The notes beneath the pieces are model-generated. The model saw only the letters and a list, made by a program, of their open reading frames with translations. It made no database searches and was not told where the DNA came from. This document shows, in pieces, positions 1-56,046 of a stretch of 56,046 bases of DNA (position 1 is the first letter of the stretch; each line of letters begins with the position of its first letter). Both the position numbers and the translations under genes were made by a program. The stretch covers positions 1-56,046 of the forward strand of contig JACPHR010000007.1 of the NCBI GenBank assembly GCA_016188455.1. Direction: 5' to 3'. This DNA comes from Candidatus Tayloriibacteriota bacterium (GTDB lineage: Bacteria; Patescibacteriota; Minisyncoccia; Phycocordibacterales; SIBU01).

Positions 1-359
1 ATCGCCGCGTGAGAAGTGATGCCGCCTTCGTCCGTGATGAAGGCGGCGGCCCTCTTCATCGTCGGTACCATATTGGGCGTAGTCATGCTTGTTACTAAAA
101 TATCACCCGGTTTTACTTTTTCCAAATCCTCTTTTTTAAAAATAAGCCGTGCTTGCCCCCGCACTTTTCCGCGGCAGGCGGTTGTTCCGCGAAGTTCGGA
201 AACATCAGTCGTATCAATTTTGAAAAATTCTCGAATCTTCTCGCTCTCCACTCCCGAAGCGCAAGGCATCACCGACGGCGAGGGAATCCAAAAAATTCTG
301 GACGCCAAGGAGTTGGTCGGTAATGGTTTTCGGGTCTTCAAAGTCACAAACAGTGCCAT
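1..359 (-). CDS. Phosphohistidine swivelling-domain (PEP-utilising) protein, 3' end outside window
   Basis: The minus-strand frame from ATG 359 runs off the left edge. Residues from about 55 onward match the PEP-utilising mobile (swivelling) domain: a CRGKVRGQARLIF entry strand, a PGDILVT strand, and TDEGGITSHAA with the phospho-accepting His. The first ~50 residues are unlike known domains, and a competing frame (stop at 214-216) is also open there, so the 5' part may be frameshifted or remodelled. No ATP-grasp domain precedes it; zwf lies immediately upstream. It is a relative of the 6050-7381 gene. The domain call is firm; the start and overall function are uncertain. Confidence 0.7.
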   Translation of the reverse strand, partial: MALFVTLKTRKPLPTNSLASRIFWIPSPSVMPCASGVESEKIREFFKIDTTDVSELRGTTACRGKVRGQARLIFKKEDLEKVKPGDILVTSMTTPNMVPTMKRAAAFITDEGGITSHAA

Positions 360-393
360 TAAGTTGTTGGGGTAGAAATATTGCCAACAGCGC

Positions 394-424
394 CCGCCCC
401 GATGCAACATCGGGGCGGTTTTTT
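394..424 (+). terminator. Perfect hairpin plus T-run (CCCGATG/CATCGGG family)
   Basis: Eleven-bp arms (394-404 and 408-418) around a CAA loop are followed by a T-rich tract on the plus strand. This has the shape of a rho-independent terminator for plus-strand transcription, yet no plus-strand gene precedes it in the window. The same palindrome core occurs inside zwf near 1499-1515 and near 15895, so it may equally be a dispersed repeat. Confidence 0.6.
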
Positions 425-452
425 ATTTTCTGGAGAACACTTAAAACGTCAC

Positions 453-488
453 GTAACACAACTCAAGCTATCGCTTTAGTTGTGTTAC
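453..488. other. Long hairpin downstream of zwf
   Basis: The 11-bp arms GTAACACAACT/AGTTGTGTTAC enclose a second small stem (AAGC/GCTT). It lies between the zwf stop and the next gene, so it is a plausible 3'-end stabiliser or processing hairpin. There is no clean T-run on the minus strand. Confidence 0.5.
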
Positions 489-520
489 ATGCCCTTGCGT
501 ACGCCGTTTTAAAATTTTAG

Positions 521-1978
521 TTACTTCTCAATGTCAATTCGCCTTTCGGGCATCGTGCCTTTGGCGTATTTCAGAAGCGGCGCGGCGGCTTTGCGCCACG
601 CCGCCAGAATCGGCATAACGATTTTCCACTCCGCGACGACTTCGTCGGTAGAAGTGAAAAGCGTCTGGTCTCCTTTGATAGCGTCAAGCAAAACTTTCTC
701 GTAAGCTTCGTTTTTTGTTTCGCCAACCGCGCCACCATAGGTTGAAAAAGGAATTTCGGCAGGATTTCCGGAATGGCGCATGATTGAAATTTCTTCTTTC
801 GGCTGGATTTTGAATTTTACCGCCGCCGCCAAAACACGCTCGCCTGAAATTGTAACCTCTATCGGTTTCTTAAAATAAACCTCAATGGCCGCGTAAGACT
901 GCGGCAAACCCTTGCCGCTCTCAAGGATAAAGCCGACGCCGCGCCAGCGCGGCGTCGCCAGACCGAGCTCTATTTTGAAATAAGTTTCGGTAGTTGAACT
1001 CGGACTGACCCCGGGCTCTGTCTTGTACCCTTGATATTGGGCGCGCGCCGCGTCCTTTGCTAATTTAAATTTCTTGAGAATCGCGGCTCGTTTAGCCCGC
1101 ACCGCGGCCGCTGAAAAATCTTCGGGCTTTTCCATCGCCACCAGCGCCGCCATCTGCAGGGCGTGATTTTGGCCGACATCGCGCAAAGCCCCAAGGGCGT
1201 CGTAAAACGCGCCGCGGCCGTTAATGCCTTCTTTTTCAAAAAGTTTGATTGCAATTTTTTCAATATGCTCCCGATTCCAAAACGGCTCAAAAGCGCCGTC
1301 GGAAAATCGGAATTTTAGAATATGCTGTAAGGTTTCCTTGGCCAGGTAATGGTCAATCCGAAAAATTTGGGTTTCGGAAAAAAGCTCGCCGAGCAAACGG
1401 TCAAGTTTTTCGGCGTTTTTGAGGTCACTGCCAAACGGTTTTTCAATCAGAATACGGGTCCACCCTGTTAGACGTCCGTCATAAAATGCCGGCCGTCCCG
1501 ATGCCGCATCGGGACGGACTTCTAACGGGGTCCACCCTTCTCCAACCTCAACCGGCGCGCAGGGAATGGCGAGGCCAGATGTAGAAATATGATCCAATAT
1601 GCCTTCATAGGATACAGGCGGTGTAGCCAGATAAAAAAGTTTGTTCATGCACACGCCGGCTTCGGCATCAAGCCTCCCTAGGACCTCGGCCACTTTTTGG
1701 TAACTATCCGAACTGCCCAAATCACCTTCAATATAAAGAAAATGCTCAAGAAACTTTTTTAACGTCTCGGACGGCAAATTTGGCGATTTTTCCAAAAGTG
1801 TATCGCTTAAAAACTGCCGAAACTGGTCATCGCCCCACGGCCTGCGGGAAAAAGCCGCCACCCGAAAAACTTCAGGCGTTTGCCCTTTAGCGAAAAGCTT
1901 GTAAAGCGCCGGGGCCAGTTTTTTTCGGAACAAATCACCCGTGGCCCCAAAAATGACGACGGCTGTGGGATTAGTCAT
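521..1978 (-). CDS. zwf: Glucose-6-phosphate 1-dehydrogenase
   Basis: Oxidises glucose-6-phosphate to 6-phosphogluconolactone with NAD(P)+, the entry step of the oxidative pentose phosphate pathway, in the cytosol. The Rossmann motif GATGDLFRKKLAPAL is at the N-terminus, and the catalytic segment RIDHYLAKETLQ (family consensus RIDHYLGKE) follows the EKPFG substrate-site segment. ATG 1978 is chosen because the nucleotide-binding strand starts directly after it; the longer open frame upstream has no homology. The product is 485 residues, the usual family length plus an in-frame insert of about 30 residues just before GWTRILIEKPFG, encoded by a palindromic repeat (1456-1537). No other pentose-phosphate gene is adjacent. 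Confidence 0.93.
   Translation of the reverse strand: MTNPTAVVIFGATGDLFRKKLAPALYKLFAKGQTPEVFRVAAFSRRPWGDDQFRQFLSDTLLEKSPNLPSETLKKFLEHFLYIEGDLGSSDSYQKVAEVLGRLDAEAGVCMNKLFYLATPPVSYEGILDHISTSGLAIPCAPVEVGEGWTPLEVRPDAASGRPAFYDGRLTGWTRILIEKPFGSDLKNAEKLDRLLGELFSETQIFRIDHYLAKETLQHILKFRFSDGAFEPFWNREHIEKIAIKLFEKEGINGRGAFYDALGALRDVGQNHALQMAALVAMEKPEDFSAAAVRAKRAAILKKFKLAKDAARAQYQGYKTEPGVSPSSTTETYFKIELGLATPRWRGVGFILESGKGLPQSYAAIEVYFKKPIEVTISGERVLAAAVKFKIQPKEEISIMRHSGNPAEIPFSTYGGAVGETKNEAYEKVLLDAIKGDQTLFTSTDEVVAEWKIVMPILAAWRKAAAPLLKYAKGTMPERRIDIEK
1456..1537. repeat. Palindromic mini-element inserted in frame in zwf
   Basis: GGGTCCACCC occurs at both ends in direct orientation (1456-1465 and 1528-1537). 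Between them is an inverted arrangement (GTTAGA.GTCCGTC near 1467-1480 against GACGGACTTCTAAC near 1513-1526) with a central CCCGATGC.GCATCGGG palindrome. It encodes a GWTPLEVRPDAASGRPAFY-like segment that duplicates part of the flanking GWTR sequence. Confidence 0.75.
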
Positions 1979-2114
1979 AAAGAAATTTCTTAACATTATA
2001 CAATGGTTTCCGCTCACCGCCGAAAGAAGGACTCGTATAAACCGTTTGACACCGAAAATTTTATACTGTAGAGTAACAACAGACAAAAAAGCAGAACGGC
2101 TACGGAGGTGCAAA

Positions 2115-2918
2115 GTGAACACTACAATAGCGATATTCCGCCACGGCCATACGGACTACCGACAGGGCAACAGGTCCGTCTCAATTGAGATGGCGAACGA
2201 CCTGTCAATGCCTTCGGCGGATGGCGAGCCGCCCGAGCACTCATTCCTGAACGCCGTAAATGACCTGAAAAATAAGGCCAAGGCATTATCTTACTATATC
2301 AACCCCGGTAAGAGAACCGTCATCCACTCGTCAGGAACGGGACGCACCCTTAGCACGGCGAAAATCATTCAGCTGGAACTGGCGAGTGAGGGACTAGCAT
2401 TCGAGAGGCACGATGGTCCTTGGGCGATTCACCACGAGCCTCTATTGGATGAAGTCGGCTGCTTTGACTGGAAGCTGTTCCTGGCTCTGGTCAACGGCGG
2501 CTACACGGAGTTTGGAGACGATATGTGGGTCATTGACCCTCAAGACTCCAACCCGAAAGGCCTCGGCGCCGACGACTACTTCTACTTTGATTGCTTGCAC
2601 AAACTGCCAGGGGCCGTCCTCAAAAAATGGCCGGAGGGTTTCGCCAGTCGCGTCAAATCTTTTGAGACGTCGGCGCACTGCCTTGAGCGTCTCAAGGAGG
2701 CGATCAGAAACGCCGCGCGACAGCCGGAGCGCCAGTGGATTTTCGTGACTCACGGGGGGTTAGCGGCTTTTCCCGTCAGGGTCTTTACCAACCATCAAGT
2801 GAAGGAACTGGAGCGCGGGTCGTGGGCGCTCCTTGACGCCACAGATGGCAAAGCGACCATCCGCCGATTGTGTGAACAGCCGTTCGGCAACAAGGAAGCA
2901 AACCTGCTTGAACTTTAG
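2115..2918 (+). CDS. Histidine phosphatase superfamily protein
   Basis: Member of the RHG (phosphoglycerate mutase-like) superfamily, which transfers phosphate through a histidine. The catalytic FRHGHTD is at residues 8-14 and the second active-site histidine is in FVTHGGL, about 47 residues before the C-terminus. The GTG at 2115 is chosen because a strong GGAGGTG ribosome site sits 4 bases upstream and the catalytic motif then falls at the expected N-terminal position; the longer open frame overlaps zwf. Length is 267 residues with an insert-rich middle region, so the substrate cannot be assigned. It is divergent from zwf, with a TTGACA box at 2046-2051, and ends at a clear terminator. Confidence 0.85.
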   Translation: MNTTIAIFRHGHTDYRQGNRSVSIEMANDLSMPSADGEPPEHSFLNAVNDLKNKAKALSYYINPGKRTVIHSSGTGRTLSTAKIIQLELASEGLAFERHDGPWAIHHEPLLDEVGCFDWKLFLALVNGGYTEFGDDMWVIDPQDSNPKGLGADDYFYFDCLHKLPGAVLKKWPEGFASRVKSFETSAHCLERLKEAIRNAARQPERQWIFVTHGGLAAFPVRVFTNHQVKELERGSWALLDATDGKATIRRLCEQPFGNKEANLLEL

Positions 2919-2932
2919 CAAAGTTTGCCTCA

Positions 2933-2962
2933 AAGCGGCCCGGACAACTGGCCGCTTTTTTA
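2933..2962 (+). terminator. Rho-independent terminator of the histidine phosphatase gene
   Basis: The arms AAGCGGCC (2933-2940) and GGCCGCTT (2950-2957) enclose a 9-nt loop and are followed directly by a T-run. It overlaps the stop codon of the convergent kinase-like gene. Confidence 0.85.
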
Positions 2963-4012
2963 TTGCCAGCCGAAAACCTGACGCTTTAGAATTTTTTTAA
3001 CCGCCGCAAAGAAGCTTTGCTCGGCGGCGGCCTCATTGTCTGGATGAAAGCCCGGATTACAGTAAAGAAGCGCCAGCAAGCCGAGGGGCAAGCAAAGAGT
3101 TTGTCTGATTTCCTTGTCACCCGCCTTAGCCGCGTAGCTTTCAATAAATAATTCTCCCAGTTTCTTAAAATAAGAATTGCCCGTGCTGTGATAAAACCAA
3201 AGGTACTGGGCGACAAAATAGCCGACGTCAATGCCCGGTTCGCCGTAAGGAATGCGGGAAAAATCAATGACCGAAACCTTGCCCTTGGGCTGGCAAAAAA
3301 TATTGGCGCCCCAAAAATCGCCGTGCAGCGGCCGCAAGCGGTCCGCGCGACCTTGCCAACGGTAGATAAGGTCAAGAATCAAACCGATATAATCGGCGTG
3401 CGAGGAGCGTGGTAATAATGGATGCTTGTCGCCGAAATCGGCTAGAAACAAAAAAAAGTAGCCGGGGTAGGCGAGGAGCGACTGCAGGCTGTCGTTATAA
3501 AGAGTTTTTAGAGCGGCGGCGGAAAAGTCGGGGCGCGGACCGGCGTGAATGCGGACAAGAAGGTCAGCAATGGCTTTAATTTCTTTTTTGTCTTTTTCAT
3601 CCGGCGTTTTTTTGGCTTTTCTGCCGGCAAGCGATGCCCAGTAACTGTCGCCCAAATCATCGGCAAACTTTTGTAAATGATAGAGGGAAGCGCGCTCGTC
3701 AAGGTCAGGCAAAATAATCGTCTCGCCTTCTCGCCCGACCATCACGCCGATAGGCTCCGGCGAAAGAGCCGCTCTTTTGGCCATGCCGTGGCTGACCGCG
3801 TAAGAAAACAGATGCCGCTCCGCAATCTCAAAACCGGCCTCACCGTCGCGCTTCATCTTCTTCAGAAAAAACCGCTCGCCGCCTTGGGCGGTCAGCTGAA
3901 AGGCCTCCGACTGAAAACCGCCCTTCATCGCCTTGGCGCTCACAAAGAGAATGGGTCGGCCCAAACGTTTTGAAACAGCCTCGGAGAGTTTTTTCAATTC
4001 ATGGCTTTCCAT
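2960..4012 (-). CDS. APH-fold phosphotransferase family protein
   Basis: Protein-kinase-like enzyme of the aminoglycoside/choline kinase type. The catalytic loop LHGDFWGANIF (His-Gly-Asp...Asn) is near residue 229, and the metal-binding strand VSVIDFSRIPYGEPGIDVGY follows about 20 residues later. The N-terminal lobe has a plausible nucleotide-binding lysine in FFLKKM. At 350 residues it is full length. The family covers small-molecule and sugar or choline kinases as well as resistance enzymes, so the name does not imply antibiotic resistance. It is monocistronic, convergent with the histidine phosphatase gene. Confidence 0.8.
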   Translation of the reverse strand: MESHELKKLSEAVSKRLGRPILFVSAKAMKGGFQSEAFQLTAQGGERFFLKKMKRDGEAGFEIAERHLFSYAVSHGMAKRAALSPEPIGVMVGREGETIILPDLDERASLYHLQKFADDLGDSYWASLAGRKAKKTPDEKDKKEIKAIADLLVRIHAGPRPDFSAAALKTLYNDSLQSLLAYPGYFFLFLADFGDKHPLLPRSSHADYIGLILDLIYRWQGRADRLRPLHGDFWGANIFCQPKGKVSVIDFSRIPYGEPGIDVGYFVAQYLWFYHSTGNSYFKKLGELFIESYAAKAGDKEIRQTLCLPLGLLALLYCNPGFHPDNEAAAEQSFFAAVKKILKRQVFGWQ

Positions 4013-4074
4013 CTTTCAAACAAGATTACCCTTTTTGTAAAATTTTCACAACTCCGATATCAGCATCCACCCCA

Positions 4075-4157
4075 GTAGCAGATCCGCCAGCTGGCAGATC
4101 GCTACGGGGCAGGCTTCCACCACATCCCCGTCCTTTACTCCAGAGGAGGGCCCTCCT
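4075..4157. repeat. Intergenic palindromes
   Basis: A 31-bp near-perfect palindrome (4075-4105, arms GTAGC.GATC.GCC) and a perfect 14-bp palindrome AGGAGGGCCCTCCT (4144-4157) lie in the gene-free stretch between the kinase gene and the toxin-antitoxin pair. No gene or promoter is evident here. Confidence 0.6.
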
Positions 4158-4235
4158 TTGGAGGACAAACTTCTGTGGCAATTTTGGTGCCGATGATGCG
4201 AAATTATCCATCAAACGAAAACTGTCATTGTGATG

Positions 4236-4925
4236 TCAATCAAGCCCCAAAAGTTCGCGGGCGATTTTTTTAGTTTCTTCTTGAAAGAATTTTTTGATAT
4301 TACCCCAACTGGCGTTAAAAAAAAGTGTGGGCATCGGGTCGTCTTCGGCATCAACAAAATACACCAAACTTTTAAGAATGTGATTTGGATTTTGTTTTAC
4401 GCGATAGTGCCGCTCTGCCCGCCGTATGCTCTCTTTAAGCGGTTGGATGTTTTTACTAATCCAGTACAAATCTACAAAATCGCGTTTTTTACCGCGCTGG
4501 CTAATCGCCGCGATTTTCATGGCGGCGATATCGGGAGGAGTTAAAATAGAAACCGAACCGATTTTGAGCACCGATTCCGCGGGATCAAAAAATGGGTAAG
4601 CAATCAGACTCATTTTCGCCCCCAACAATCTTCCGTAAACCGTTCCCCGGTCAAGCGAGTCTGTTTCCCATTTCCCAGTCGTACTTAATTGTTCCACTAT
4701 TTTCTTTTCGTCAAAAGATTTTTCCGGCGTAAAAAAATCCAGGTCAACGGATTGGCGATGACCGGCTTGGAGTGCCAGCGCCGTGCCACCCGCCAAATAC
4801 CATCCGCCCGACGAAAAAAACGGCGTTATAATACAACGTTTAAAAGCCTCACGCGCCACAGTGGGAAGCGCTTCAAGACGCAACTGTTCCAAAACGCCGG
4901 CATTTATGTGAGAAGAAGCGACCAT
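4236..4925 (-). CDS. AbiEii/AbiGii-type nucleotidyltransferase (candidate toxin)
   Basis: Member of the nucleotidyltransferase AbiEii toxin family. The signature LAGGTALALQAGHRQSVDLDFF (residues ~44-65, read in two halves) contains the GG[ST] and DxD metal-binding motifs, and a conserved KRDFVDLYW motif follows in the second half. Family members transfer nucleotides to RNA or tRNA and cause reversible growth arrest. At 229 residues it is complete. It overlaps by 22 nt the end of an upstream small gene (4904-5167), the usual arrangement in which the antitoxin is translated first. Confidence 0.8.
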   Translation of the reverse strand: MVASSHINAGVLEQLRLEALPTVAREAFKRCIITPFFSSGGWYLAGGTALALQAGHRQSVDLDFFTPEKSFDEKKIVEQLSTTGKWETDSLDRGTVYGRLLGAKMSLIAYPFFDPAESVLKIGSVSILTPPDIAAMKIAAISQRGKKRDFVDLYWISKNIQPLKESIRRAERHYRVKQNPNHILKSLVYFVDAEDDPMPTLFFNASWGNIKKFFQEETKKIARELLGLD

Positions 4926-5167
4926 AAAGCTTTTGACTTATCGTGTACCTGACTTCGAGGTAATTCCATCACTCGCTTGATTTCGCTTTTCGGGTAATAC
5001 CGGAAAAGCCAACGCACCTCCTCCGTATTGCCAAAATCAAGAATGCGCTCGATGATGTACACCGCGTGCTTTTCGGGGTCTATGGTTTTCGGGTCCACGT
5101 CCCAAAAAAGCGACTGGCGAAAAACCATCACAGGCAGTTTTTTGGTCTGCTGTTTTTTAACTTTCAT
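4904..5167 (-). CDS. Small antitoxin-like protein (DUF6922-like)
   Basis: An 87-residue protein with a basic N-terminus, an FWDVDPKTIDPEKHAVYIIERILDFG-type segment (shortened here to its core DVDPKTIDPEKHA) and a helical C-terminus. Proteins of this shape commonly precede AbiEii-type nucleotidyltransferases. The overlap with the toxin gene suggests translational coupling and an antitoxin role. Assignment is by context and family resemblance only; no DNA-binding motif can be proven by eye. Confidence 0.6.
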   Translation of the reverse strand: MKVKKQQTKKLPVMVFRQSLFWDVDPKTIDPEKHAVYIIERILDFGNTEEVRWLFRYYPKSEIKRVMELPRSQVHDKSKALWSLLLT

Positions 5168-5186
5168 CGCTCTATACTAGCACATT

Positions 5187-5627
5187 TTATGTCTTTTTCC
5201 CAGCCGATTTTTCCACAAACTCTGCTATGTATTTCATATATTCTACATATTGCCCGATACCGCCTGAAATATCATCCATCACAAGTTTTCTTTGAATTTT
5301 CTCATATCCGTGCACTAAGCGATTGCGCAAGCCAACCGAACCTGAAATCTTTTCCGCAAGATCAACCGGCAGGACGCCGTGTTTGCCTAAAATACGAAAC
5401 GTTCCCTCATAATCATCCGACGGTTCAAGTTTAGCGCGAGTCATAATATGCGTATTGATATCAATCGCCGCATCGGCAATAAGTTGAAACAGCCGCTCCA
5501 CAATAAATATCTCCGGGTCATGAAGTTCCATCTTGCCCTGCCTATATTTTTCAAGATATGGCATAAGCTTGCGAAGATACAAACTCATTGCCGCCAGCTT
5601 GCTTTTAATCACATCCTCATTGGGCAT
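5187..5627 (-). CDS. hepT: HepT-like HEPN ribonuclease toxin
   Basis: Compact all-helical HEPN protein of 146 residues with the catalytic Rx4-6H motif in GLRNRLVHGYE (near residue 100). HepT family members are RNases that are neutralised by a cognate MNT nucleotidyltransferase, which modifies the tyrosine of the RxxxxHxY motif. The 11-bp overlap with the upstream mntA (5617-5627) supports an MNT-HepT operon. A second, diverged pair is at 30318-31182. Confidence 0.85.
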   Translation of the reverse strand: MPNEDVIKSKLAAMSLYLRKLMPYLEKYRQGKMELHDPEIFIVERLFQLIADAAIDINTHIMTRAKLEPSDDYEGTFRILGKHGVLPVDLAEKISGSVGLRNRLVHGYEKIQRKLVMDDISGGIGQYVEYMKYIAEFVEKSAGKKT

Positions 5628-6021
5628 AGCTTTTTAGAAAATTCTTTACATAACTATCCCGATAAACGCGAAGTGGTTTGGTCTCCATATAGAGGCGATT
5701 AGCATACATTGAAAACATGTCGAACGTACTGCTGTCCTCTTCAAACAAAACGATGCTCTGATCAGCCGCTTGTTTTTTGAGCTCGGGCGATACATTGCGC
5801 ATATTTACAAATTCCACGTCTGGATTTTTAAAAATACGAGCCAGTTCAAGAGCGATATTGTAGGATTCGCGGTAACCAATATCTCTTCGCGACAAATAAC
5901 CCACGTCCACATCGCTTTTTTTGTGCGTATGCCCAGTTGCTTGCGAGCCAAACAGCACCACGAGCCCAAGATCATGCTTTTTGGCCATTTCTGCTATTTT
6001 CTTTTTGTCCACTTCTATCAT
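5617..6021 (-). CDS. mntA: MNT nucleotidyltransferase antitoxin
   Basis: Minimal nucleotidyltransferase with the GSx10DxD motif in LFGSQATGHTHKKSDVDVGY. ATG 6021 (MIEVDKK) is preferred over an upstream in-frame ATG because the family begins here. Known MNT antitoxins transfer AMP to the HEPN toxin and so inactivate it. It is the first gene of an operon with hepT; the 134-residue length is normal. Its N-terminal alignment with the paralogue at 30730-31182 shows that the paralogue carries a 15-residue insertion. Confidence 0.85.
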   Translation of the reverse strand: MIEVDKKKIAEMAKKHDLGLVVLFGSQATGHTHKKSDVDVGYLSRRDIGYRESYNIALELARIFKNPDVEFVNMRNVSPELKKQAADQSIVLFEEDSSTFDMFSMYANRLYMETKPLRVYRDSYVKNFLKSYAQ

Positions 6022-6049
6022 ACAAATACCATAACATAAAATGAACAAA

Positions 6050-7381
6050 TTAAGAAGCTTTTTTTATTATTTTCACAATACCTTTATCCGCGTCCACTTC
6101 CACCAAATCCTCGTCTTTTACCACTTGAGTAATGACTTTAATGCCGGTCACGCATGGGGTTTTGAGTTCACGGGCGACGATGGCAGCGTGGCAGGTGATA
6201 CCGCCGTCTTCGGTCACAATGGCCGCCGCTTTTTTCATGGCGGGCACGAGCGAAGGGAAGGTCGTATGGGATACCATAATGTCGCCTTGTTTCATTTTGC
6301 CCATTTCCTCGGGCTGATTGACGATTTTTACTATCCCTTTGGCATAGCCGCTACAAGCGCATGTGCCTTTGAATGTATCCTCGCTGCTTTTGACTTCTTC
6401 TTTTTTAATAGTTTTTGATTTAATGAATTTGTCGGCTTCCTCGCCTGTAAGAACGGAGAGTTTGTTGTTCTTACGAATCACAACCGCGTGGATTTTCCGC
6501 CTTTTAATTTCCGCTTTATCGGCTTTTCTGTTGTTAAGCAAAAGGTTTTCAATTTCCGTATGAAGTAGCATATGCGTTTCTTTGACACTTAGGCCAAGAC
6601 GCTTGCTTATTTCATTCATAATCTTATCCAGAACAAAAAAGGCGAAATAACAAGAATCTTTTCGGTATCCTTTGAGAAAAGTGATATCGGCCGCCAGTTC
6701 ATAGACTTTTTGCAAGTCTTTCGGAATCTTTAACTTTTTTATTAAATCCGCCTTTTGTTTTTTAATCTCCTTCGGCCGGTCAACAATCTTTTTGATTTCC
6801 TTTTTTGGGTCAATTCCCTCGCGAATCAGTCCCGACCATACCGACAAATAGTAATCAATTCCGTAAGCCGGACCTAAATAACCAAACGGCGTCCATCGCC
6901 ACTTTTCATAATGCTTTAATATCGCCTCTTTAAGGGAAGGCTTAAGATTGGCGGGAACTTTGGAATAATCTTTAAGTTCTTTAAATATGTCTCCGGCTTC
7001 TTTATCTTCCGATATTTTTTGAACTATTTCCAAAGATTCCAATTCCTCTTTTTGGCCAAAGCTTGTTTTTTCCGATGTGGTGAGAGCGGTAAATACTTCG
7101 GCGGGATTTAACTTTGAATTGTTTACAGAAATTAGAGCTTTGGCTTTTTCAAGAAGTGAATTAGCAAAAGTGCCGCCATAATTGTCCACATACCAAGTAC
7201 TGCCGAGCGAATGTTGGTGAGACTCTTCGTAGGCCGCAAGAACTTTAAGGTAAATGGCCGATAATTCCTTGTTTGTCGCCTTTTTTAAATCTTTCCTCAA
7301 ACTCTTCCTCGCCGCATTGAAACATTCGTCATTTAACTTATAAGACTCTTGATGATTTTTCAGTAGGGTTGTCCTTGCCAA
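6050..7381 (-). CDS. PEP synthase-like protein, C-terminal half with swivelling His domain
   Basis: 443 residues. The first ~320 are mostly helical with no firm assignment; they may correspond to the substrate domain of rifampin-phosphotransferase-like proteins. From about residue 340 there is a phosphohistidine swivelling domain: a CACSGYAKGIV entry, QGDIMVSHTT, and the active-site EDGGITCHAAIVAREL. The chain stops soon after this domain, so the C-terminal TIM barrel that makes PEP in true PpsA is missing. It overlaps the N-terminal half (7338-8594) by 44 bp in another frame. This is either a split gene or one frameshift in a single ~850-residue protein. Confidence 0.75.
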   Translation of the reverse strand: MARTTLLKNHQESYKLNDECFNAARKSLRKDLKKATNKELSAIYLKVLAAYEESHQHSLGSTWYVDNYGGTFANSLLEKAKALISVNNSKLNPAEVFTALTTSEKTSFGQKEELESLEIVQKISEDKEAGDIFKELKDYSKVPANLKPSLKEAILKHYEKWRWTPFGYLGPAYGIDYYLSVWSGLIREGIDPKKEIKKIVDRPKEIKKQKADLIKKLKIPKDLQKVYELAADITFLKGYRKDSCYFAFFVLDKIMNEISKRLGLSVKETHMLLHTEIENLLLNNRKADKAEIKRRKIHAVVIRKNNKLSVLTGEEADKFIKSKTIKKEEVKSSEDTFKGTCACSGYAKGIVKIVNQPEEMGKMKQGDIMVSHTTFPSLVPAMKKAAAIVTEDGGITCHAAIVARELKTPCVTGIKVITQVVKDEDLVEVDADKGIVKIIKKAS

Positions 7382-8594
7382 AGAGGGTTTTCTGGAACTG
7401 CCACATGCCGAAATTTAAGAATTGAGAAACAAGATTATAACCGCAGTCAGCGGAAAAATTTTCAATCCAAACTTCCCCTTCGACGGCAGATTTGGCGGAT
7501 CCTCCTAAAATATTCTTAAGCGTGGTAATCGGGCGGGATTGGGTAATATAGAATTTTCCTGACGCAAAAGCCCACTCAATGTCGCAGGGAAAACCGTAGT
7601 GGTTTTCAATTTTTAAAATCAGTTCGGCCAGCGAAAAAATTTGGTCGTCGGAAAGTTTTTGCGCCGCGCCTTTCTCTTTTGAAATATAGGCAAAACTATT
7701 TCGCGACCCGCTCTCCTCCATTTTTAACATCCCTATATTCTCAAGTTTGTAAGGATGTTTTCTTTGTGTTGTAAAATTGGCCCGGAACAAACCGCGTTCC
7801 TGCTCCGAAACATTTTTATCAATGATTCGGCGCGGCGACTTTTCAACAACATAACTGTCGGGCGTGATTTGCCCCGAGACAATCGCCTCTCCAAGCCCGA
7901 ACCCTGCCTCAATGATGAGCTGGTTTCTGTCTTCGGTTACCGGATGAACGGAAAAAGCGATGCCGGAAATTTCACTCTCAACCATTTTTTGCACCACTCT
8001 GTCTTCGGTTACCGGATGAACGGAAAAAGCGATGCCGGAAATTTCACTCTCAACCATTTTTTGCACCACCACCGCCACCGAAATTTTGGTCTTGTGCAAA
8101 TCTTTTTCAAATCTGTAGAAGATGGCGCGGGGCGTGAAAAGCGACGCCCAACAGCGCTGAACATTTTTCAAAAGCTCCGCTTCCGTGGTATTTAGATATG
8201 TATCAAGTTGCCCCGCCCAAGCCGCCGAGCTTGAGTCTTCCGCCGTAGCGGACGAGCGCACCGCCACAAACTTAGCACCCAACTTTTTGAAATGTTTTTT
8301 GATTTCCGCTCCGATGTCCTTCGGCATCTCCGCCGTCAGAATGAGCGCCTGAATTTTTTCCGAAGCGGCGTCTACCGTGTGAATTTCCTGGTGGTTAACT
8401 GCGTGAAGCACGGTGTCAATTTCAACATTAAGGTCGGTCTCTTCCAAAAACTTTTCAAACGCCGAAGCAAGCAGGACAAACCCCGGCGGCACCGAAATAC
8501 CGGCTTGGGTCATCTCGCCAAGTGATGCCCCTTTGCCGCCGGCCAGCGCCGCGTCGTTTTTGTTTATAGCCTTAAAATCGCGGAGCAGTTCCAT
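7338..8594 (-). CDS. PEP synthase-like protein, N-terminal ATP-grasp half
   Basis: Pyruvate phosphate dikinase/PpsA-type ATP-binding domain with the diagnostic GGKGASLGEMTQAGISVPPG at residues ~19-38, the VRSSATAEDSSSAAWAGQ nucleotide segment and the CDIEWAF metal-binding motif near the C-terminus. It normally makes a phosphohistidine intermediate on the swivelling domain, here encoded in the overlapping next frame. It carries a perfect in-frame tandem duplication of 24 residues (RVVQKMVESEISGIAFSVHP plus VTED). The last ~11 residues are probably frameshift tail. Confidence 0.8.
   Translation of the reverse strand: MELLRDFKAINKNDAALAGGKGASLGEMTQAGISVPPGFVLLASAFEKFLEETDLNVEIDTVLHAVNHQEIHTVDAASEKIQALILTAEMPKDIGAEIKKHFKKLGAKFVAVRSSATAEDSSSAAWAGQLDTYLNTTEAELLKNVQRCWASLFTPRAIFYRFEKDLHKTKISVAVVVQKMVESEISGIAFSVHPVTEDRVVQKMVESEISGIAFSVHPVTEDRNQLIIEAGFGLGEAIVSGQITPDSYVVEKSPRRIIDKNVSEQERGLFRANFTTQRKHPYKLENIGMLKMEESGSRNSFAYISKEKGAAQKLSDDQIFSLAELILKIENHYGFPCDIEWAFASGKFYITQSRPITTLKNILGGSAKSAVEGEVWIENFSADCGYNLVSQFLNFGMWQFQKTLFGKDNPTEKSSRVL
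7927..8070. repeat. 72-bp tandem duplication inside the ATP-grasp gene
   Basis: Two adjacent 72-bp copies (7927-7998 and 7999-8070) are essentially identical at the DNA level, differing only at the last base, and encode the same 24 residues twice without a frame change. Such identity implies a very recent duplication or a local assembly artefact. Confidence 0.9.
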
Positions 8595-8672
8595 GGCATA
8601 TACCGTAGCATATTTCCTTTGTTTTTTCTACCGTCCTTTCTACTGCTGGTCTATCTCTGGATTTATCCTCCT

Positions 8673-8716
8673 CCCACACATCAACTTTACACTACAGTGT
8701 ATAATTGATGTGTGGG
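8673..8716. promoter_or_regulatory. Palindromic operator/promoter of the first PaaX/Cas2-like gene
   Basis: An imperfect 44-bp palindrome: outer arms CCCACACATCAA and TTGATGTGTGGG, with an inner CACTACAGTG-like core. A TATAAT -10 box (8700-8705) lies within it, and the GTG at 8712 is 7 nt after that box. A regulator binding here would cover both the -10 box and the start codon, so autoregulation and a leaderless mRNA are likely. Confidence 0.7.
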
Positions 8717-9290
8717 GAAAATGGAACAAGAATCGCGCAGAAAGACAAAACGGGCAAATATCCAAAAGATAATCCTGCAAACAGTCGCCGGGGTTGGCTT
8801 GCTCAGTGTGGCGCTCTTTGCGCCCAATGTGCTCTCCGCCCTGCAAAAGTTGGGGTTTATGCCTCACGGGCGGCAGAAAGACGTCATACGCGACTCGCGG
8901 CGAAAACTGGTGAAATTAGGCTATCTTGAATACACGCCGAGTAAATTACTGCGACTCACTCTAAAAGGGGAAGCGAGACTCCGACAGTTTTCGATTCATG
9001 AGTATCGTTTCAAAAAACCGAAACGGTGGGACAAAAAATGGCGCGTCCTGATTTTTGACATTCGGGAAGAAAGGCGTCCGACACGGGATAAAATCCGCCG
9101 CACACTCGCGGCTATCGGCTTCGTCCGGCTTCAAGATAGCGTATGGGTGTATCCCTACGACTGCGAAGATTTGATAAACCTGCTTAAAGCCGATTTTTAT
9201 ATCGGCAAAGACATGCTGTACATGATTGTTGAGTCTCTTGAATATGATACCCGGCTTCGGCAAGCTTTTGGCCTACGTTTGGATTCGTAA
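8712..9290 (+). CDS. PaaX/Cas2-like winged-helix regulator
   Basis: A 192-residue protein: an N-terminal winged-helix-like region, then a C-terminal ferredoxin-like domain resembling the PaaX C-terminal/Cas2 fold (KKWRVLIFDIREERRPTRDK, then DSVWVYPYDCEDL). It is often annotated Cas2 in similar genomes, but no CRISPR array or other cas gene is present. Start at GTG 8712, or ATG 8721. It is flanked on both sides by long palindromes with matching arms (8673-8716, 9357-9394), like its paralogue at 46479. The domain call is good; the regulatory role is inferred. Confidence 0.8.
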   Translation: MGKMEQESRRKTKRANIQKIILQTVAGVGLLSVALFAPNVLSALQKLGFMPHGRQKDVIRDSRRKLVKLGYLEYTPSKLLRLTLKGEARLRQFSIHEYRFKKPKRWDKKWRVLIFDIREERRPTRDKIRRTLAAIGFVRLQDSVWVYPYDCEDLINLLKADFYIGKDMLYMIVESLEYDTRLRQAFGLRLDS

Positions 9291-9356
9291 AAACGTCATG
9301 CTGCTTGCCACATTTGTTCCAGCTAGTCATTATTTGTTACAGCCAGTCATCGGCTC

Positions 9357-9394
9357 ACACATCAATTTTGCACTATAGTGAAAAATTGATGTGT
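9357..9394. repeat. 38-bp palindrome downstream of the first PaaX/Cas2-like gene
   Basis: Near-perfect palindrome with outer arm ACACATCAATTTT and central CACTATAGTG; one base pair is mismatched. The arms repeat those of the palindrome upstream of the same gene. There is no T-run, so it is not an ordinary terminator. Confidence 0.8.
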
Positions 9395-9404
9395 TGTCTG
9401 CCAC

Positions 9405-9484
9405 AGAGAAACTGCCACCTACTGCCGGTAGAGAAACTACTACCTACTGCTACCCATAGAGAAACTATTACTCATAGAGAAACT
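9405..9484. repeat. Degenerate AGAGAAACT repeats
   Basis: AGAGAAACT occurs four times (9405, 9430, 9458, 9476), often followed by A(C/T)TAC, with uneven spacing of 25, 28 and 18 bp. The stretch lies between the palindrome and the end of livF and has no open frame of interest. Confidence 0.5.
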
Positions 9485-9531
9485 ACTACCGTTGGCACAA
9501 CCACAAAAGATTCTTATACCGCTGCTCGTAT

Positions 9532-10257
9532 TTATCCAACATGACCGAGGAGTACCCTCTCAAAAATGCCCGAGGCAATAAGCTCGCGGGGTTTGCCCGC
9601 CGCCACAACGGCGCCCTTGTCCAACACATACGCCCGACTGACGATTTCAAAAAGCGATTTCACATTGTGCTCCACCACAAGCACCGCGGTCTTGTGCCGT
9701 TCATTTATCCGCTTGATGGTTGCAAAAACTTCTTTGACGATTTTCGGCGCCAAGCCAAGCGACGGTTCGTCTAACAAAAGCACCTTCGGGTCAGTCATGA
9801 GACCGCGGGCAATGGCGAGCATTTGCTGCTGTCCGCCCGAGAGCGTACCGGACCTTGTTTTGATTTTAGGCTTGAGCGCCGGAAAGGTTTCCAACACTTC
9901 CGCAATTCGGCGAGCAACTTCTTTTTTATCTCGCACCGTGAAAGCGCCAATTTCCAGATTTTCAAAAACCGTCAGGTGCCGGAAAACCCGTCGGCCTTGG
10001 GGCACGAAAGAAATGCCCCGCGCCACAATCTCGTGCGGCACCGGTCGAATCGGCCTCTCGTGCCATAGCACTTTCCCGCTAGAAAGTTCCGCCAGTCCAA
10101 AAATGCTTTTAAGAATCGTGGACTTGCCGGCCCCGTTCGGCCCCATCAAAGCCACCATCTCGCCTTCGTCAAGCGAGATGCTCACGCCATCAAGCGCTTT
10201 GACGCCGCCGTAGTGGACGCGGATATCCTGAAGTTGCAATAAAATTTCGCGAATCAT
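9532..10257 (-). CDS. livF: Branched-chain amino acid type ABC transporter ATPase LivF
   Basis: ABC ATPase with Walker A GPNGAGKST, signature LSGGQQQMLAIARGL, Walker B VLLLDEP and H-loop VVEHN. The ARGISFVPQGRRVF and LFEIVSRAYVLDKG segments are typical of the LivF subfamily. It powers uptake with LivG on the LivHM permease. ATG 10257 is chosen over a TTG three codons upstream. It is the last gene of the liv operon, separated from livG by a frameshifted S23-type gene. Confidence 0.88.
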   Translation of the reverse strand: MIREILLQLQDIRVHYGGVKALDGVSISLDEGEMVALMGPNGAGKSTILKSIFGLAELSSGKVLWHERPIRPVPHEIVARGISFVPQGRRVFRHLTVFENLEIGAFTVRDKKEVARRIAEVLETFPALKPKIKTRSGTLSGGQQQMLAIARGLMTDPKVLLLDEPSLGLAPKIVKEVFATIKRINERHKTAVLVVEHNVKSLFEIVSRAYVLDKGAVVAAGKPRELIASGIFERVLLGHVG

Positions 10258-10281
10258 GAATGACAAATTATGAATTACGAT

Positions 10282-10682
10282 TTAAGAATTACGAATTTCT
10301 TTTGATTTTTTAATTAGACCGTTCAAAACTTTATGCACTTCGGTTGACTGCTGAAATACCGGCAAAAATCTTTTTCGTCCAAAACAGAAACCCCTTGGGC
10401 GACAAGAAGCTGATTCTGTAATTCTGTAACCGAACCTTGAGCGATAGAATAAAACTGAACTTTCTCTCCGTACGATTGACGACTAAATCCTTCAGCGATA
10501 TTGGATGTAATTGAAACCGAGCAACGACGCATCTGGCTTACCAAACCAAATAATTCTTCCTTGGGAAATCTTTTGGTTATTTCATATATCATAAGAGTAA
10601 GCTTATACGCTTCTTTCCATGCATTCAGGTCAGTGAAGGTCTGAATCTTTGCGCTTCGTTCCGTTCGTAATTCGTAATTCAT
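10282..10682 (-). pseudogene. S23-type four-helix-bundle protein, frameshifted
   Basis: The 23S-rRNA intervening-sequence (S23) family core is clear: NAWKEAYKLTLMIYEITKRF, the LVSQMRRCSVSITSNIAEGF motif and GSVTELQNQL. The open frame ends at 10323 with an atypical tail. Adding one base in the five-base A run at 10364-10368 (T run on the coding strand) restores a typical C-terminus, VHKVLNGLIKKSKEI, ending at 10282. This is therefore a homopolymer frameshift, real or from sequencing. The gene sits inside the liv operon, suggesting insertion by transfer. The molecular function of stand-alone S23 proteins is not established. Confidence 0.75.
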
Positions 10683-10688
10683 AATTCG

Positions 10689-11423
10689 TTATTCTCCTAA
10701 ATACGCTTCAATAACATCTCGGCGAGCAAGTACCGACTGCGGTTTGCCTTCGGCCAAAAGTTTACCGGCGTCCAACACATAGATGTGGTCCGAGAGTTCG
10801 CGAATCAAATCCATATTGTGCTCTATCAAAATTAACGTTTTACCCTTAACCTTTAACTCCTTACAAATGTCAACCACCACCTTGAGCATTTCAGGAAAAA
10901 GACCGGCGAACGGCTCGTCGAGAAGTATGGTATCGGCGTCCGTGGCCAGCACCCGCGCTATTTCCAAAAGTTTCCGTTGGCCATAGGAAAGTCCCAGCGC
11001 AAGCTCGTGGCGCTTACCCCACAGGCCAACCCGCCTTAAAACCTCCTCGGCTTTCTCCAAATGATAGGGACTGTGTTTTTCAAAAAGCGACGCGAACACT
11101 CCTCGCTCCGTCAAAACCACAAGCACGTTATCCAAAACCGGCATCTGTTCAAACAGCCGCACATCCTGAAACGTCCTAGTGATGCCATAGTCCTTCACCT
11201 CATGCGACTTTATTTTGGTAAAGCGAACCGAACCGGCCACTACGATTTCGCCGCCATCAACAGGAATCATACCTGTCAAAAGATTGACGAGGGTGGATTT
11301 GCCGGAGCCGTTCGGCCCAACCACTGAGGTGATTTGGCCTTTTTCAAAGGCAACAGAAAGATGGTCCACCGCCCGGACGCCGTCAAAATGCTTGTATAAA
11401 TGTTTTGTTTCGATAATCGGCAT
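10689..11423 (-). CDS. livG: Branched-chain amino acid type ABC transporter ATPase LivG
   Basis: ABC ATPase with Walker A GPNGSGKST, the family-typical YGITRTFQDVRLF after the Q-loop, signature LSYGQRKLLEIAR, Walker B ILLDEPFAGL and H-loop LIEHNMDLI. It pairs with LivF to energise LivHM. Only 5 bp separate it from livM, so it is in the same operon. Full length at 244 residues. Confidence 0.88.
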   Translation of the reverse strand: MPIIETKHLYKHFDGVRAVDHLSVAFEKGQITSVVGPNGSGKSTLVNLLTGMIPVDGGEIVVAGSVRFTKIKSHEVKDYGITRTFQDVRLFEQMPVLDNVLVVLTERGVFASLFEKHSPYHLEKAEEVLRRVGLWGKRHELALGLSYGQRKLLEIARVLATDADTILLDEPFAGLFPEMLKVVVDICKELKVKGKTLILIEHNMDLIRELSDHIYVLDAGKLLAEGKPQSVLARRDVIEAYLGE

Positions 11424-11428
11424 GAAAT

Positions 11429-12295
11429 TTATAATTTATATTCCCCCATCAAGCCCTGCGGCCTGTACATCATAAGTATAACCAAAAGGAGACCGTAGAC
11501 CACTTGCCGCATCTGGGCGGCGATGTCGGGGGGGAAACCGACAAAACGTAGAGCTTCCGGCAAGAGTACCAGAACCGCGGCGCCGAGGACGGCGCCGCGG
11601 TTAGACGCCAGGCCTCCCAAAATAACGACTGCCAAAATAAAAATTGACTCATTGACGAAAAAGGTTGAAGGGTCAATAAAAGTAATGTAACTGGCATAGA
11701 GAGAGCCGGCAAAGGCCGAGAACGCCGCGGCGACAACAAAAGTCGCGAGCTTAAAATACAAAACTTCATAACCAAACACACTAACAGCTTTTTCATCCTC
11801 GCGAATGGCCCTAAGGACGCGCCCGAAAGAAGATTGTTCAATGAAACGGCAGGCCAAAAAGACCAGAATTACGAGTAACGAAGCAAGAATTAGGAAAGAA
11901 AAATTGTCACTGAACGAGAGACCAAAAATAGACGGCCGCGGGATGCCGGGAATGCCCAAGGGGCCGCGGGTAACAGTTTGCCAATTAAGAAAAACACTGT
12001 AGATAATAATATTGAAACCGACCGAGGCCAGGGTATAGTAATCGCCTCTGAATTTTGACAAAACGGCCCCGATAGCAAACGCGATAAGCGCGCTAAAAAG
12101 GGCTCCGACAATACAAGCGAGAAAAAAGTTGAAGCCGAAACTTGTCATCACGATAGCGGTCACATAGGCGCCGATGCCGAAAAACGCCGCCGCCGCCACA
12201 AACACCAGCCCCGTGAAGCCGACAACCAGATTAAGAGAAAGGGCGAGTATTGAATAGATTGAGACCATTATCAACAGATGAATAACGTATGGCAT
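11429..12295 (-). CDS. livM: Branched-chain amino acid type ABC transporter permease LivM
   Basis: Polytopic membrane protein of 288 residues with about eight hydrophobic segments. It has the family motifs LNLVVGFTGLVFVAAAAFFGIG near the N-terminus (given here as its core, residues 21-42), the RAIREDEKAVSVFGYEV cytoplasmic coupling loop, and GGLASNRGAVLGAAV. It forms the translocation path with LivH. It abuts livH with a 1-bp gap. Confidence 0.88.
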   Translation of the reverse strand: MPYVIHLLIMVSIYSILALSLNLVVGFTGLVFVAAAAFFGIGAYVTAIVMTSFGFNFFLACIVGALFSALIAFAIGAVLSKFRGDYYTLASVGFNIIIYSVFLNWQTVTRGPLGIPGIPRPSIFGLSFSDNFSFLILASLLVILVFLACRFIEQSSFGRVLRAIREDEKAVSVFGYEVLYFKLATFVVAAAFSAFAGSLYASYITFIDPSTFFVNESIFILAVVILGGLASNRGAVLGAAVLVLLPEALRFVGFPPDIAAQMRQVVYGLLLVILMMYRPQGLMGEYKL

Positions 12296-12296
12296 G

Positions 12297-13163
12297 TTAT
12301 TTTTTAAAAATTCCTTGCGGTCGGAAAACTAAAAATAGAATGAGAACCGCGAAGGCAATGGCGTCTTTCCATTCGCCGGAGATTTTCCAAATGCCGAAGT
12401 TTTCAACGAAACCCAAAAGAAACGCCCCCGCCACGCCGCCGTAGACATTGCCGATACCGCCGACAATTGACGCGATAACGCCCTTGAGGAGAAGCGGCAA
12501 ACCCATAATCGGCTCAATGCCAGTGTCAAAACCGACTAAAATCGCCGCCAGCCCGGCAATGGCCGAGCCGATGAAAAAAACTTTGCCAATTATTTTGTCC
12601 GTGTTAATGCCGACGATTTTGGCGACTTCTTCGTCATCCCCGACCGCTTTCACCGCTTTGCCAAACAGCGTCAGTTTGAGAACAAAAGCTAAACCTAAAA
12701 GCACCGCCACGGCCGTCAAAAGGATAATGACCTGCGTCTCGGTAATGGACCCGGAAAATAAGGAGAATAACCTCTCTCCCGAGGAGGTGGCGGAGAGAGT
12801 CTGAAACTGGCTGGAAAAGAAAATCGCCAGAAGCGCCTGGAGAGCGGTCAACACTCCGAGGGAAGCGACGAGAAGCACGGTGTTTGAAGACCGTCTCATC
12901 CGGAGGCGCCGGTACACGCTGGTGTAAAGCAAAAAACCGATGGTACCCGAAATCAAAACGCCAAGAGGGACGGCGACAAAAAGCGGCCACCCCAATAGTT
13001 TGGAAAAATAGAAAACGGCGTACGCGCCGATGACCGCGACTGCTCCGTACGACAAGTCAAAAAAATTAACCGTGCTGAAAATGAGATTGAAACCAAGCGC
13101 CAGAATGGCGTAAATTGAGCCGGCGATGAGACTGTTGAGGATGAGTTGGGGCAGAATGTCCAT
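12297..13163 (-). CDS. livH: Branched-chain amino acid type ABC transporter permease LivH
   Basis: 288-residue polytopic permease. The N-terminus NSLIAGSIYAILALGFNLIF is diagnostic of the LivH family; KAVGDDEEVAKIVGINTDKI is the coupling loop and the GGIGNVYGGVAGAFLLG signature follows. It partners LivM. 20 bp separate it from the binding-protein gene upstream, indicating one transcript. Confidence 0.88.
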   Translation of the reverse strand: MDILPQLILNSLIAGSIYAILALGFNLIFSTVNFFDLSYGAVAVIGAYAVFYFSKLLGWPLFVAVPLGVLISGTIGFLLYTSVYRRLRMRRSSNTVLLVASLGVLTALQALLAIFFSSQFQTLSATSSGERLFSLFSGSITETQVIILLTAVAVLLGLAFVLKLTLFGKAVKAVGDDEEVAKIVGINTDKIIGKVFFIGSAIAGLAAILVGFDTGIEPIMGLPLLLKGVIASIVGGIGNVYGGVAGAFLLGFVENFGIWKISGEWKDAIAFAVLILFLVFRPQGIFKK

Positions 13164-13183
13164 GGAGAGACTGCTTTGCTCCT

Positions 13184-14332
13184 TTACTCGGTATACAATT
13201 CCGTTTTGCCGTCCTTAACAATCTTGAGAACATGGCCAGATGCTCGGTCGCCAGTCGCTTCAATGGTAACCTGGCCGGAGGCCCCATCCCAATCCTTAAT
13301 AGTCCGCGACCACGCCGCCAGTTTCTGCCCGTCAAGACCGACCGCGGCAATACCCTCTTTCACCAAGTACAAAGCGTCATACTCGGTTTGGCCATACGCT
13401 TGGTAAGGCAATTCAGCATTATACTTTTGCTTATAACTCTCCAAGAGATGCTGGAACTTGGGGTTGTTCGGGTCAACGCCGAACTCCGCTCCAAACGCTC
13501 CTTCAAAAAGAGCTTTGTTTTCACTGACCGTTTTTGGATCGCCTACTACTATATCGGCGACCAGAAGCGGCGGATTCCATTTAAGCTCCTTTACCTGTTT
13601 GGCGATTCGAACGGAGGCGGCCGGCGCTTGGGTATCCACAAACAAAGCGTCCGGTTTTTGAGATTGCAGTTTAGCGATTGAAGACCGGAAGTCGCTCGCG
13701 CCGGTCGGAAACTCTTCCTTGACGGTTTTGCCGCCGAGTTCGGAAAATCTGGCGTCAAAAGCCTTAAAAATGCCGAGCGGGTAATCAAGCGATTCTTGGA
13801 TGAAAGCCACGGTCCGCCAGCCTTTTTTGTAGGCCAGTTCGGCCAGCACCCTGCCCTGCGAAGCGTCACTGGGGTAATCGCGGAAAAAATACGGACTTCG
13901 GCCCGTCAAATCGGGACTGCTGGCGCCGGGAGAAAAGAGCGCGACTTTGCCCGCTTCGGCAATCGGCACCGCCGCCAACGACTCGCTGCTGCAAATGCCG
14001 CCGATAATAATTTGAACCTTGTCCACATTGACAAGCTTCTGAGCGGCGTTGGCTCCGTCTTTGCCGTTACATTTGCCGTCTTCCACTACCAGGACAAGGT
14101 CTCGCCCGCCAACGCCTCCCGACTTATTTATTTCATCCACCGCGAGCTGATAGACATTTAGAGCCGGCTCGCCGTACACCGCCCCGTCACCGGTCAGGGG
14201 CAAAATTACTCCGAGGCTGATCGGCCCGGCGACTTCCGGCGCTTTGGCGGTGCGGGCAAAAAAGAACCCGCCGACAATAATGACGGCCAGAAGGATGACC
14301 CAACTAAGAATCTTTGGCTTGTTGTCTTCCAT
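13184..14332 (-). CDS. livK: Branched-chain amino acid type periplasmic-binding protein, membrane-anchored
   Basis: Type I periplasmic-binding (LivJ/LivK, peripla_BP_6) protein of 382 residues. It begins with an uncleaved-looking transmembrane segment (residues ~10-27) and no lipobox Cys, so it is probably tethered to the cytoplasmic membrane. The fold markers are ISLGVILPLTGDGAVYGEP, the conserved Cys pair of GKCNG and GGICSS, and SPYFFRDYPSDASQG. Family ligands include branched-chain amino acids, amides and urea; the ligand cannot be read from sequence alone. It is the first gene of the liv operon. Confidence 0.87.
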   Translation of the reverse strand: MEDNKPKILSWVILLAVIIVGGFFFARTAKAPEVAGPISLGVILPLTGDGAVYGEPALNVYQLAVDEINKSGGVGGRDLVLVVEDGKCNGKDGANAAQKLVNVDKVQIIIGGICSSESLAAVPIAEAGKVALFSPGASSPDLTGRSPYFFRDYPSDASQGRVLAELAYKKGWRTVAFIQESLDYPLGIFKAFDARFSELGGKTVKEEFPTGASDFRSSIAKLQSQKPDALFVDTQAPAASVRIAKQVKELKWNPPLLVADIVVGDPKTVSENKALFEGAFGAEFGVDPNNPKFQHLLESYKQKYNAELPYQAYGQTEYDALYLVKEGIAAVGLDGQKLAAWSRTIKDWDGASGQVTIEATGDRASGHVLKIVKDGKTELYTE

Positions 14333-14420
14333 AGTTTATAAATTTTATATCTAATAAAAGGACCTTTTTGTTAATACCCCTATGCTATACCCCATAAAAA
14401 ATTTTGCAAGCGGGCCAATG

Positions 14421-14452
14421 AAAACCGCCCCGACGTACATCGAGGCGGTTTT
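14421..14452. terminator. Bidirectional-looking terminator between DUF378 and liv operon
   Basis: The arms AAAACCGCC (14421-14429) and GGCGGTTTT (14444-14452) enclose a 14-nt loop, with A and T tracts on both sides, so it could work on either strand. It ends the DUF378 transcript and insulates the liv operon. Confidence 0.75.
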
Positions 14453-14473
14453 ATTGAACCTGACTATAGCAAA

Positions 14474-14689
14474 CTACATGCCCGTACCGGCGCTGCAATT
14501 CTTGCAGTTCTTCTTGTGGGTTACAATTTCAGCCACCGCCGACAGGCCGACGAGCGCGTAAACAGCCGTGGCGAGAGTTGACCCCGCCCCCAAAAGGCTC
14601 TCAACCAAATTATAGCCGAGCGCGACCAAACCCCAGTTTAATCCTCCGATGATAAGGAGAATAAACGCAACCATGTGTAGTCCCTTCAT
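14474..14689 (-). CDS. DUF378 small membrane protein
   Basis: 71 residues with two transmembrane helices. The first contains the DUF378 hallmark LIIGGLNWGLVAL; the second follows a short loop with the family motif LLGAGSTLATAVYALVGLSA. The short tail has two cysteines (KKNCKNC). Family function is unknown. It is a single gene between msrB and the liv operon, ending at a terminator. Confidence 0.85.
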   Translation of the reverse strand: MKGLHMVAFILLIIGGLNWGLVALGYNLVESLLGAGSTLATAVYALVGLSAVAEIVTHKKNCKNCSAGTGM

Positions 14690-14845
14690 AAAATATATTT
14701 AGAGCTTCCGCTCTTACATTATATAAAAACCTCCGACCTAGGCCTATTAAAGCTTGGTTATATTATACAAGACTTCCGCAAGTCGCGGAATACTGAAAAG
14801 TGGATAACTAAATGCCCTCATGTACGGCATCGGATGTCGGATAAC

Positions 14846-15247
14846 TTAGGGTTTTGGCCCCTCTTCAAGGTCAAGACAGACCGAATTGAGGCAATAGCGC
14901 TTGCCGGTTGCCGTTGGACCGTCGGGAAACACGTGCCCGAGATGCGAGTTACAACGGGAGCAAACAATTTCGGTGCGGCGCGTACCATATTCATTGTCGG
15001 AAATTTCCCGAACTGAGCCGGGAAGGGCTTGGTCAAAAGAAGGCCAGCCAGTGCCGGAGTCAAACTTGGCATCCGAGGAGAAAAGCGCCTGGCCGCAGGC
15101 GGCACAATTATAGGTGCCGGCTTTTTTCTCGTGCAAAAGTTTGCCGCTAAACGGCGCCTCGGTCCCTTTGCCGCGTAAAACCGCGTACTGCTCCGGCGTC
15201 AGTTTATTCTTCCACTCCTCCTCGTTTTTCGCCATTTCCTTTTTCAT
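14846..15247 (-). CDS. msrB: Peptide-methionine (R)-S-oxide reductase MsrB
   Basis: Repairs R-methionine sulfoxide in proteins. It has two zinc-binding CxxC pairs (CAAC and CSRC), the SGTGWPSF substrate segment and the catalytic Cys in RYCLNSVCLDL near the C-terminus. Length is 133 residues, typical of the free-standing enzyme. It lies 24 bp downstream of msrA on the same strand, so the two stereospecific repair enzymes are probably co-transcribed. Confidence 0.93.
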   Translation of the reverse strand: MKKEMAKNEEEWKNKLTPEQYAVLRGKGTEAPFSGKLLHEKKAGTYNCAACGQALFSSDAKFDSGTGWPSFDQALPGSVREISDNEYGTRRTEIVCSRCNSHLGHVFPDGPTATGKRYCLNSVCLDLEEGPKP

Positions 15248-15271
15248 ACTGTAATCTTTAATCTCTTAACT

Positions 15272-15835
15272 TCAATCTGCTTTTGTCTCCAAAAGCTCGA
15301 CAAACTGTTTCTGCACCTTCTCCAGCTTGGGGTTGATGACCACTTCACAGTAGGGATTGCCCGGATGGGCGGCGAAATAATCACGGTGGTAATTTTCCGC
15401 TTCGTAAAAAACGTCTAGCGGCACCAGTTCGGTTACCACGGACGCGCCGTGTTTATTTGAGATGTTGATTTCTTTGATAAAATCTTCAGCCGTCTTTTTC
15501 TGCTCCGGCGTGGTGTAAAAAATGACCGAGCGGTATTGTGTGCCTACATCGTTCCCTTGCCTATTTTGGGTTGTCGGGTCGTGGCTGCCGAAAAAGACCG
15601 TCAACAAATCCTTGTATGTTGTAAGTTGTGGGTTGTAAGTTATTCGTACTACTTCGGCGTGTCCCGTCCCGCCGCCGCTTACTTCCTCATAGGTGGGATT
15701 TTTGGTCGTGCCGCCGGCGTAGCCGGGTAAAACCGAACTCACTCCGCGGAGCATCTTAAACACCGCCTCGGTGCACCAAAAACAGCCTCCACCGAAGACT
15801 GCTATTTCACTAACATCTCTTTTCTCTTTAACCAT
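15272..15835 (-). CDS. msrA: Peptide-methionine (S)-S-oxide reductase MsrA
   Basis: Repairs S-methionine sulfoxide. The catalytic FGGGCFWCTEAVF motif is near residue 14; GYAGG, GTGHAEVV and the DPTTQNRQGNDVGTQYRS segment complete the active site. ATG 15835 (MVKEKRD) is chosen because the family core begins shortly after; the longer frame adds 24 residues without homology. It heads the msrA-msrB operon. Confidence 0.93.
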   Translation of the reverse strand: MVKEKRDVSEIAVFGGGCFWCTEAVFKMLRGVSSVLPGYAGGTTKNPTYEEVSGGGTGHAEVVRITYNPQLTTYKDLLTVFFGSHDPTTQNRQGNDVGTQYRSVIFYTTPEQKKTAEDFIKEINISNKHGASVVTELVPLDVFYEAENYHRDYFAAHPGNPYCEVVINPKLEKVQKQFVELLETKAD

Positions 15836-15894
15836 ACAAACAAGATTATAAAAAAATATCTGGGCTGTTTTTGGAAAAAGCCCTGCCCCGTAGG

Positions 15895-15912
15895 CCCCGA
15901 TGGACATCGGGG
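15895..15912. repeat. CCCCGATG/CATCGGGG palindrome
   Basis: Perfect 8-bp arms with a 2-nt loop upstream of msrA. The core is the same as in the palindromes at 394-418 and inside zwf, pointing to one dispersed family. Confidence 0.6.
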
Positions 15913-16009
15913 TGCTTCGGGGAGAGGCCGTCGAATACCGCCACTAAGGTTTTTATACTCTTGTTATGACCATAATTATAACATAAAAACCCTATCAGTG
16001 CTTATCTCC

Positions 16010-16216
16010 CTAAAACCACCTCTTGATTTTCCTCCACAGAAGCAACTTTACGCCCAACAATTCCAAACCCAAGAAAATAAGCCACGCGCCGGGCGTTAAG
16101 GGCGTAATAAGCGCAATGAAACCAATTGCCACCAAAACAACGCCGATAATTTTCGTCAGCTTTGGTCTGTGTTCAAACATTTTTTCAAGACGCTCTTTCA
16201 TCTCTTCTGTAAGCAA
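16010..16216 (-). CDS. Small two-helix membrane protein (PGPGW-like)
   Basis: 68 residues: a charged amphipathic start, then two transmembrane helices with the motif ITPLTPGAWLIFLGLELLG, resembling the PGPGW putative transmembrane family. Ends with a basic WRKIKRWF tail. Function unknown; monocistronic. Confidence 0.65.
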   Translation of the reverse strand: MLTEEMKERLEKMFEHRPKLTKIIGVVLVAIGFIALITPLTPGAWLIFLGLELLGVKLLLWRKIKRWF

Positions 16217-16264
16217 ACATCAAGCGGGACTCTTGCTTACCTATACAATATAATATAACACAGA

Positions 16265-16394
16265 ATAAAGTTTGGCCTCGTCTTATCCCCGCCCGCGTTG
16301 CGGGGACGGGGCATGAGGCGAGACGTCGGGGCAAACTTTGTTGCAGACGAGTCGGCTCCGCCGACGCCCCTTTGCTCTTGCGGATTCATCCCCG
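16265..16394. repeat. Left arm of ~130-bp inverted repeat
   Basis: Starts ATAAAGTTTGGCCTCGT and ends GCGGATTCATCCCCG. It matches the reverse complement of 18405-18531 along its whole length, with scattered substitutions. It contains an inner GTCGGCTCCGCCGAC palindrome. It occupies most of the 370-bp stretch between the PGPGW-like and MOSC genes, where no gene is evident. Confidence 0.8.
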
Positions 16395-16527
16395 CAGCAC
16401 CCGCCCGTACCGAAACGCCAGCCCGACAGAGTCATTCCGGCTTCAGGGAACCGCCGCCGAACACCGCCAGTTCCGTTCCCCTGCTGACTTTCATTTCATA
16501 GGTTCTAACATCATCGGAAGCTTAAGT

Positions 16528-16568
16528 AAAAAACAAAAGAAAAAGCGCCTTGATATCATCAAGACGCC
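16528..16568 (-). terminator. Terminator of the MOSC gene
   Basis: On the minus strand, the stem GCG.CTTGAT/ATCAAG.CGC is followed by a long T-rich tract (16528-16545), just past the MOSC stop codon. Confidence 0.75.
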
Positions 16569-16587
16569 GTGAACTTAAAACTGCGGG

Positions 16588-17511
16588 CTAATCAAGCCGA
16601 AGCACCTCCACCTCGTCGCCCACCCGTATGATACCGGTGTTCTGGTGGTCAAAGTTTCTGCCAAAAAACACTTTGTTTTCGGCATCGCCTTCAATGCCGA
16701 GGTGCTTGCCTAGGCGATAGGCGACCAGTGTCGCCAGCGGCTCTTTGCCGCGCAGAGCGGTATGCTGCTCCGTGCAAGTGACGACGCAACGGTCGCAAAG
16801 TTTCTTGCCTTCAAAGACCACCTCCCCGATACGGATAAGGGAAAAGTGGTCCTCTTGGTGCGGCTCGCAACCGCGAAGCCATATATTGGGTCGGAAACGG
16901 TTGGCCTCCACGCACAGTGAACCTTTGCCGAGAAGCAGGTCGTTGAGATTGCCGAGCGAAGCGTCGGAAATCATCATAAAAGGAAAACCGTCATGGAAAC
17001 CTTGAAGCGCGGAGCCGCCCTTGCTCTGCCACCGGCAGGTATCGGCCATGCGCATCAGTCGGTAATACCCCGGCCGCTCCCGCGAAAGAAATTTAGTAAA
17101 CCACAGAGAAGCTTCTTTCCCTTGGTCCACCGCCTTTAGTTTACGGTCCTGCCACACGGTAATCGTTTCTTCTTTTCCGGGGAAACCGTCTATCGGCAAA
17201 CGCAACAGAGCCATGTCCGGGGCAGAGACGATAAGTTCTTTGCCTGAAACGCGGGGAGTAACCTGGCACAGCCGCCGCACCTCAATGCCAAGCCCCGAAG
17301 GGCCAAGCGCGTCCTTGACCAATCCTGGTAACGGCAACGGCAAACTGTCCCGGCGTTGGGCGACAAACATGTCGCCTTCCACCACCACGTATTGCCGGTC
17401 GTGCTTGAAACCCCGCGGGGTAACCTCAACACCTTGGCCTTGAGCGCTAAGCCGCGCGCCGCCGGCCGATTTAATCGGCGAATAAAAAAGAGCCGAAACG
17501 GTAATACTCAT
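16588..17511 (-). CDS. MOSC domain protein (YcbX/mARC-like)
   Basis: 307 residues with an N-terminal MOSC beta-barrel (VSALFYSPIKSAGG, then GFKHDRQYVVVE) and a C-terminal MOSC domain (ANRFRPNIWLRGCEPHQED, then CDRCVVTC). The KLCDRC cysteine is at the position used for molybdenum-cofactor ligation in YcbX/mARC proteins, which reduce N-hydroxylated compounds. No molybdenum-cofactor biosynthesis gene is in this window, so the cofactor supply is unknown. It lies inside the inverted-repeat unit 16265-18531. Confidence 0.82.
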   Translation of the reverse strand: MSITVSALFYSPIKSAGGARLSAQGQGVEVTPRGFKHDRQYVVVEGDMFVAQRRDSLPLPLPGLVKDALGPSGLGIEVRRLCQVTPRVSGKELIVSAPDMALLRLPIDGFPGKEETITVWQDRKLKAVDQGKEASLWFTKFLSRERPGYYRLMRMADTCRWQSKGGSALQGFHDGFPFMMISDASLGNLNDLLLGKGSLCVEANRFRPNIWLRGCEPHQEDHFSLIRIGEVVFEGKKLCDRCVVTCTEQHTALRGKEPLATLVAYRLGKHLGIEGDAENKVFFGRNFDHQNTGIIRVGDEVEVLRLD

Positions 17512-17645
17512 AGTAAAAGTCCTGTTCTGTTGTCTCCCGCCATTCTACCTATTTCATTCAAAAAAGCAAAGCGTGCGTTTGAATTAAAAATTAGCAATTG
17601 TTTTTTCAATGTGATACAGTTCAAACAGAAAAAAGAAAGGCCTGC

Positions 17646-18329
17646 ATGAACGAGCAAAGAATATATCCCTCTAAGGTAACGGCTAACGGCTCTGCCATCG
17701 CCCTATATGGGATTGAGGCACCCAACCGCCGGACGGCCGTACGGAAAGCGCTCCAGTGGTTCTGGGACAAGTATGAGGGGAAATATGGACCCGCTTCGGA
17801 CGTGTTCACCATCGGCGACCCGTACAAGGAAGTGGTTTTTAAGGAGCCATTCAATTGCAACGACAAAGGCAATAATTATCTCGACGAGGCGACCAAGGCG
17901 CGGGTCATTGAGCAGTCCAAAGGAATCCTGGAGCGCGATTCTAAAACCGGTTCGCGGCATCACCCGCCTCGCTCCCTGCGGCGCAAAAAACGCCGAAGAG
18001 AATATCGCGTCACGATAGCTCCGAACATCCAGGAGTCAAACACCGGCACACTGTACTATCGGATTGTCGTCACGCCGCAGCAATCAAAGAACGGCGTCAT
18101 CACAACCAAGCGGAAAGTACTGGACATTAAATTGGAAGCAAAAACGCTTGCCCAGGCACTTGAAGAAATAAAAACTAAAAATCTTCGGGGGTTAAACAAG
18201 GTGTCGCGACGAATGAAAAAACGGTCGCTGAAGCTGGTCGCTCATCTGTCGGGGCTGCAAACTTTAACCCAAAGCGACCGGTCCTTCTTCGCTCCGGTGC
18301 TCAAAAATGCCGCCCGTCTTAGTCAATAA
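17646..18329 (+). CDS. Unrecognised 227-residue basic protein
   Basis: ATG 17646 follows an AGAAAGG ribosome site. The protein has an N-terminal region rich in Arg/Lys and Trp (AVRKALQWFWDKYEGKYG), a very basic linker (RRKKRRREYRV), a predicted beta segment (GTLYYRIVVTP) and a basic helical end. No transmembrane segment or familiar motif was recognised. The basic tracts would fit nucleic-acid binding, but this is only a guess. It is divergent from the MOSC gene and ends at a terminator; both genes are enclosed by the inverted repeat. Confidence 0.7.
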   Translation: MNEQRIYPSKVTANGSAIALYGIEAPNRRTAVRKALQWFWDKYEGKYGPASDVFTIGDPYKEVVFKEPFNCNDKGNNYLDEATKARVIEQSKGILERDSKTGSRHHPPRSLRRKKRRREYRVTIAPNIQESNTGTLYYRIVVTPQQSKNGVITTKRKVLDIKLEAKTLAQALEEIKTKNLRGLNKVSRRMKKRSLKLVAHLSGLQTLTQSDRSFFAPVLKNAARLSQ

Positions 18330-18334
18330 CTCTA

Positions 18335-18371
18335 GCCGCGCTTCCGTAAACATCGGAGCGCGGCATTTTAT
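18335..18371 (+). terminator. Terminator after the 227-residue gene
   Basis: The stem GCCGCGC/GCGCGGC, extended by TCCG/CGGA, is followed by ATTTTATT. Confidence 0.8.
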
Positions 18372-18404
18372 TGTAACTGCGGAGAATACCCCTAGGCTTT
18401 GCCT

Positions 18405-18531
18405 CGGGGATGAATCCGCAACGAGAAAGACGAGTCGGCGGAGCCGACTCTTATACAACAAGGTTTGCCCCGATGCCTCGCCTCATACCCCGACCGCTTT
18501 GTGGCGGGGATAGAACGAGGCCAAACTTTAT
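18405..18531. repeat. Right arm of ~130-bp inverted repeat
   Basis: Reverse complement of 16265-16394, with scattered substitutions. Contains the perfect 19-bp palindrome GAGTCGGCGGAGCCGACTC. The two arms bound a 2.27-kb unit holding the MOSC gene and the unrecognised basic protein. Confidence 0.8.
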
Positions 18532-18604
18532 TTTCCTTTCAGCCTCCGCCACGGCCCCGCGTGGCGGGACCGTGGCGGGCAAAATTTAAATCAATCAATT
18601 TTTT

Positions 18605-19486
18605 CTAGCGCGATTCGTCTGATTCAGATTCTGACTTTGTAGATGAAGCGTTACCGCGCGTCTCGCCCTTGAGCTCCCCTTTCACTTCCATCTTCATCAT
18701 TGATTTCAAACTTTGCACAATCTCTCCGGCATCCCGCCGCGCCGCTTTCAAATCTTCCCGACCGGCCTTCAGTTTGAGCCTCGCATCCATCAGAGCTTTT
18801 TTATTGGCTTGGAACTGCGCTTCGCCTTGGTCGGGCTGAAGCGCGGCCGTGATTGAGAGCGCGGCGTCCGCCTGCGCTTTGGCGTCGGTCAGTTTGGCGT
18901 TAAAGTCCGCCAGTGTCGTCTCAAGAGCGCTCACCTCTTTGCCGGCCGTCTTGGCGGCAGCGATTCTCGTTTGCAATTTCACGCCGACCGCGGCCATCAT
19001 ATCGGCGGTTGATTTGATTTTGTCCGCCGTGGCCGCGATATGACCGGCGGGAATAATGAGAGCGAAAATCCGATACGATTGGCTGATTGATTTAATGTCA
19101 ATCTTCAGAGCGTCAATATCGGCATCCGCGGCAATCTTGGCCTTGAGGGCCGTGAGGCTGCTGATTTCAGCCGTTACTGCCGCCGCCATCTGGGTTTTGA
19201 CATCCGCTGAAACGCGATTCATTGACTGTATCCGCGCGGTCAGTCTAGTCAGTGCTTCAATCCGCCGCTCTATTTCCTGGTCAGCGCGGCTTTTGGCTTT
19301 GGCTATCCGCGCTTCAAGGTTCACGCCTGCTTTAATTGTGGTGGTGCCAACCTTGGATGTCTTGGCAGACGCCCGTATTGACCCGTCAGCTCCAGGCGAC
19401 AAGGCTAGGGCCGGAATGGCGCCGGCAAGCAGGATGGCCCCGGTCGCAAATGACGCGAGAAATTTAGTGAATGTGATTTTTATCAT
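18605..19486 (-). CDS. Secreted coiled-coil protein
   Basis: 293 residues: a signal peptide (lysine-containing N-terminus, hydrophobic residues ~8-28 ending ALALS), then almost entirely Ala/Lys/Asp-rich helix with heptad-like spacing, for example ARIAKAKSRADQEIERRIEA. The tail is a low-complexity Ser/Glu/Lys segment. No enzymatic motif is seen. It lies 12 bp downstream of a small membrane protein gene, so they form a two-gene operon, possibly of surface or structural function. Confidence 0.7.
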   Translation of the reverse strand: MIKITFTKFLASFATGAILLAGAIPALALSPGADGSIRASAKTSKVGTTTIKAGVNLEARIAKAKSRADQEIERRIEALTRLTARIQSMNRVSADVKTQMAAAVTAEISSLTALKAKIAADADIDALKIDIKSISQSYRIFALIIPAGHIAATADKIKSTADMMAAVGVKLQTRIAAAKTAGKEVSALETTLADFNAKLTDAKAQADAALSITAALQPDQGEAQFQANKKALMDARLKLKAGREDLKAARRDAGEIVQSLKSMMKMEVKGELKGETRGNASSTKSESESDESR

Positions 19487-19498
19487 GGTAATAAAAAA

Positions 19499-19792
19499 TT
19501 ATTCGGTCTGGGGCACCGGTTGGTCATTCAAACCGCTGTCGACCGCGGCGGAGTTTGCGTCAACATCGGCAAGTCCGTCATCAATTGACTTCATGTCCTG
19601 CTCAAGCGAATCGTCCGAACCGTCTCGCGAGGAAACCGCGTCGCTCACGGCTTCAGTGGCCGCGGCGGTATCAGGCGCGGCGGGAACCTTTGCCGACTGG
19701 GGCGTATTGCCGCGCCACAAGTACCAGCCCCCGACAATAACCACTATCAAAACAACCAGCCACAAAAGACCTTTGGAAGAGTTGTCATTCAT
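19499..19792 (-). CDS. Small single-span membrane protein
   Basis: 97 residues with one N-terminal transmembrane helix (LLWLVVLIVVIVGGWYLW) and an acidic Ala/Ser/Asp-rich extracytoplasmic tail. It precedes and is probably co-transcribed with the secreted coiled-coil gene. No family recognised. Confidence 0.65.
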   Translation of the reverse strand: MNDNSSKGLLWLVVLIVVIVGGWYLWRGNTPQSAKVPAAPDTAAATEAVSDAVSSRDGSDDSLEQDMKSIDDGLADVDANSAAVDSGLNDQPVPQTE

Positions 19793-19919
19793 AATTTGCT
19801 AATTTAATTATTGATTGATAAACGACCCTCAAACTCAATAACGATTATACTAAAAATAGCCCCGTCGTGACAAGACGGAGCCAAAGGTGATTGTAATATA
19901 AATACGCGCGCGAATAAAT

Positions 19920-19947
19920 AAAACAGCTCTTTATTAAGAGCCGTTTT
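19920..19947. terminator. Bidirectional hairpin terminator
   Basis: AAAACAGCTCT (19920-19930) pairs with AGAGCCGTTTT (19937-19947), with T tracts available on both strands. It lies downstream of the 84-residue gene on the minus strand. Confidence 0.75.
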
Positions 19948-20012
19948 ATTATCCGCAAACTTGATTATTTATCAAGTATATTACCTATTTGTATATGTTG
20001 TGCAACCCAACA

Positions 20013-20267
20013 TCAAGAAATATAACGCGCTCTATTTTTGCCATAGATTCGCAGCGCTTCTCTGATAGAAGAAGCTTTTATGGTTTTTCCGGAGCGGTAT
20101 TCTCTAATTCCCTCATTTACCAACGCATCTGCCTCTTCTGCTCGCTTGCCAGTAAGATAGTATGTCGGCACGGCTCTCGCCACAAGCTCCTCGTATTTTT
20201 TAACGGGAAGTATCACCACACCTTCCTCTTTGGCTATTCTGCTTTTTGAAACGGTTATCGTGTTCAT
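20013..20267 (-). CDS. Antitoxin-like small protein
   Basis: 84 residues. The N-terminal half (EEGVVILPVKKYEELVARA) resembles Phd/YefM-type antitoxins, in which a short strand is followed by a YEEL helix; the C-terminal half is a basic helix (REALRIYGKNRARY). No partner toxin gene is adjacent, so it may be orphaned. Assignment is tentative. Confidence 0.5.
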   Translation of the reverse strand: MNTITVSKSRIAKEEGVVILPVKKYEELVARAVPTYYLTGKRAEEADALVNEGIREYRSGKTIKASSIREALRIYGKNRARYIS

Positions 20268-20410
20268 AAGGCAATATTACCACTTTTTAATTCCCGCCGC
20301 AAATTGCGTCCGGGATTATTTTATCCCATTCTCTTTCGCCCATTTTGCAGTAGTCTCAGCCCCTACTAGGAGTCGGAGCGGGGCCAATCTTCATTCCGCG
20401 AACTAAAAAA

Positions 20411-20584
20411 TCAGGAGGGTACGCCGTGGCTCAAACACCTGATACAGACCATTTGCTTTTCCCGAGTCTTGATGTACTTATTGCCGCAGGCGCACAAAAG
20501 CACCTCGCTTTGGCGCGGCCGCTCCACCCATTTTCCGGCCTGCTGGAAAGTTCTTTTGCCTACCGGTTTGAAATGGCCTTTCAT
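20411..20584 (-). CDS. 57-residue putative zinc-ribbon protein
   Basis: An open frame shorter than common cut-offs, starting ATG 20584. Four cysteines in the arrangement CACG...CIRC suggest a zinc ribbon, preceded by a basic N-terminus. No ribosome site is seen; a TATGCT box lies about 13 nt upstream. A plus-strand frame across the same DNA has a good AGGAGGG site at GTG 20425 but looks less like a protein. It could be either; the zinc ribbon is favoured. Confidence 0.42.
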   Translation of the reverse strand: MKGHFKPVGKRTFQQAGKWVERPRQSEVLLCACGNKYIKTREKQMVCIRCLSHGVPS

Positions 20585-20628
20585 AAAAATGCCGATAGCA
20601 TATAAGAAAACTAAATTTTTGTCAATAA

Positions 20629-20651
20629 AAAAGCTCGCGGGGCGAGCTTTT
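20629..20651. terminator. Hairpin terminator
   Basis: AAAAGCTCG (20629-20637) and CGAGCTTTT (20643-20651), downstream of the 138-residue gene on the minus strand. Confidence 0.7.
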
Positions 20652-20665
20652 AACTTGAGATTCCT

Positions 20666-21082
20666 TCAGACATGATGCCTCGGTCTAATTTCATCAATGT
20701 AATGGAATCTTCTGCGCATCGGTTCTTCTGCTGGCGGCAAGAATTGGTGAGTGTTAAAAATATAGCCGCTATAACGCATCAGCGCGTTGTAATGCCTGGC
20801 AGATTCATTGCGCTGTTGTGCCAGCCGGAAATGATTCGCGGAGTGGCCGTGTTTGATTGCCTGATTACATTTCTTCACCTTATCGGCAAGCCGAAGCAAT
20901 TTTTTGTACTGACGGAGACACCGACCCTTAAGAACGAATCCTTCCGCTGTAACTAGCCAAAGATAAAAACAATACCGATGAGGACCAAACTTCCATCGCC
21001 AGTATAAATTATGGCGGAGGGAAACAACAAAGATGATGGCCATGATAATGCCGCAACATATGATATATTCAGAGACGGTCAT
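20666..21082 (-). CDS. Unknown single-span membrane protein
   Basis: 138 residues with an AAAGGAG ribosome site 8 bases before ATG 21082. An N-terminal transmembrane helix (YIICCGIIMAIIFVVSL) is followed by a strongly basic, His/Arg/Tyr-rich cytoplasmic or external region. No family was recognised. Confidence 0.65.
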   Translation of the reverse strand: MTVSEYIICCGIIMAIIFVVSLRHNLYWRWKFGPHRYCFYLWLVTAEGFVLKGRCLRQYKKLLRLADKVKKCNQAIKHGHSANHFRLAQQRNESARHYNALMRYSGYIFNTHQFLPPAEEPMRRRFHYIDEIRPRHHV

Positions 21083-21173
21083 TTTCGCGCTCCTTTCTTT
21101 TCTCTATTTTCTATTGAAAAGACTAGCGCGATTTAGGTCGATGTCAAGCCGTTCAGGTGGGAAAAGATGGCGA

Positions 21174-22133
21174 CTATTTAAGGCCGCATTTTGTCTTGAG
21201 CGCGGCCAGGTCAGAGGCCGTCAATTTTTCGTTGGCGCCTTGATTGAGTTCGTACATAATGGCTTTGGGGTCGGCGACATGTTCAAGGCCAAGCGCGTGG
21301 CCAAGCTCGTGCGCCAAAACCCGCAACAACTTTTCCCGGCTGCTGAACTCGTAAATATCAATCTCGGCGTTAAGCCCGTCGTTCTTGTAAACGCCCTCCT
21401 CAAACTCCTCGCCCCGCGCCAAGCTGACGGTATTGTATTTGTCAACTTTGATGTTAAGCGAGCCGGCGAGGCGGTTGAGGGCCTCTACAAGAGCGTTAAT
21501 TTGAGCGACATACTCATTAACGTTCGCCTGGAGCGCCCGCGCCTCACGGAGCGCCTCCTCCAGGGCCGCCCTCTCGGCCGAAAGGTCGGCGTACTCTTTT
21601 GGCGGCGCCCCGCCCCGCCCGTTCCAATAAGCCACCGCGCGGTCATAGGCTCCTTTTCTTTCCTCAAAGGCCGCCGAGCGCGCGCTATAATCCGCTTTGG
21701 CCTCCGCGTACTTTGCTTCAAGCTCGACGTACTTGGCCTTGAGAGCCTCATACGAAGCCTTGTCTTCTTTGACTGAGAGCCCTAAGTCCTTAAGCTTACT
21801 GGTGGCTTTTTGCCGGTAATCATAGGAGAGGTTGATTGCGAGCCATCCGTCCGGCCCGTAGGCAAAGAGGTCGCGGCCGACGGGCTTCTCCCATATTGCC
21901 TCGGCCTCTTTAACGACACTCAAGAAATTTACCTTGGAAAGGCCGAAGCGGCTGTCAAACGCGCCTAGTTTATAGGTCAGCGGTTTCTTACACGGCAGAT
22001 ACAAAGCTTCTATGTCGGCGAGCAGTTTGGCCAAACCGCTCTGGAGCGGCTGGCGCAATGCGTAGCCGCTATAGGCTAAGACGGCCAATGCCGCCCAGAT
22101 GATTACAACTTTAGAAAAATGCTTCATGGCCAC
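21174..22133 (-). CDS. Matrixin-type zinc metalloprotease with coiled-coil stalk
   Basis: 319 residues: an N-terminal membrane anchor (VVIIWAALAVLAYSGYAL), a short domain, a long coiled coil (residues ~120-220, many Ala/Glu/Lys heptads), and a C-terminal catalytic domain with the metzincin motif HELGHALGLEH. The following DPKAIMYE provides the Met-turn. Predicted to face outside the cytoplasmic membrane and cut proteins there. The long coiled coil between anchor and protease domain is unusual for the family and might act as a spacer through the cell wall. Monocistronic. Confidence 0.8.
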   Translation of the reverse strand: MAMKHFSKVVIIWAALAVLAYSGYALRQPLQSGLAKLLADIEALYLPCKKPLTYKLGAFDSRFGLSKVNFLSVVKEAEAIWEKPVGRDLFAYGPDGWLAINLSYDYRQKATSKLKDLGLSVKEDKASYEALKAKYVELEAKYAEAKADYSARSAAFEERKGAYDRAVAYWNGRGGAPPKEYADLSAERAALEEALREARALQANVNEYVAQINALVEALNRLAGSLNIKVDKYNTVSLARGEEFEEGVYKNDGLNAEIDIYEFSSREKLLRVLAHELGHALGLEHVADPKAIMYELNQGANEKLTASDLAALKTKCGLK

Positions 22134-22223
22134 TCTTGGCTTTTATTTTACAACACTCCGAGAGTGTTGGACATGGGGCTTCACGTTGGGAGCCGTTGGT
22201 AGCTTGAAGCGGGCCTGAACTGC

Positions 22224-22229
22224 TATAAT
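22224..22229 (+). promoter_or_regulatory. TATAAT -10 box giving a likely leaderless mRNA
   Basis: A perfect TATAAT ends 7 nt before the ATG of the histidine kinase at 22236, the same geometry as at both PaaX/Cas2-like genes. Confidence 0.6.
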
Positions 22230-22235
22230 CTTGTC

Positions 22236-23522
22236 ATGGATTTATCAGTCAAGAGCCCGCCGCGGCCAAGCGGACCGGAAACATTCAAGCTCCACGGCTA
22301 CTACTTGGCGGTGGTGGCCACGAGTTTTCTGACGCTTCTCGCCTTGGCTTTTTTCATCAACGGTTTTCCCGATTATTTCCCGTGGATTCGCTACCGCCAG
22401 TTTTTGGTCTTCTCGCTCTTGGGCTTAGCCGGCAGTCAAGGTGTGCTTTTCATTCTTCAATCAATCTTTAAAAAGAAAATTCTTTTCACCTTTGACCGTT
22501 ACGCTTTTATCGTTTTCTTCTTTCTGGCCCTCTACGCCACCGGCGGGGCGGAAAGCCCTTTCACCTTCATTTTGATTTTTCCGCTTCTGGTTTCCGTCGT
22601 TGACCTTAACGCCCGGGCCACAAAGCAAGTGGGCGTCATTATCACGGCGGCGCTGGCGCTCTTAATTTTCGCCGACCCGCCCTACTGGCACGATGCCGAC
22701 CTTATTGCCAAACACGCCATCCGCGTCCTGCTCTACGGCTTGGTGGCTTTTTACTTGCATCGGATTGTCAAAGAAACCCTGCGGCAAAAATTCGAGAAAG
22801 AAGAAACCGCCCGCCGGTTCGTTGAACTGGCCGAGCTTGATAAATTAAAAACTGATTTTGTGGCAGTGGCGTCCCACCAGCTTCGCACCCCGCTTTCCGG
22901 CATCCGTTGGGGTCTGGAGAATATTTTAAACGAAGGTCTGGTCAAAGCGGAAGCCGTTCCAATGGTTGAGGAAATAGAGCAGCGCGCCGGCGCCGCCATC
23001 GGCATCGTCAACGAAATGCTCAATACGGCCGAGCAGGGTCTTGCGGCACTGCGAGAAGAAACGCGGCCCATCAATCTCACCGACCTCCTAAAAAACGCCC
23101 TAAGCGACCTCGCCTACGACATCAAACACAAGAAGGTGAAAGTGGAAACGGCGCTGGCCGGTCCCTGCTTGGTCCGCGGCGACCAGAAAAGCCTCAAGGC
23201 GGCCCTGACCAATATTTTGGACAACGCCGTCCGCTACGCCCCCGGCGGCACGGTCTCCTTGAAGCTCTCGCCTCACGGTTCGCAAGCGCTAGCCGTCATT
23301 AAAGACACGGGTATCGGCATCGCGCCTGAAGATTTGCCCTATGTTTCGGAACGTTTCTACCGCGGTAAAAATGCTTCCGCCCTTGAACCTAATGAGAGCG
23401 GGGTGGGGCTTTATATCGCCAAAAAAATCATTGAGCGGCACGGCGGCTCGGTTTCAATAGAATCCGCCCTCGGCGCCGGCACCACGGTTACCGTCAAACT
23501 GCCGCTCATGAAAAAGCAATAG
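22236..23522 (+). CDS. Membrane sensor histidine kinase (orphan)
   Basis: 428 residues. Five or six transmembrane helices occupy residues ~22-180. The HisKA helix with the phospho-accepting His in FVAVASHQLRTPLSGIRWG follows near residue 215, and the HATPase has N-box NILDNAVRYAP, G1 DTGIGIAPEDLP and G2 GVGLYIAKKI. There is no large extracytoplasmic sensor, so it probably senses membrane-associated cues. No response regulator gene is near it. Confidence 0.88.
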   Translation: MDLSVKSPPRPSGPETFKLHGYYLAVVATSFLTLLALAFFINGFPDYFPWIRYRQFLVFSLLGLAGSQGVLFILQSIFKKKILFTFDRYAFIVFFFLALYATGGAESPFTFILIFPLLVSVVDLNARATKQVGVIITAALALLIFADPPYWHDADLIAKHAIRVLLYGLVAFYLHRIVKETLRQKFEKEETARRFVELAELDKLKTDFVAVASHQLRTPLSGIRWGLENILNEGLVKAEAVPMVEEIEQRAGAAIGIVNEMLNTAEQGLAALREETRPINLTDLLKNALSDLAYDIKHKKVKVETALAGPCLVRGDQKSLKAALTNILDNAVRYAPGGTVSLKLSPHGSQALAVIKDTGIGIAPEDLPYVSERFYRGKNASALEPNESGVGLYIAKKIIERHGGSVSIESALGAGTTVTVKLPLMKKQ

Positions 23523-23711
23523 CGCTTCATGCTCCAATCTTTCTTTCTTGCCCGCCGAAGCTTTATGCAAAACTCGGGTTTGCAGTCATTTTCAAGATTG
23601 CCGCACGTTTTTTGTCTGCCATCAAAGTCGCATTAACATACCGCGCGTTTAATTCGCCCTCGGTTCAAAACTTGAATAAATAAGAATTTTCCAGTATCTT
23701 AGAGGCTACTT

Positions 23712-23785
23712 TGCGGGATCGTCTAAAGGTAGGACGTCGCTCTCTGAAAGCGAAAATTTTGGTTCGATTCCAAGTCCCGCAGCCA
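23712..23785 (+). tRNA. tRNA-Gln (CUG)
   Basis: Acceptor arms TGCGGGA/TCCCGCA, a standard D arm, anticodon stem TCGCT/AGCGA with loop CTCTGAA (anticodon CTG), T loop TTCGATT, discriminator G and an encoded CCA. It begins with U1, as expected of tRNA-Gln. A 15-bp copy of its 3' end occurs at 23934-23948. Confidence 0.88.
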
Positions 23786-23804
23786 AAAGCCGAAGGGGTT
23801 TTGG

Positions 23805-23948
23805 TGCGGGAGGGAAACGACAAACTCGCTTCCGGCTTGGAATCAAAGCTTCGTTGAACATACAATTCGAGTCCTGAAGAATTGTACCCAACGAGGGTAC
23901 TGAAACTGTAAGTTTCGATAAGCGTATTCGCGGTCCAAGTCCCGCAGC
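23805..23948 (+). ncRNA. Candidate structured RNA ending in a tRNA-Gln 3'-end copy
   Basis: The outer stem TGCGGGA (23805-23811)/TCCCGCA (23940-23946) is followed by an inner stem CTTGGA (23836-23841)/TCCAAG (23934-23939). Between them are hairpins GGAA.CGA/TCG.TTCC, TACAATT/AATTGTA with a TTCGAGTCC T-loop-like segment, GTACCC/GGGTAC, GAAAC/GTTTC and GCG/CGC. The dense, consecutive pairing suggests an RNA fold. It may instead be tRNA-derived debris between att-like repeats. Not matched to a known RNA family by eye. Confidence 0.4.
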
Positions 23949-23953
23949 AAGCA

Positions 23954-23982
23954 TTGCTAGTTATATGTTTTCTTGTTATAAA
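23954..23982 (+). promoter_or_regulatory. Sigma70-like promoter
   Basis: TTGCTA (23954-23959), a 17-bp spacer, and TATAAA (23977-23982), positioned 15 nt before the secreted-protein start at 23997. Confidence 0.6.
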
Positions 23983-23996
23983 ATAAGCACTTCCTT

Positions 23997-24902
23997 ATGA
24001 AACCCAAAACCCTAATTTCGCTCGGGCTTGCTCTCGCCTTCTCTGCCAGCCTCGCGGGCACTTTAGCCCACGCCCAGGCAGCGACGTACAGCGCGCCCGC
24101 CGACGACTCCACCCAAGACTTGCATATTGACAAAGACGGCAACATCAGCGTCCGCCAGGCCAAAGTGATGCAAATTACCGGCACCAGTTTTTACGTCCGC
24201 TATTACGTCGGGCTGGCATTCCTGCGGATATTGGTCAAGACTGACGCTGCCACCAAGGTGTTCCGGCGCTTCGGCGACGAGATAGACCTAGGCCAGATTG
24301 CCACGGGTGACACCTTGAACATAGAAGGCAAAATTGAAAGCGGCGCCGACAGCCTCAGCGTCATGGCCGGCAAGCTTACCGATTTCTCAAACCAAAAAGA
24401 AATCACCAACTTTCAAGGCACCATCGCCGGCACGGGCCCGACAACGGGCAGTTTTATCCTGACAACAAAAAATAATACCATTACCATACAGACCGGTACG
24501 ACCACCCAAATCAGAAAAGGCAGCCGAATTATCGGCCTTGACCTCGTCCGCTCCGGCGATACGGTCCTTGACGTGGTGGGCACCTACGACCATACGACCA
24601 AAACCATTGACGCCAATGTGGTGCTGATTTACATAGACAAGACAATTTTCCAGCCGCGCAATTTCCAAGGGACACTCAAGTCCATGAGCGCCGGCAATCC
24701 TCCCGTCCTGACTTTCAGCGCCGAAGGCAAGGATTACACGGTAACCCTTTTAAACGGCGCCGCCGTGCTCAACAAGCGAAGGCAGGCGGTCTCTCTGAAA
24801 CGCTACCTTGAAGGCGACGCCATCAGGGTTTATGGCGCCATCCGCGAGGCGGAGGAGCCGATTATTGACGTGGAGGTCATTCGCAACCTGAGCTTGCAGT
24901 AA
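23997..24902 (+). CDS. Secreted beta-rich protein with repeated DUF5666-like domains
   Basis: 301 residues with a clear signal peptide (LISLGLALAFSASLAGTLAHA, cut after AHA). The mature part alternates strands and resembles repeated OB-like DUF5666 units: VMQITGTSFYVRYYVG, FQGTIAGTGPTTGSFILTT and FQGTLKSMSAGNPPVLTF each open a unit with G-D-TL.(V/I).G elements. Probably an exported or surface protein of unknown role. Not in an operon; promoter at 23954-23982. Confidence 0.68.
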   Translation: MKPKTLISLGLALAFSASLAGTLAHAQAATYSAPADDSTQDLHIDKDGNISVRQAKVMQITGTSFYVRYYVGLAFLRILVKTDAATKVFRRFGDEIDLGQIATGDTLNIEGKIESGADSLSVMAGKLTDFSNQKEITNFQGTIAGTGPTTGSFILTTKNNTITIQTGTTTQIRKGSRIIGLDLVRSGDTVLDVVGTYDHTTKTIDANVVLIYIDKTIFQPRNFQGTLKSMSAGNPPVLTFSAEGKDYTVTLLNGAAVLNKRRQAVSLKRYLEGDAIRVYGAIREAEEPIIDVEVIRNLSLQ

Positions 24903-24958
24903 ATTGCCAAACAGCGCCGGTCTTGGCCCCGTACCGGCCAAATGTTTTTAACTTCCCC

Positions 24959-24990
24959 CTATTGTCTAATTCTCACGAATTAGACAATAG
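24959..24990. repeat. Palindrome downstream of arsR-like gene
   Basis: The 14-bp perfect arms CTATTGTCTAATTC/GAATTAGACAATAG enclose a TCAC loop. It is the exact inverse of the core of the palindrome at 25333-25372, so the regulator gene is bracketed by two copies in opposite orientation. Confidence 0.85.
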
Positions 24991-25049
24991 TTTCATAACG
25001 GGAGAGGAAAGGAAAAAGATAGGAAAAAAGAGAACGCGGAAATTGAAAT

Positions 25050-25319
25050 TTAAAGCATGGAAACTGCCGGCCGGGCAAGCGCGGGCAGCTCGGAAGCAAT
25101 CTCGTAATAAACTTCCAAACTGATTTGTTCCCTGTCAACGATACGGGCGGAGGCCAACACCGCCAAGTGCCGCGAAGTGGATTTGAAGGACAGTTTTATC
25201 TGCCCCGCAATCTCTCCGACTGTAAGGTCTTTCTTCCGCTTCAGGGCGCGCAAAATCTCCAAACGCCGATAGTTCGCCAAGGCTTTGAACACATTCGCCA
25301 TCTCTTTGGTTTTTATCAT
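25050..25319 (-). CDS. ArsR-family winged-helix regulator
   Basis: 89 residues, essentially only the DNA-binding domain: FKALANYRRLEILRAL, then the recognition region LTVGEIAGQIKLSFKSTSRHLAVLASA (core TVGEIAG and STSRHLAVL) and a wing. No metal-binding cysteines are visible, so a metal sensor role is not indicated. Palindromes with up to 18-bp arms lie immediately upstream (25333-25372) and downstream (24959-24990), consistent with autoregulation at the upstream site. The DMT transporter gene lies upstream on the same strand and may also be controlled. Confidence 0.83.
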   Translation of the reverse strand: MIKTKEMANVFKALANYRRLEILRALKRKKDLTVGEIAGQIKLSFKSTSRHLAVLASARIVDREQISLEVYYEIASELPALARPAVSML

Positions 25320-25332
25320 CTAAATTTATCCC

Positions 25333-25372
25333 GCTATTATTGTCTAATTCGTGAGAATTAGACAATAATAGC
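25333..25372. promoter_or_regulatory. Perfect 40-bp operator-like palindrome upstream of arsR-like gene
   Basis: The 18-bp arms GCTATTATTGTCTAATTC/GAATTAGACAATAATAGC enclose a GTGA loop, 14 bp before the start codon at 25319. Likely the binding site of the encoded repressor. Confidence 0.78.
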
Positions 25373-25403
25373 ACACGCTAAAGCAAAAGGTAATCGCCCA
25401 CCG

Positions 25404-26279
25404 CTAACCTGTAATCACCGCGAGTGCGACCGCCGCGCCAACAGCTACTACCAAACCGATTTTCTGATGGATATCAAGCCGTTCACGATTGACGGCAAGT
25501 CCAAGGAGCACCGCGATGACAATGTAACTTTCCGAAAGGGCGACGGCAATAGAAATCGGCGCCGCTACCATGGCGAAAGCGAAAGCGACCCACGCCGCTT
25601 TGTCGGCAACCGACATCTGCAAAAGCACCGGAAGATTTCCACGAATATCGCGAAGGGTTTTACCGACTCCGCCCTGATAGATAATCATACATCCGGTCAC
25701 GAGAGCAATAAAAACATCTGAAATGAAATTCGCCATAATGGGGTCTGAAAGTCTGGAGCTTAATCCCATGAAAAAGTTCGCCGCGCCCATCATGACCGCC
25801 CCGAGAAAAGCGATAAGAATGCCTTTTTCGAAAATAAACCTGTGAAGTTTGAAATTACCTTTAAGAGAAACCAGCGCGAGTCCCAACAGGAGAAACACAA
25901 TAAGAGCTATGGCAATGCCGCCAATCCTCTCGCCAAGCAGGAAAAACGCGATAAGCCCGGCCACCGGCACTTCAAAGGACCATATGGGTTCCACCACGGC
26001 GAGCTTCCCCACCCTAAGGGCTTCAAAATCAAGAAAGGCGGCTATGAGAAGCGTCACGCAAAGCACCCCCACAACCAAAAGAGTCTGCGCCGGCGCGTTC
26101 ATAAATTCCCAGAGTCTAGGATAGGCAAAAGGCGCGAGAACGAAAGCGCCAAAAAAAGTAATGAAGAAAAGCGCCTCCAAATCGCCCACCTTGCGCGCGG
26201 ATTTTTGAATCCAAAAATCGCCGATGCCCCACGAAAGCATGGCCACAAACGCCAAGCCTATTCCAACACTTACAGACAT
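25404..26279 (-). CDS. EamA/DMT-type transporter
   Basis: 291 residues forming about ten transmembrane helices in two similar halves, as in the drug/metabolite transporter EamA family. Both halves begin with conserved small-residue motifs (AFVAMLSWGIGDFWIQKSAR and FLGAVMMGAANFFMGLSSR). Substrate unknown. A 28-bp palindrome (26293-26320) just upstream may be a regulatory site. Confidence 0.8.
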   Translation of the reverse strand: MSVSVGIGLAFVAMLSWGIGDFWIQKSARKVGDLEALFFITFFGAFVLAPFAYPRLWEFMNAPAQTLLVVGVLCVTLLIAAFLDFEALRVGKLAVVEPIWSFEVPVAGLIAFFLLGERIGGIAIALIVFLLLGLALVSLKGNFKLHRFIFEKGILIAFLGAVMMGAANFFMGLSSRLSDPIMANFISDVFIALVTGCMIIYQGGVGKTLRDIRGNLPVLLQMSVADKAAWVAFAFAMVAAPISIAVALSESYIVIAVLLGLAVNRERLDIHQKIGLVVAVGAAVALAVITG

Positions 26280-26292
26280 GTGATTTAACTAC

Positions 26293-26320
26293 ATTCTGGT
26301 GTTCTCAAGAACATCAGAAT
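26293..26320. promoter_or_regulatory. Palindrome upstream of the DMT transporter
   Basis: The arms ATTCTG.TGTTCT/AGAACA.CAGAAT enclose a short loop, 14 bp before the transporter start. An operator is possible. Confidence 0.5.
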
Positions 26321-26341
26321 ATCGCTTGAATGGAGTAAATT

Positions 26342-28066
26342 TTATCTTTTCTTGCCTCGCTCCGCCGCCGCTTTGAGAAAGGCCGTGAATAAGTGGTGCG
26401 GGGCAAGGGGGCGAGCCTGCAGTTCGGGATGAAATTGGGTGCCCAGGAAAAACGGATGCGCCCTGCGGGGCAGTTCGGCGATTTCCATCAGCACCCCGTC
26501 CGGGGACGCGCCGGAAAAAATCAGGCCAGCTTTTTCAAGCGCCGCGATGTATTCGGGGTTAACTTCATAGCGGTGGCGGTGACGTTCGCTAATCAGTTTA
26601 TAGTTTTCAGTTTTTAGTTTATAGTTTCCTGATTTAGAACCGACATAGGCTTTGAAGGCAGCAGTCCCGGGCTTTAAAACGCACGGATACGCGCCGAGCC
26701 GCATGGTGGCGCCGTACTTGCCCGCCGCCATGTGCTTTTTCTGCTCGGGCATGATGTCAATGACCGGATATGGTGTCTCTTTGTTTATTTCCGTGGTATT
26801 GGCGTCTTTGAGTCCCGCGACGTGGCGGGCAAACTCAACGACGGCAAGCTGCATACCGTAACAGAGCCCGAAGTAGGGAATTTTATTTTCGCGGGCGAAT
26901 TGGATCACTTTTATCTTGCCCTCAATGCCCGTCTCGCCGAATCCTCCCGGCACGATAACACCGTCAAAATCACGGAGTGTGGCAACCTCTTTCGCCATCG
27001 CCTTGCCCGATCCGTCATCGGATTTAGGGTCGAAATCCTTGGCATTGAGCCAGGCTAAGGCGGGCTTTCTTCCTAGGGCATAGGCCGAATGCTTAATGGC
27101 TTCAATTACTGAAATATAAGCATCCGAGAGAATGAAATCGCCGGTGTCAAAATATTTGCCGATGACGGCAATTTTCACCTCCTCCTTGGCGCTCTGGGCG
27201 CGGCTGACAAATTTCTTCCATTTCTCCAGACCATCGCGACGGCGGCGAGTTTTCAGGGAAAGCGCTTGGAGCAAAAGATTGCCGAGATTTTCTTTTTCAA
27301 AATTAAGCGGCACTTCGTAAATACTTTCAATGTCCGGCGCGGAGATGACGCGCTCCGCCTCCACATTGCACCAAACCGCCAGTTTCTCTTTCCGTTTCCC
27401 GTCAAGCGCCACCGGCCCGCGGGCGATAATGAAATCAGGCTGAATGCCGTAGGAATTGAGTTGATGCACCGCGGTCTGGGTTGGTTTGGTTTTCATTTCC
27501 CCTATGGTGCCGGGCACGGGAAGATAGGACACCAGCACAAAAACCACGTCCGCCGGCTGGCGCAAGCGAAGCACCCGCGCCGCCTCAATGAAAAGGAAGT
27601 TTTGGTAATCGCCGACGGTACCGCCGATTTCAATGACAGAGATGTCTGACTGGCTGACTTCGGCGGCGCGCAGAAATCGCCCCCGTATCTCATCCGTCAC
27701 ATGCGGAATGGCTTCCACAAATTTGCCCTTGTAACCGAGAGCGCGCTCTTTCTCAATGACATGCTGATACACCATGCCGCTCGTCATGTAATCCTCCGGC
27801 AATAAGTCGCGGCCGAGAAACCGCTCATAATTGCCCATGTCCTGGTCGGTCTCAAGTCCTGAATTCAAAACAAAAACCTCGCCGTGCTCGGTGGGGTTCA
27901 TGGTGCCGGCGTCCACGTTGAGATACGGGTCTATCTTCATGAGGCTGACCGAAAAACCTTTGGCCTGCAAAATGGTGCCGATGGAAGAGGTGGCGATGCC
28001 CTTACCGACACCGGACATCACGCCGCCGATGACGAAGATGTACTTATGTCGCTTCGCTCCGCTCAT
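26342..28066 (-). CDS. pyrG: CTP synthase
   Basis: Makes CTP from UTP with ATP and glutamine. The synthetase half opens with YIFVIGGVMSGVGKGIATSS (P-loop), followed by MKIDPYLNVDAGTMNPTEHG. The glutaminase half has GGFGETGIEGK, the catalytic Cys in YFGLCYGMQLAV, and His/Glu in GTQFHPE. Length is 574 residues. An insertion of about 13 residues (SGNYKLKTENYKL) before ISERHRHRYEVN is encoded by AT-rich repeats (26595-26640), like the repeats seen between genes in this window. Unlikely to affect catalysis. Confidence 0.95.
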   Translation of the reverse strand: MSGAKRHKYIFVIGGVMSGVGKGIATSSIGTILQAKGFSVSLMKIDPYLNVDAGTMNPTEHGEVFVLNSGLETDQDMGNYERFLGRDLLPEDYMTSGMVYQHVIEKERALGYKGKFVEAIPHVTDEIRGRFLRAAEVSQSDISVIEIGGTVGDYQNFLFIEAARVLRLRQPADVVFVLVSYLPVPGTIGEMKTKPTQTAVHQLNSYGIQPDFIIARGPVALDGKRKEKLAVWCNVEAERVISAPDIESIYEVPLNFEKENLGNLLLQALSLKTRRRRDGLEKWKKFVSRAQSAKEEVKIAVIGKYFDTGDFILSDAYISVIEAIKHSAYALGRKPALAWLNAKDFDPKSDDGSGKAMAKEVATLRDFDGVIVPGGFGETGIEGKIKVIQFARENKIPYFGLCYGMQLAVVEFARHVAGLKDANTTEINKETPYPVIDIMPEQKKHMAAGKYGATMRLGAYPCVLKPGTAAFKAYVGSKSGNYKLKTENYKLISERHRHRYEVNPEYIAALEKAGLIFSGASPDGVLMEIAELPRRAHPFFLGTQFHPELQARPLAPHHLFTAFLKAAAERGKKR

Positions 28067-28091
28067 AACTAATGACTTATAACTGAATAAC

Positions 28092-28460
28092 TTATAACTT
28101 ATCAGAACGAATCCTTTTCTTAAAACCTCCTAACTGGTCCGAAATACTCAGAGTTAATTTCTCGATCTCTGAAAAAACAGTTTGATCGACTAATTGACAT
28201 TCCAAGAGCACATCAACAGCCGCGAACGCTTCGAACAGAGAACCGAGAGCTATGTCAATAAAACGATTTAATTCGGCATCAGAATGTTTTCCGCTTCCTT
28301 CAGCAATGTTAAGCGCGACAGAAAGTCCAGCACGAATGATTTGACTCCCGATTTCAAACCGGTATTCCCTAGGGAGCTTCTTAACTACCGATAACAAAAG
28401 AACAAACAATCGCTTCGAATCTTTATAAACCTGCCACTCACGAAATCGAAATTTATTCAT
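28092..28460 (-). CDS. S23-type four-helix-bundle protein
   Basis: 122 residues, the intact full-length S23 (23S rRNA intervening sequence) family: FREWQVYKDSKRLFVLLLSV, then IGSQIIRAGLSVALNIAEGS and a final helix with ISDQLGGFKKRI. Family members also occur as DGR accessory Avd proteins; this one stands alone between pyrG and ftsX, flanked by AT-rich short repeats. Role unknown; related to 10282-10682 and distantly to the Avd-like gene at 44739. Confidence 0.82.
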   Translation of the reverse strand: MNKFRFREWQVYKDSKRLFVLLLSVVKKLPREYRFEIGSQIIRAGLSVALNIAEGSGKHSDAELNRFIDIALGSLFEAFAAVDVLLECQLVDQTVFSEIEKLTLSISDQLGGFKKRIRSDKL

Positions 28461-28495
28461 TCTGGTTATTCAGTAATTCAGTTATGCGTCATAGG

Positions 28496-29422
28496 TTATA
28501 TGGTGAGGTAGCGTCTCACCGCCAAGTAGCTTGAAACCGCGCCCAGAAAAACTCCCGAACCTATAATGATACCGAAGAATTCGCCGAAATTCGCGATGTA
28601 ATAATGATAGACATTGATGCCGCTGAAGAAACCCGCCGTGGCCTCGCCGAGCCAGTAGGTCAAGGGGTAAAAAACCGCCAGCGTCAGTACGCCAGCCACC
28701 ACGCCGTACATGGTGCCGGAAATCATAAACGGCCAGCGGATGTATTTATTGGAAGCGCCGACCAGCCTCATAACCGAAATTTCCTCGCGGGCGGTGTAAA
28801 TGGCCAATCTGATGGTATTAAAGACAATCATAATGGAAATAATCACCAACACGATGGTCGCCGCCAGCCCAAGTTTTTGGGCCGAATTAATAATTTTGGA
28901 GAGTACCGTGATGGCCGTCTTATTGTCGTCATAGTTGACCTTTCTGACGATAACCTGCTGGTCTTTGGAAAGGGCGTCGTCGCTTTTGAGAAAATGGGCG
29001 ATGGCTTCGTATTGGCCGGGGTCTTTGGCGACAATATTGAGCACCGCGCTTAGGGGATTGTCGGGAACTTCTTCCAGCGCCTCTAGTATCGGCGCGTCAT
29101 TCTCGTGCCGCTTTTTGAAATTCTCCAAGGCCTGCGAGCGCGACAGGTACTCCACGCTCTCGACCTCCGGCAGAGACCGCAGGGAGGCCTGAAGCGCCAG
29201 GATTTCCTGCTCGGCAGCGGTGGTCGTCAAATAGACGTTGACGTCAACCTTGCTCTTGAGGTCGCTGAGCGAGGCGTCAAGCGTGGCCAAAAGAAAAATA
29301 ACGGAGCCGATGACGAATAAGGTCACCGCCATGACCAAGACCGAGGCGAGCGACACAAAGCCGTTGCGCCAAAAACTGACGAACCCCGCTTTTATTACCC
29401 TCTTAATGTTTATCCAAAACAT
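28496..29422 (-). CDS. ftsX: Cell division ABC transporter permease FtsX
   Basis: Membrane partner of FtsE, which activates cell-wall hydrolases at the division site. 308 residues from ATG 29422: one N-terminal helix, an extracytoplasmic domain of ~130 residues (VDVNVYLTTTAAEQEI, EVPDNPLSAVLNI), then three helices around the conserved EEISVMRLVGASNKYIRWPF motif. It is downstream of ftsE, with a 175-bp AT-rich repeat region and a GCCTGCCCGCC/GGCAGGC palindrome between the two. Confidence 0.9.
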   Translation of the reverse strand: MFWINIKRVIKAGFVSFWRNGFVSLASVLVMAVTLFVIGSVIFLLATLDASLSDLKSKVDVNVYLTTTAAEQEILALQASLRSLPEVESVEYLSRSQALENFKKRHENDAPILEALEEVPDNPLSAVLNIVAKDPGQYEAIAHFLKSDDALSKDQQVIVRKVNYDDNKTAITVLSKIINSAQKLGLAATIVLVIISIMIVFNTIRLAIYTAREEISVMRLVGASNKYIRWPFMISGTMYGVVAGVLTLAVFYPLTYWLGEATAGFFSGINVYHYYIANFGEFFGIIIGSGVFLGAVSSYLAVRRYLTI

Positions 29423-29597
29423 ATCACTAGTATAAATCACAAACCACAAATTCCAAACTACAAACTACAAACAAATTACAAATTAAAAATTCTAAAGGTA
29501 AACTGTGGGATTATTTGAATTTTGGTCATTGGTATTGTTTGTGCTTTGCCTGCCCGCCGATTGGCAGGCGGGGTGCTTGGGATTTAGTGCTTGAAGT

Positions 29598-30278
29598 TTA
29601 CAACGAGTACCTCCCCTCCTTGTCATCCCTCGCAATCCTGCCTTTCTCCATGGTCACCACTCGCCGGCCCAGCGAGTCAATGACGCCTTTGTTGTGAGTG
29701 GTAAGAATGACCGTGGTGCCCAAATCGTTGATGCGCTTCAAAATCTGGACGACTTCGTGGGTATTGATGGGATCAAGATTGCCCGTCGGCTCGTCGGCGA
29801 TGATGATGTCCGGCTGATTGATGATGGCCCGGGCGATGGCCACCCGCTGTTTTTCGCCGGCGCTGAGCTCTCGCGGAAAACTCCAGATTTTTTTGCTCAG
29901 GCCGACAAGCTCAAGGACATGCGGCACGTCCGATTCTATTTCTTCATCGGTGCGCCCCGACGCTTCCATGGCGAAGGCGATATTTTCGTAAGAAGTTTTG
30001 TTGGGCAACAGCCGGAAATCCTGGAAAACGGTGCCGATGCGCCGGCGCAAATGGTTCATCTCCTGCTTTTTGAGCGAATGAATGTCCGCCGACTCAAAAA
30101 AAACCTGGCCGGAGGTCGGCCGCTCTTCGGCCAAAATCATCTTGAGCAAGGTCGTCTTGCCCGCGCCGGAATGGCCGACGATTGAAACAAATTCCTTGGG
30201 CGAGACCCGAAGCGTCACCTCGGAAAGGGCGGCGCAGTCGTCTGGATAGATTTTTGAAACTTTATCAAAATAGAGCAT
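29598..30278 (-). CDS. ftsE: Cell division ABC transporter ATPase FtsE
   Basis: 226 residues with Walker A GHSGAGKTT, the FtsE-typical RIGTVFQDFRLL, signature LSAGEKQRVAIARA, Walker B IIADEPTGNLDP and H-loop LTTHN. It works with FtsX in septal cell-wall remodelling. The intergenic gap to ftsX is longer than usual because repeats have accumulated there. Confidence 0.92.
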   Translation of the reverse strand: MLYFDKVSKIYPDDCAALSEVTLRVSPKEFVSIVGHSGAGKTTLLKMILAEERPTSGQVFFESADIHSLKKQEMNHLRRRIGTVFQDFRLLPNKTSYENIAFAMEASGRTDEEIESDVPHVLELVGLSKKIWSFPRELSAGEKQRVAIARAIINQPDIIIADEPTGNLDPINTHEVVQILKRINDLGTTVILTTHNKGVIDSLGRRVVTMEKGRIARDDKEGRYSL

Positions 30279-30317
30279 GGGGGCATTTACTTCCTTCGTG
30301 AATCTGAAAAAAGTTTG

Positions 30318-30740
30318 TTAATTTTTATTCAAGTAATCATCAACCTGAATTATGTATGTCTTAAAATCAGAGAAGTTACGCTTTAGATTATTCAAAAAGA
30401 TGTTCGTATCTAATTTTTCGTACCGGTGAACAAGCATATTTCTTACACCCACAATAGGAGCAATCTTGGTCGCAAATTCTTTTTCAAGGACGTCAAAATC
30501 ACCGAGCATTTTAAAGGTGCTTTGCAAATCATCAATAGTGCCGAAATTGCCCTCTTTGATGAGGTGAATGTTTATATCAACCATGACATCAACTGCTTGC
30601 TGAAAATAGCGCTCTGTCGCAGGGAGAGTCAACTCATCTTTTTTTATGGAAGAAACGTCAGTTTTGATTAGCCGCTCCAATTTTCCGATATAACCGGACA
30701 GCATATCCATTTTCTTTTTTATAAAGGCTTTATCCGGCAT
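30318..30740 (-). CDS. hepT: HepT-like HEPN toxin (second pair)
   Basis: 140 residues from ATG 30740 (MPDKAF); the longer frame upstream lies inside mntA. The Rx4-6H motif is in GVRNMLVHRYEKL. It overlaps the upstream mntA by 11 bp, exactly as in the first pair (5187-6021). Divergent in sequence from the first HepT, so the pairs were probably acquired independently rather than by recent duplication. Confidence 0.83.
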   Translation of the reverse strand: MPDKAFIKKKMDMLSGYIGKLERLIKTDVSSIKKDELTLPATERYFQQAVDVMVDINIHLIKEGNFGTIDDLQSTFKMLGDFDVLEKEFATKIAPIVGVRNMLVHRYEKLDTNIFLNNLKRNFSDFKTYIIQVDDYLNKN

Positions 30741-31182
30741 TTTTGTATTCGCCCATTCTTCGTTTGAGATAGTGTTCTCGCAGCTCAAAAAGGGGCTTCG
30801 CTTCTTCGTACGTCCGCAAGGCGTACAAAAATATCTCTGTGAAAAGATGGGGATTTTTCTCATAGAGCACAATAGCGTTTGTTGCAATTTGCTTCAGCAA
30901 AAGCGGGGGAGCTTTCTTAATGTTCACCAAGGATATTTTATCGTTCTTAAAAACAGGAATCAAATCGGAATTGAGAGTTGTTTCCTCTTCAAACGACAAT
31001 TTCCTGTCCGAAAAATACGCGATATCCACATCGCTTTCCGTATGCGTAAAACCGTTCGCCTGCGAACCAAAAAGTACCACGAGCGCCAGGCCGTGTTTTT
31101 GGGCGATTTCCGCTATCCCGCCTGCCAACGCCTGAAACTCTCGGCTATGGCGGGCAGGTCTTTTTTTATCCGCTTCGGTCAT
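30730..31182 (-). CDS. mntA: MNT nucleotidyltransferase antitoxin (second pair)
   Basis: The GSx10DxD motif is in LFGSQANGFTHTESDVDIAYF. ATG 31182 (MTEADKK) is chosen by comparison with the other copy. Relative to that paralogue, 15 residues (RPARHSREFQALAGG) are inserted after MTEADKK; they are encoded by a CCCGCCTGCC/GGCGGGCAGG-type mini-repeat near 31113-31160. The insertion precedes the nucleotidyltransferase core, so function may be kept. Confidence 0.82.
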   Translation of the reverse strand: MTEADKKRPARHSREFQALAGGIAEIAQKHGLALVVLFGSQANGFTHTESDVDIAYFSDRKLSFEEETTLNSDLIPVFKNDKISLVNIKKAPPLLLKQIATNAIVLYEKNPHLFTEIFLYALRTYEEAKPLFELREHYLKRRMGEYKNAG

Positions 31183-31229
31183 GCGGATACTATACCACGG
31201 AAAGTGTTTCAATGCATTGAGTTTATTCG

Positions 31230-32114
31230 CTACAAATTCTTTTCCGCCGCAATGAATTCATCCAGTTCACCCGAGAGCACCTTGTCCACTTGGGCGGTTT
31301 CCACGCCGGTGCGGTGGTCCTTGACCATTTTGTAGGGGTGCAAAACATAGGAGCGGATTTGATTGCCCCATTCTATGGAGGTGGTTTTTGAGATGTACAT
31401 GCCCTTTTCTTTGGCAATACGCTCGGCTTCTTGCAGCTTCCAAAGCTTGCCGCGCAGGATTTCAATGGCTTTTTCTTTGTTCTGGGCCTGACTTCTCTCC
31501 GAGGTAACATGGACCGAAAGTTTCGTGGGAATATGAACAATGCGCACGGCGGTCTCGCGCTTGTTGACATTTTGTCCCCCCGGGCCGCCTGATTTGGCGA
31601 TGGCAACTTCAAGGTCTTTGTCGGCAATGACAATGTCGCTTTGATGAGTTTTTGCGAACTTCGGTATCACCTCCACCATGGAAAACGAGGTGTGCCGTTT
31701 CTTCTGGGCGTTAAAGGGCGAGCTGCGCACCAGGCGGTGCACCCCGCTCTCGTTCTTGAGCGTCCCGTACGCGAGCGCTCCCATAATCTCCATCGTCACA
31801 TTGCGAAATCCGCCGTGGTCATTCTTGTTTTCGTGGACGATAGAAACATTCCATCCTTTCCGCGCGAAAAACTTCCGGTACATTTCAAGAAGCATCGCAG
31901 AAAAATCCTCGGCGTCGTCTCCGCCCGCGCCGGAAAAAATGGTCATGACCGCGTCTCCCCCGTCGTACGAGCTTCCGCCTAGGGCCTCGGCTTTAAGCGT
32001 CTGGAGTTTTTTGATGAGGACTTGCGCCCGAGCCTTGTCCGACCAAAAATCGGGCGCGTTCATCGCCTCTTCAATTCCTTTTATCCGCGCTTCTTTTTTT
32101 TGTTTTTCTTCCAT
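31230..32114 (-). CDS. prfB: Peptide chain release factor 2 (short form)
   Basis: Recognises UGA and UAA and triggers peptide release. It has the SPF anticodon-like tripeptide in VRSSPFNAQKKRHTSF and the catalytic GGQ in SGGPGGQNVNKRETAVR. At 294 residues it lacks much of the N-terminal helical domain of the usual ~365-residue protein; no upstream exon or programmed frameshift site was seen. Presence of RF2 and use of TGA stops indicate standard UGA decoding. Confidence 0.88.
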   Translation of the reverse strand: MEEKQKKEARIKGIEEAMNAPDFWSDKARAQVLIKKLQTLKAEALGGSSYDGGDAVMTIFSGAGGDDAEDFSAMLLEMYRKFFARKGWNVSIVHENKNDHGGFRNVTMEIMGALAYGTLKNESGVHRLVRSSPFNAQKKRHTSFSMVEVIPKFAKTHQSDIVIADKDLEVAIAKSGGPGGQNVNKRETAVRIVHIPTKLSVHVTSERSQAQNKEKAIEILRGKLWKLQEAERIAKEKGMYISKTTSIEWGNQIRSYVLHPYKMVKDHRTGVETAQVDKVLSGELDEFIAAEKNL

Positions 32115-32270
32115 TCGGGTCTGTCTTAATATTTTACAACTTGAAACTTTATAACTTGAAACTACCCTGGAGCCACCCCCGAGGAGCGAACTCGGGACCC
32201 CCGCTTTATCCGCCCGAAACGACTGTTTCAGTCGGGCGGGCGAAAGCGGTGCCCCGCCTGCCCTCGCCTG

Positions 32271-32343
32271 AGCCCACGGTCAGAATTGAACTGACAACCT
32301 ACGGTTTACGATACCGTTGCTCTACCAATTGAGCTACGTGGGC
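32271..32343 (-). tRNA. tRNA-Thr (CGU)
   Basis: Acceptor GCCCACG/CGTGGGC, anticodon stem ACGGT/ACCGT with loop ATCGTAA (anticodon CGT), T loop TTCAATT. No encoded CCA. It is preceded by a 23-nt tRNA 5'-half remnant. Confidence 0.85.
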
Positions 32344-32362
32344 TTGGGCGATGGCGGGCAGG

Positions 32363-32385
32363 TCTACCAACTGAGCTACTCCGGC
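32363..32385 (-). pseudogene. tRNA 5'-half remnant
   Basis: On the minus strand, GCCGGAGTAGCTCAGTTGG and TAGA form a typical acceptor strand and D arm, then the sequence breaks into a CCTGCCCGCC mini-repeat and continues as tRNA-Thr(CGU). No anticodon or 3' half follows, so it is a truncated tRNA. Confidence 0.6.
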
Positions 32386-32502
32386 TCTAACGGGACCAAC
32401 TACCTGCCCCGTTGGCAAACATTCTGATGTTTTGCTTCGGGGGAGCTAGGGTGGCGTTTTAACTTTACAAACTTTCAACTTTATAACTTGAAACTGTCTC
32501 GG

Positions 32503-32575
32503 AGCCGTTGTCCGGGATTGAACCGGAGACCTCCGTCTTACCAAGACGACGCTCTACCAACTGAGCTACAACGGC
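32503..32575 (-). tRNA. tRNA-Thr (GGU)
   Basis: Acceptor GCCGTTG/CAACGGC, anticodon loop TTGGTAA (anticodon GGT), T loop TTCAATC, no encoded CCA. Confidence 0.88.
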
Positions 32576-32665
32576 GTATAAATATAACAAATAACTAATA
32601 ACCGATAACTTATAACGGAAAGAGAGACAACAATATCCTATTTTATTTCCAGCCTTTTTGCAAAG

Positions 32666-33712
32666 CTAGGGATGAAAGAAGAATGCGGCGGCGATAATGA
32701 CGTAAGCAAACACCAGCTGAACCCCCTCGAGCCAGTTGCTCTCGCCGTCTTGTACTATTGTATTAACCACCAAAACCGACATGATAACGGCTACCAATTC
32801 CAAGGTATTGAACACCAGGCTCATCTGGTCCTTGAAAAACAAACTGGCTAGCACCAGAGCGGGGGCGACGAACATGGCAATTTGACTGGCCGAACCGATG
32901 GCAATCTGGAGCGCTAAGTCCATCCGGTTTTTAAGAGCGACAGTGATAGCTGACATGTGTTCGGCGATATTGCCGATAATGGCCACAAACACCACACCGA
33001 CGAAAAGCTCCGTCCAACCAAAACGCGCGACCACGGGCTCAATAGTAGACACTAGCACGTTGCTTGCCCACGAAACGGCCAAAGTTGCCGCCACTAAAAT
33101 GACGACGCTTCTTCTCATGCTCCAATAAGATTCGTAGGTGCCCACTTCCTCGGTATAGAGATGCTTGTGAGTGAATAGTGAAAACCATAAATTGGCAAAA
33201 TAAATGATAATCATGCACACGGCGACAAAGATACTGAGTTTTTCAACGGTTGCCGCGCCGGCTGTAGGAGCAGTTTGCAGAAAAATCGCCGGCATGACTA
33301 AGGCGGTTACCGCCAAGAGCAAGGTGGAAGCACTGGCCAAAGCCGCGGTTTTGTTGAATTGCTGCTTCTTCCGTTTTCGGCCGCCGAAAAACATGGCCAT
33401 GCCCAAAACCAAAAGCAAATTGCCGATGATAGAACCGGTGATGGAAGCCTTGACCACTTCAATCAGCCCGGCCTTGATGGCCAGGACGCCGATAATCAGT
33501 TCCGTGGCGTTACCGAAGGTGGCGTTGAGAAAGCCGCCCAAAGCCGGACCGGTACGGGTGGCGATTTCTTCAGTAGCCTCGCCAATGTACTTTGCCAAAG
33601 GAATAATGGCTAGAGCGGACAGGAAAAAAAGCCAGACCGGCGAAACACCAAGGAGAGTGGCCACAAAGGTAGCCGGGATAAACACGAGGAGCGCGAGAAA
33701 AAATCTATCCAT
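32666..33712 (-). CDS. Ca2+/H+ antiporter (CaxA family)
   Basis: 348 residues from ATG 33712 with about eleven transmembrane helices. The two inverted alpha-repeats carry the ion-binding motifs GGFLNATFGNATELI and AIIGNIAEHMSAITVA, characteristic of Ca2+:cation antiporters of the CaxA/CAX type. It exports calcium in exchange for protons at the cytoplasmic membrane. Monocistronic. Confidence 0.9.
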   Translation of the reverse strand: MDRFFLALLVFIPATFVATLLGVSPVWLFFLSALAIIPLAKYIGEATEEIATRTGPALGGFLNATFGNATELIIGVLAIKAGLIEVVKASITGSIIGNLLLVLGMAMFFGGRKRKKQQFNKTAALASASTLLLAVTALVMPAIFLQTAPTAGAATVEKLSIFVAVCMIIIYFANLWFSLFTHKHLYTEEVGTYESYWSMRRSVVILVAATLAVSWASNVLVSTIEPVVARFGWTELFVGVVFVAIIGNIAEHMSAITVALKNRMDLALQIAIGSASQIAMFVAPALVLASLFFKDQMSLVFNTLELVAVIMSVLVVNTIVQDGESNWLEGVQLVFAYVIIAAAFFFHP

Positions 33713-33789
33713 GGTAACCACAGAAGTATTGTAATATTTTTTAAAATTGAAGGCAAAGGGCAAGCCCGCTCCGATGGCCATCGGCTCGG

Positions 33790-34022
33790 AGGTTGCCAGA
33801 AATTCTCAACTTTCAAAACCTGTGGCGTATTTGCATTTTGTGTGCCTCCATTGTCCGTTGAAGAAGCGGCTGGCGCTTTTAATGAGTCGCTTGCCTGTTT
33901 GAAGGTCTCATTGGCGGCTTTGACCGCCGCATTGGTAAGCATGGCGCGCCGTCTGGGCCGCGGCTTTGTAGCCGTCTCTTGCCGCCTGAACCGCTTTTCT
34001 ATAGGTTTCTCGAGCTGTCTTT
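33790..34022 (-). pseudogene. Fragment of an Ala/Lys-rich coiled-coil gene
   Basis: Two frames joined by a shift encode AKTARETYRKAVQAARDGY and LTNAAVKAANETFKQASDSL, together resembling the helical repeats of secreted coiled-coil proteins. An in-frame TAG lies just upstream and there is no start. Likely the remains of a gene related in style to 18605-19486. The rest of the 33713-34213 interval shows no gene. Confidence 0.45.
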
Positions 34023-34213
34023 GCCTAGTCCGTTGAACTAACGGTTTTTGCCACTTCTGTTGACAAGTATCAATACCAATGCTAGGTTGAAAATGGAGGC
34101 GCCTCTAAAACTCAATGATTGGATGTCAAATCTGGCCGGTCTTGAAACCGGCATAGTGGGGACTTGAATCCCTTTTGTCATTGTGGAAAGTGGCCAAACA
34201 AAAAGACAGAAAA

Positions 34214-34768
34214 ATGAATAATAAACAAGTGTTGTTCCTGCTCAGGAACGGCCTGATCAACCCGCTCCTCGTTAAAAAGTGGGAAGAGAATAATAAACCA
34301 TGGAAAGCCGAAGAAAACGTCCGTGGGGGAATTGTTCTCAATTGGATAGCCTCGATTTTTTGCTGCTTCGTGGCCATAATGCTCGTACGATTAGCCCCAA
34401 TAATAGTAAGCGCAGAAATTGGGCCAATGTTAGGGTGGCGGTCTCTATGCCTTATGTCATCGGTTCTGCTCTGCTCAGTTATTGGTATTGGCTGGTTGCG
34501 CTTCTTTAGACAAAGCCCGTTTACCCAAGACCTAAGCGAACTTCATCACACCGCCCACCATGATATCTATTGCCTCAACAGAGAGGCAAACTGGCTACTG
34601 GAAGCGGCAGAAGCAGAACTCAAAAGCCAGCAGCTTACTCTGAAACATTTAGAGGACCTACATGGTATTGACAATCTACATACCAAAGCCATCCTTACAA
34701 AATTAAAGAGAACACATGCTACGCTGCTAAATTTTGGGCTCTGCGACGCCAATCAAAGGAGTCCTTAA
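34214..34768 (+). CDS. Unknown two-helix membrane protein
   Basis: 184 residues from ATG 34214; a TTG at 34175 could add 13 residues, and neither start has a ribosome site. Two transmembrane helices (IVLNWIASIFCCFVAIMLV and LCLMSSVLLCSVIGIGWL) are followed by a soluble helical C-terminus (EAAEAELKSQQLTLKHLEDL). No family was recognised. It ends at a strong terminator. Confidence 0.62.
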   Translation: MNNKQVLFLLRNGLINPLLVKKWEENNKPWKAEENVRGGIVLNWIASIFCCFVAIMLVRLAPIIVSAEIGPMLGWRSLCLMSSVLLCSVIGIGWLRFFRQSPFTQDLSELHHTAHHDIYCLNREANWLLEAAEAELKSQQLTLKHLEDLHGIDNLHTKAILTKLKRTHATLLNFGLCDANQRSP

Positions 34769-34788
34769 GTGCAATTTTTCTCTTTCCC

Positions 34789-34818
34789 TCCCGCGTGGCG
34801 CGCCACGCGGGATTTTTT
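34789..34818 (+). terminator. Strong rho-independent terminator
   Basis: A perfect 24-bp palindrome with arms TCCCGCGTGGCG/CGCCACGCGGGA and six Ts. Confidence 0.9.
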
Positions 34819-34870
34819 AATAATATATAAACACAGTCGCGGTTTACATATTATTTTCTAATATGTCGGC

Positions 34871-35587
34871 GTGAGGTATACTGTGCGCAATAAAATGTTT
34901 CGCGCCTTTCTTCAAAAATTGCCGAAAAATGTGGCCGGCGTTTATCTGAGACATAATTGGCTATGGCATCTGGTTGCCATAATACTCACCTATGTTCTGG
35001 TGATTAGCGGCTTTGATTGGTGGTATTTTGAATCCACCCGAGGCGGCCTGTGGCTATCGCTCACCTTGCCCGCGGCCATCATCGGATTTTTTGTGCCGAT
35101 TATCGTGCCGGTCAGTCTGTACCTCTGGGGCGAAGCGCGGAAAGATTCTAAAATCAGAAACGTCGCCGCGGCCGCGGCGCAGGCGGGCATCATCGCCCTG
35201 ATTATTTCTTCAGTCTATAAAGCTTTTACCGGCAGGATACAGCCGGAATTTTTCACCCACCTTTCTACTCTTGATATCAGCCGAGAGTTTCAGTTCGGCT
35301 TCCTGCGGCACGGCGTGTTTTGGGGTTGGCCGTCATCGCACGCGGCGGTGGCTTTCGCGGGGGCAGTAACGTTAGCGCTTCTATATCCGAAAAATAAAAT
35401 TCTGCGCGGCACGTCAATCCTTTACGCCTCATACATCGGCTTCGCCGTATCCATCAGCATCCATTGGTTCTCGGATTTTCTGGCGGGCGCCATCATAGGA
35501 ACGCTCATCGGTTTAGTGGTCGCCAAAAGTTTCCAATCCCAAAACAGGCCCCGCCCCGACGTACGTCGGGGCGGGGCTGGGGTTTAA
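34871..35587 (+). CDS. PAP2-family membrane phosphatase
   Basis: 238 residues from GTG 34871 (ATG 34895 possible). Six transmembrane helices carry the three PAP2 motifs: KAFTGRIQP, PSSHAAV and SISIHWFSDFLAG. Probably a lipid phosphatase such as an undecaprenyl-pyrophosphate or phosphatidate phosphatase. The last ~12 residues (NRPRPDVRRGGAG) come from a 28-bp palindrome (35549-35576) that also lies at the end of the convergent gene. Confidence 0.85.
   Translation: MRYTVRNKMFRAFLQKLPKNVAGVYLRHNWLWHLVAIILTYVLVISGFDWWYFESTRGGLWLSLTLPAAIIGFFVPIIVPVSLYLWGEARKDSKIRNVAAAAAQAGIIALIISSVYKAFTGRIQPEFFTHLSTLDISREFQFGFLRHGVFWGWPSSHAAVAFAGAVTLALLYPKNKILRGTSILYASYIGFAVSISIHWFSDFLAGAIIGTLIGLVVAKSFQSQNRPRPDVRRGGAGV
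35549..35576. repeat. Perfect 28-bp palindrome at a convergent gene junction
   Basis: CCCCGCCCCGACGTACGTCG plus GGGCGGGG is its own reverse complement. It forms the 3' coding end of the PAP2 gene and could act as a terminator core, but lacks T-runs. Confidence 0.75.
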
Positions 35588-35970
35588 TGTTTAATGGAAA
35601 ACTGGCGGCTATTTCTACTTCGGTAGAAATAATACAGCGCCAGCGGCGCCGCCCAGTTGGCGGAACGTTCAATAAAATCCAACCAGCCAACGCCAACCAA
35701 AGGCCTGACGAGCGCCGTCCAAAAACCCCAGAATCCCATCCACAACAATAACGGGCGAATCGGCCTGACAAGAATGACAAGAGCCATAATGACATCCGCC
35801 ACGCCTATGATAAGCAATAGGTTAGCGGCCATAGAGGCATCCGCGCCGGTCATTTGACTTATCCATTTTATCCAATCGGCCTTGCCTCCTACTGCCAGCA
35901 GTCCGTGGCCCGTAAATTCACCGGCCACCCCCACGCGCAAAAGCCATTCAATCTTTTTCTCGTTTGTCAC
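35584..35970 (-). CDS. DoxX-like membrane protein
   Basis: 128 residues from GTG 35970, which lies 1 bp after the stop of a 41-residue gene, indicating translational coupling. Four hydrophobic segments and a conserved-looking RVGVAGEFTGHG near the first helix suggest a DoxX-like family member. It is at the end of a run of copper-associated genes on the same strand. Function unknown; family call moderate. Confidence 0.58.
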   Translation of the reverse strand: MTNEKKIEWLLRVGVAGEFTGHGLLAVGGKADWIKWISQMTGADASMAANLLLIIGVADVIMALVILVRPIRPLLLWMGFWGFWTALVRPLVGVGWLDFIERSANWAAPLALYYFYRSRNSRQFSIKH

Positions 35971-35971
35971 G

Positions 35972-36097
35972 TTATTTTTTTGCAATCTGCTGCCAAAGCC
36001 AGACGCCGACAAGAATCAAATCAATAAAAATGACAAGCCAAGTGAGAAGGCCGAGCGTGCCGGCGCTTCCCATCATTTCTCCATAGCCATACATCAT
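35972..36097 (-). CDS. 41-residue membrane peptide
   Basis: MMYGYGEMMGSAGTLGLLTW is followed by one transmembrane helix and a QQIAKK end. The Met/Tyr/Gly-rich start resembles small Met-rich membrane peptides found near copper or cytochrome genes. It is shorter than usual ORF cut-offs, but its stop is 1 bp from the next start and the helix is convincing. Confidence 0.6.
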   Translation of the reverse strand: MMYGYGEMMGSAGTLGLLTWLVIFIDLILVGVWLWQQIAKK

Positions 36098-36203
36098 AGT
36101 AATTTTGTTAACTAATAATAAGTAATATTATATCACGAGTGCAATCAACATATCCGTCTAAATCTCGCCGGCGCAAAACCGCCCAAAGGGGTGTAAAAAG
36201 TTT

Positions 36204-36671
36204 TTATTCGTAACTCAGTTCTATCTTGTCCCCATCTCTCATGACATAGTTTTCGTACTCGGTATTTTCTTTGCCGTTCAGCGTCATGCGCATGTTCTGA
36301 CCGAAAGAGCGCATGTCTTCGCCCCAAATTTTGAAAAATTGTCCAAGAGTCAGGTCTTCTTTTCGCACGGGCCCGTTGGTGAACTCAAAGTGGATGACCC
36401 CAGTCGCGTCGTGCGTATGCACTGCCGCCATCCGCATCTGCGGGTCATAACCGCTAGTACCCGCGTGCTGAGAACCGATGCCGATGTTCGCCGGAATTTC
36501 TTGCTTTACGCCCTTCACGTAAATTGCGAGAGTCGGATGCCAGTGAATGCCGACTTGAGAAACAACATCAGGGTCGTTTGCTTGCAGATTCTGTGACCAC
36601 CAGAGACCGACGATGAAAGTTATTAGAGCGATTCCCCCAATAAGAATTATTTTCATGATTTTAGTTTTCAT
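36204..36671 (-). CDS. Membrane-anchored His-containing protein of the copper cluster
   Basis: 155 residues: an N-terminal membrane anchor (IILIGGIALITFIVGLWW), then an extracytoplasmic domain with HWHPTLAIYVKG and MAAVHTHDATGVIHFEF. The clustered histidines and neighbouring copper genes suggest metal binding; no enzyme family was recognised. It lies on the same strand as the ATPase and the Met-rich protein. Confidence 0.6.
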   Translation of the reverse strand: MKTKIMKIILIGGIALITFIVGLWWSQNLQANDPDVVSQVGIHWHPTLAIYVKGVKQEIPANIGIGSQHAGTSGYDPQMRMAAVHTHDATGVIHFEFTNGPVRKEDLTLGQFFKIWGEDMRSFGQNMRMTLNGKENTEYENYVMRDGDKIELSYE

Positions 36672-36772
36672 AGATTAATAAACTCCTGCTCGTCCTTATC
36701 CCCGCAGCAAGCTGCCGGGGAATTCTGCGGATAGATTAATGATTCAGCGGCGCTGAACCGAAGCTGCGAAAA

Positions 36773-37171
36773 CTAAAAAATTTTTGGATGCATTAATCCG
36801 CGAGCCATAAAGAGCCGTAAACTGTCATACATGACGATTGCCGGATCGTAAAAAATACGGACGGCCTGAGGGGGTGGGTAGAGAAACCGTAAGTATTGAT
36901 TGAAACGAAGGAAGAAAAACAGCGCCAGCAACAGCATGAATAACATCATCGCGTTCTGGGCGGGAACGGCAGCGAACAGGTTTTGCCACCCACTGAGGTG
37001 TTTCAGCGGATTCATGCCGCACACGGCCTCATTGTGTCCCATGAGAGCACAGCCAACCATATCACCCATATTGCCTTGACCCGCCATCATGCCGGCATGC
37101 GCCGCGCCCGCGGCGCCCGCAAGCAAGAGAACGATAATGAATAGGCCGGCGGATAATTTCGCGAAACGCAT
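36773..37171 (-). CDS. Met-rich small membrane protein
   Basis: 132 residues with a signal peptide (LFIIVLLLAGAAGAAHA), a Met/Cys/His-rich exposed segment (GMMAGQGNMGDMVGCALMGH, then VCGMN) typical of Cu(I)-binding sites, and a C-terminal transmembrane helix. It begins 9 bp after the copper ATPase stop, so it is co-transcribed. Likely a copper chaperone or sensor at the membrane; inferred from composition and context. Confidence 0.62.
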   Translation of the reverse strand: MRFAKLSAGLFIIVLLLAGAAGAAHAGMMAGQGNMGDMVGCALMGHNEAVCGMNPLKHLSGWQNLFAAVPAQNAMMLFMLLLALFFFLRFNQYLRFLYPPPQAVRIFYDPAIVMYDSLRLFMARGLMHPKIF

Positions 37172-37179
37172 GATAGTGA

Positions 37180-39258
37180 TTATAACATTTGGCGGCGGAG
37201 CAACAACGCGTTGATTGCCACAATGACTGTGCTCAGGGACATAAATACGGCCGCGAGCCAGGGTTGAAGGATGATGCCCTTCGGCGCCAAAACCCCGGCC
37301 GCCAGCGGAATGGCAACGACGTTATAACCGGTGGCCCAGAAAAGATTCTGCATCATCTTGTTGTAGGTAAGCCTGGAGAGATTAAAGATTTTCGGAATAT
37401 CCCTCGGGTCGTTTTTTACCAAGATAATGCCGGCGGATTCAATCGCCACATTGGTGCCGGCGCCGATGGCAATACCGAGGTCGGCTTGCGCCAGAGCGGG
37501 AGCGTCATTGACGCCATCGCCGACCATGGCCACTTTTTTGCCTTTGCCTTGGAGCAGTTTCACTTTATCCGCTTTCTCACTTGGCATGACTTTGGCGAAA
37601 TACTCGTCCAGGCCAAGCTCTTTTGAGACCCACGCGGCCACATCTTCGGAATCGCCCGTTATCATGGCGGTTTTCAAACCGGCCTGTTTCAAACTCCGCA
37701 CGGCCTCGCGCGATTCCTCGCGGATAATATCGGCCAGCGCAATACTGCCGAGAAGCTTGCCGTCAGCAATCGCGTGAATGACGGTTTTGCCTTGTTTTGA
37801 AAGAGCGTTTATTTTATTTTGGTGCTCATCTGAAAAAGAAATATGGTTTTCTTTAAGAATATTTTCGTTGCCGACAGACACTTCGCTATTCTCAATCCTG
37901 GCCTTCGCGCCTTTGCCGGGAAGACTCCTGAAATTTTTGATGACCGCCAGTTTGATCCGCCGGTTTTCAGCTTCCTTGACCATGGCCCGGGCAAGCGGGT
38001 GTTCGGAATGACTGTTAACCGAGGCGGCGGTTTTTAGCGCCTGGTTTTCAGTCACTCCGCTCGTTGCGACAATCGCGCTGACGCCGAATTCCCCTTTGGT
38101 GAGCGTGCCTGTTTTGTCGAAGAGCACCGTATCAACCTTACGGGCTCCTTCAAGCGCGACCCGTTGTCTGATTAAAAGACCGTGCCGAGCGGCCATGGTC
38201 GTGGAAATGGCGGCTACAAGCGGCACGGCCAGACCAAGAGCGTGGGGGCAGGTAATGACAAGCACGCTCACCAACCGCTCCGTGGCCACCGCGATGCCGG
38301 AGCGCGCCAAAAGCCAGACGATGAATGTCATACCGCCGGCGAAGATGGCGATGACGGTAAGATAAAAAGCCGCCCTGTCGGAAAGCACTTGAAGCCTGGA
38401 TTTAGAGGCTTGAGCGTCCGCCACCAAGCGCCTGACGCCTGAGAGAAATGTTTTTTCTCCGATGGAGTCAACCTCTACCTTGAGACTGCCTTCCCCGTTG
38501 ATTGAACCGGCAATGACGCCGTCCCCGGCCCGTTTCGCCGCAGGTTTAGACTCCCCGGTAAGAATTGACTCATTGACATCGGAGCGGCCCTCGGTGACTT
38601 TGCCGTCAGCCGGCACTTTTGAACCCGGCTTGACCAAAACAACGTCGCCGACTTTAAGGTCGGCAAGCGGCACAAGTTTTGTTTTATCGCCTCGTATGAT
38701 TTCGGCGGTATCCGGCAGCAATTTTGAAAGCTCCTTGAGAGCGCCTTGCGCGCCTTGAACTGACTTCATCTCGACCCAGTGACCGAGGAGCATGATGGTA
38801 ATAAGCGACGACAGCTCAAACAAAAGGTCGTGTTTTGCTCCAGACAGAATCGAAAACACGCTATAGAGATAGGCGGCGATGACGGCGATGGAAATAAGCG
38901 TCATCATTCCGGGGAGCCGGGCTTTGAGCTCACGATAGGCGCTGGTAAGGAAAATCAAGCCGCAGTAGAAAAAGACGATGCTTCCCAAGGCAAGCAGAAC
39001 ATATTCCGACCCGACAAACTTGGGAGCTTGAATTTTAAAAACCGTCATGGCTATTTCCGAATAGAAAAAGATCGGAATGGTCAACGCGAGGGCAATCCAA
39101 AACTTCATCAAAAATGAAGAAGTCTTGTGACCGACATGCTTGTCATGCTCTATGCGGTCAACTTTCTTTTTAGCAGTCGGCACCAGATTCATGCCGCACT
39201 CGGGACAGAGTCCCGGCTTCTCACTTTGGACTTCAGGGTGCATGGGGCAAGTGTACAC
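37180..39258 (-). CDS. Copper-type P1B ATPase (CopB-like)
   Basis: 692 residues. It opens with a heavy-metal-binding domain of the YTCPMHPEVQSEKPGLCPECGMNL type (core CPMHP...CPECGM). Next come TGESKPAAK (actuator domain), the membrane metal site CPH in VITCPHALGLAVP, the phosphorylation motif DKTGTLTKGEF and the hinge MVGDGVNDAPALAQAD. CPH rather than CPC places it in the CopB subgroup, associated with copper or silver export. First gene of a minus-strand cluster with the Met-rich and His-containing proteins. Confidence 0.9.
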   Translation of the reverse strand: MYTCPMHPEVQSEKPGLCPECGMNLVPTAKKKVDRIEHDKHVGHKTSSFLMKFWIALALTIPIFFYSEIAMTVFKIQAPKFVGSEYVLLALGSIVFFYCGLIFLTSAYRELKARLPGMMTLISIAVIAAYLYSVFSILSGAKHDLLFELSSLITIMLLGHWVEMKSVQGAQGALKELSKLLPDTAEIIRGDKTKLVPLADLKVGDVVLVKPGSKVPADGKVTEGRSDVNESILTGESKPAAKRAGDGVIAGSINGEGSLKVEVDSIGEKTFLSGVRRLVADAQASKSRLQVLSDRAAFYLTVIAIFAGGMTFIVWLLARSGIAVATERLVSVLVITCPHALGLAVPLVAAISTTMAARHGLLIRQRVALEGARKVDTVLFDKTGTLTKGEFGVSAIVATSGVTENQALKTAASVNSHSEHPLARAMVKEAENRRIKLAVIKNFRSLPGKGAKARIENSEVSVGNENILKENHISFSDEHQNKINALSKQGKTVIHAIADGKLLGSIALADIIREESREAVRSLKQAGLKTAMITGDSEDVAAWVSKELGLDEYFAKVMPSEKADKVKLLQGKGKKVAMVGDGVNDAPALAQADLGIAIGAGTNVAIESAGIILVKNDPRDIPKIFNLSRLTYNKMMQNLFWATGYNVVAIPLAAGVLAPKGIILQPWLAAVFMSLSTVIVAINALLLRRQML

Positions 39259-39389
39259 GCCTTACATGTTAGCACACCTTCTTCCCTATCACTATTTTGC
39301 GGTTCTGAAACGTCGCCGGCGGCGACTCAACACAAAATTTTCAAGAGTTTTTCCGCCGGGGCTTTAAGGGATTCCAGAGCGTATAAAAC

Positions 39390-39591
39390 TGCGCGGCTGA
39401 CCGGATTTGCCCGCGACTCAAAGCTCGCCGTCGCTCGCTTTGGTCTGGGCACCGGCTCGCTTGTTTTTTCTGCTGAAAAAACATAGTTCCGCCGTTCAAA
39501 TCCGGACGGAAGTGAAGCGGTTCACTTCCTCCAGCGGCGCAAAATGAAAACGCCCTCTCGGGCGGTCATTTTGCGCGGCTGACCGGATTTG
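39390..39591. repeat. 20-bp direct repeat of the tRNA-Asp 3' end with hairpin-rich spacer
   Basis: TGCGCGGCTGACCGGATTTG occurs at 39572-39591 (inside tRNA-Asp) and again at 39390-39409, about 180 bp downstream on the tRNA strand. The spacer holds hairpins AAGCTCGC/GCTCGCTT-like, TTTTTTC..GAAAAAA and GAAGTGAA/TTCACTTC, a terminator-like GCCC/GGGC stem, and an inverted TTCAAATCCGG fragment of the T arm. The 39259-39573 interval otherwise has no gene. Confidence 0.75.
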
Positions 39592-39648
39592 AACCGGCGA
39601 CCTCTCCCGTGACAGGGGAGCGCTCTAAACCAGCTGAGCTACAGCCGC
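39574..39648 (-). tRNA. tRNA-Asp (GUC)
   Basis: Acceptor GCGGCTG/CAGCCGC with discriminator G, anticodon loop CTGTCAC (anticodon GTC), T loop TTCAAAT. CCA not encoded. Confidence 0.9.
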
Positions 39649-39834
39649 ATTGCTATTAACACAAGTCAAATGTAACAGATTTTTCGGGGGTGGGCAATCT
39701 AACAAATTGACCCCAGCACCAGAGGGCAATCGGGCTCGCGCTTCGCGCGACAAGGGATGTGGCTATTCGACACGCTCCTCGCTCGTTGAAATAAAAAGCG
39801 GCCCAAGAGCATGGGGCCGCGACCGACACGAACA

Positions 39835-40302
39835 CTAAAATTTGCAAGAAAGGCCGACACCAGTTAAAACGCGTCCCCCTACGGCGCTGGGAGAATCCCA
39901 GACGAATACGGGAAACAACAACTCCACCCTCGGAGAAAGCCGCCACCGCCTGCCAAAAATATCAGTTTCCTCTTCCCTGCTGGTCAACCGTTCAAGGTGA
40001 ACATAGTAAAGGTTGGGCATCACTTCCTTTGCCGGCAAAATAAGAGGGGTCGGAATTTTTGCTTCAGGAACTTCCACCGGCTTTCGCAACTTGATGCGAA
40101 GAAACTTATTTGTACGAGTATCGGGAAGGCTTGCTCGAGGCCGCGGCGGCAAGGGCGCAAACGACCACTTTGGAATTGCTGCCACTTTTACTACATCGGG
40201 TGTCAGATTAGTCTGACTAGTTTGAAGAGTTTTGGCTCCTTGACACCGCGCTTCCTGCAGCAACAGGAAAACGCTGACCAGTGGGAATATAACACTTTTC
40301 AT
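39835..40302 (-). CDS. Unknown exported protein
   Basis: 155 residues from ATG 40302, with a signal peptide (VIFPLVSVFLLLQEARC, possible cut after Ala or lipobox-like ARCQ). The mature part is Pro/Arg-rich (FAPLPPRPRASLPDTRT) and ends GVGLSCKF. No family recognised. No operon partner. Confidence 0.55.
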   Translation of the reverse strand: MKSVIFPLVSVFLLLQEARCQGAKTLQTSQTNLTPDVVKVAAIPKWSFAPLPPRPRASLPDTRTNKFLRIKLRKPVEVPEAKIPTPLILPAKEVMPNLYYVHLERLTSREEETDIFGRRWRLSPRVELLFPVFVWDSPSAVGGRVLTGVGLSCKF

Positions 40303-40445
40303 AGGTGTCCGAATGGGTTGAAGTTCACTGTCAAAACTGAGCATGATTGTACCACAAAGAAAGAACCCGCTCCGTTTTTGAAACGGAACGGCAAGAAAGT
40401 CAATTTTGGTGCCGGTGAATGGAGTCGCACCATTTTTTAGGGTTT

Positions 40446-40483
40446 ACCCCCACACCAAACATTCGTTATGGTGTGGGGGTTTA
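40446..40483. terminator. Hairpin (12-bp perfect stem)
   Basis: ACCCCCACACCA (40446-40457) pairs with TGGTGTGGGGGT (40469-40480), followed by TTACT. It lies between the exported protein gene and tRNA-Met, and is probably the terminator of the tRNA transcript or a dispersed hairpin. Confidence 0.6.
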
Positions 40484-40507
40484 CTCGCCCGCCTAAATTT
40501 TGATTAG

Positions 40508-40580
40508 TGACGGAGGTGGGGATCGAACCCACGACCCCGGGCTTATGAGTCCCGTGCTCTACCGACTGAGCTACTCCGTC
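40508..40580 (-). tRNA. tRNA with CAU anticodon (elongator Met or Ile2)
   Basis: Acceptor GACGGAG/CTCCGTC, discriminator A, anticodon loop CTCATAA, T loop TTCGATC. The full 1-72 pairing excludes the initiator. Elongator Met and lysidine-modified Ile cannot be told apart safely by eye. CCA not encoded. Confidence 0.85.
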
Positions 40581-40830
40581 AAAATTTGGTCTGGTGAATC
40601 CCTCGTTCCCTGCCCTGTACCGAGCTTGGCTCTGGTACTGGGGTACTGTTGCCTGCCCGCCGTAGCTTTATGCGAAGGCGGGAACTACACCGGCAATGTT
40701 CACAAAATAACACAACTGTCGGCCTTATTCAATCATTTGTTAATATCTCTTAACGCTTCTCTCTATAATATGGCAGTGCAATTAATACTCTTGATTTGCG
40801 GATAAGAATATGCAATACTACTGGAGTTAT

Positions 40831-40901
40831 AGCGGGGTAGAGTAACAGTAATTCGCAAGGCTCATAACCTTGAGATCCCCGTGCAAATCGGGGCCCCGCA
40901 A
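40831..40901 (+). tRNA. Initiator tRNA-fMet (CAU)
   Basis: Acceptor GCGGGG/CCCCGC with unpaired A1 x A72, a hallmark of initiator tRNA. Anticodon stem CAAGG/CCTTG with loop CTCATAA, T stem CCCCG/CGGGG with an unusual TGCAAAT loop. It is 71 nt without CCA, with a short D loop. Only two of the usual three G-C pairs border the anticodon loop. Confidence 0.82.
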
Positions 40902-40948
40902 CAAGCAAAGGAAAAATGCCCTGCCCAGGGCATTTTTCCTTTGCTTGT
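40901..40948 (+). terminator. Very long perfect hairpin after tRNA-fMet
   Basis: Arms of 23 bp (ACAAGCAAAGGAAAAATGCC and onward) pair perfectly with the following strand across a 2-nt loop. It starts at the last base of the tRNA and probably ends its transcript. Confidence 0.8.
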
Positions 40949-41285
40949 TTGCTTTCTTACTTTGAATTACGAAACTGGCGCTTCAAGAACTTCCTCCCGC
41001 TTGCCCCAACGCCAATTTAACAAAACAGATATGCAGTGATTGTCGCGTGTCCATACCCGCCTCTCTCGTCAAAACCCCTCGCGCATCTTTGGTGAAATTG
41101 GTGCGGGGACTTGCCTCAGTCCGGACAAGGCGCGCGGTTTCTTACTTCGTACATTCGTACCGATTCGCCCGCCTGCCATCGCCCAAAGCAACTTACAATA
41201 TGCGTACACGGTTACAGTGTTATAAACATTTTTATTCATCCTATCACTGCTTGTTGCTCCGGCTTTGGCGGGCAGGTAATTCGCA
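40949..41285. other. Gene-free stretch with an inverted mini-repeat pair
   Basis: No convincing coding frame. CGCCCGCCTGCCATCGCCC (from 41166) and the inverse-oriented TTGGCGGGCAGG (around 41266-41277) belong to the CCTGCC/GGCAGG repeat family also seen at 29549, 31113 and 32350. Confidence 0.4.
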
Positions 41286-41894
41286 TTACATATAATGAAA
41301 TTCCTTGAACACCTCCTCGTAGAGGCCGACTACTCTTCTCGCTTCGCGGTCGGTAATTTGAAAATTGCTGCCCTCGTGGGCAATGGCGTTTCTGACGCGG
41401 TGCGCTTCCCAGGCTTTGTCAATGGTCAAGAAATCGCTTTTCTCCACGGCTTTAAGTTTGTCGCTTACAGTCTCGCCGTGGTAACTCATCTTGGTGAGCA
41501 TCTCGTCAAGAATGATGTCGCACTCAAGAATAGAGAGTCGCCAATCGCTCGGGTTTGCCGAATCAATGTGTTGCGTGATTTTCTGCCAACGAGCGCTTGA
41601 AGGCTTTAGAGCTTCAGCCGCCCCCGAGACGCGCCCTACGGCATGAGATTCGACTCCGCTGTAACCTCGGACTTTCTCCGTCACCTCCAGCATAATCGCC
41701 CGCGTGCGGATTATGGCATAAATAATGCCGGTCAGAAAGAAAAGCGACAGCAAAATGGACAAGGGTTTGATAAATGAGAGAATGGCGGCCATCAGGGCAA
41801 GGAACGAATCCCCGCTGGGAAAATACTGGCCGGTCAGCAGGTCGTAAATCTTCTGAAAAACGTAGGCGAGATTGAAAAAATTAGTGGATTGCAT
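41286..41894 (-). CDS. Membrane protein with HEPN-like C-terminus
   Basis: 202 residues. A hydrophobic N-terminal half has one or two helices (residues ~30-63, ILSFIKPLSILLSLFFLTGI); the soluble C-terminal half contains HRVRNAIAHEGSNF, an Rx4H motif as in HEPN ribonucleases. It begins 18 bp after the gatA stop on the same strand. Whether the Rx4H motif is catalytic is unknown; it could also be a structural HEPN fold. Confidence 0.6.
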   Translation of the reverse strand: MQSTNFFNLAYVFQKIYDLLTGQYFPSGDSFLALMAAILSFIKPLSILLSLFFLTGIIYAIIRTRAIMLEVTEKVRGYSGVESHAVGRVSGAAEALKPSSARWQKITQHIDSANPSDWRLSILECDIILDEMLTKMSYHGETVSDKLKAVEKSDFLTIDKAWEAHRVRNAIAHEGSNFQITDREARRVVGLYEEVFKEFHYM

Positions 41895-41911
41895 GATGTT
41901 GGATTATTAAA

Positions 41912-43378
41912 TTATTGGCCGCCGAAAGCTCTCCCGATGGCAAACAACGTCGCCTCACCGCCAGCCGGAGCCATGAATTGCAGACCGAGCGGCAGTTGCC
42001 TGCCGGCCACTGCCGCAAAACCCGACGGCACCGAAATGGCCGGCAAGCTCGCGATATTGGCGCTGACCGTAAAAATGTCGCCGAGATACATGGCTAAAGG
42101 GTCGCTTGACTTGTCGCCGAGCTTAAAAGCGGGTGTGGGCGTGGTAGGAGTGGCGACAACGTCGACCGTCTCAAAGACCCTCGCAAAATCCGCCGTGATC
42201 ACTTCGCGGGCGTTGACCGCCTTATTGTAATAGGCGTCGTAATAACCCGAGGAAAGCACGTGCGTGCCTAAAATAATCCGCCGGCGGACTTCGCGGCCAA
42301 AACCCGCGCCTCGCGACAGCCGGTAATCCTCCAGAAGATTTTCCCCGGCCTTGTGAAAGCCGTATTTCACGCCGTCAAAACGGGCCAGGTTGGCGGAAGC
42401 TTCCGCGGGCATGATGATGTAATAGGCGGCCAGAGCGTAACCGACGGTCGGCAGAGAAATATCTTGAATCTGATGCCCGAGCTTTTTCAAAGTCGCCAGA
42501 GATTGATTAAAATTGGCCAAAACTTCCTTATCCACCCCTTGGCTTTCGGTAAAAGCTCTCGGCACGCCAACAACTAAACTTTTGACTTTTGACTTTTGAA
42601 TTTTGACTTCGGTTGAGGTGCTGTCCATCGAGTCGCGGACTTTGACGCAGTTAAAAATAATTGCCGCGTCCTCCACGGTCTTGGCAATCGGCCCAATTTG
42701 GTCAAGGGATGACGCCATGGCCATCAGGCCGTATCGGGAGACCGCGCCGTAGGTTGGTTTCAAGCCCACCACCCCGCAAAAGCTCGCCGGCTGTCTGATG
42801 GAGCCGCCAGTGTCGGAGCCGAGCGCGGCAAGCGCCATATCCGAGGCAACCGCGGTGGCGGAGCCGCCGGAGGAGCCGCCGGGAACGCGCGACGGGTCGT
42901 GAGGATTTTTCGTCGCGCCATAGGCGGAATTTTCGGTGGAACTGCCCATAGCGAACTCGTCCATGTTTGTCCGACCAAGAAACACCGCTCCGGCTTCTTT
43001 CAGTTTGGCGATAACCGTCGCGTCGTAACTCGCTATGTAATTTTCCAAAATTTTTGAAGCTGAACCGGCGCGGCGGCCTTTAATCAAAATGTTGTCTTTG
43101 ACGGCAAGCGGGATGCCAACTAAGTTGGAAAGTCCGCCCTCACCGAGCGGACTCTGGTCCGTTCGGGCGGGTTTTGAAGTTGGAAAGTTTTGAAGTTTTT
43201 TGTCCGCCTCAGCCGCTTGCTCAAGCACGTCGTCATACACTTCAAGATAGGCGTTGAGTTCTTTATTTTTCTTCGCAATTTCCTCAAGATACGTCTCTGC
43301 CAGCTCCACGGCGGAAAAATCGCCTTTTATCAAAGCTTCATGGGCCTTTTTTATGGTGAGAGTTTTTAAATCAATCAT
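41912..43378 (-). CDS. gatA: Glutamyl-tRNA(Gln) amidotransferase subunit A
   Basis: Amidase-signature enzyme that releases ammonia from glutamine to convert Glu-tRNA(Gln) or Asp-tRNA(Asn). The Ser-cisSer-Lys triad is seen in IPLAVKDNI (Lys), GSDTGGSIRQPASFCG (both Ser) and the PGGSSGGSATAVA loop. 488 residues with two repeat-encoded inserts: one of ~25 residues before LVGIPLAVKDNI (PARTDQSPLGEGGLSN core), and a KIQKSKVKS stretch from a CAAAAGT repeat. gatC lies upstream; gatB is not in the window. Confidence 0.94.
   Translation of the reverse strand: MIDLKTLTIKKAHEALIKGDFSAVELAETYLEEIAKKNKELNAYLEVYDDVLEQAAEADKKLQNFPTSKPARTDQSPLGEGGLSNLVGIPLAVKDNILIKGRRAGSASKILENYIASYDATVIAKLKEAGAVFLGRTNMDEFAMGSSTENSAYGATKNPHDPSRVPGGSSGGSATAVASDMALAALGSDTGGSIRQPASFCGVVGLKPTYGAVSRYGLMAMASSLDQIGPIAKTVEDAAIIFNCVKVRDSMDSTSTEVKIQKSKVKSLVVGVPRAFTESQGVDKEVLANFNQSLATLKKLGHQIQDISLPTVGYALAAYYIIMPAEASANLARFDGVKYGFHKAGENLLEDYRLSRGAGFGREVRRRIILGTHVLSSGYYDAYYNKAVNAREVITADFARVFETVDVVATPTTPTPAFKLGDKSSDPLAMYLGDIFTVSANIASLPAISVPSGFAAVAGRQLPLGLQFMAPAGGEATLFAIGRAFGGQ
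43123..43200. repeat. Repeat insertion inside gatA
   Basis: Contains the inverted arms AGTCCGC/GCGGACT with a 9-nt loop (43131-43153), a second GGTCCG piece, and the direct repeats AAGTTGGAAAGT (43122 and 43178 area). It encodes the extra ~25 residues between helix and catalytic lysine in GatA. Confidence 0.7.
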
Positions 43379-43476
43379 AACTAATTTAAAATTGAAAAAT
43401 CAAAATGTAAAATGACACTGTAAAATCTTAAAATTTTCAATTTTGGATTGTAATTTTGATTTTTGATATTTACATT

Positions 43477-43761
43477 TTAAAGTATTTTCTTGACGCGAAT
43501 ATAATTCCCTTCCCGCTTCGGCGCGGCGGAAAGCAGAGCTTCGGTATGAATGCCGCTCTCGTGCGGATTGGCGTCCTCCCGCATGACATTGCGAAGCAAA
43601 CCGGCCTTTTTTTCGGCAGACCCGTTGCCGGAAACTTTTTGCACTTGTTCCACATAACCCAAAATGGCATCCATATCTTTGCGCAAAGCCTCTTTCTCCT
43701 CCGGTGGCAAAGCGATGCGGCTCAACGCCGCCAAGTTTTCAATTTCTTTGAGACTAATCAT
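43477..43761 (-). CDS. gatC: Glutamyl-tRNA(Gln) amidotransferase subunit C
   Basis: 94 residues (MISLKEIENLAALSRIALPPEE...), the small subunit that stabilises GatA. ATG 43761 is the family start; the longer frame would add nine residues with no homology. The start codon overlaps the TGA of the upstream DGR reverse transcriptase as ATGA, so translation of gatC may be coupled to the retroelement. gatA follows after a 98-bp AT-rich gap. Confidence 0.9.
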   Translation of the reverse strand: MISLKEIENLAALSRIALPPEEKEALRKDMDAILGYVEQVQKVSGNGSAEKKAGLLRNVMREDANPHESGIHTEALLSAAPKREGNYIRVKKIL

Positions 43762-44774
43762 GGCTCTATGGTAACATCTCGCCCACATATTTTCAAAATC
43801 CGATTTTGTAGCCTAAAACCACTGCAGTGCGATAGAACTCCATGGTAAGATGCCAAAGATTTCAAACTGACCAGCCTAATAATCCGCCGCGCCGTTCTTG
43901 TCCGCAACACCTTATAATGCGGCAGAGAAACATAACCTAAAAAATCAACGCCTTGATGTAATTTTCTAATTTCAATTTTCCTCGGGTGCAGTTCTAAATA
44001 CAGTTTTTCTCCTAGAAATCGCTGAAGTTCCAAAATATATACTTCAAGATGATGGTGTGAGTCATCAAGAATCACGATATCATCGCAATATCTTATATAA
44101 TGTTTCGTCTTGAGTCTGTGTTTCGCAAATTGGTCAAGTTCGTTGAGATATATGTTTGCAAAGAGCTGGCTCGTTACGTTGCCAAGTGGCAAACCCTTAC
44201 TGTCCGAGACCTGAAACGAAGCAACAATTTTCTTGATAAGTTCAAATAGTTTCAAGTCGGAAACCTTTCTAGCCACAAGGAAAAGCAATACTTTATGGTC
44301 AACTGAATCAAAAAACTTTTTGATGTCGCATTTGAGCGCAAAACCTTGCTTCCTAGAGTTTTTCGTGACTTTTCGTGCAAATGATTCAAAACGCGTAACA
44401 GCCCGATGCGTGCCTTTGCCATTGCGCGAAGAGTAAGAATCATGTATAAATCCGTCATCAAACAGAAAATAAAGAGAACTATAAACGGCTTGATACAAAA
44501 CCCTGTCGCGGACACTCGCTTTGTGAATCAGGCGGAGTTTTGGGTCTTGAACGCAAAACGCTGTATATGGGTCGGGCTTCCAAGCGCCGTAAACCAGCTC
44601 ACGATGAAGAGCAAACAAATTTTCTTCCAAATGCAGTTCAAACTCGGCCACGTCCCGCTTGGAACGTTTGCCTCTGCGAAACTCCTTCCACGCCACCAAT
44701 AAATTTTCAAGAGAAATTACATCACAAAAATTAACTTTATGACGCCCCCCGACAGCACTTTGCCGATTATCCAT
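43758..44774 (-). CDS. DGR-type reverse transcriptase
   Basis: 338 residues. Motifs: the first catalytic Asp in ALKCDIKKFFDSVDH (D150), the DGR/retron-group motif LPLGNVTSQLFANIYLNELD (residues 195-214) and the active-site YCDD box in HYIRYCDDIVIL (229-232). It copies the template-repeat RNA into mutated cDNA for transfer into the variable repeat of the target gene. Gene order on this strand is target, TR, [avd antisense], RT. The start codon overlaps the 5' end of the opposite-strand avd by 36 bp; the TGA stop overlaps the gatC ATG. No upstream ribosome site is seen. Confidence 0.92.
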   Translation of the reverse strand: MDNRQSAVGGRHKVNFCDVISLENLLVAWKEFRRGKRSKRDVAEFELHLEENLFALHRELVYGAWKPDPYTAFCVQDPKLRLIHKASVRDRVLYQAVYSSLYFLFDDGFIHDSYSSRNGKGTHRAVTRFESFARKVTKNSRKQGFALKCDIKKFFDSVDHKVLLFLVARKVSDLKLFELIKKIVASFQVSDSKGLPLGNVTSQLFANIYLNELDQFAKHRLKTKHYIRYCDDIVILDDSHHHLEVYILELQRFLGEKLYLELHPRKIEIRKLHQGVDFLGYVSLPHYKVLRTRTARRIIRLVSLKSLASYHGVLSHCSGFRLQNRILKICGRDVTIEP

Positions 44775-45104
44775 GCGATTAGAATACTACACAAAGACCT
44801 GTATTGCATCGCAGGAAAACTCTCAAAGCGAGACAAGCTCGGTCTCCATGCTCGTGTAGAGACTTCTTGTATAGAAATTCTCGGACTAGCCGTAGAAGCC
44901 GCTTTCAAACCAAAAACTCAAAAAATCGGGTCTCTTGAATCTTTGCGAATCAAAGTGGAAATTCTTAAACATCTCATTCGCACCGAGCACGAGCTCGAAA
45001 TCATAGATGTTAAAACTTATCTTCGTCTTTCCGAAAAACTGGTTAAAATTTCAAAAATGACAAATGGTTGGATCAATTTTGTCACGCAAAAAGGAGCAGT
45101 ATAG
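44739..45104 (+). CDS. avd: Avd-like four-helix-bundle accessory protein of the DGR
   Basis: 121 residues, all helical: HAIRILHKDLYCIAGKLSKR, then RVETSCIEILGLAVEAAFKP and two C-terminal helices. This matches Avd/S23-like proteins, which bind the DGR reverse transcriptase and template RNA and are needed for retrohoming. It points opposite to the RT, TR and target gene, overlaps the RT start by 36 bp, and its stop lies only 22 bp from the TR, so its transcript would run antisense through the TR. The opposite orientation is unusual. Confidence 0.8.
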   Translation: MTPPDSTLPIIHAIRILHKDLYCIAGKLSKRDKLGLHARVETSCIEILGLAVEAAFKPKTQKIGSLESLRIKVEILKHLIRTEHELEIIDVKTYLRLSEKLVKISKMTNGWINFVTQKGAV

Positions 45105-45126
45105 CTCCTTTGGTTGCGAGAAATTT

Positions 45127-45240
45127 CTCGGCGAAACCGCAAGTTGTCGTTTGCGTTGCTCGGATTCCAGTAGTTGACGTTGACATTGCCATCGTTATTG
45201 AGGTTCACGCTCGGCACATTGCCGTCAACATTGCGGGAAC
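45127..45240 (-). repeat. DGR template repeat (TR)
   Basis: 114 bp aligned without gaps to the variable repeat at 45498-45611. Read on the minus strand it is rich in AAC/AAT (translation SVNLNNDGNVNVNYWNPSNA), giving maximal effect of adenine mutation. The 3' end (CTTGCGGTTTCGCCGAG) is identical in both repeats and GC-rich, the position of the initiation-of-mutagenic-homology site. A TATACT box on the minus strand (45322-45327) could start the TR transcript. Confidence 0.93.
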
Positions 45241-45420
45241 GTACTGCCCGGTTTCTTCCTGTTCACCAGATACCATTTTCACAGTATCTTGAGTTATGCA
45301 CCCCCGAGGTATATCCGGCATAGTATAAAATCGGGCAGGCAATTTCTATAAATGACCAATCGTTATTCCGCGTTGCGGAACCGATTGCACAGTCACAGCT
45401 TTATTATATAAAAAGAAAAT

Positions 45421-45457
45421 CCCTCTTCGCAAATCTTTTGAAGATTTTTGAAGAGGG
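45421..45457 (-). terminator. Terminator/hairpin downstream of the DGR target gene
   Basis: The stem CCCTCTTC/GAAGAGGG has an inner AAATCT/AGATTT helix, followed on the minus strand by ATTTTCTTTTT. It lies 30 bp past the target stop codon. In other DGRs a hairpin just after the variable repeat promotes target recognition, so it may serve both roles. Confidence 0.75.
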
Positions 45458-45486
45458 ATGCAAGGGAACAAGGCACAAGGTCAAAG

Positions 45487-46266
45487 CTAAACGATTGCTC
45501 GGCGAAACCGCAAGCTGCCGCCTGCGTCGCCCGGATCCCAGCCGCGGACGCCGACATCGCCATCGCCATCGAGGCCCACGCTCGGCACAACGCCGCCAAC
45601 ATCGCGGGAACCGGGACAAAGAGTAATAACTGTTCGGTCCAGATGCTCTTTTCGCTCTAGGAGATAGACATCCCCGTCAACCAAGCGCTCCGGCAGTGTT
45701 GTGGTAATCCAACCTCGGTCCCAGGTGTCTTGACTTGAAAGGTTTTTCTTCTGCTCTTCATCAAAACCATCAGGGGCCTCGGAAACATCTGCGACCCAGA
45801 TACCGTAAGTACCACTACGGATATGTTGGGGAATGCCGGCATTAAGATTATCCGTCCACTGCCACCATTTATCGGCACAGCGTTTTTTGTAAACGCTTGC
45901 GATGCGCTGCGGCCGATTTGAAACATCGGCGTGCATAAGGATGAGGCGGGCCGGATACGCGTGAGGTGTAGGAATTTCCGTCTCGCCCAGAGAGCATGTA
46001 ATGCCGTACCAGTCACGGTAGTATTTCTGCCAGCGCTCGGCTTCCGGGTGTGGAATGATTATCCGCTTGGGAAGCAGGAGCTCTAAAGCAGCCGCCACCG
46101 CCTCGGTGATGACCGAAGATTGCCCGACAAATTGCTGGGCATAAGCGGGCGGCAATCGCCTCAAAAAAGGCGTAACGCCGCGCAGAGCGGCAGAGTTGAT
46201 TTCTTGGATTTGTCCCGGATCAATGCCGAGAGCCGGTTGTTTTTCTAAGACGCTCGCATTTTTCAT
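45487..46266 (-). CDS. DGR target protein with C-terminal variable region
   Basis: 259 residues from ATG 46266 (AAAGGAAG ribosome site upstream). The last ~38 residues are the variable region, ending GSLRFRRAIV, four residues past the IMH. The C-terminal half (GTYGIWVADVSEAPDGFDEE, LVDGDVYLLERKEHLDRTVI) is compatible with the C-type-lectin/formylglycine-enzyme fold used by DGR targets, although that fold is inferred. The N-terminal half is helical, with LPPAYAQQFVGQSSVITEAV. No signal peptide or membrane helix is present, so it may act inside the cell or in a complex. Confidence 0.85.
   Translation of the reverse strand: MKNASVLEKQPALGIDPGQIQEINSAALRGVTPFLRRLPPAYAQQFVGQSSVITEAVAAALELLLPKRIIIPHPEAERWQKYYRDWYGITCSLGETEIPTPHAYPARLILMHADVSNRPQRIASVYKKRCADKWWQWTDNLNAGIPQHIRSGTYGIWVADVSEAPDGFDEEQKKNLSSQDTWDRGWITTTLPERLVDGDVYLLERKEHLDRTVITLCPGSRDVGGVVPSVGLDGDGDVGVRGWDPGDAGGSLRFRRAIV
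45498..45611 (-). repeat. DGR variable repeat (VR)
   Basis: Differs from the TR at 23 of 114 positions. 22 are adenine in the TR coding strand (20 A to G, 1 A to C, 1 A to T) and one is T to G. 16 codons change the residue, mostly Asn to Asp, Gly, Val, Ser or Arg. The first and last blocks are identical. Confidence 0.95.
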
Positions 46267-46324
46267 ACGCGCTTCCTTTCTTATGTTCTCCGGCGAGCCG
46301 CATCTGCGACCGCTTTGTGTTTAA

Positions 46325-46375
46325 GCCGGGGAATTTTGTCCTGAACATCTTATGTGAAGGACAAAATTCCCCGGC
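46325..46375. other. Long hairpin between divergent genes
   Basis: Perfect 18-bp arms (GCCGGGGAATTTTGTCCT and its complement) around a 15-nt loop, between the DGR target promoter region and the second PaaX/Cas2-like gene. It has no T-run. Confidence 0.65.
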
Positions 46376-46445
46376 CAACCTTTGTTTGCAAGGTACTCCA
46401 ATAACTAGAACAAGTTTAACGCAATACTATTATTTTGTCAATATA

Positions 46446-46481
46446 CATACATTATTCACTATAGTTTATAATACATGTATG
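46446..46481. promoter_or_regulatory. Palindromic operator/promoter of the second PaaX/Cas2-like gene
   Basis: The imperfect palindrome with arms CATACAT/ATGTATG and a CACTATAG core contains TATAAT (46467-46472), 7 nt before ATG 46479. The same layout occurs at 8673-8716, so autoregulation and leaderless translation are likely in both. Confidence 0.7.
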
Positions 46482-47048
46482 GGAATAATGGAAGAAAAAT
46501 CAAGACAGAGGACTCAAAAGCACGTCATCCAAAAAGCCATCCTCAAAATTGTGGCGGCGGCTGGCGTTTTAAGCATAGCTCTTGTCGCTCCAAACGCTTT
46601 GCAGACATTACGCGCGTTCGGCTTTGACCCGCGCAAACGCCGCAACGAAAGCGTCAATAACTCCAGAATACGACTGGTCAAAAACGGCTTGCTGGAATAT
46701 ACCAACAAAGGTCTACTGAGGCTGACGCCTAAGGGCGAGGCGAAACTCCGGCAACTGGAACTCTATGAATACAAAATCAAAAAACCGAAACGGTGGGACA
46801 AAAAGTGGAGAGTGCTTATCTTTGACATTAAGGAAGAAAGGCGGTCTACACGGGACAAAATACGCCGCACCTTGGTTGCCATCGGTTTCCTGCGCTTGCA
46901 GGACAGCGTATGGGTCTATCCCTACGACTGCGAAGACCTCATCACCTTGCTCAAAGCCGATTTCAAAATCGGCAAAGACGTTTTGTACATAATCGCTGAC
47001 TCCATAGAAAACGATTCCTGGCTCAAAAAGCAATTCAACCTGTCTTGA
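46479..47048 (+). CDS. PaaX/Cas2-like winged-helix regulator (second copy)
   Basis: 189 residues, closely similar to 8712-9290 over the whole length (shared KKPKRWDKKWRVLIFDI and DSVWVYPYDCEDL), with a winged-helix-like N-terminus and a Cas2/PaaX-type C-terminal domain. ATG 46479 gives an N-terminus MGIMEEK parallel to the MGKMEQE of the other copy. Not linked to CRISPR. It lies next to the DGR, but functional connection is not shown; flanked by palindromes at 46446 and 47066. Confidence 0.8.
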   Translation: MGIMEEKSRQRTQKHVIQKAILKIVAAAGVLSIALVAPNALQTLRAFGFDPRKRRNESVNNSRIRLVKNGLLEYTNKGLLRLTPKGEAKLRQLELYEYKIKKPKRWDKKWRVLIFDIKEERRSTRDKIRRTLVAIGFLRLQDSVWVYPYDCEDLITLLKADFKIGKDVLYIIADSIENDSWLKKQFNLS

Positions 47049-47065
47049 GCCATCTTTACGGTTAT

Positions 47066-47099
47066 ACACGCATTATTCACTATAGTGAATAATGCGTGT
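47066..47099. repeat. Perfect 34-bp palindrome downstream of the second PaaX/Cas2-like gene
   Basis: ACACGCATTATTCACTATAG plus TGAATAATGCGTGT is its own reverse complement. The core CACTATAGTG matches the downstream palindrome of the first copy at 9357-9394. Confidence 0.9.
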
Positions 47100-47193
47100 T
47101 GGAATATATAAGCAACACACAAAGAGTGGCGGCAAACAAAAAGTGCCGCTACCAAGAGACATGCCATGAAAACGAGACCGAGTACTCCGATTT

Positions 47194-49293
<2,100 letters not shown>

Positions 49294-49423
49294 TTAAGAG
49301 CGACCCCTCCCCGCAGAGCAGGGCAGGGTGTTTTATTCGTAGCCATCCGCCCGGATGGATGGGACATTCCCCCATTCGGACAGGTTCGTTGCATTCGTAT
49401 CATTGTTATATTGGTATGTTTGT

Positions 49424-49954
49424 CTAATAGGTTACGCGCAAGCCGCGTTCAACATAGGTCGGATTGCCCGTATCGCAAGTGTTGTGACCGCGCGATTCAA
49501 TGGTGGTCAAGCTGAAACCATCGCCGTCAGAATCGTTTTTGGCCACCGTAACATCGGCGCAGACAGGCGCGCCTAAACTAAATGAACTGACGGCATTGCG
49601 GGTATCTCTATATCCCGGAATAGGGGTAATATTTTGCTCGGCGCAGATAATTGGAGCACCGGGCGGTGAATCGGTTGAAGTGGCAAAAGCGCCTTTCAAA
49701 TCCCAATACAGAGCGCATTCGGCGCCGGAATCGGAGGCGTAAAAAGCGCTCAGCGATTCTCGGCCGAAAGACGACAAAACGACCTCGCGAAGGGCGATGC
49801 TCCAAATGGCGACCGCCACCGAAAGCAGAACGCTGGAGGCCAGAATAGCGAACAAGAGGGCGAAGCCGCGCCGCGGCGGCGCGGCTGAATCACGAATCAC
49901 GAAGCATGAATCATGATGAGGCCTTTTTTTCTCCTTTCTTTTTCTCCTATTCAT
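49424..49954 (-). CDS. PilX-like pilus assembly protein
   Basis: 176 residues from ATG 49954. A proline/arginine-rich leader precedes a hydrophobic N-terminal helix (GFALLFAILASSVLLSVAVAIWS), then a secreted domain with cysteines and an FYASDSGAECALYW segment typical of PilX N-terminal regions. Part of the minus-strand pilin operon 53290-49424. The extreme N-terminus is encoded by GATTCATGA-type repeats. Confidence 0.68.
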   Translation of the reverse strand: MNRRKRKEKKRPHHDSCFVIRDSAAPPRRGFALLFAILASSVLLSVAVAIWSIALREVVLSSFGRESLSAFYASDSGAECALYWDLKGAFATSTDSPPGAPIICAEQNITPIPGYRDTRNAVSSFSLGAPVCADVTVAKNDSDGDGFSLTTIESRGHNTCDTGNPTYVERGLRVTY

Positions 49955-49999
49955 AATTCCCGATTCGTTATTCATGATTCTTCATTCTTGATTCTACCC

Positions 50000-50635
50000 C
50001 TACTGCGCCGGATACCAGTTAAAAATTCTCTCATTGATGACTACGCTTTTTTGAAGCAGACCGGTTTGCCAAGACACCGTGACCGCCAGGTCGGCTTCGC
50101 CGTTTAGGTCGCTCCCGACAGCAATAGGCGTAATGATAAGCTTCCTTGTAAATATACTGTCCTGTAAATTACCGACAGGGTCGCCGTTGCCATTGTCCCT
50201 ATGGTCACCGTATATGCCAGTTGATGGATCAAAAGTGAGCTGGCAGGGTCTCAATTTGGGATTGCCCTTATCATCACAATCAATAATTCGCCCGGCATTC
50301 ACATCGATACCGCATTCAGTTGATTTCTTGCAAGTTTCCAAACCCTTCAACCAATCCCCAGTTCGGGAACGACCGATTAAATTATTGTTGTCGCGGATAT
50401 TGCGCACGTATTCAATCGCCTCTTGAGCCAGATAAAAAGCCGTTACCTGGTCCCGAGCGTAAATTGAACTGTTGAGACCGCGCTGAGCCAAAGTCAAAGG
50501 CGCCACCACCACCACCGAAAGTATGGCGATGGCCACGATGGTCTCCACAATTGAGAAGCCTCTTGCCCGATGCGAAAATTGCGAATTAGCACGCGAATGC
50601 CGCGAACGAAGAATCGGCCTTCGTGTCATTCGCAT
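50000..50635 (-). CDS. Prepilin (PilV-like)
   Basis: Type IV prepilin with the class III leader site ARGFSIVETIVAIAILSVVVV followed by a long exposed domain; 211 residues from ATG 50635. The frame extends upstream to 50821, but that part is made of tandem short repeats and would give an abnormally long leader. AFYLAQEAIEYVRNIRDNNN is typical of PilV-like proteins. Cleaved by the PilD encoded upstream. Confidence 0.72.
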   Translation of the reverse strand: MRMTRRPILRSRHSRANSQFSHRARGFSIVETIVAIAILSVVVVAPLTLAQRGLNSSIYARDQVTAFYLAQEAIEYVRNIRDNNNLIGRSRTGDWLKGLETCKKSTECGIDVNAGRIIDCDDKGNPKLRPCQLTFDPSTGIYGDHRDNGNGDPVGNLQDSIFTRKLIITPIAVGSDLNGEADLAVTVSWQTGLLQKSVVINERIFNWYPAQ

Positions 50636-50770
50636 GAATTCGTATATTGGCATCGCTATTTTTTGCATGGATTCGTAGTCTCGCATCGCTTTATTTCGCG
50701 TCATTCGCGTGAATTCGCAGATTAGCATCGGTTTTTTAGCGTCATTCGCATGAATTCGCAGGTTCGTGTC
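50560..50770. repeat. CATTCGC/GAATTCGCA degenerate tandem repeats
   Basis: A unit like CATTCGCATGAATTCGCAG with ATTAGCATCGCT recurs about four times here, and again at 51975-52020 and 52395-52440. It makes up leader or linker sequence of three pilin genes. Confidence 0.7.
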
Positions 50771-50774
50771 GCTA

Positions 50775-51377
50775 CTACCGCACATCCGGAACCCTCTGGG
50801 AAACAAAAGTTTGAATGTCAAAACGCGACGCGGTTCTCGCTTTGGCGCCAGCGGCGGTCAAACTGCTGACAGCGCCCCCCGCGACAATTAAGACTCTGGG
50901 TTGCTGATTGGTCGCACTGACGCCGTCAACGTAAAAGTCCAGACGGTCAATGACAATTTCCGGGGCGGTCATCGGGTCGGAAGCGGCGCCGCAAGCAATA
51001 CCTTGCTTGGCTATTCTGATGGCTCCATCGTAAAAACAGTAAGTTACCGTGTCGCCCGTCTGGTCTTTAAAAGCGATAACGTTTGAAGGGCTGCCGGAAC
51101 AATCCGACCTGCCAACCCCGCCGCACTGATAATCACTGCCCGTGCGCAGGTTGCGGGCCATGCTTTCAAGCGTCAGGCTAAGGTTGTTCATGGCGGTTTT
51201 AAGCCCTTGGGCTTTGTGGTTAGCGTCAACGACGCTCAAAAGCACCGTGGTGGTGGCGAGCATCACAAAACTGAAAAGGGCGATTGAAACAATCATCTCG
51301 ACGAGCGTGAAGCCCTTTTGGGTAGAATCGCGAATCAAGAATAAAGAATCACGAGCAGCCTCGCCGGATTTTGTCAT
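50775..51377 (-). CDS. Prepilin (PilW-like)
   Basis: 200 residues from ATG 51377 (an ATG at 51410 lies in repeat sequence). Leader site QKGFTLVEMIVSIALFSFVM, then a cysteine-containing domain (YQCGGVGRSDCSG). Minor-pilin type. In the same operon as PilV- and PilX-like genes. Confidence 0.75.
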   Translation of the reverse strand: MTKSGEAARDSLFLIRDSTQKGFTLVEMIVSIALFSFVMLATTTVLLSVVDANHKAQGLKTAMNNLSLTLESMARNLRTGSDYQCGGVGRSDCSGSPSNVIAFKDQTGDTVTYCFYDGAIRIAKQGIACGAASDPMTAPEIVIDRLDFYVDGVSATNQQPRVLIVAGGAVSSLTAAGAKARTASRFDIQTFVSQRVPDVR

Positions 51378-51421
51378 GATTTTCGTCTTTATTCCTGATT
51401 CCTGATTCATGATTCTTGATT

Positions 51422-52378
51422 CTATTTAATGGATATCTGCCCGCTGCCTAAAACCTTTACGCCCTTGGTCACGCCCTGAGGCGAGCTTACCGTAACAAGG
51501 GCACTCAAATAAGTTACCGCTTGGCCATTGGCGGTAATGACGGGCTCCGGGTCGGGCCGGTGGAAAACAATATCAAGACTGGCCACGGAGTCGCAAGGAT
51601 TGCCCGCGCAAAGCCCGGCGATGGAGTTGCCTTTTTCAATTTTGAAAAAACTGACGCATTCGGTGTCTGAAAGACATTCACTGCCGTCATCCCCGCCGGC
51701 TTCATAGTGCTTGTTATCGTTATTATCCACAAAAAGAATAAAATAGCCGGGGGGGCCGAAATGAACGCCGTAACTTTTATCAAAACCGGCGCTGCTGTGC
51801 TTAACGCTGATACCGTAAACCTGCGCCTGGCGGATGCCGAGCGCCACGTCGTAGGCAAGGTTGGTGATAAGAATGTTGCCGCCGAAGCGGTGCTGGCTCA
51901 CTGTTATCACGCTCATGATAACAAGAAAAATGGCTATGGAGACCGCGAGTTCCACCAGCGTAAAACCTTTTGACCGATGCGAAAAATGCGAATCGGAAGG
52001 CGAATGATGCGAATTAAGAACTCGTTTTGGTTTCAGATATGTATCTTTGAAATTTACAATGAGACCGAGTTTCAAATTAGCCCCACGTAAGTATCGCTGC
52101 ATCTGCGCATAGTCATCGTTGGTAATAAATGACTTCGCTTTTGCGTCAAGTATTATTTGGTTCTCAATCAAAAAGTCAGCGCGGTTTCCTTTGGGAGAAT
52201 TTGCGTTAAACTCAATCAACTCAAATTCGCGTTTATACAAAAAATGTTCCATTTTCAATAATTCTTCTAACCGATCGGCGTATTGTCGCTCACGACAAAA
52301 ACGGCCTAATTCTTTTTGAACTTGGAAACACAAACCGTTGATTTTATAGGATAATTCCTTGTGTATGATCTCGCTCAT
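51422..52378 (-). CDS. GxxExxY nuclease-like domain fused to a GspH-type prepilin
   Basis: 318 residues. Residues 1-115 form a GxxExxY-family protein (QKELGRFCRERQYADRLEEL, then NRADFLIENQIILDAKAK, a PD-(D/E)xK-like core). Residues ~125-142 are repeat-encoded (NSHHSPSDSHFSHRSK). Next comes a complete prepilin start (KGFTLVELAVSIAIFLVIM) and a GspH-like domain. No in-frame start codon exists between the halves after the nuclease part, so translation must begin at the nuclease. Such a leader of ~140 residues would be very unusual for PilD processing; a frameshift or a recent fusion is possible. Confidence 0.72.
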   Translation of the reverse strand: MSEIIHKELSYKINGLCFQVQKELGRFCRERQYADRLEELLKMEHFLYKREFELIEFNANSPKGNRADFLIENQIILDAKAKSFITNDDYAQMQRYLRGANLKLGLIVNFKDTYLKPKRVLNSHHSPSDSHFSHRSKGFTLVELAVSIAIFLVIMSVITVSQHRFGGNILITNLAYDVALGIRQAQVYGISVKHSSAGFDKSYGVHFGPPGYFILFVDNNDNKHYEAGGDDGSECLSDTECVSFFKIEKGNSIAGLCAGNPCDSVASLDIVFHRPDPEPVITANGQAVTYLSALVTVSSPQGVTKGVKVLGSGQISIK

Positions 52379-52435
52379 ATTATTTTCGCGTCTCCCTATT
52401 TCGTGTCATTCGCATGCATTCGCAGATTAGCATCG

Positions 52436-53290
52436 CTACATTGTAATCAAGGCTCCCAATCCGACAACATCAATGCCGAAAAAATATACCGCCATCAATC
52501 CCAAAATAAGGAACGGCGCGAGCGGCACCTCGCTTCTCATTGTAAGATTTTTAAGCCCGCCCCGCAACGCGGGGCGGGCAAACCCGGCCCGAGACAAGGC
52601 TGGAAGCGCCAAGAGGCAAAGGGAAACAACAGCCCCGACCCCAAACCCGAGAACCACTGCCGAGATGCCGAGGGAAAAACCCAAAAACCAGCCGATGCCG
52701 AGCGCGAGTTTGGCGTCACCGAGTCCTATCCACCTGCCGGAAGAGGCCAGCCAGAGAAGAAAAAGTGGCAGGGCGAGAATCGGACCGGCCAGTAAATCCA
52801 GAAGGTGAGGCAAACGGGCGGCGGTTGAAAATTCCGCGCTCAAAAAAAGTTTAACGAGAGAAAGAAAGCCGAACAAAAAGACCAGCCGGTCGGGAATAAT
52901 CTTGTGCCGGAAGTCGTAAACGGCAATCACGAGGAGAAGGCATAGAGAAAGTAAATTGATAGAAAATAGAAAATAGAAAATAGAAAATGTGTGAAGAGAA
53001 ACGGAAGAAGAAAACTGCCAAAAGGTGGCAGCAAAAATGAGACCAGTCAGCATCTCCACCAAGGGGTACTGAAAAGAAATTTTGCCTTTGCAATGTCGGC
53101 AACGGCCCTTGAGAAAAATAAAACTGAAAACCGGCGCGAGGTCGTGCCATTTGATGTCTTTGCCGCAGGAAAAACAGCGGGAACGGCCGTCAAGGCCCGC
53201 TCCGGTGTTGAAACGCAAAATGACGACATTTAAGAAACTGCCGACGACAGTGCCGAGAGCAAAAAAGAAAAGTGTAAGAAGAATCTGCAT
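52436..53290 (-). CDS. pilD: Prepilin peptidase
   Basis: 284 residues, polytopic aspartyl protease that cuts and methylates prepilins at the membrane. It has the cytoplasmic zinc-binding tetracysteine (CFSCGKDI and CRHCKGKI) and the catalytic aspartates in YDFRHKIIPDRL and LGDAKLALGIG. Two repeat-encoded inserts are visible: FSIFYFLFSI from a TTTTCTA tandem repeat, and RPALRGG from a palindrome at 52555-52579. First gene of the pilin operon. Confidence 0.9.
   Translation of the reverse strand: MQILLTLFFFALGTVVGSFLNVVILRFNTGAGLDGRSRCFSCGKDIKWHDLAPVFSFIFLKGRCRHCKGKISFQYPLVEMLTGLIFAATFWQFSSSVSLHTFSIFYFLFSINLLSLCLLLVIAVYDFRHKIIPDRLVFLFGFLSLVKLFLSAEFSTAARLPHLLDLLAGPILALPLFLLWLASSGRWIGLGDAKLALGIGWFLGFSLGISAVVLGFGVGAVVSLCLLALPALSRAGFARPALRGGLKNLTMRSEVPLAPFLILGLMAVYFFGIDVVGLGALITM
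52555..52579. repeat. GCCCGCCCCGC palindrome inside pilD
   Basis: Perfect 11-bp arms around an AAC loop, encoding ARPALRGG in a cytoplasmic loop. Confidence 0.75.
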
Positions 53291-53351
53291 GCCGTAATAA
53301 GTATACCCCCCAGCAACTTTTACGCCAAAAAGTTGGTGTGGGGGTATAGCG

Positions 53352-53383
53352 CAAACAAAAACCCGCGGCGACTTCGCCGCGGG
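53352..53383 (-). terminator. Terminator of the major pilin gene
   Basis: The stem CCCGCGGCGA/TCGCCGCGGG with a 2-nt loop is followed by TTTTTGTTT on the minus strand. Confidence 0.85.
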
Positions 53384-53431
53384 CTTTTCCCCGCTTTACC
53401 GACTTTATGAACTTTAAAAACTTTCAGGCTG

Positions 53432-53950
53432 TCAAGGTGTTACGTCAAAGCACTGGTCTGGCGAGGCCGAGGTCGTGCTGTTGCAAGCAGTGGTGCCAGT
53501 CGTCAGTCCGTGAAAATCAGTCGTAGCGGCGATAGAAGTGCCGCCGCAACTGCCGGCGGCGGCCACCGTACCGGCGGCGGCGTCTGAATCATTCGTTAAA
53601 ACTGTATTGCTGCCAAGCTCGAGGGCTCCGCCCAAGTGGTAACTGTTACAGGTGGAATTTAGAGGCACATAGGCGTAGTCGGTCTGACTCACCCCTGTGG
53701 TGGGCGGTGTGGGAACAGTTGATATGTAAGTTGGAGTCAAATCGCCGAGCACCCCGGGGTATTTGCTGTTGGCGTCAAAGTAGAGCGCGAGAGCCAGCTG
53801 CAGCGACTTTACATCGGCCACCCGTTTGACATCGCGGGCTTTCTGCCGGGCGCTGTTTAAACTCGCCAAAACAACCGAGGAGAGAACGCCGACGATGGCA
53901 ATGACCACCAGCAGTTCAATTAAAGTAAAAGCTCTAGTTTGTTTATTCAT
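53432..53950 (-). CDS. Type IV major pilin-like protein (PilA/GspG)
   Basis: 172 residues from ATG 53950. Short leader then RAFTLIELLVVIAIVGVLSS with Glu at position 5 of the mature protein, followed by ARQKARDVKRVADVKSLQLAL and an Ala/Gly/Thr-rich globular domain with a C-terminal disulfide-like Cys pair (TACNSTTSASPDQCF). It precedes pilD on the same strand but is separated from it by a terminator. Confidence 0.85.
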   Translation of the reverse strand: MNKQTRAFTLIELLVVIAIVGVLSSVVLASLNSARQKARDVKRVADVKSLQLALALYFDANSKYPGVLGDLTPTYISTVPTPPTTGVSQTDYAYVPLNSTCNSYHLGGALELGSNTVLTNDSDAAAGTVAAAGSCGGTSIAATTDFHGLTTGTTACNSTTSASPDQCFDVTP

Positions 53951-54013
53951 AAAAATAGAAAAAATATTAATGCGTCCATTATACAATAGAAACGTCCGCG
54001 CTCTATCCCCATA

Positions 54014-54688
54014 TCAAGGAGACTCCTTGATATTGATATTTTCAAAATCTATCCACTCTTCTAGCATATCGCCAAAATCTGAGAACGAACCAAAATAATC
54101 AGGAAAGGAACTTGGCTCAATAATTAAACCCTCGTCCCTCCTTTGTCCAGAATAATCCTGGAAACTCGAGTACTTGTAGGAATAAAGAAATTTTTTTGCC
54201 GCAGATTTGTCTTTAAGTTTTTTCTCTTTCCAACCAACATCAACAATCCCAATCGGATTGAGATGAATGTAAGCGTATTGATACTTAAGATATTCGTCTG
54301 TGTTCAGATGTTTGGCACGGAATGGTCTATTAAACAAAGTACCCTTTCTTTTATACTTGGCATTGAAGTACATTGAATAGCCAGTCAGTAATTTCCGCAT
54401 GAAAAGACTGAGGCCGTTTCCTTGTTTCTCTTTAACAAGCAAGTGAAAGTGATTCGGCATAATGCACCACGCGCCAATATCAACAATGGTTTTTCCGCCT
54501 CTTGGAATTTCTAGCAAGGAGACTCCTTGATAATTGCTCAGGTGTATGGGTATAGAGCTGTTAGCTGTATATAAAAGAGTGGTAAATCGTTTATGATCAC
54601 CAGAGTCTAAAAAGATTTTCCTTTTTTCTACAGCTCTATCGTAGAGGTGATAATATTCATTTTCCGAAAAATTTAGATTCCTGCCCAT
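54014..54688 (-). CDS. REP-associated tyrosine transposase (RAYT, Y1/HUH)
   Basis: 224 residues with the HUH motif in WCIMPNHFHLLVKE and the downstream YAYIHLNPIG. RAYT proteins cut single-stranded DNA next to REP palindromes. A 15-bp palindrome CAAGGAGACTCCTTG occurs at the gene's 3' end (54015), within the gene (54515), and upstream (54721, 54760). The product ends KESP, encoded by the first of these. It is probably the enzyme that mobilised these palindromes. Confidence 0.83.
   Translation of the reverse strand: MGRNLNFSENEYYHLYDRAVEKRKIFLDSGDHKRFTTLLYTANSSIPIHLSNYQGVSLLEIPRGGKTIVDIGAWCIMPNHFHLLVKEKQGNGLSLFMRKLLTGYSMYFNAKYKRKGTLFNRPFRAKHLNTDEYLKYQYAYIHLNPIGIVDVGWKEKKLKDKSAAKKFLYSYKYSSFQDYSGQRRDEGLIIEPSSFPDYFGSFSDFGDMLEEWIDFENINIKESP
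54015..54029. repeat. RAYT-linked palindrome, copy 1
   Basis: CAAGGAGACTCCTTG, a perfect palindrome apart from the centre, at the 3' end of the RAYT gene, supplying its last codons and stop. A second copy is at 54515-54529 within the gene. Confidence 0.85.
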
Positions 54689-54720
54689 TTCTTAATTCTA
54701 CACAAATAATCTTTTTACAG

Positions 54721-54774
54721 CAAGGAGACTCCTTGCCTTTGAATATCAAGGAGGAATATCAAGGAGACTCCTTG
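54721..54774. repeat. RAYT-linked palindromes, copies 3 and 4
   Basis: Full copies at 54721-54735 and 54760-54774 with a half copy at 54747-54752. The last copy supplies the KESP C-terminus and stop of the adjacent PAP2-like gene. Confidence 0.85.
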
Positions 54775-55898
54775 CTGTGTCCTCTCCACTCCTCCATTGA
54801 GCGGTAAATAAAAAGGCTGCCGAATCGGTCGTCCAGCACATCTTCCTCCTTTTTTAAAAGCCAAGCCACCGCCCAATAGACGGCAAAACCGACAAAAATG
54901 CCAGCGACCATATCAACGGCAAAGTGTTGCTCAAGATAAACCGCTCCAACAATGAGCCCCAGATACCACACGGCCGAGACGCCGCCCAATATCGGGCTTA
55001 AACTCCATAGTGCCAAAACGGCGAAAAGTCCATAAGCGGCATGCGCGCTGGGAAAACTGCTGACACTGAAAGAAACCCCCGTTGGGTCAAACCAAAAGTT
55101 ATAAAGCTCTTTCAAGTTCCTGGCTAAATAAGGACTTTGAGGAATGTTGGCCAGGGTGCTCTTTACCACAGAAACGTCTTGCCCGCCAAAATTATTTTGC
55201 CGATACATAATCTGCGGAGCAATAGCAGGAATAAACGCCCAAAACGGCAGGCAAAGGAAGCCGCTTAGAATAAAAGACAAAAGCAGAGTGCGAAAAGCTT
55301 TCGGTTTGAAGAAAAAAAGAACGGCAAAGACCAAAGACATAATCGGAGAAATCGCCTGATAAGAAAAAACCAAAAACCAGTCAAGAAAAGTGCCCGAGAA
55401 CCATTGCCGCAGATACACCGCCGGGTAGCCGTGGAAGAGACGGCTATCAAGCGCCGCGACCTGATTGGTGGCGGCAATCACCTGCTCTCTAGGCACTGTG
55501 ACAAAAATGTATCTTAGAAACAAGCTGAAAATGGCGTAGGAAACAAAGAGAAATAAAGCGAAGACCGCCAGAGAAAAAATAATCTTCAAAGCCTTCTTAA
55601 AGCGATTCCGAAAAAGCTCGCGAGAAAACAAGAAAGCGGAAAAACCGAAAATGGCAACCGTCGCCCCGTAAAAAAACGGCCCCAGAAAAAGCTGGCTGAC
55701 CGGAAAACCGCCCCGCAAACGCAGTGAAAAATCAAGAAAATCCGGTTTAACCGCCACCAGCAAAACAAAAAGAGAGACGAACCATAAAAGCAGAAAAACT
55801 TCCAGACTAAAGCTTGTGGACGTTTCTATAAAACGCGACAGAAACGGCGTCGGGGAAACGTCCCCTAACTTTGAATTGCCTTGAAATTTACTGGGCAT
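54759..55898 (-). CDS. PAP2-superfamily membrane enzyme
   Basis: 379 residues, eight or more transmembrane helices. PAP2 motifs: SSFPSAHAAYGLF and LEQHFAVDMVAG. The long N-terminal membrane part resembles Aur1/inositol-phosphotransferase-type proteins (PAP2_3), suggesting transfer or removal of a lipid head group. The C-terminal SKESP comes from a RAYT-linked palindrome. It is followed on the right by 148 bp without a gene. Confidence 0.78.
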   Translation of the reverse strand: MPSKFQGNSKLGDVSPTPFLSRFIETSTSFSLEVFLLLWFVSLFVLLVAVKPDFLDFSLRLRGGFPVSQLFLGPFFYGATVAIFGFSAFLFSRELFRNRFKKALKIIFSLAVFALFLFVSYAIFSLFLRYIFVTVPREQVIAATNQVAALDSRLFHGYPAVYLRQWFSGTFLDWFLVFSYQAISPIMSLVFAVLFFFKPKAFRTLLLSFILSGFLCLPFWAFIPAIAPQIMYRQNNFGGQDVSVVKSTLANIPQSPYLARNLKELYNFWFDPTGVSFSVSSFPSAHAAYGLFAVLALWSLSPILGGVSAVWYLGLIVGAVYLEQHFAVDMVAGIFVGFAVYWAVAWLLKKEEDVLDDRFGSLFIYRSMEEWRGHSKESP

Positions 55899-56046
55899 AA
55901 ATTAAAAGGTAATTAGACGGAAACGTAACCAAAATAGACGCTGATAAAGAGTTTGAATAAGTTGTCGTTTCGATGATTGAATCGGTACTCCACCTCTTTA
56001 AGATACATCGGGAAATGATATTTGGAAACCCCGCGATAATTGTAAA

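Follow-up and report, generated by a model that had tools for sequence, protein, structure and literature searches.

The stretch of DNA analysed here (56,046 nucleotides, referred to as the window) carried a complete diversity-generating retroelement (DGR) beside a housekeeping operon containing gatA (41912-43378) and gatC (43477-43761, minus strand). The reverse transcriptase (RT) gene (43758-44774, minus strand, 338 aa) lay directly upstream of gatC, and its TGA stop codon overlapped the gatC ATG as ATGA. The avd gene (44739-45104, plus strand, 121 aa) overlapped the RT gene head-to-head at their 5' ends. Beyond it, on the minus strand, were the template repeat (TR, 45123-45240, 118 bp) and the target gene (45487-46266, 259 aa), with the variable repeat (VR, 45494-45611, 118 bp) within the 3' end of the target gene. 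The RT matched the families RVT_1 (2.7e-22) and phrog_1423 (1e-98). Its best solved relative was 8ub7 (E=5e-43), which we take to be the Bordetella phage DGR RT, and the catalytic motifs of the two proteins aligned. RTs of DGRs are distinguished by a catalytic YxDD motif and by [IVL]GxxxSQ in place of QGxxxSP; the window RT contained YCDD and LGNVTSQ at these positions. A degraded active site, which the first-pass annotation had named as an observation that would speak against a DGR, was thus not present. The Avd protein matched PF22296 (bAvd, 1.7e-10) above the curated cut-off and phrog_3206, “Avd protein of DGR” (5.8e-17), while its score of 53 bits against NF033474 was under the cut-off of 80 for that family.

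The TR was the top repeat of the region and was located in a non-coding stretch, 253 bp from the VR. The two repeats aligned without gaps at an offset of 371 bp (45123 to 45494). Twenty-four mismatches were found over the 118 bp, and 23 of them fell on TR adenines (20 A>G, two A>C, and one A>T), the sole exception being a T>G change. With 35 adenines among the 118 positions, the hypergeometric probability of this distribution was 1e-14. The repeat pair had been reported previously as 114 bp (45127-45240 and 45498-45611) with 23 mismatches, 22 of them at adenines, and 16 changed residues. Every one of these figures was reproduced exactly (20 A>G, one A>C, one A>T, and one T>G), and an ungapped extension by 4 bp added one A>C change and a 17th changed residue. 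The adenine-specific mismatches, together with the DGR-type RT and Avd, supported the DGR reading of the locus. A search of the 893-kb genome for partners of the TR returned one TR-like pair, the next match having an E-value of 1.1, and no second VR for this TR was found elsewhere in the genome.

The C-terminal 40 or so residues of the target protein constituted the variable region. Homologues of the target adjoined DGR RTs in other CPR genomes and shared the motif “RDxxEADEExKNxSA...ERLLxELxYFxETxKHLDxxNxTLCSGSRxxxGxVPxVxW...LRxR”. No match to the target was found in Pfam, PHROG, NCBIfam, or PDB sequences. The structure of the C-terminal domain was predicted with a pLDDT of 86.9 and a pTM of 0.86, and a Foldseek search with this model returned nothing at E<=0.001, so that neither family nor fold gave a significant match from which to assign a function. 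C-type lectins and FGE-like proteins recurred among the non-significant Foldseek matches. Because of the folds of other DGR targets (PMC8144416), the domain probably adopts a divergent C-type-lectin-like fold, in which the variable residues, at about 16 positions, would lie at the surface.

Three complete DGRs were present in the assembly of this CPR bacterium (893 kb, 98% complete), and none of them shared its TR, VR, target, Avd, or RT with another. The first-pass annotation had described a complete DGR in the window; all of its parts were confirmed, and its being one of three in the genome had gone unnoted. The second DGR was on contig C30 (RT 14104-15072; Avd 15065-15421), with all 22 TR/VR mismatches at adenines, and the third was on contig C21 (RT 4458-5444; Avd 4098-4436), with 22 of 23 mismatches at adenines. 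In both, Avd was on the other strand. The 80 best relatives of the window RT were all from MAG-type records, and those with named lineages belonged to CPR bacteria, a few being labelled only “bacterium”. In a tree of 83 RTs (these 80 and the three from the window genome), the three same-genome RTs clustered with those of two related loci, in the order (C21,(W14,(L051,(L020,C30)))). Since the nearest RTs of named lineage were all from CPR bacteria, the window element would belong to a Patescibacteria-specific DGR clade. In a genome of the same genus (G002), gatC was separated from ligA by 16 bp and the DGR site was empty; a C-terminal RT remnant and a DGR-target-like ORF were found between ribosomal protein genes instead. 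The empty site and the remnants indicated that, within a genus, the element is gained and lost. Chromosomal position was rejected as a guide to orthology: the gatC and rpsB sites recurred in distant CPR loci (L033 and L023) whose RTs did not group. The one position that might be common was that at nusG (C30 and L020), for which support was weak.

The orientation of avd was a conserved property of the clade. An Avd-like gene alongside the RT had already been noticed and was confirmed by the family matches, but its position on the strand opposite to the RT, TR, and target had gone unmentioned, and the layout of the locus had not been recognised. Comparison with 80 CPR loci and 73 loci from viral contigs revealed that this layout is the rule in its clade. 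Counting the three loci of the window genome, the Avd profile was present in 78 of 83 CPR loci, and in all 78 the gene was antisense to the RT and between the TR and the RT, with its stop codon usually about 20 bp from the TR. Four of the five Avd-negative loci were at contig ends, the remaining one being L042. The same arrangement was found in five viral contigs with a CPR-type RT (L122-126). In 34 other viral loci with a detectable Avd, by contrast, the gene was on the TR strand, upstream of the TR. We asked too whether antisense RNA constrains the avd coding sequence; strong constraint on its synonymous sites was rejected, as little extra constraint was found and the effect was confined to the ends of the gene.

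A structured RNA leader adjoined the TR on its 5' side (45234-45414, minus strand), with covariation in two alignments (A4 and A5). The leader, about 160 nt in length, folded into a stem near the start followed by a 12-bp long-range helix enclosing two hairpins, and the 3' strand of this helix stopped just before the TR. Between the target terminator and the TR, the relatives shared a series of motifs, namely a TATAAT-like box, GGCTGTGAAATCGGTC...GATAACGATTTGCC, GAAACTGCTTGCC..., and CGGTGATACGGATGAA...GGCA, and the conserved leader motifs ended right at the TR. In the first subclade (20 aligned sequences, a four-helix structure), 90.6% of the cells were paired, compared with 72.9% in shuffles and at most 49% in slid versions, a figure that is inflated because the alignments informed the structures tested. 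Two-sided changes were observed at 24 of 31 base pairs (0 of 500 shuffles). In the second subclade, 98.2% of the cells were paired, a figure subject to the same inflation, and two-sided changes occurred at 19 of 22 pairs; the topology was the same, with a 12-bp helix closing just before the TR and two hairpins inside. For the 160 nt 5' of the TR, the mean stability z was -2.8 in one CPR subclade and -2.2 in the other, against -1.0 in phage loci. A search of 44900-45700 against Rfam gave nothing near a gathering score.

A covariance model served as an independent check on the leader structure. The window leader, itself a seed sequence, scored 138 bits (E=3e-28), and in the window genome the model matched exactly three sites, which were the leaders of the three DGRs (all in the seed). 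Loci outside the seed were matched at the expected place as well (L025 with 140 bits, L033 with 120, L045 with 106, and L024 with 61, together with L066, L071, L053, and L081). Across 297 genomes of the order, 25 new loci were found, 22 of which had an RT match; two of the other three had Avd, and the last (L223) had neither RT nor Avd. Among 58 viral loci, the model matched only L126 and L122, both with the CPR-type element, and none of the 53 viral loci that were not of this type. Just before the leader was a putative promoter of the template RNA, TTGCGA and TATAAT separated by 18 nt (45403-45432, minus strand), with 10 of 12 matches to the consensus; the TATAAT-like box was at the same place in the relatives. 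The upstream target gene appeared to be closed by its own terminator, a hairpin and then TTTTCTTTTT, both past its stop codon (45419-45459, minus strand). A close copy of this hairpin followed the DGR-target remnant in G002.

On its 3' side, the TR was followed by a hairpin, AAAGGAGC(TATACT)GCTCCTTT, and then TT (45090-45111, minus strand). The Avd stop codon, 19 bp from the TR, was within this hairpin. Hairpins with a score of at least 10 were found soon after the TR in 62% of 68 loci, compared with 2.4% of shuffles, 3% of mid-avd control regions, and 0% of RT control regions. Their stem sequences differed from locus to locus and a T-rich tail was usual. The window hairpin had few Ts after the stem, making it a weak intrinsic terminator, and was not called by the terminator scan. 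In our reading, the template RNA has its 3' end at the post-TR hairpin, and the avd transcript, which converges on it, may use the same hairpin.

The adenine bias was not confined to the window. TR/VR pairs were detectable at 65 of the 80 related RT loci, with mismatches mostly at adenines, and 67 related loci showed the same signature; mismatches without a bias to TR adenines in other strains were among the observations that the first-pass annotation had named as speaking against a DGR. Pooling these 67 CPR pairs gave 56% A>G, 25% A>T, and 19% A>C; since VRs are shaped by selection as well as mutation, these values are a signature rather than a measured error rate. The spectrum depended on context, with A>C arising almost exclusively at adenines followed by a further A: by next template base, its share was 23% (A), 1% (C), 2% (G), and 6% (T), whereas the shares in phage DGRs were 11%, 8%, 0%, and 21% in the same order. 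Codon position was rejected as the source of this context effect, as A>C before A and before C amounted to 23% and 2% at codon position 1 and to 31% and 1% at position 2. No other of the 68 loci had an A>G share as high as that of the window element (20 of 23; nominal p=0.002 relative to the pooled value of 56%). The excess was not peculiar to the window element, because the distribution was continuous across loci; this continuity, and the fact that C misincorporation is also the commonest in BPP-1 in E. coli (59%, PMC12875486), pointed to a tendency of the clade.

Among the closest known systems is the Bordetella phage BPP-1 element (bRT, Avd, and Mtd), which the window element resembled in its RT, Avd family, adenine mutagenesis, and C-terminal VR in the target. 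In BPP-1, avd is in the sense orientation 5' of the TR, and a structured spacer lies 3' of the TR (PMC12875486). The window had an antisense avd 3' of the TR and a structured leader 5' of it, and the BPP-1-type architecture of a sense avd 5' of the TR and a 3' spacer before the RT was not found at this locus. The context preference was reversed as well: A>C is favoured at adenines before C in BPP-1, with G misincorporation of 26.8% in NAC (PMC12875486), and made up only 1% there in the CPR pairs. The BPP-1 type also has a hairpin or cruciform with a GRNA tetraloop 4-34 bp after the VR (PMC3240598), and none was found within about 35 bp of the VR here; the nearest strong hairpin started about 34 nt after the VR, with CAA as its inner loop and a T-tail behind it. 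The phage DGRs from IMG/VR (L127-L194) shared the machinery and the adenine bias, and differed in the position of Avd and in the leader as described above. The occurrence of DGRs in CPR bacteria as such is not new. CPR-restricted cellular DGRs were described as “DGR clade 2” by Roux et al. 2021 (PMC8144416), in passages that report, as here, cellular elements of CPR bacteria with an adenine-biased TR/VR and targets without recognisable domains; the main-text passages searched contained neither the antisense Avd layout nor an RNA leader. The kind of system is thus known, and what appears to be new is the clade-wide opposite-strand Avd and the conserved folded RNA before the TR, for which no mention was found in the open literature searched.

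Taken from the sequences and their comparison, these features likely describe a complete and probably functional DGR of the Patescibacteria clade that works through a leader-bearing template RNA. Transcription from the promoter between the target terminator and the TR would produce a template RNA that is short (about 300 nt), non-coding, and made up of the structured leader, the TR, and the post-TR hairpin. The avd gene would be transcribed convergently towards this RNA, and the RT gene would be transcribed further downstream. RT and Avd would then copy the TR RNA. Opposite template adenines the RT would misincorporate, most often placing a C, which reads as A>G; the VR would be replaced by the resulting cDNA, and about 16 positions at the surface of a small binding protein would be rewritten. 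The role of the leader is most likely to recruit the RT-Avd complex, to mark the 5' limit of copying, or both, and it would thereby take the part played in BPP-1 by the 3' spacer and the tail of the avd mRNA.

Other readings of the RNA were considered. The template RNA may not be a separate molecule, with transcription reading through the TR and the antisense avd into the RT and the structured stretch 3' of the TR serving as the equivalent of the BPP-1 spacer, which recruits bRT-Avd (PMC12875486). Compared with shuffles, the 130-140 nt 3' of the TR did have extra stability (z averaging -2.2 across 68 loci; -2.9, -1.8, and -1.7 by group), but this stability was due to the one hairpin adjacent to the TR, the middle of avd having a z of only -0.4. 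The synonymous sites of avd were little constrained away from its ends, and the T-rich tails after the stems resembled those of terminators. We regard this read-through arrangement as possible but not probable, although the post-TR hairpin itself may have a recruiting role like that of the BPP-1 spacer. It is unlikely that the leader is instead a cis-regulatory RNA, an attenuator or riboswitch-like element for TR and RT expression outside the functional template RNA. Its place at the 5' end of a transcribed unit, after a promoter-like site, is that of regulatory leaders, but in both subclades the 12-bp long-range helix ran right up to the start of the TR, no alternative terminator hairpin was present between the leader and the TR, and the next coding gene on the same strand, the RT, was about 350-490 bp past the TR.

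The state of the element and the origin of the repeat pair were weighed in the same way. DGRs do decay in this lineage, as the RT C-terminal remnant and lone target-like ORF of G002 demonstrate, and the window element could likewise have been active once and now carry a frozen VR. However, RT, Avd, and target were all open, the catalytic motifs of the RT were intact, and the TR was uneroded, with one non-adenine mismatch in 118 bp, which makes an inactive element distinctly unlikely. The A>G changes alone (20 of 24) could be produced by A-to-G editing or drift after an ordinary duplication with no retroelement involved. We give practically no weight to such an origin, since a DGR RT and Avd adjoin the pair, the changes are confined to the adenines of one copy, and the recurrence of the pattern in 67 other loci, A>T and A>C included, contradicts it.

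A broader proposal can be made tentatively, as somewhat less likely than not: that Patescibacteria DGRs in general use a separately transcribed template RNA, an RT-Avd that recognises a conserved 5' leader and not a 3' spacer, an opposite-strand Avd, and an RT that, unlike that of BPP-1, yields A>C only before A. If true, mutagenic retrohoming would comprise two mechanistic classes, with these DGRs as the second. Most of what is known about RNA recognition by RT-Avd comes from a single phage element; with the CPR clade, whose covariation support is strong, the RNA that DGRs require can be tested directly in systems other than BPP-1. CPR DGRs can be detected with the covariance model independently of their proteins, and the context-dependent spectrum provides a second RT to set beside that of BPP-1 in studies of the adenine-misreading mechanism. 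For these bacteria, three DGRs in a 0.9-Mb genome suggest that it is important to have diversified binding proteins.

Upstream of the target gene of the window DGR (45487-46266, minus strand), a promoter-like site, TTGACA-17-TAAACT, was found on the minus strand at 46441-46413. Between this site and the target start lay an inverted repeat of 24 bp (46325-46375), its arms 92% complementary and separated by a 3-nt loop, which is predicted from its sequence to form a strong 5'UTR hairpin in the target mRNA. The neighboring gene on the plus strand encoded a PaaX/Cas2-like regulator (46479-47048; PaaX_M match, 1.5e-20) and was flanked by two near-identical palindromes (beginning ATTATTCACTATAGT; 46442-46478 and 47063-47099), which are probably operator sites. 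No homologue of this regulator was found in the ligA-gatC interval of the sister genomes G001 and G002.

Genome G002, which belongs to the same genus, carried a remnant DGR between ribosomal protein genes (contig C12, locus L120, about 2450-3610), in which a target-like ORF, a terminator hairpin, the leader start and a C-terminal RT fragment with stops were recognized. In the second DGR of the window's own genome, on contig C30, the target gene was frameshifted into overlapping ORFs of 130 and 151 aa (L107, 4286-5057), which could reflect an assembly error, decay or a programmed frameshift. A weak Avd-like match (E=0.01) close to a contig end (G000 contig C18, 232-414, L106) may mark a fourth DGR that has been cut off, or else a relative of Avd. 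At L223 (G210 contig C10, 55593-55959), two side-by-side matches to the leader RNA model, with neither RT nor Avd nearby, may represent an orphan or degenerate template RNA, or a false positive. The CPR locus L053 contained two VRs (2873-3001 and 4091-4169) for a single TR.

The genes downstream of the RT were inspected in L020, L023, L033, L028, L049, L085, L060, C21, C30 and the window, with gatCA, nusG, rpsB, hisS and rplY named by eye from the sequences. These translation genes often lay directly downstream of CPR DGRs in the same direction. By raw count, the downstream gene had the same direction as the DGR in 54 of 78 loci. Both gatC and rpsB recurred as DGR neighbors in distant CPR, where the RTs did not group together.
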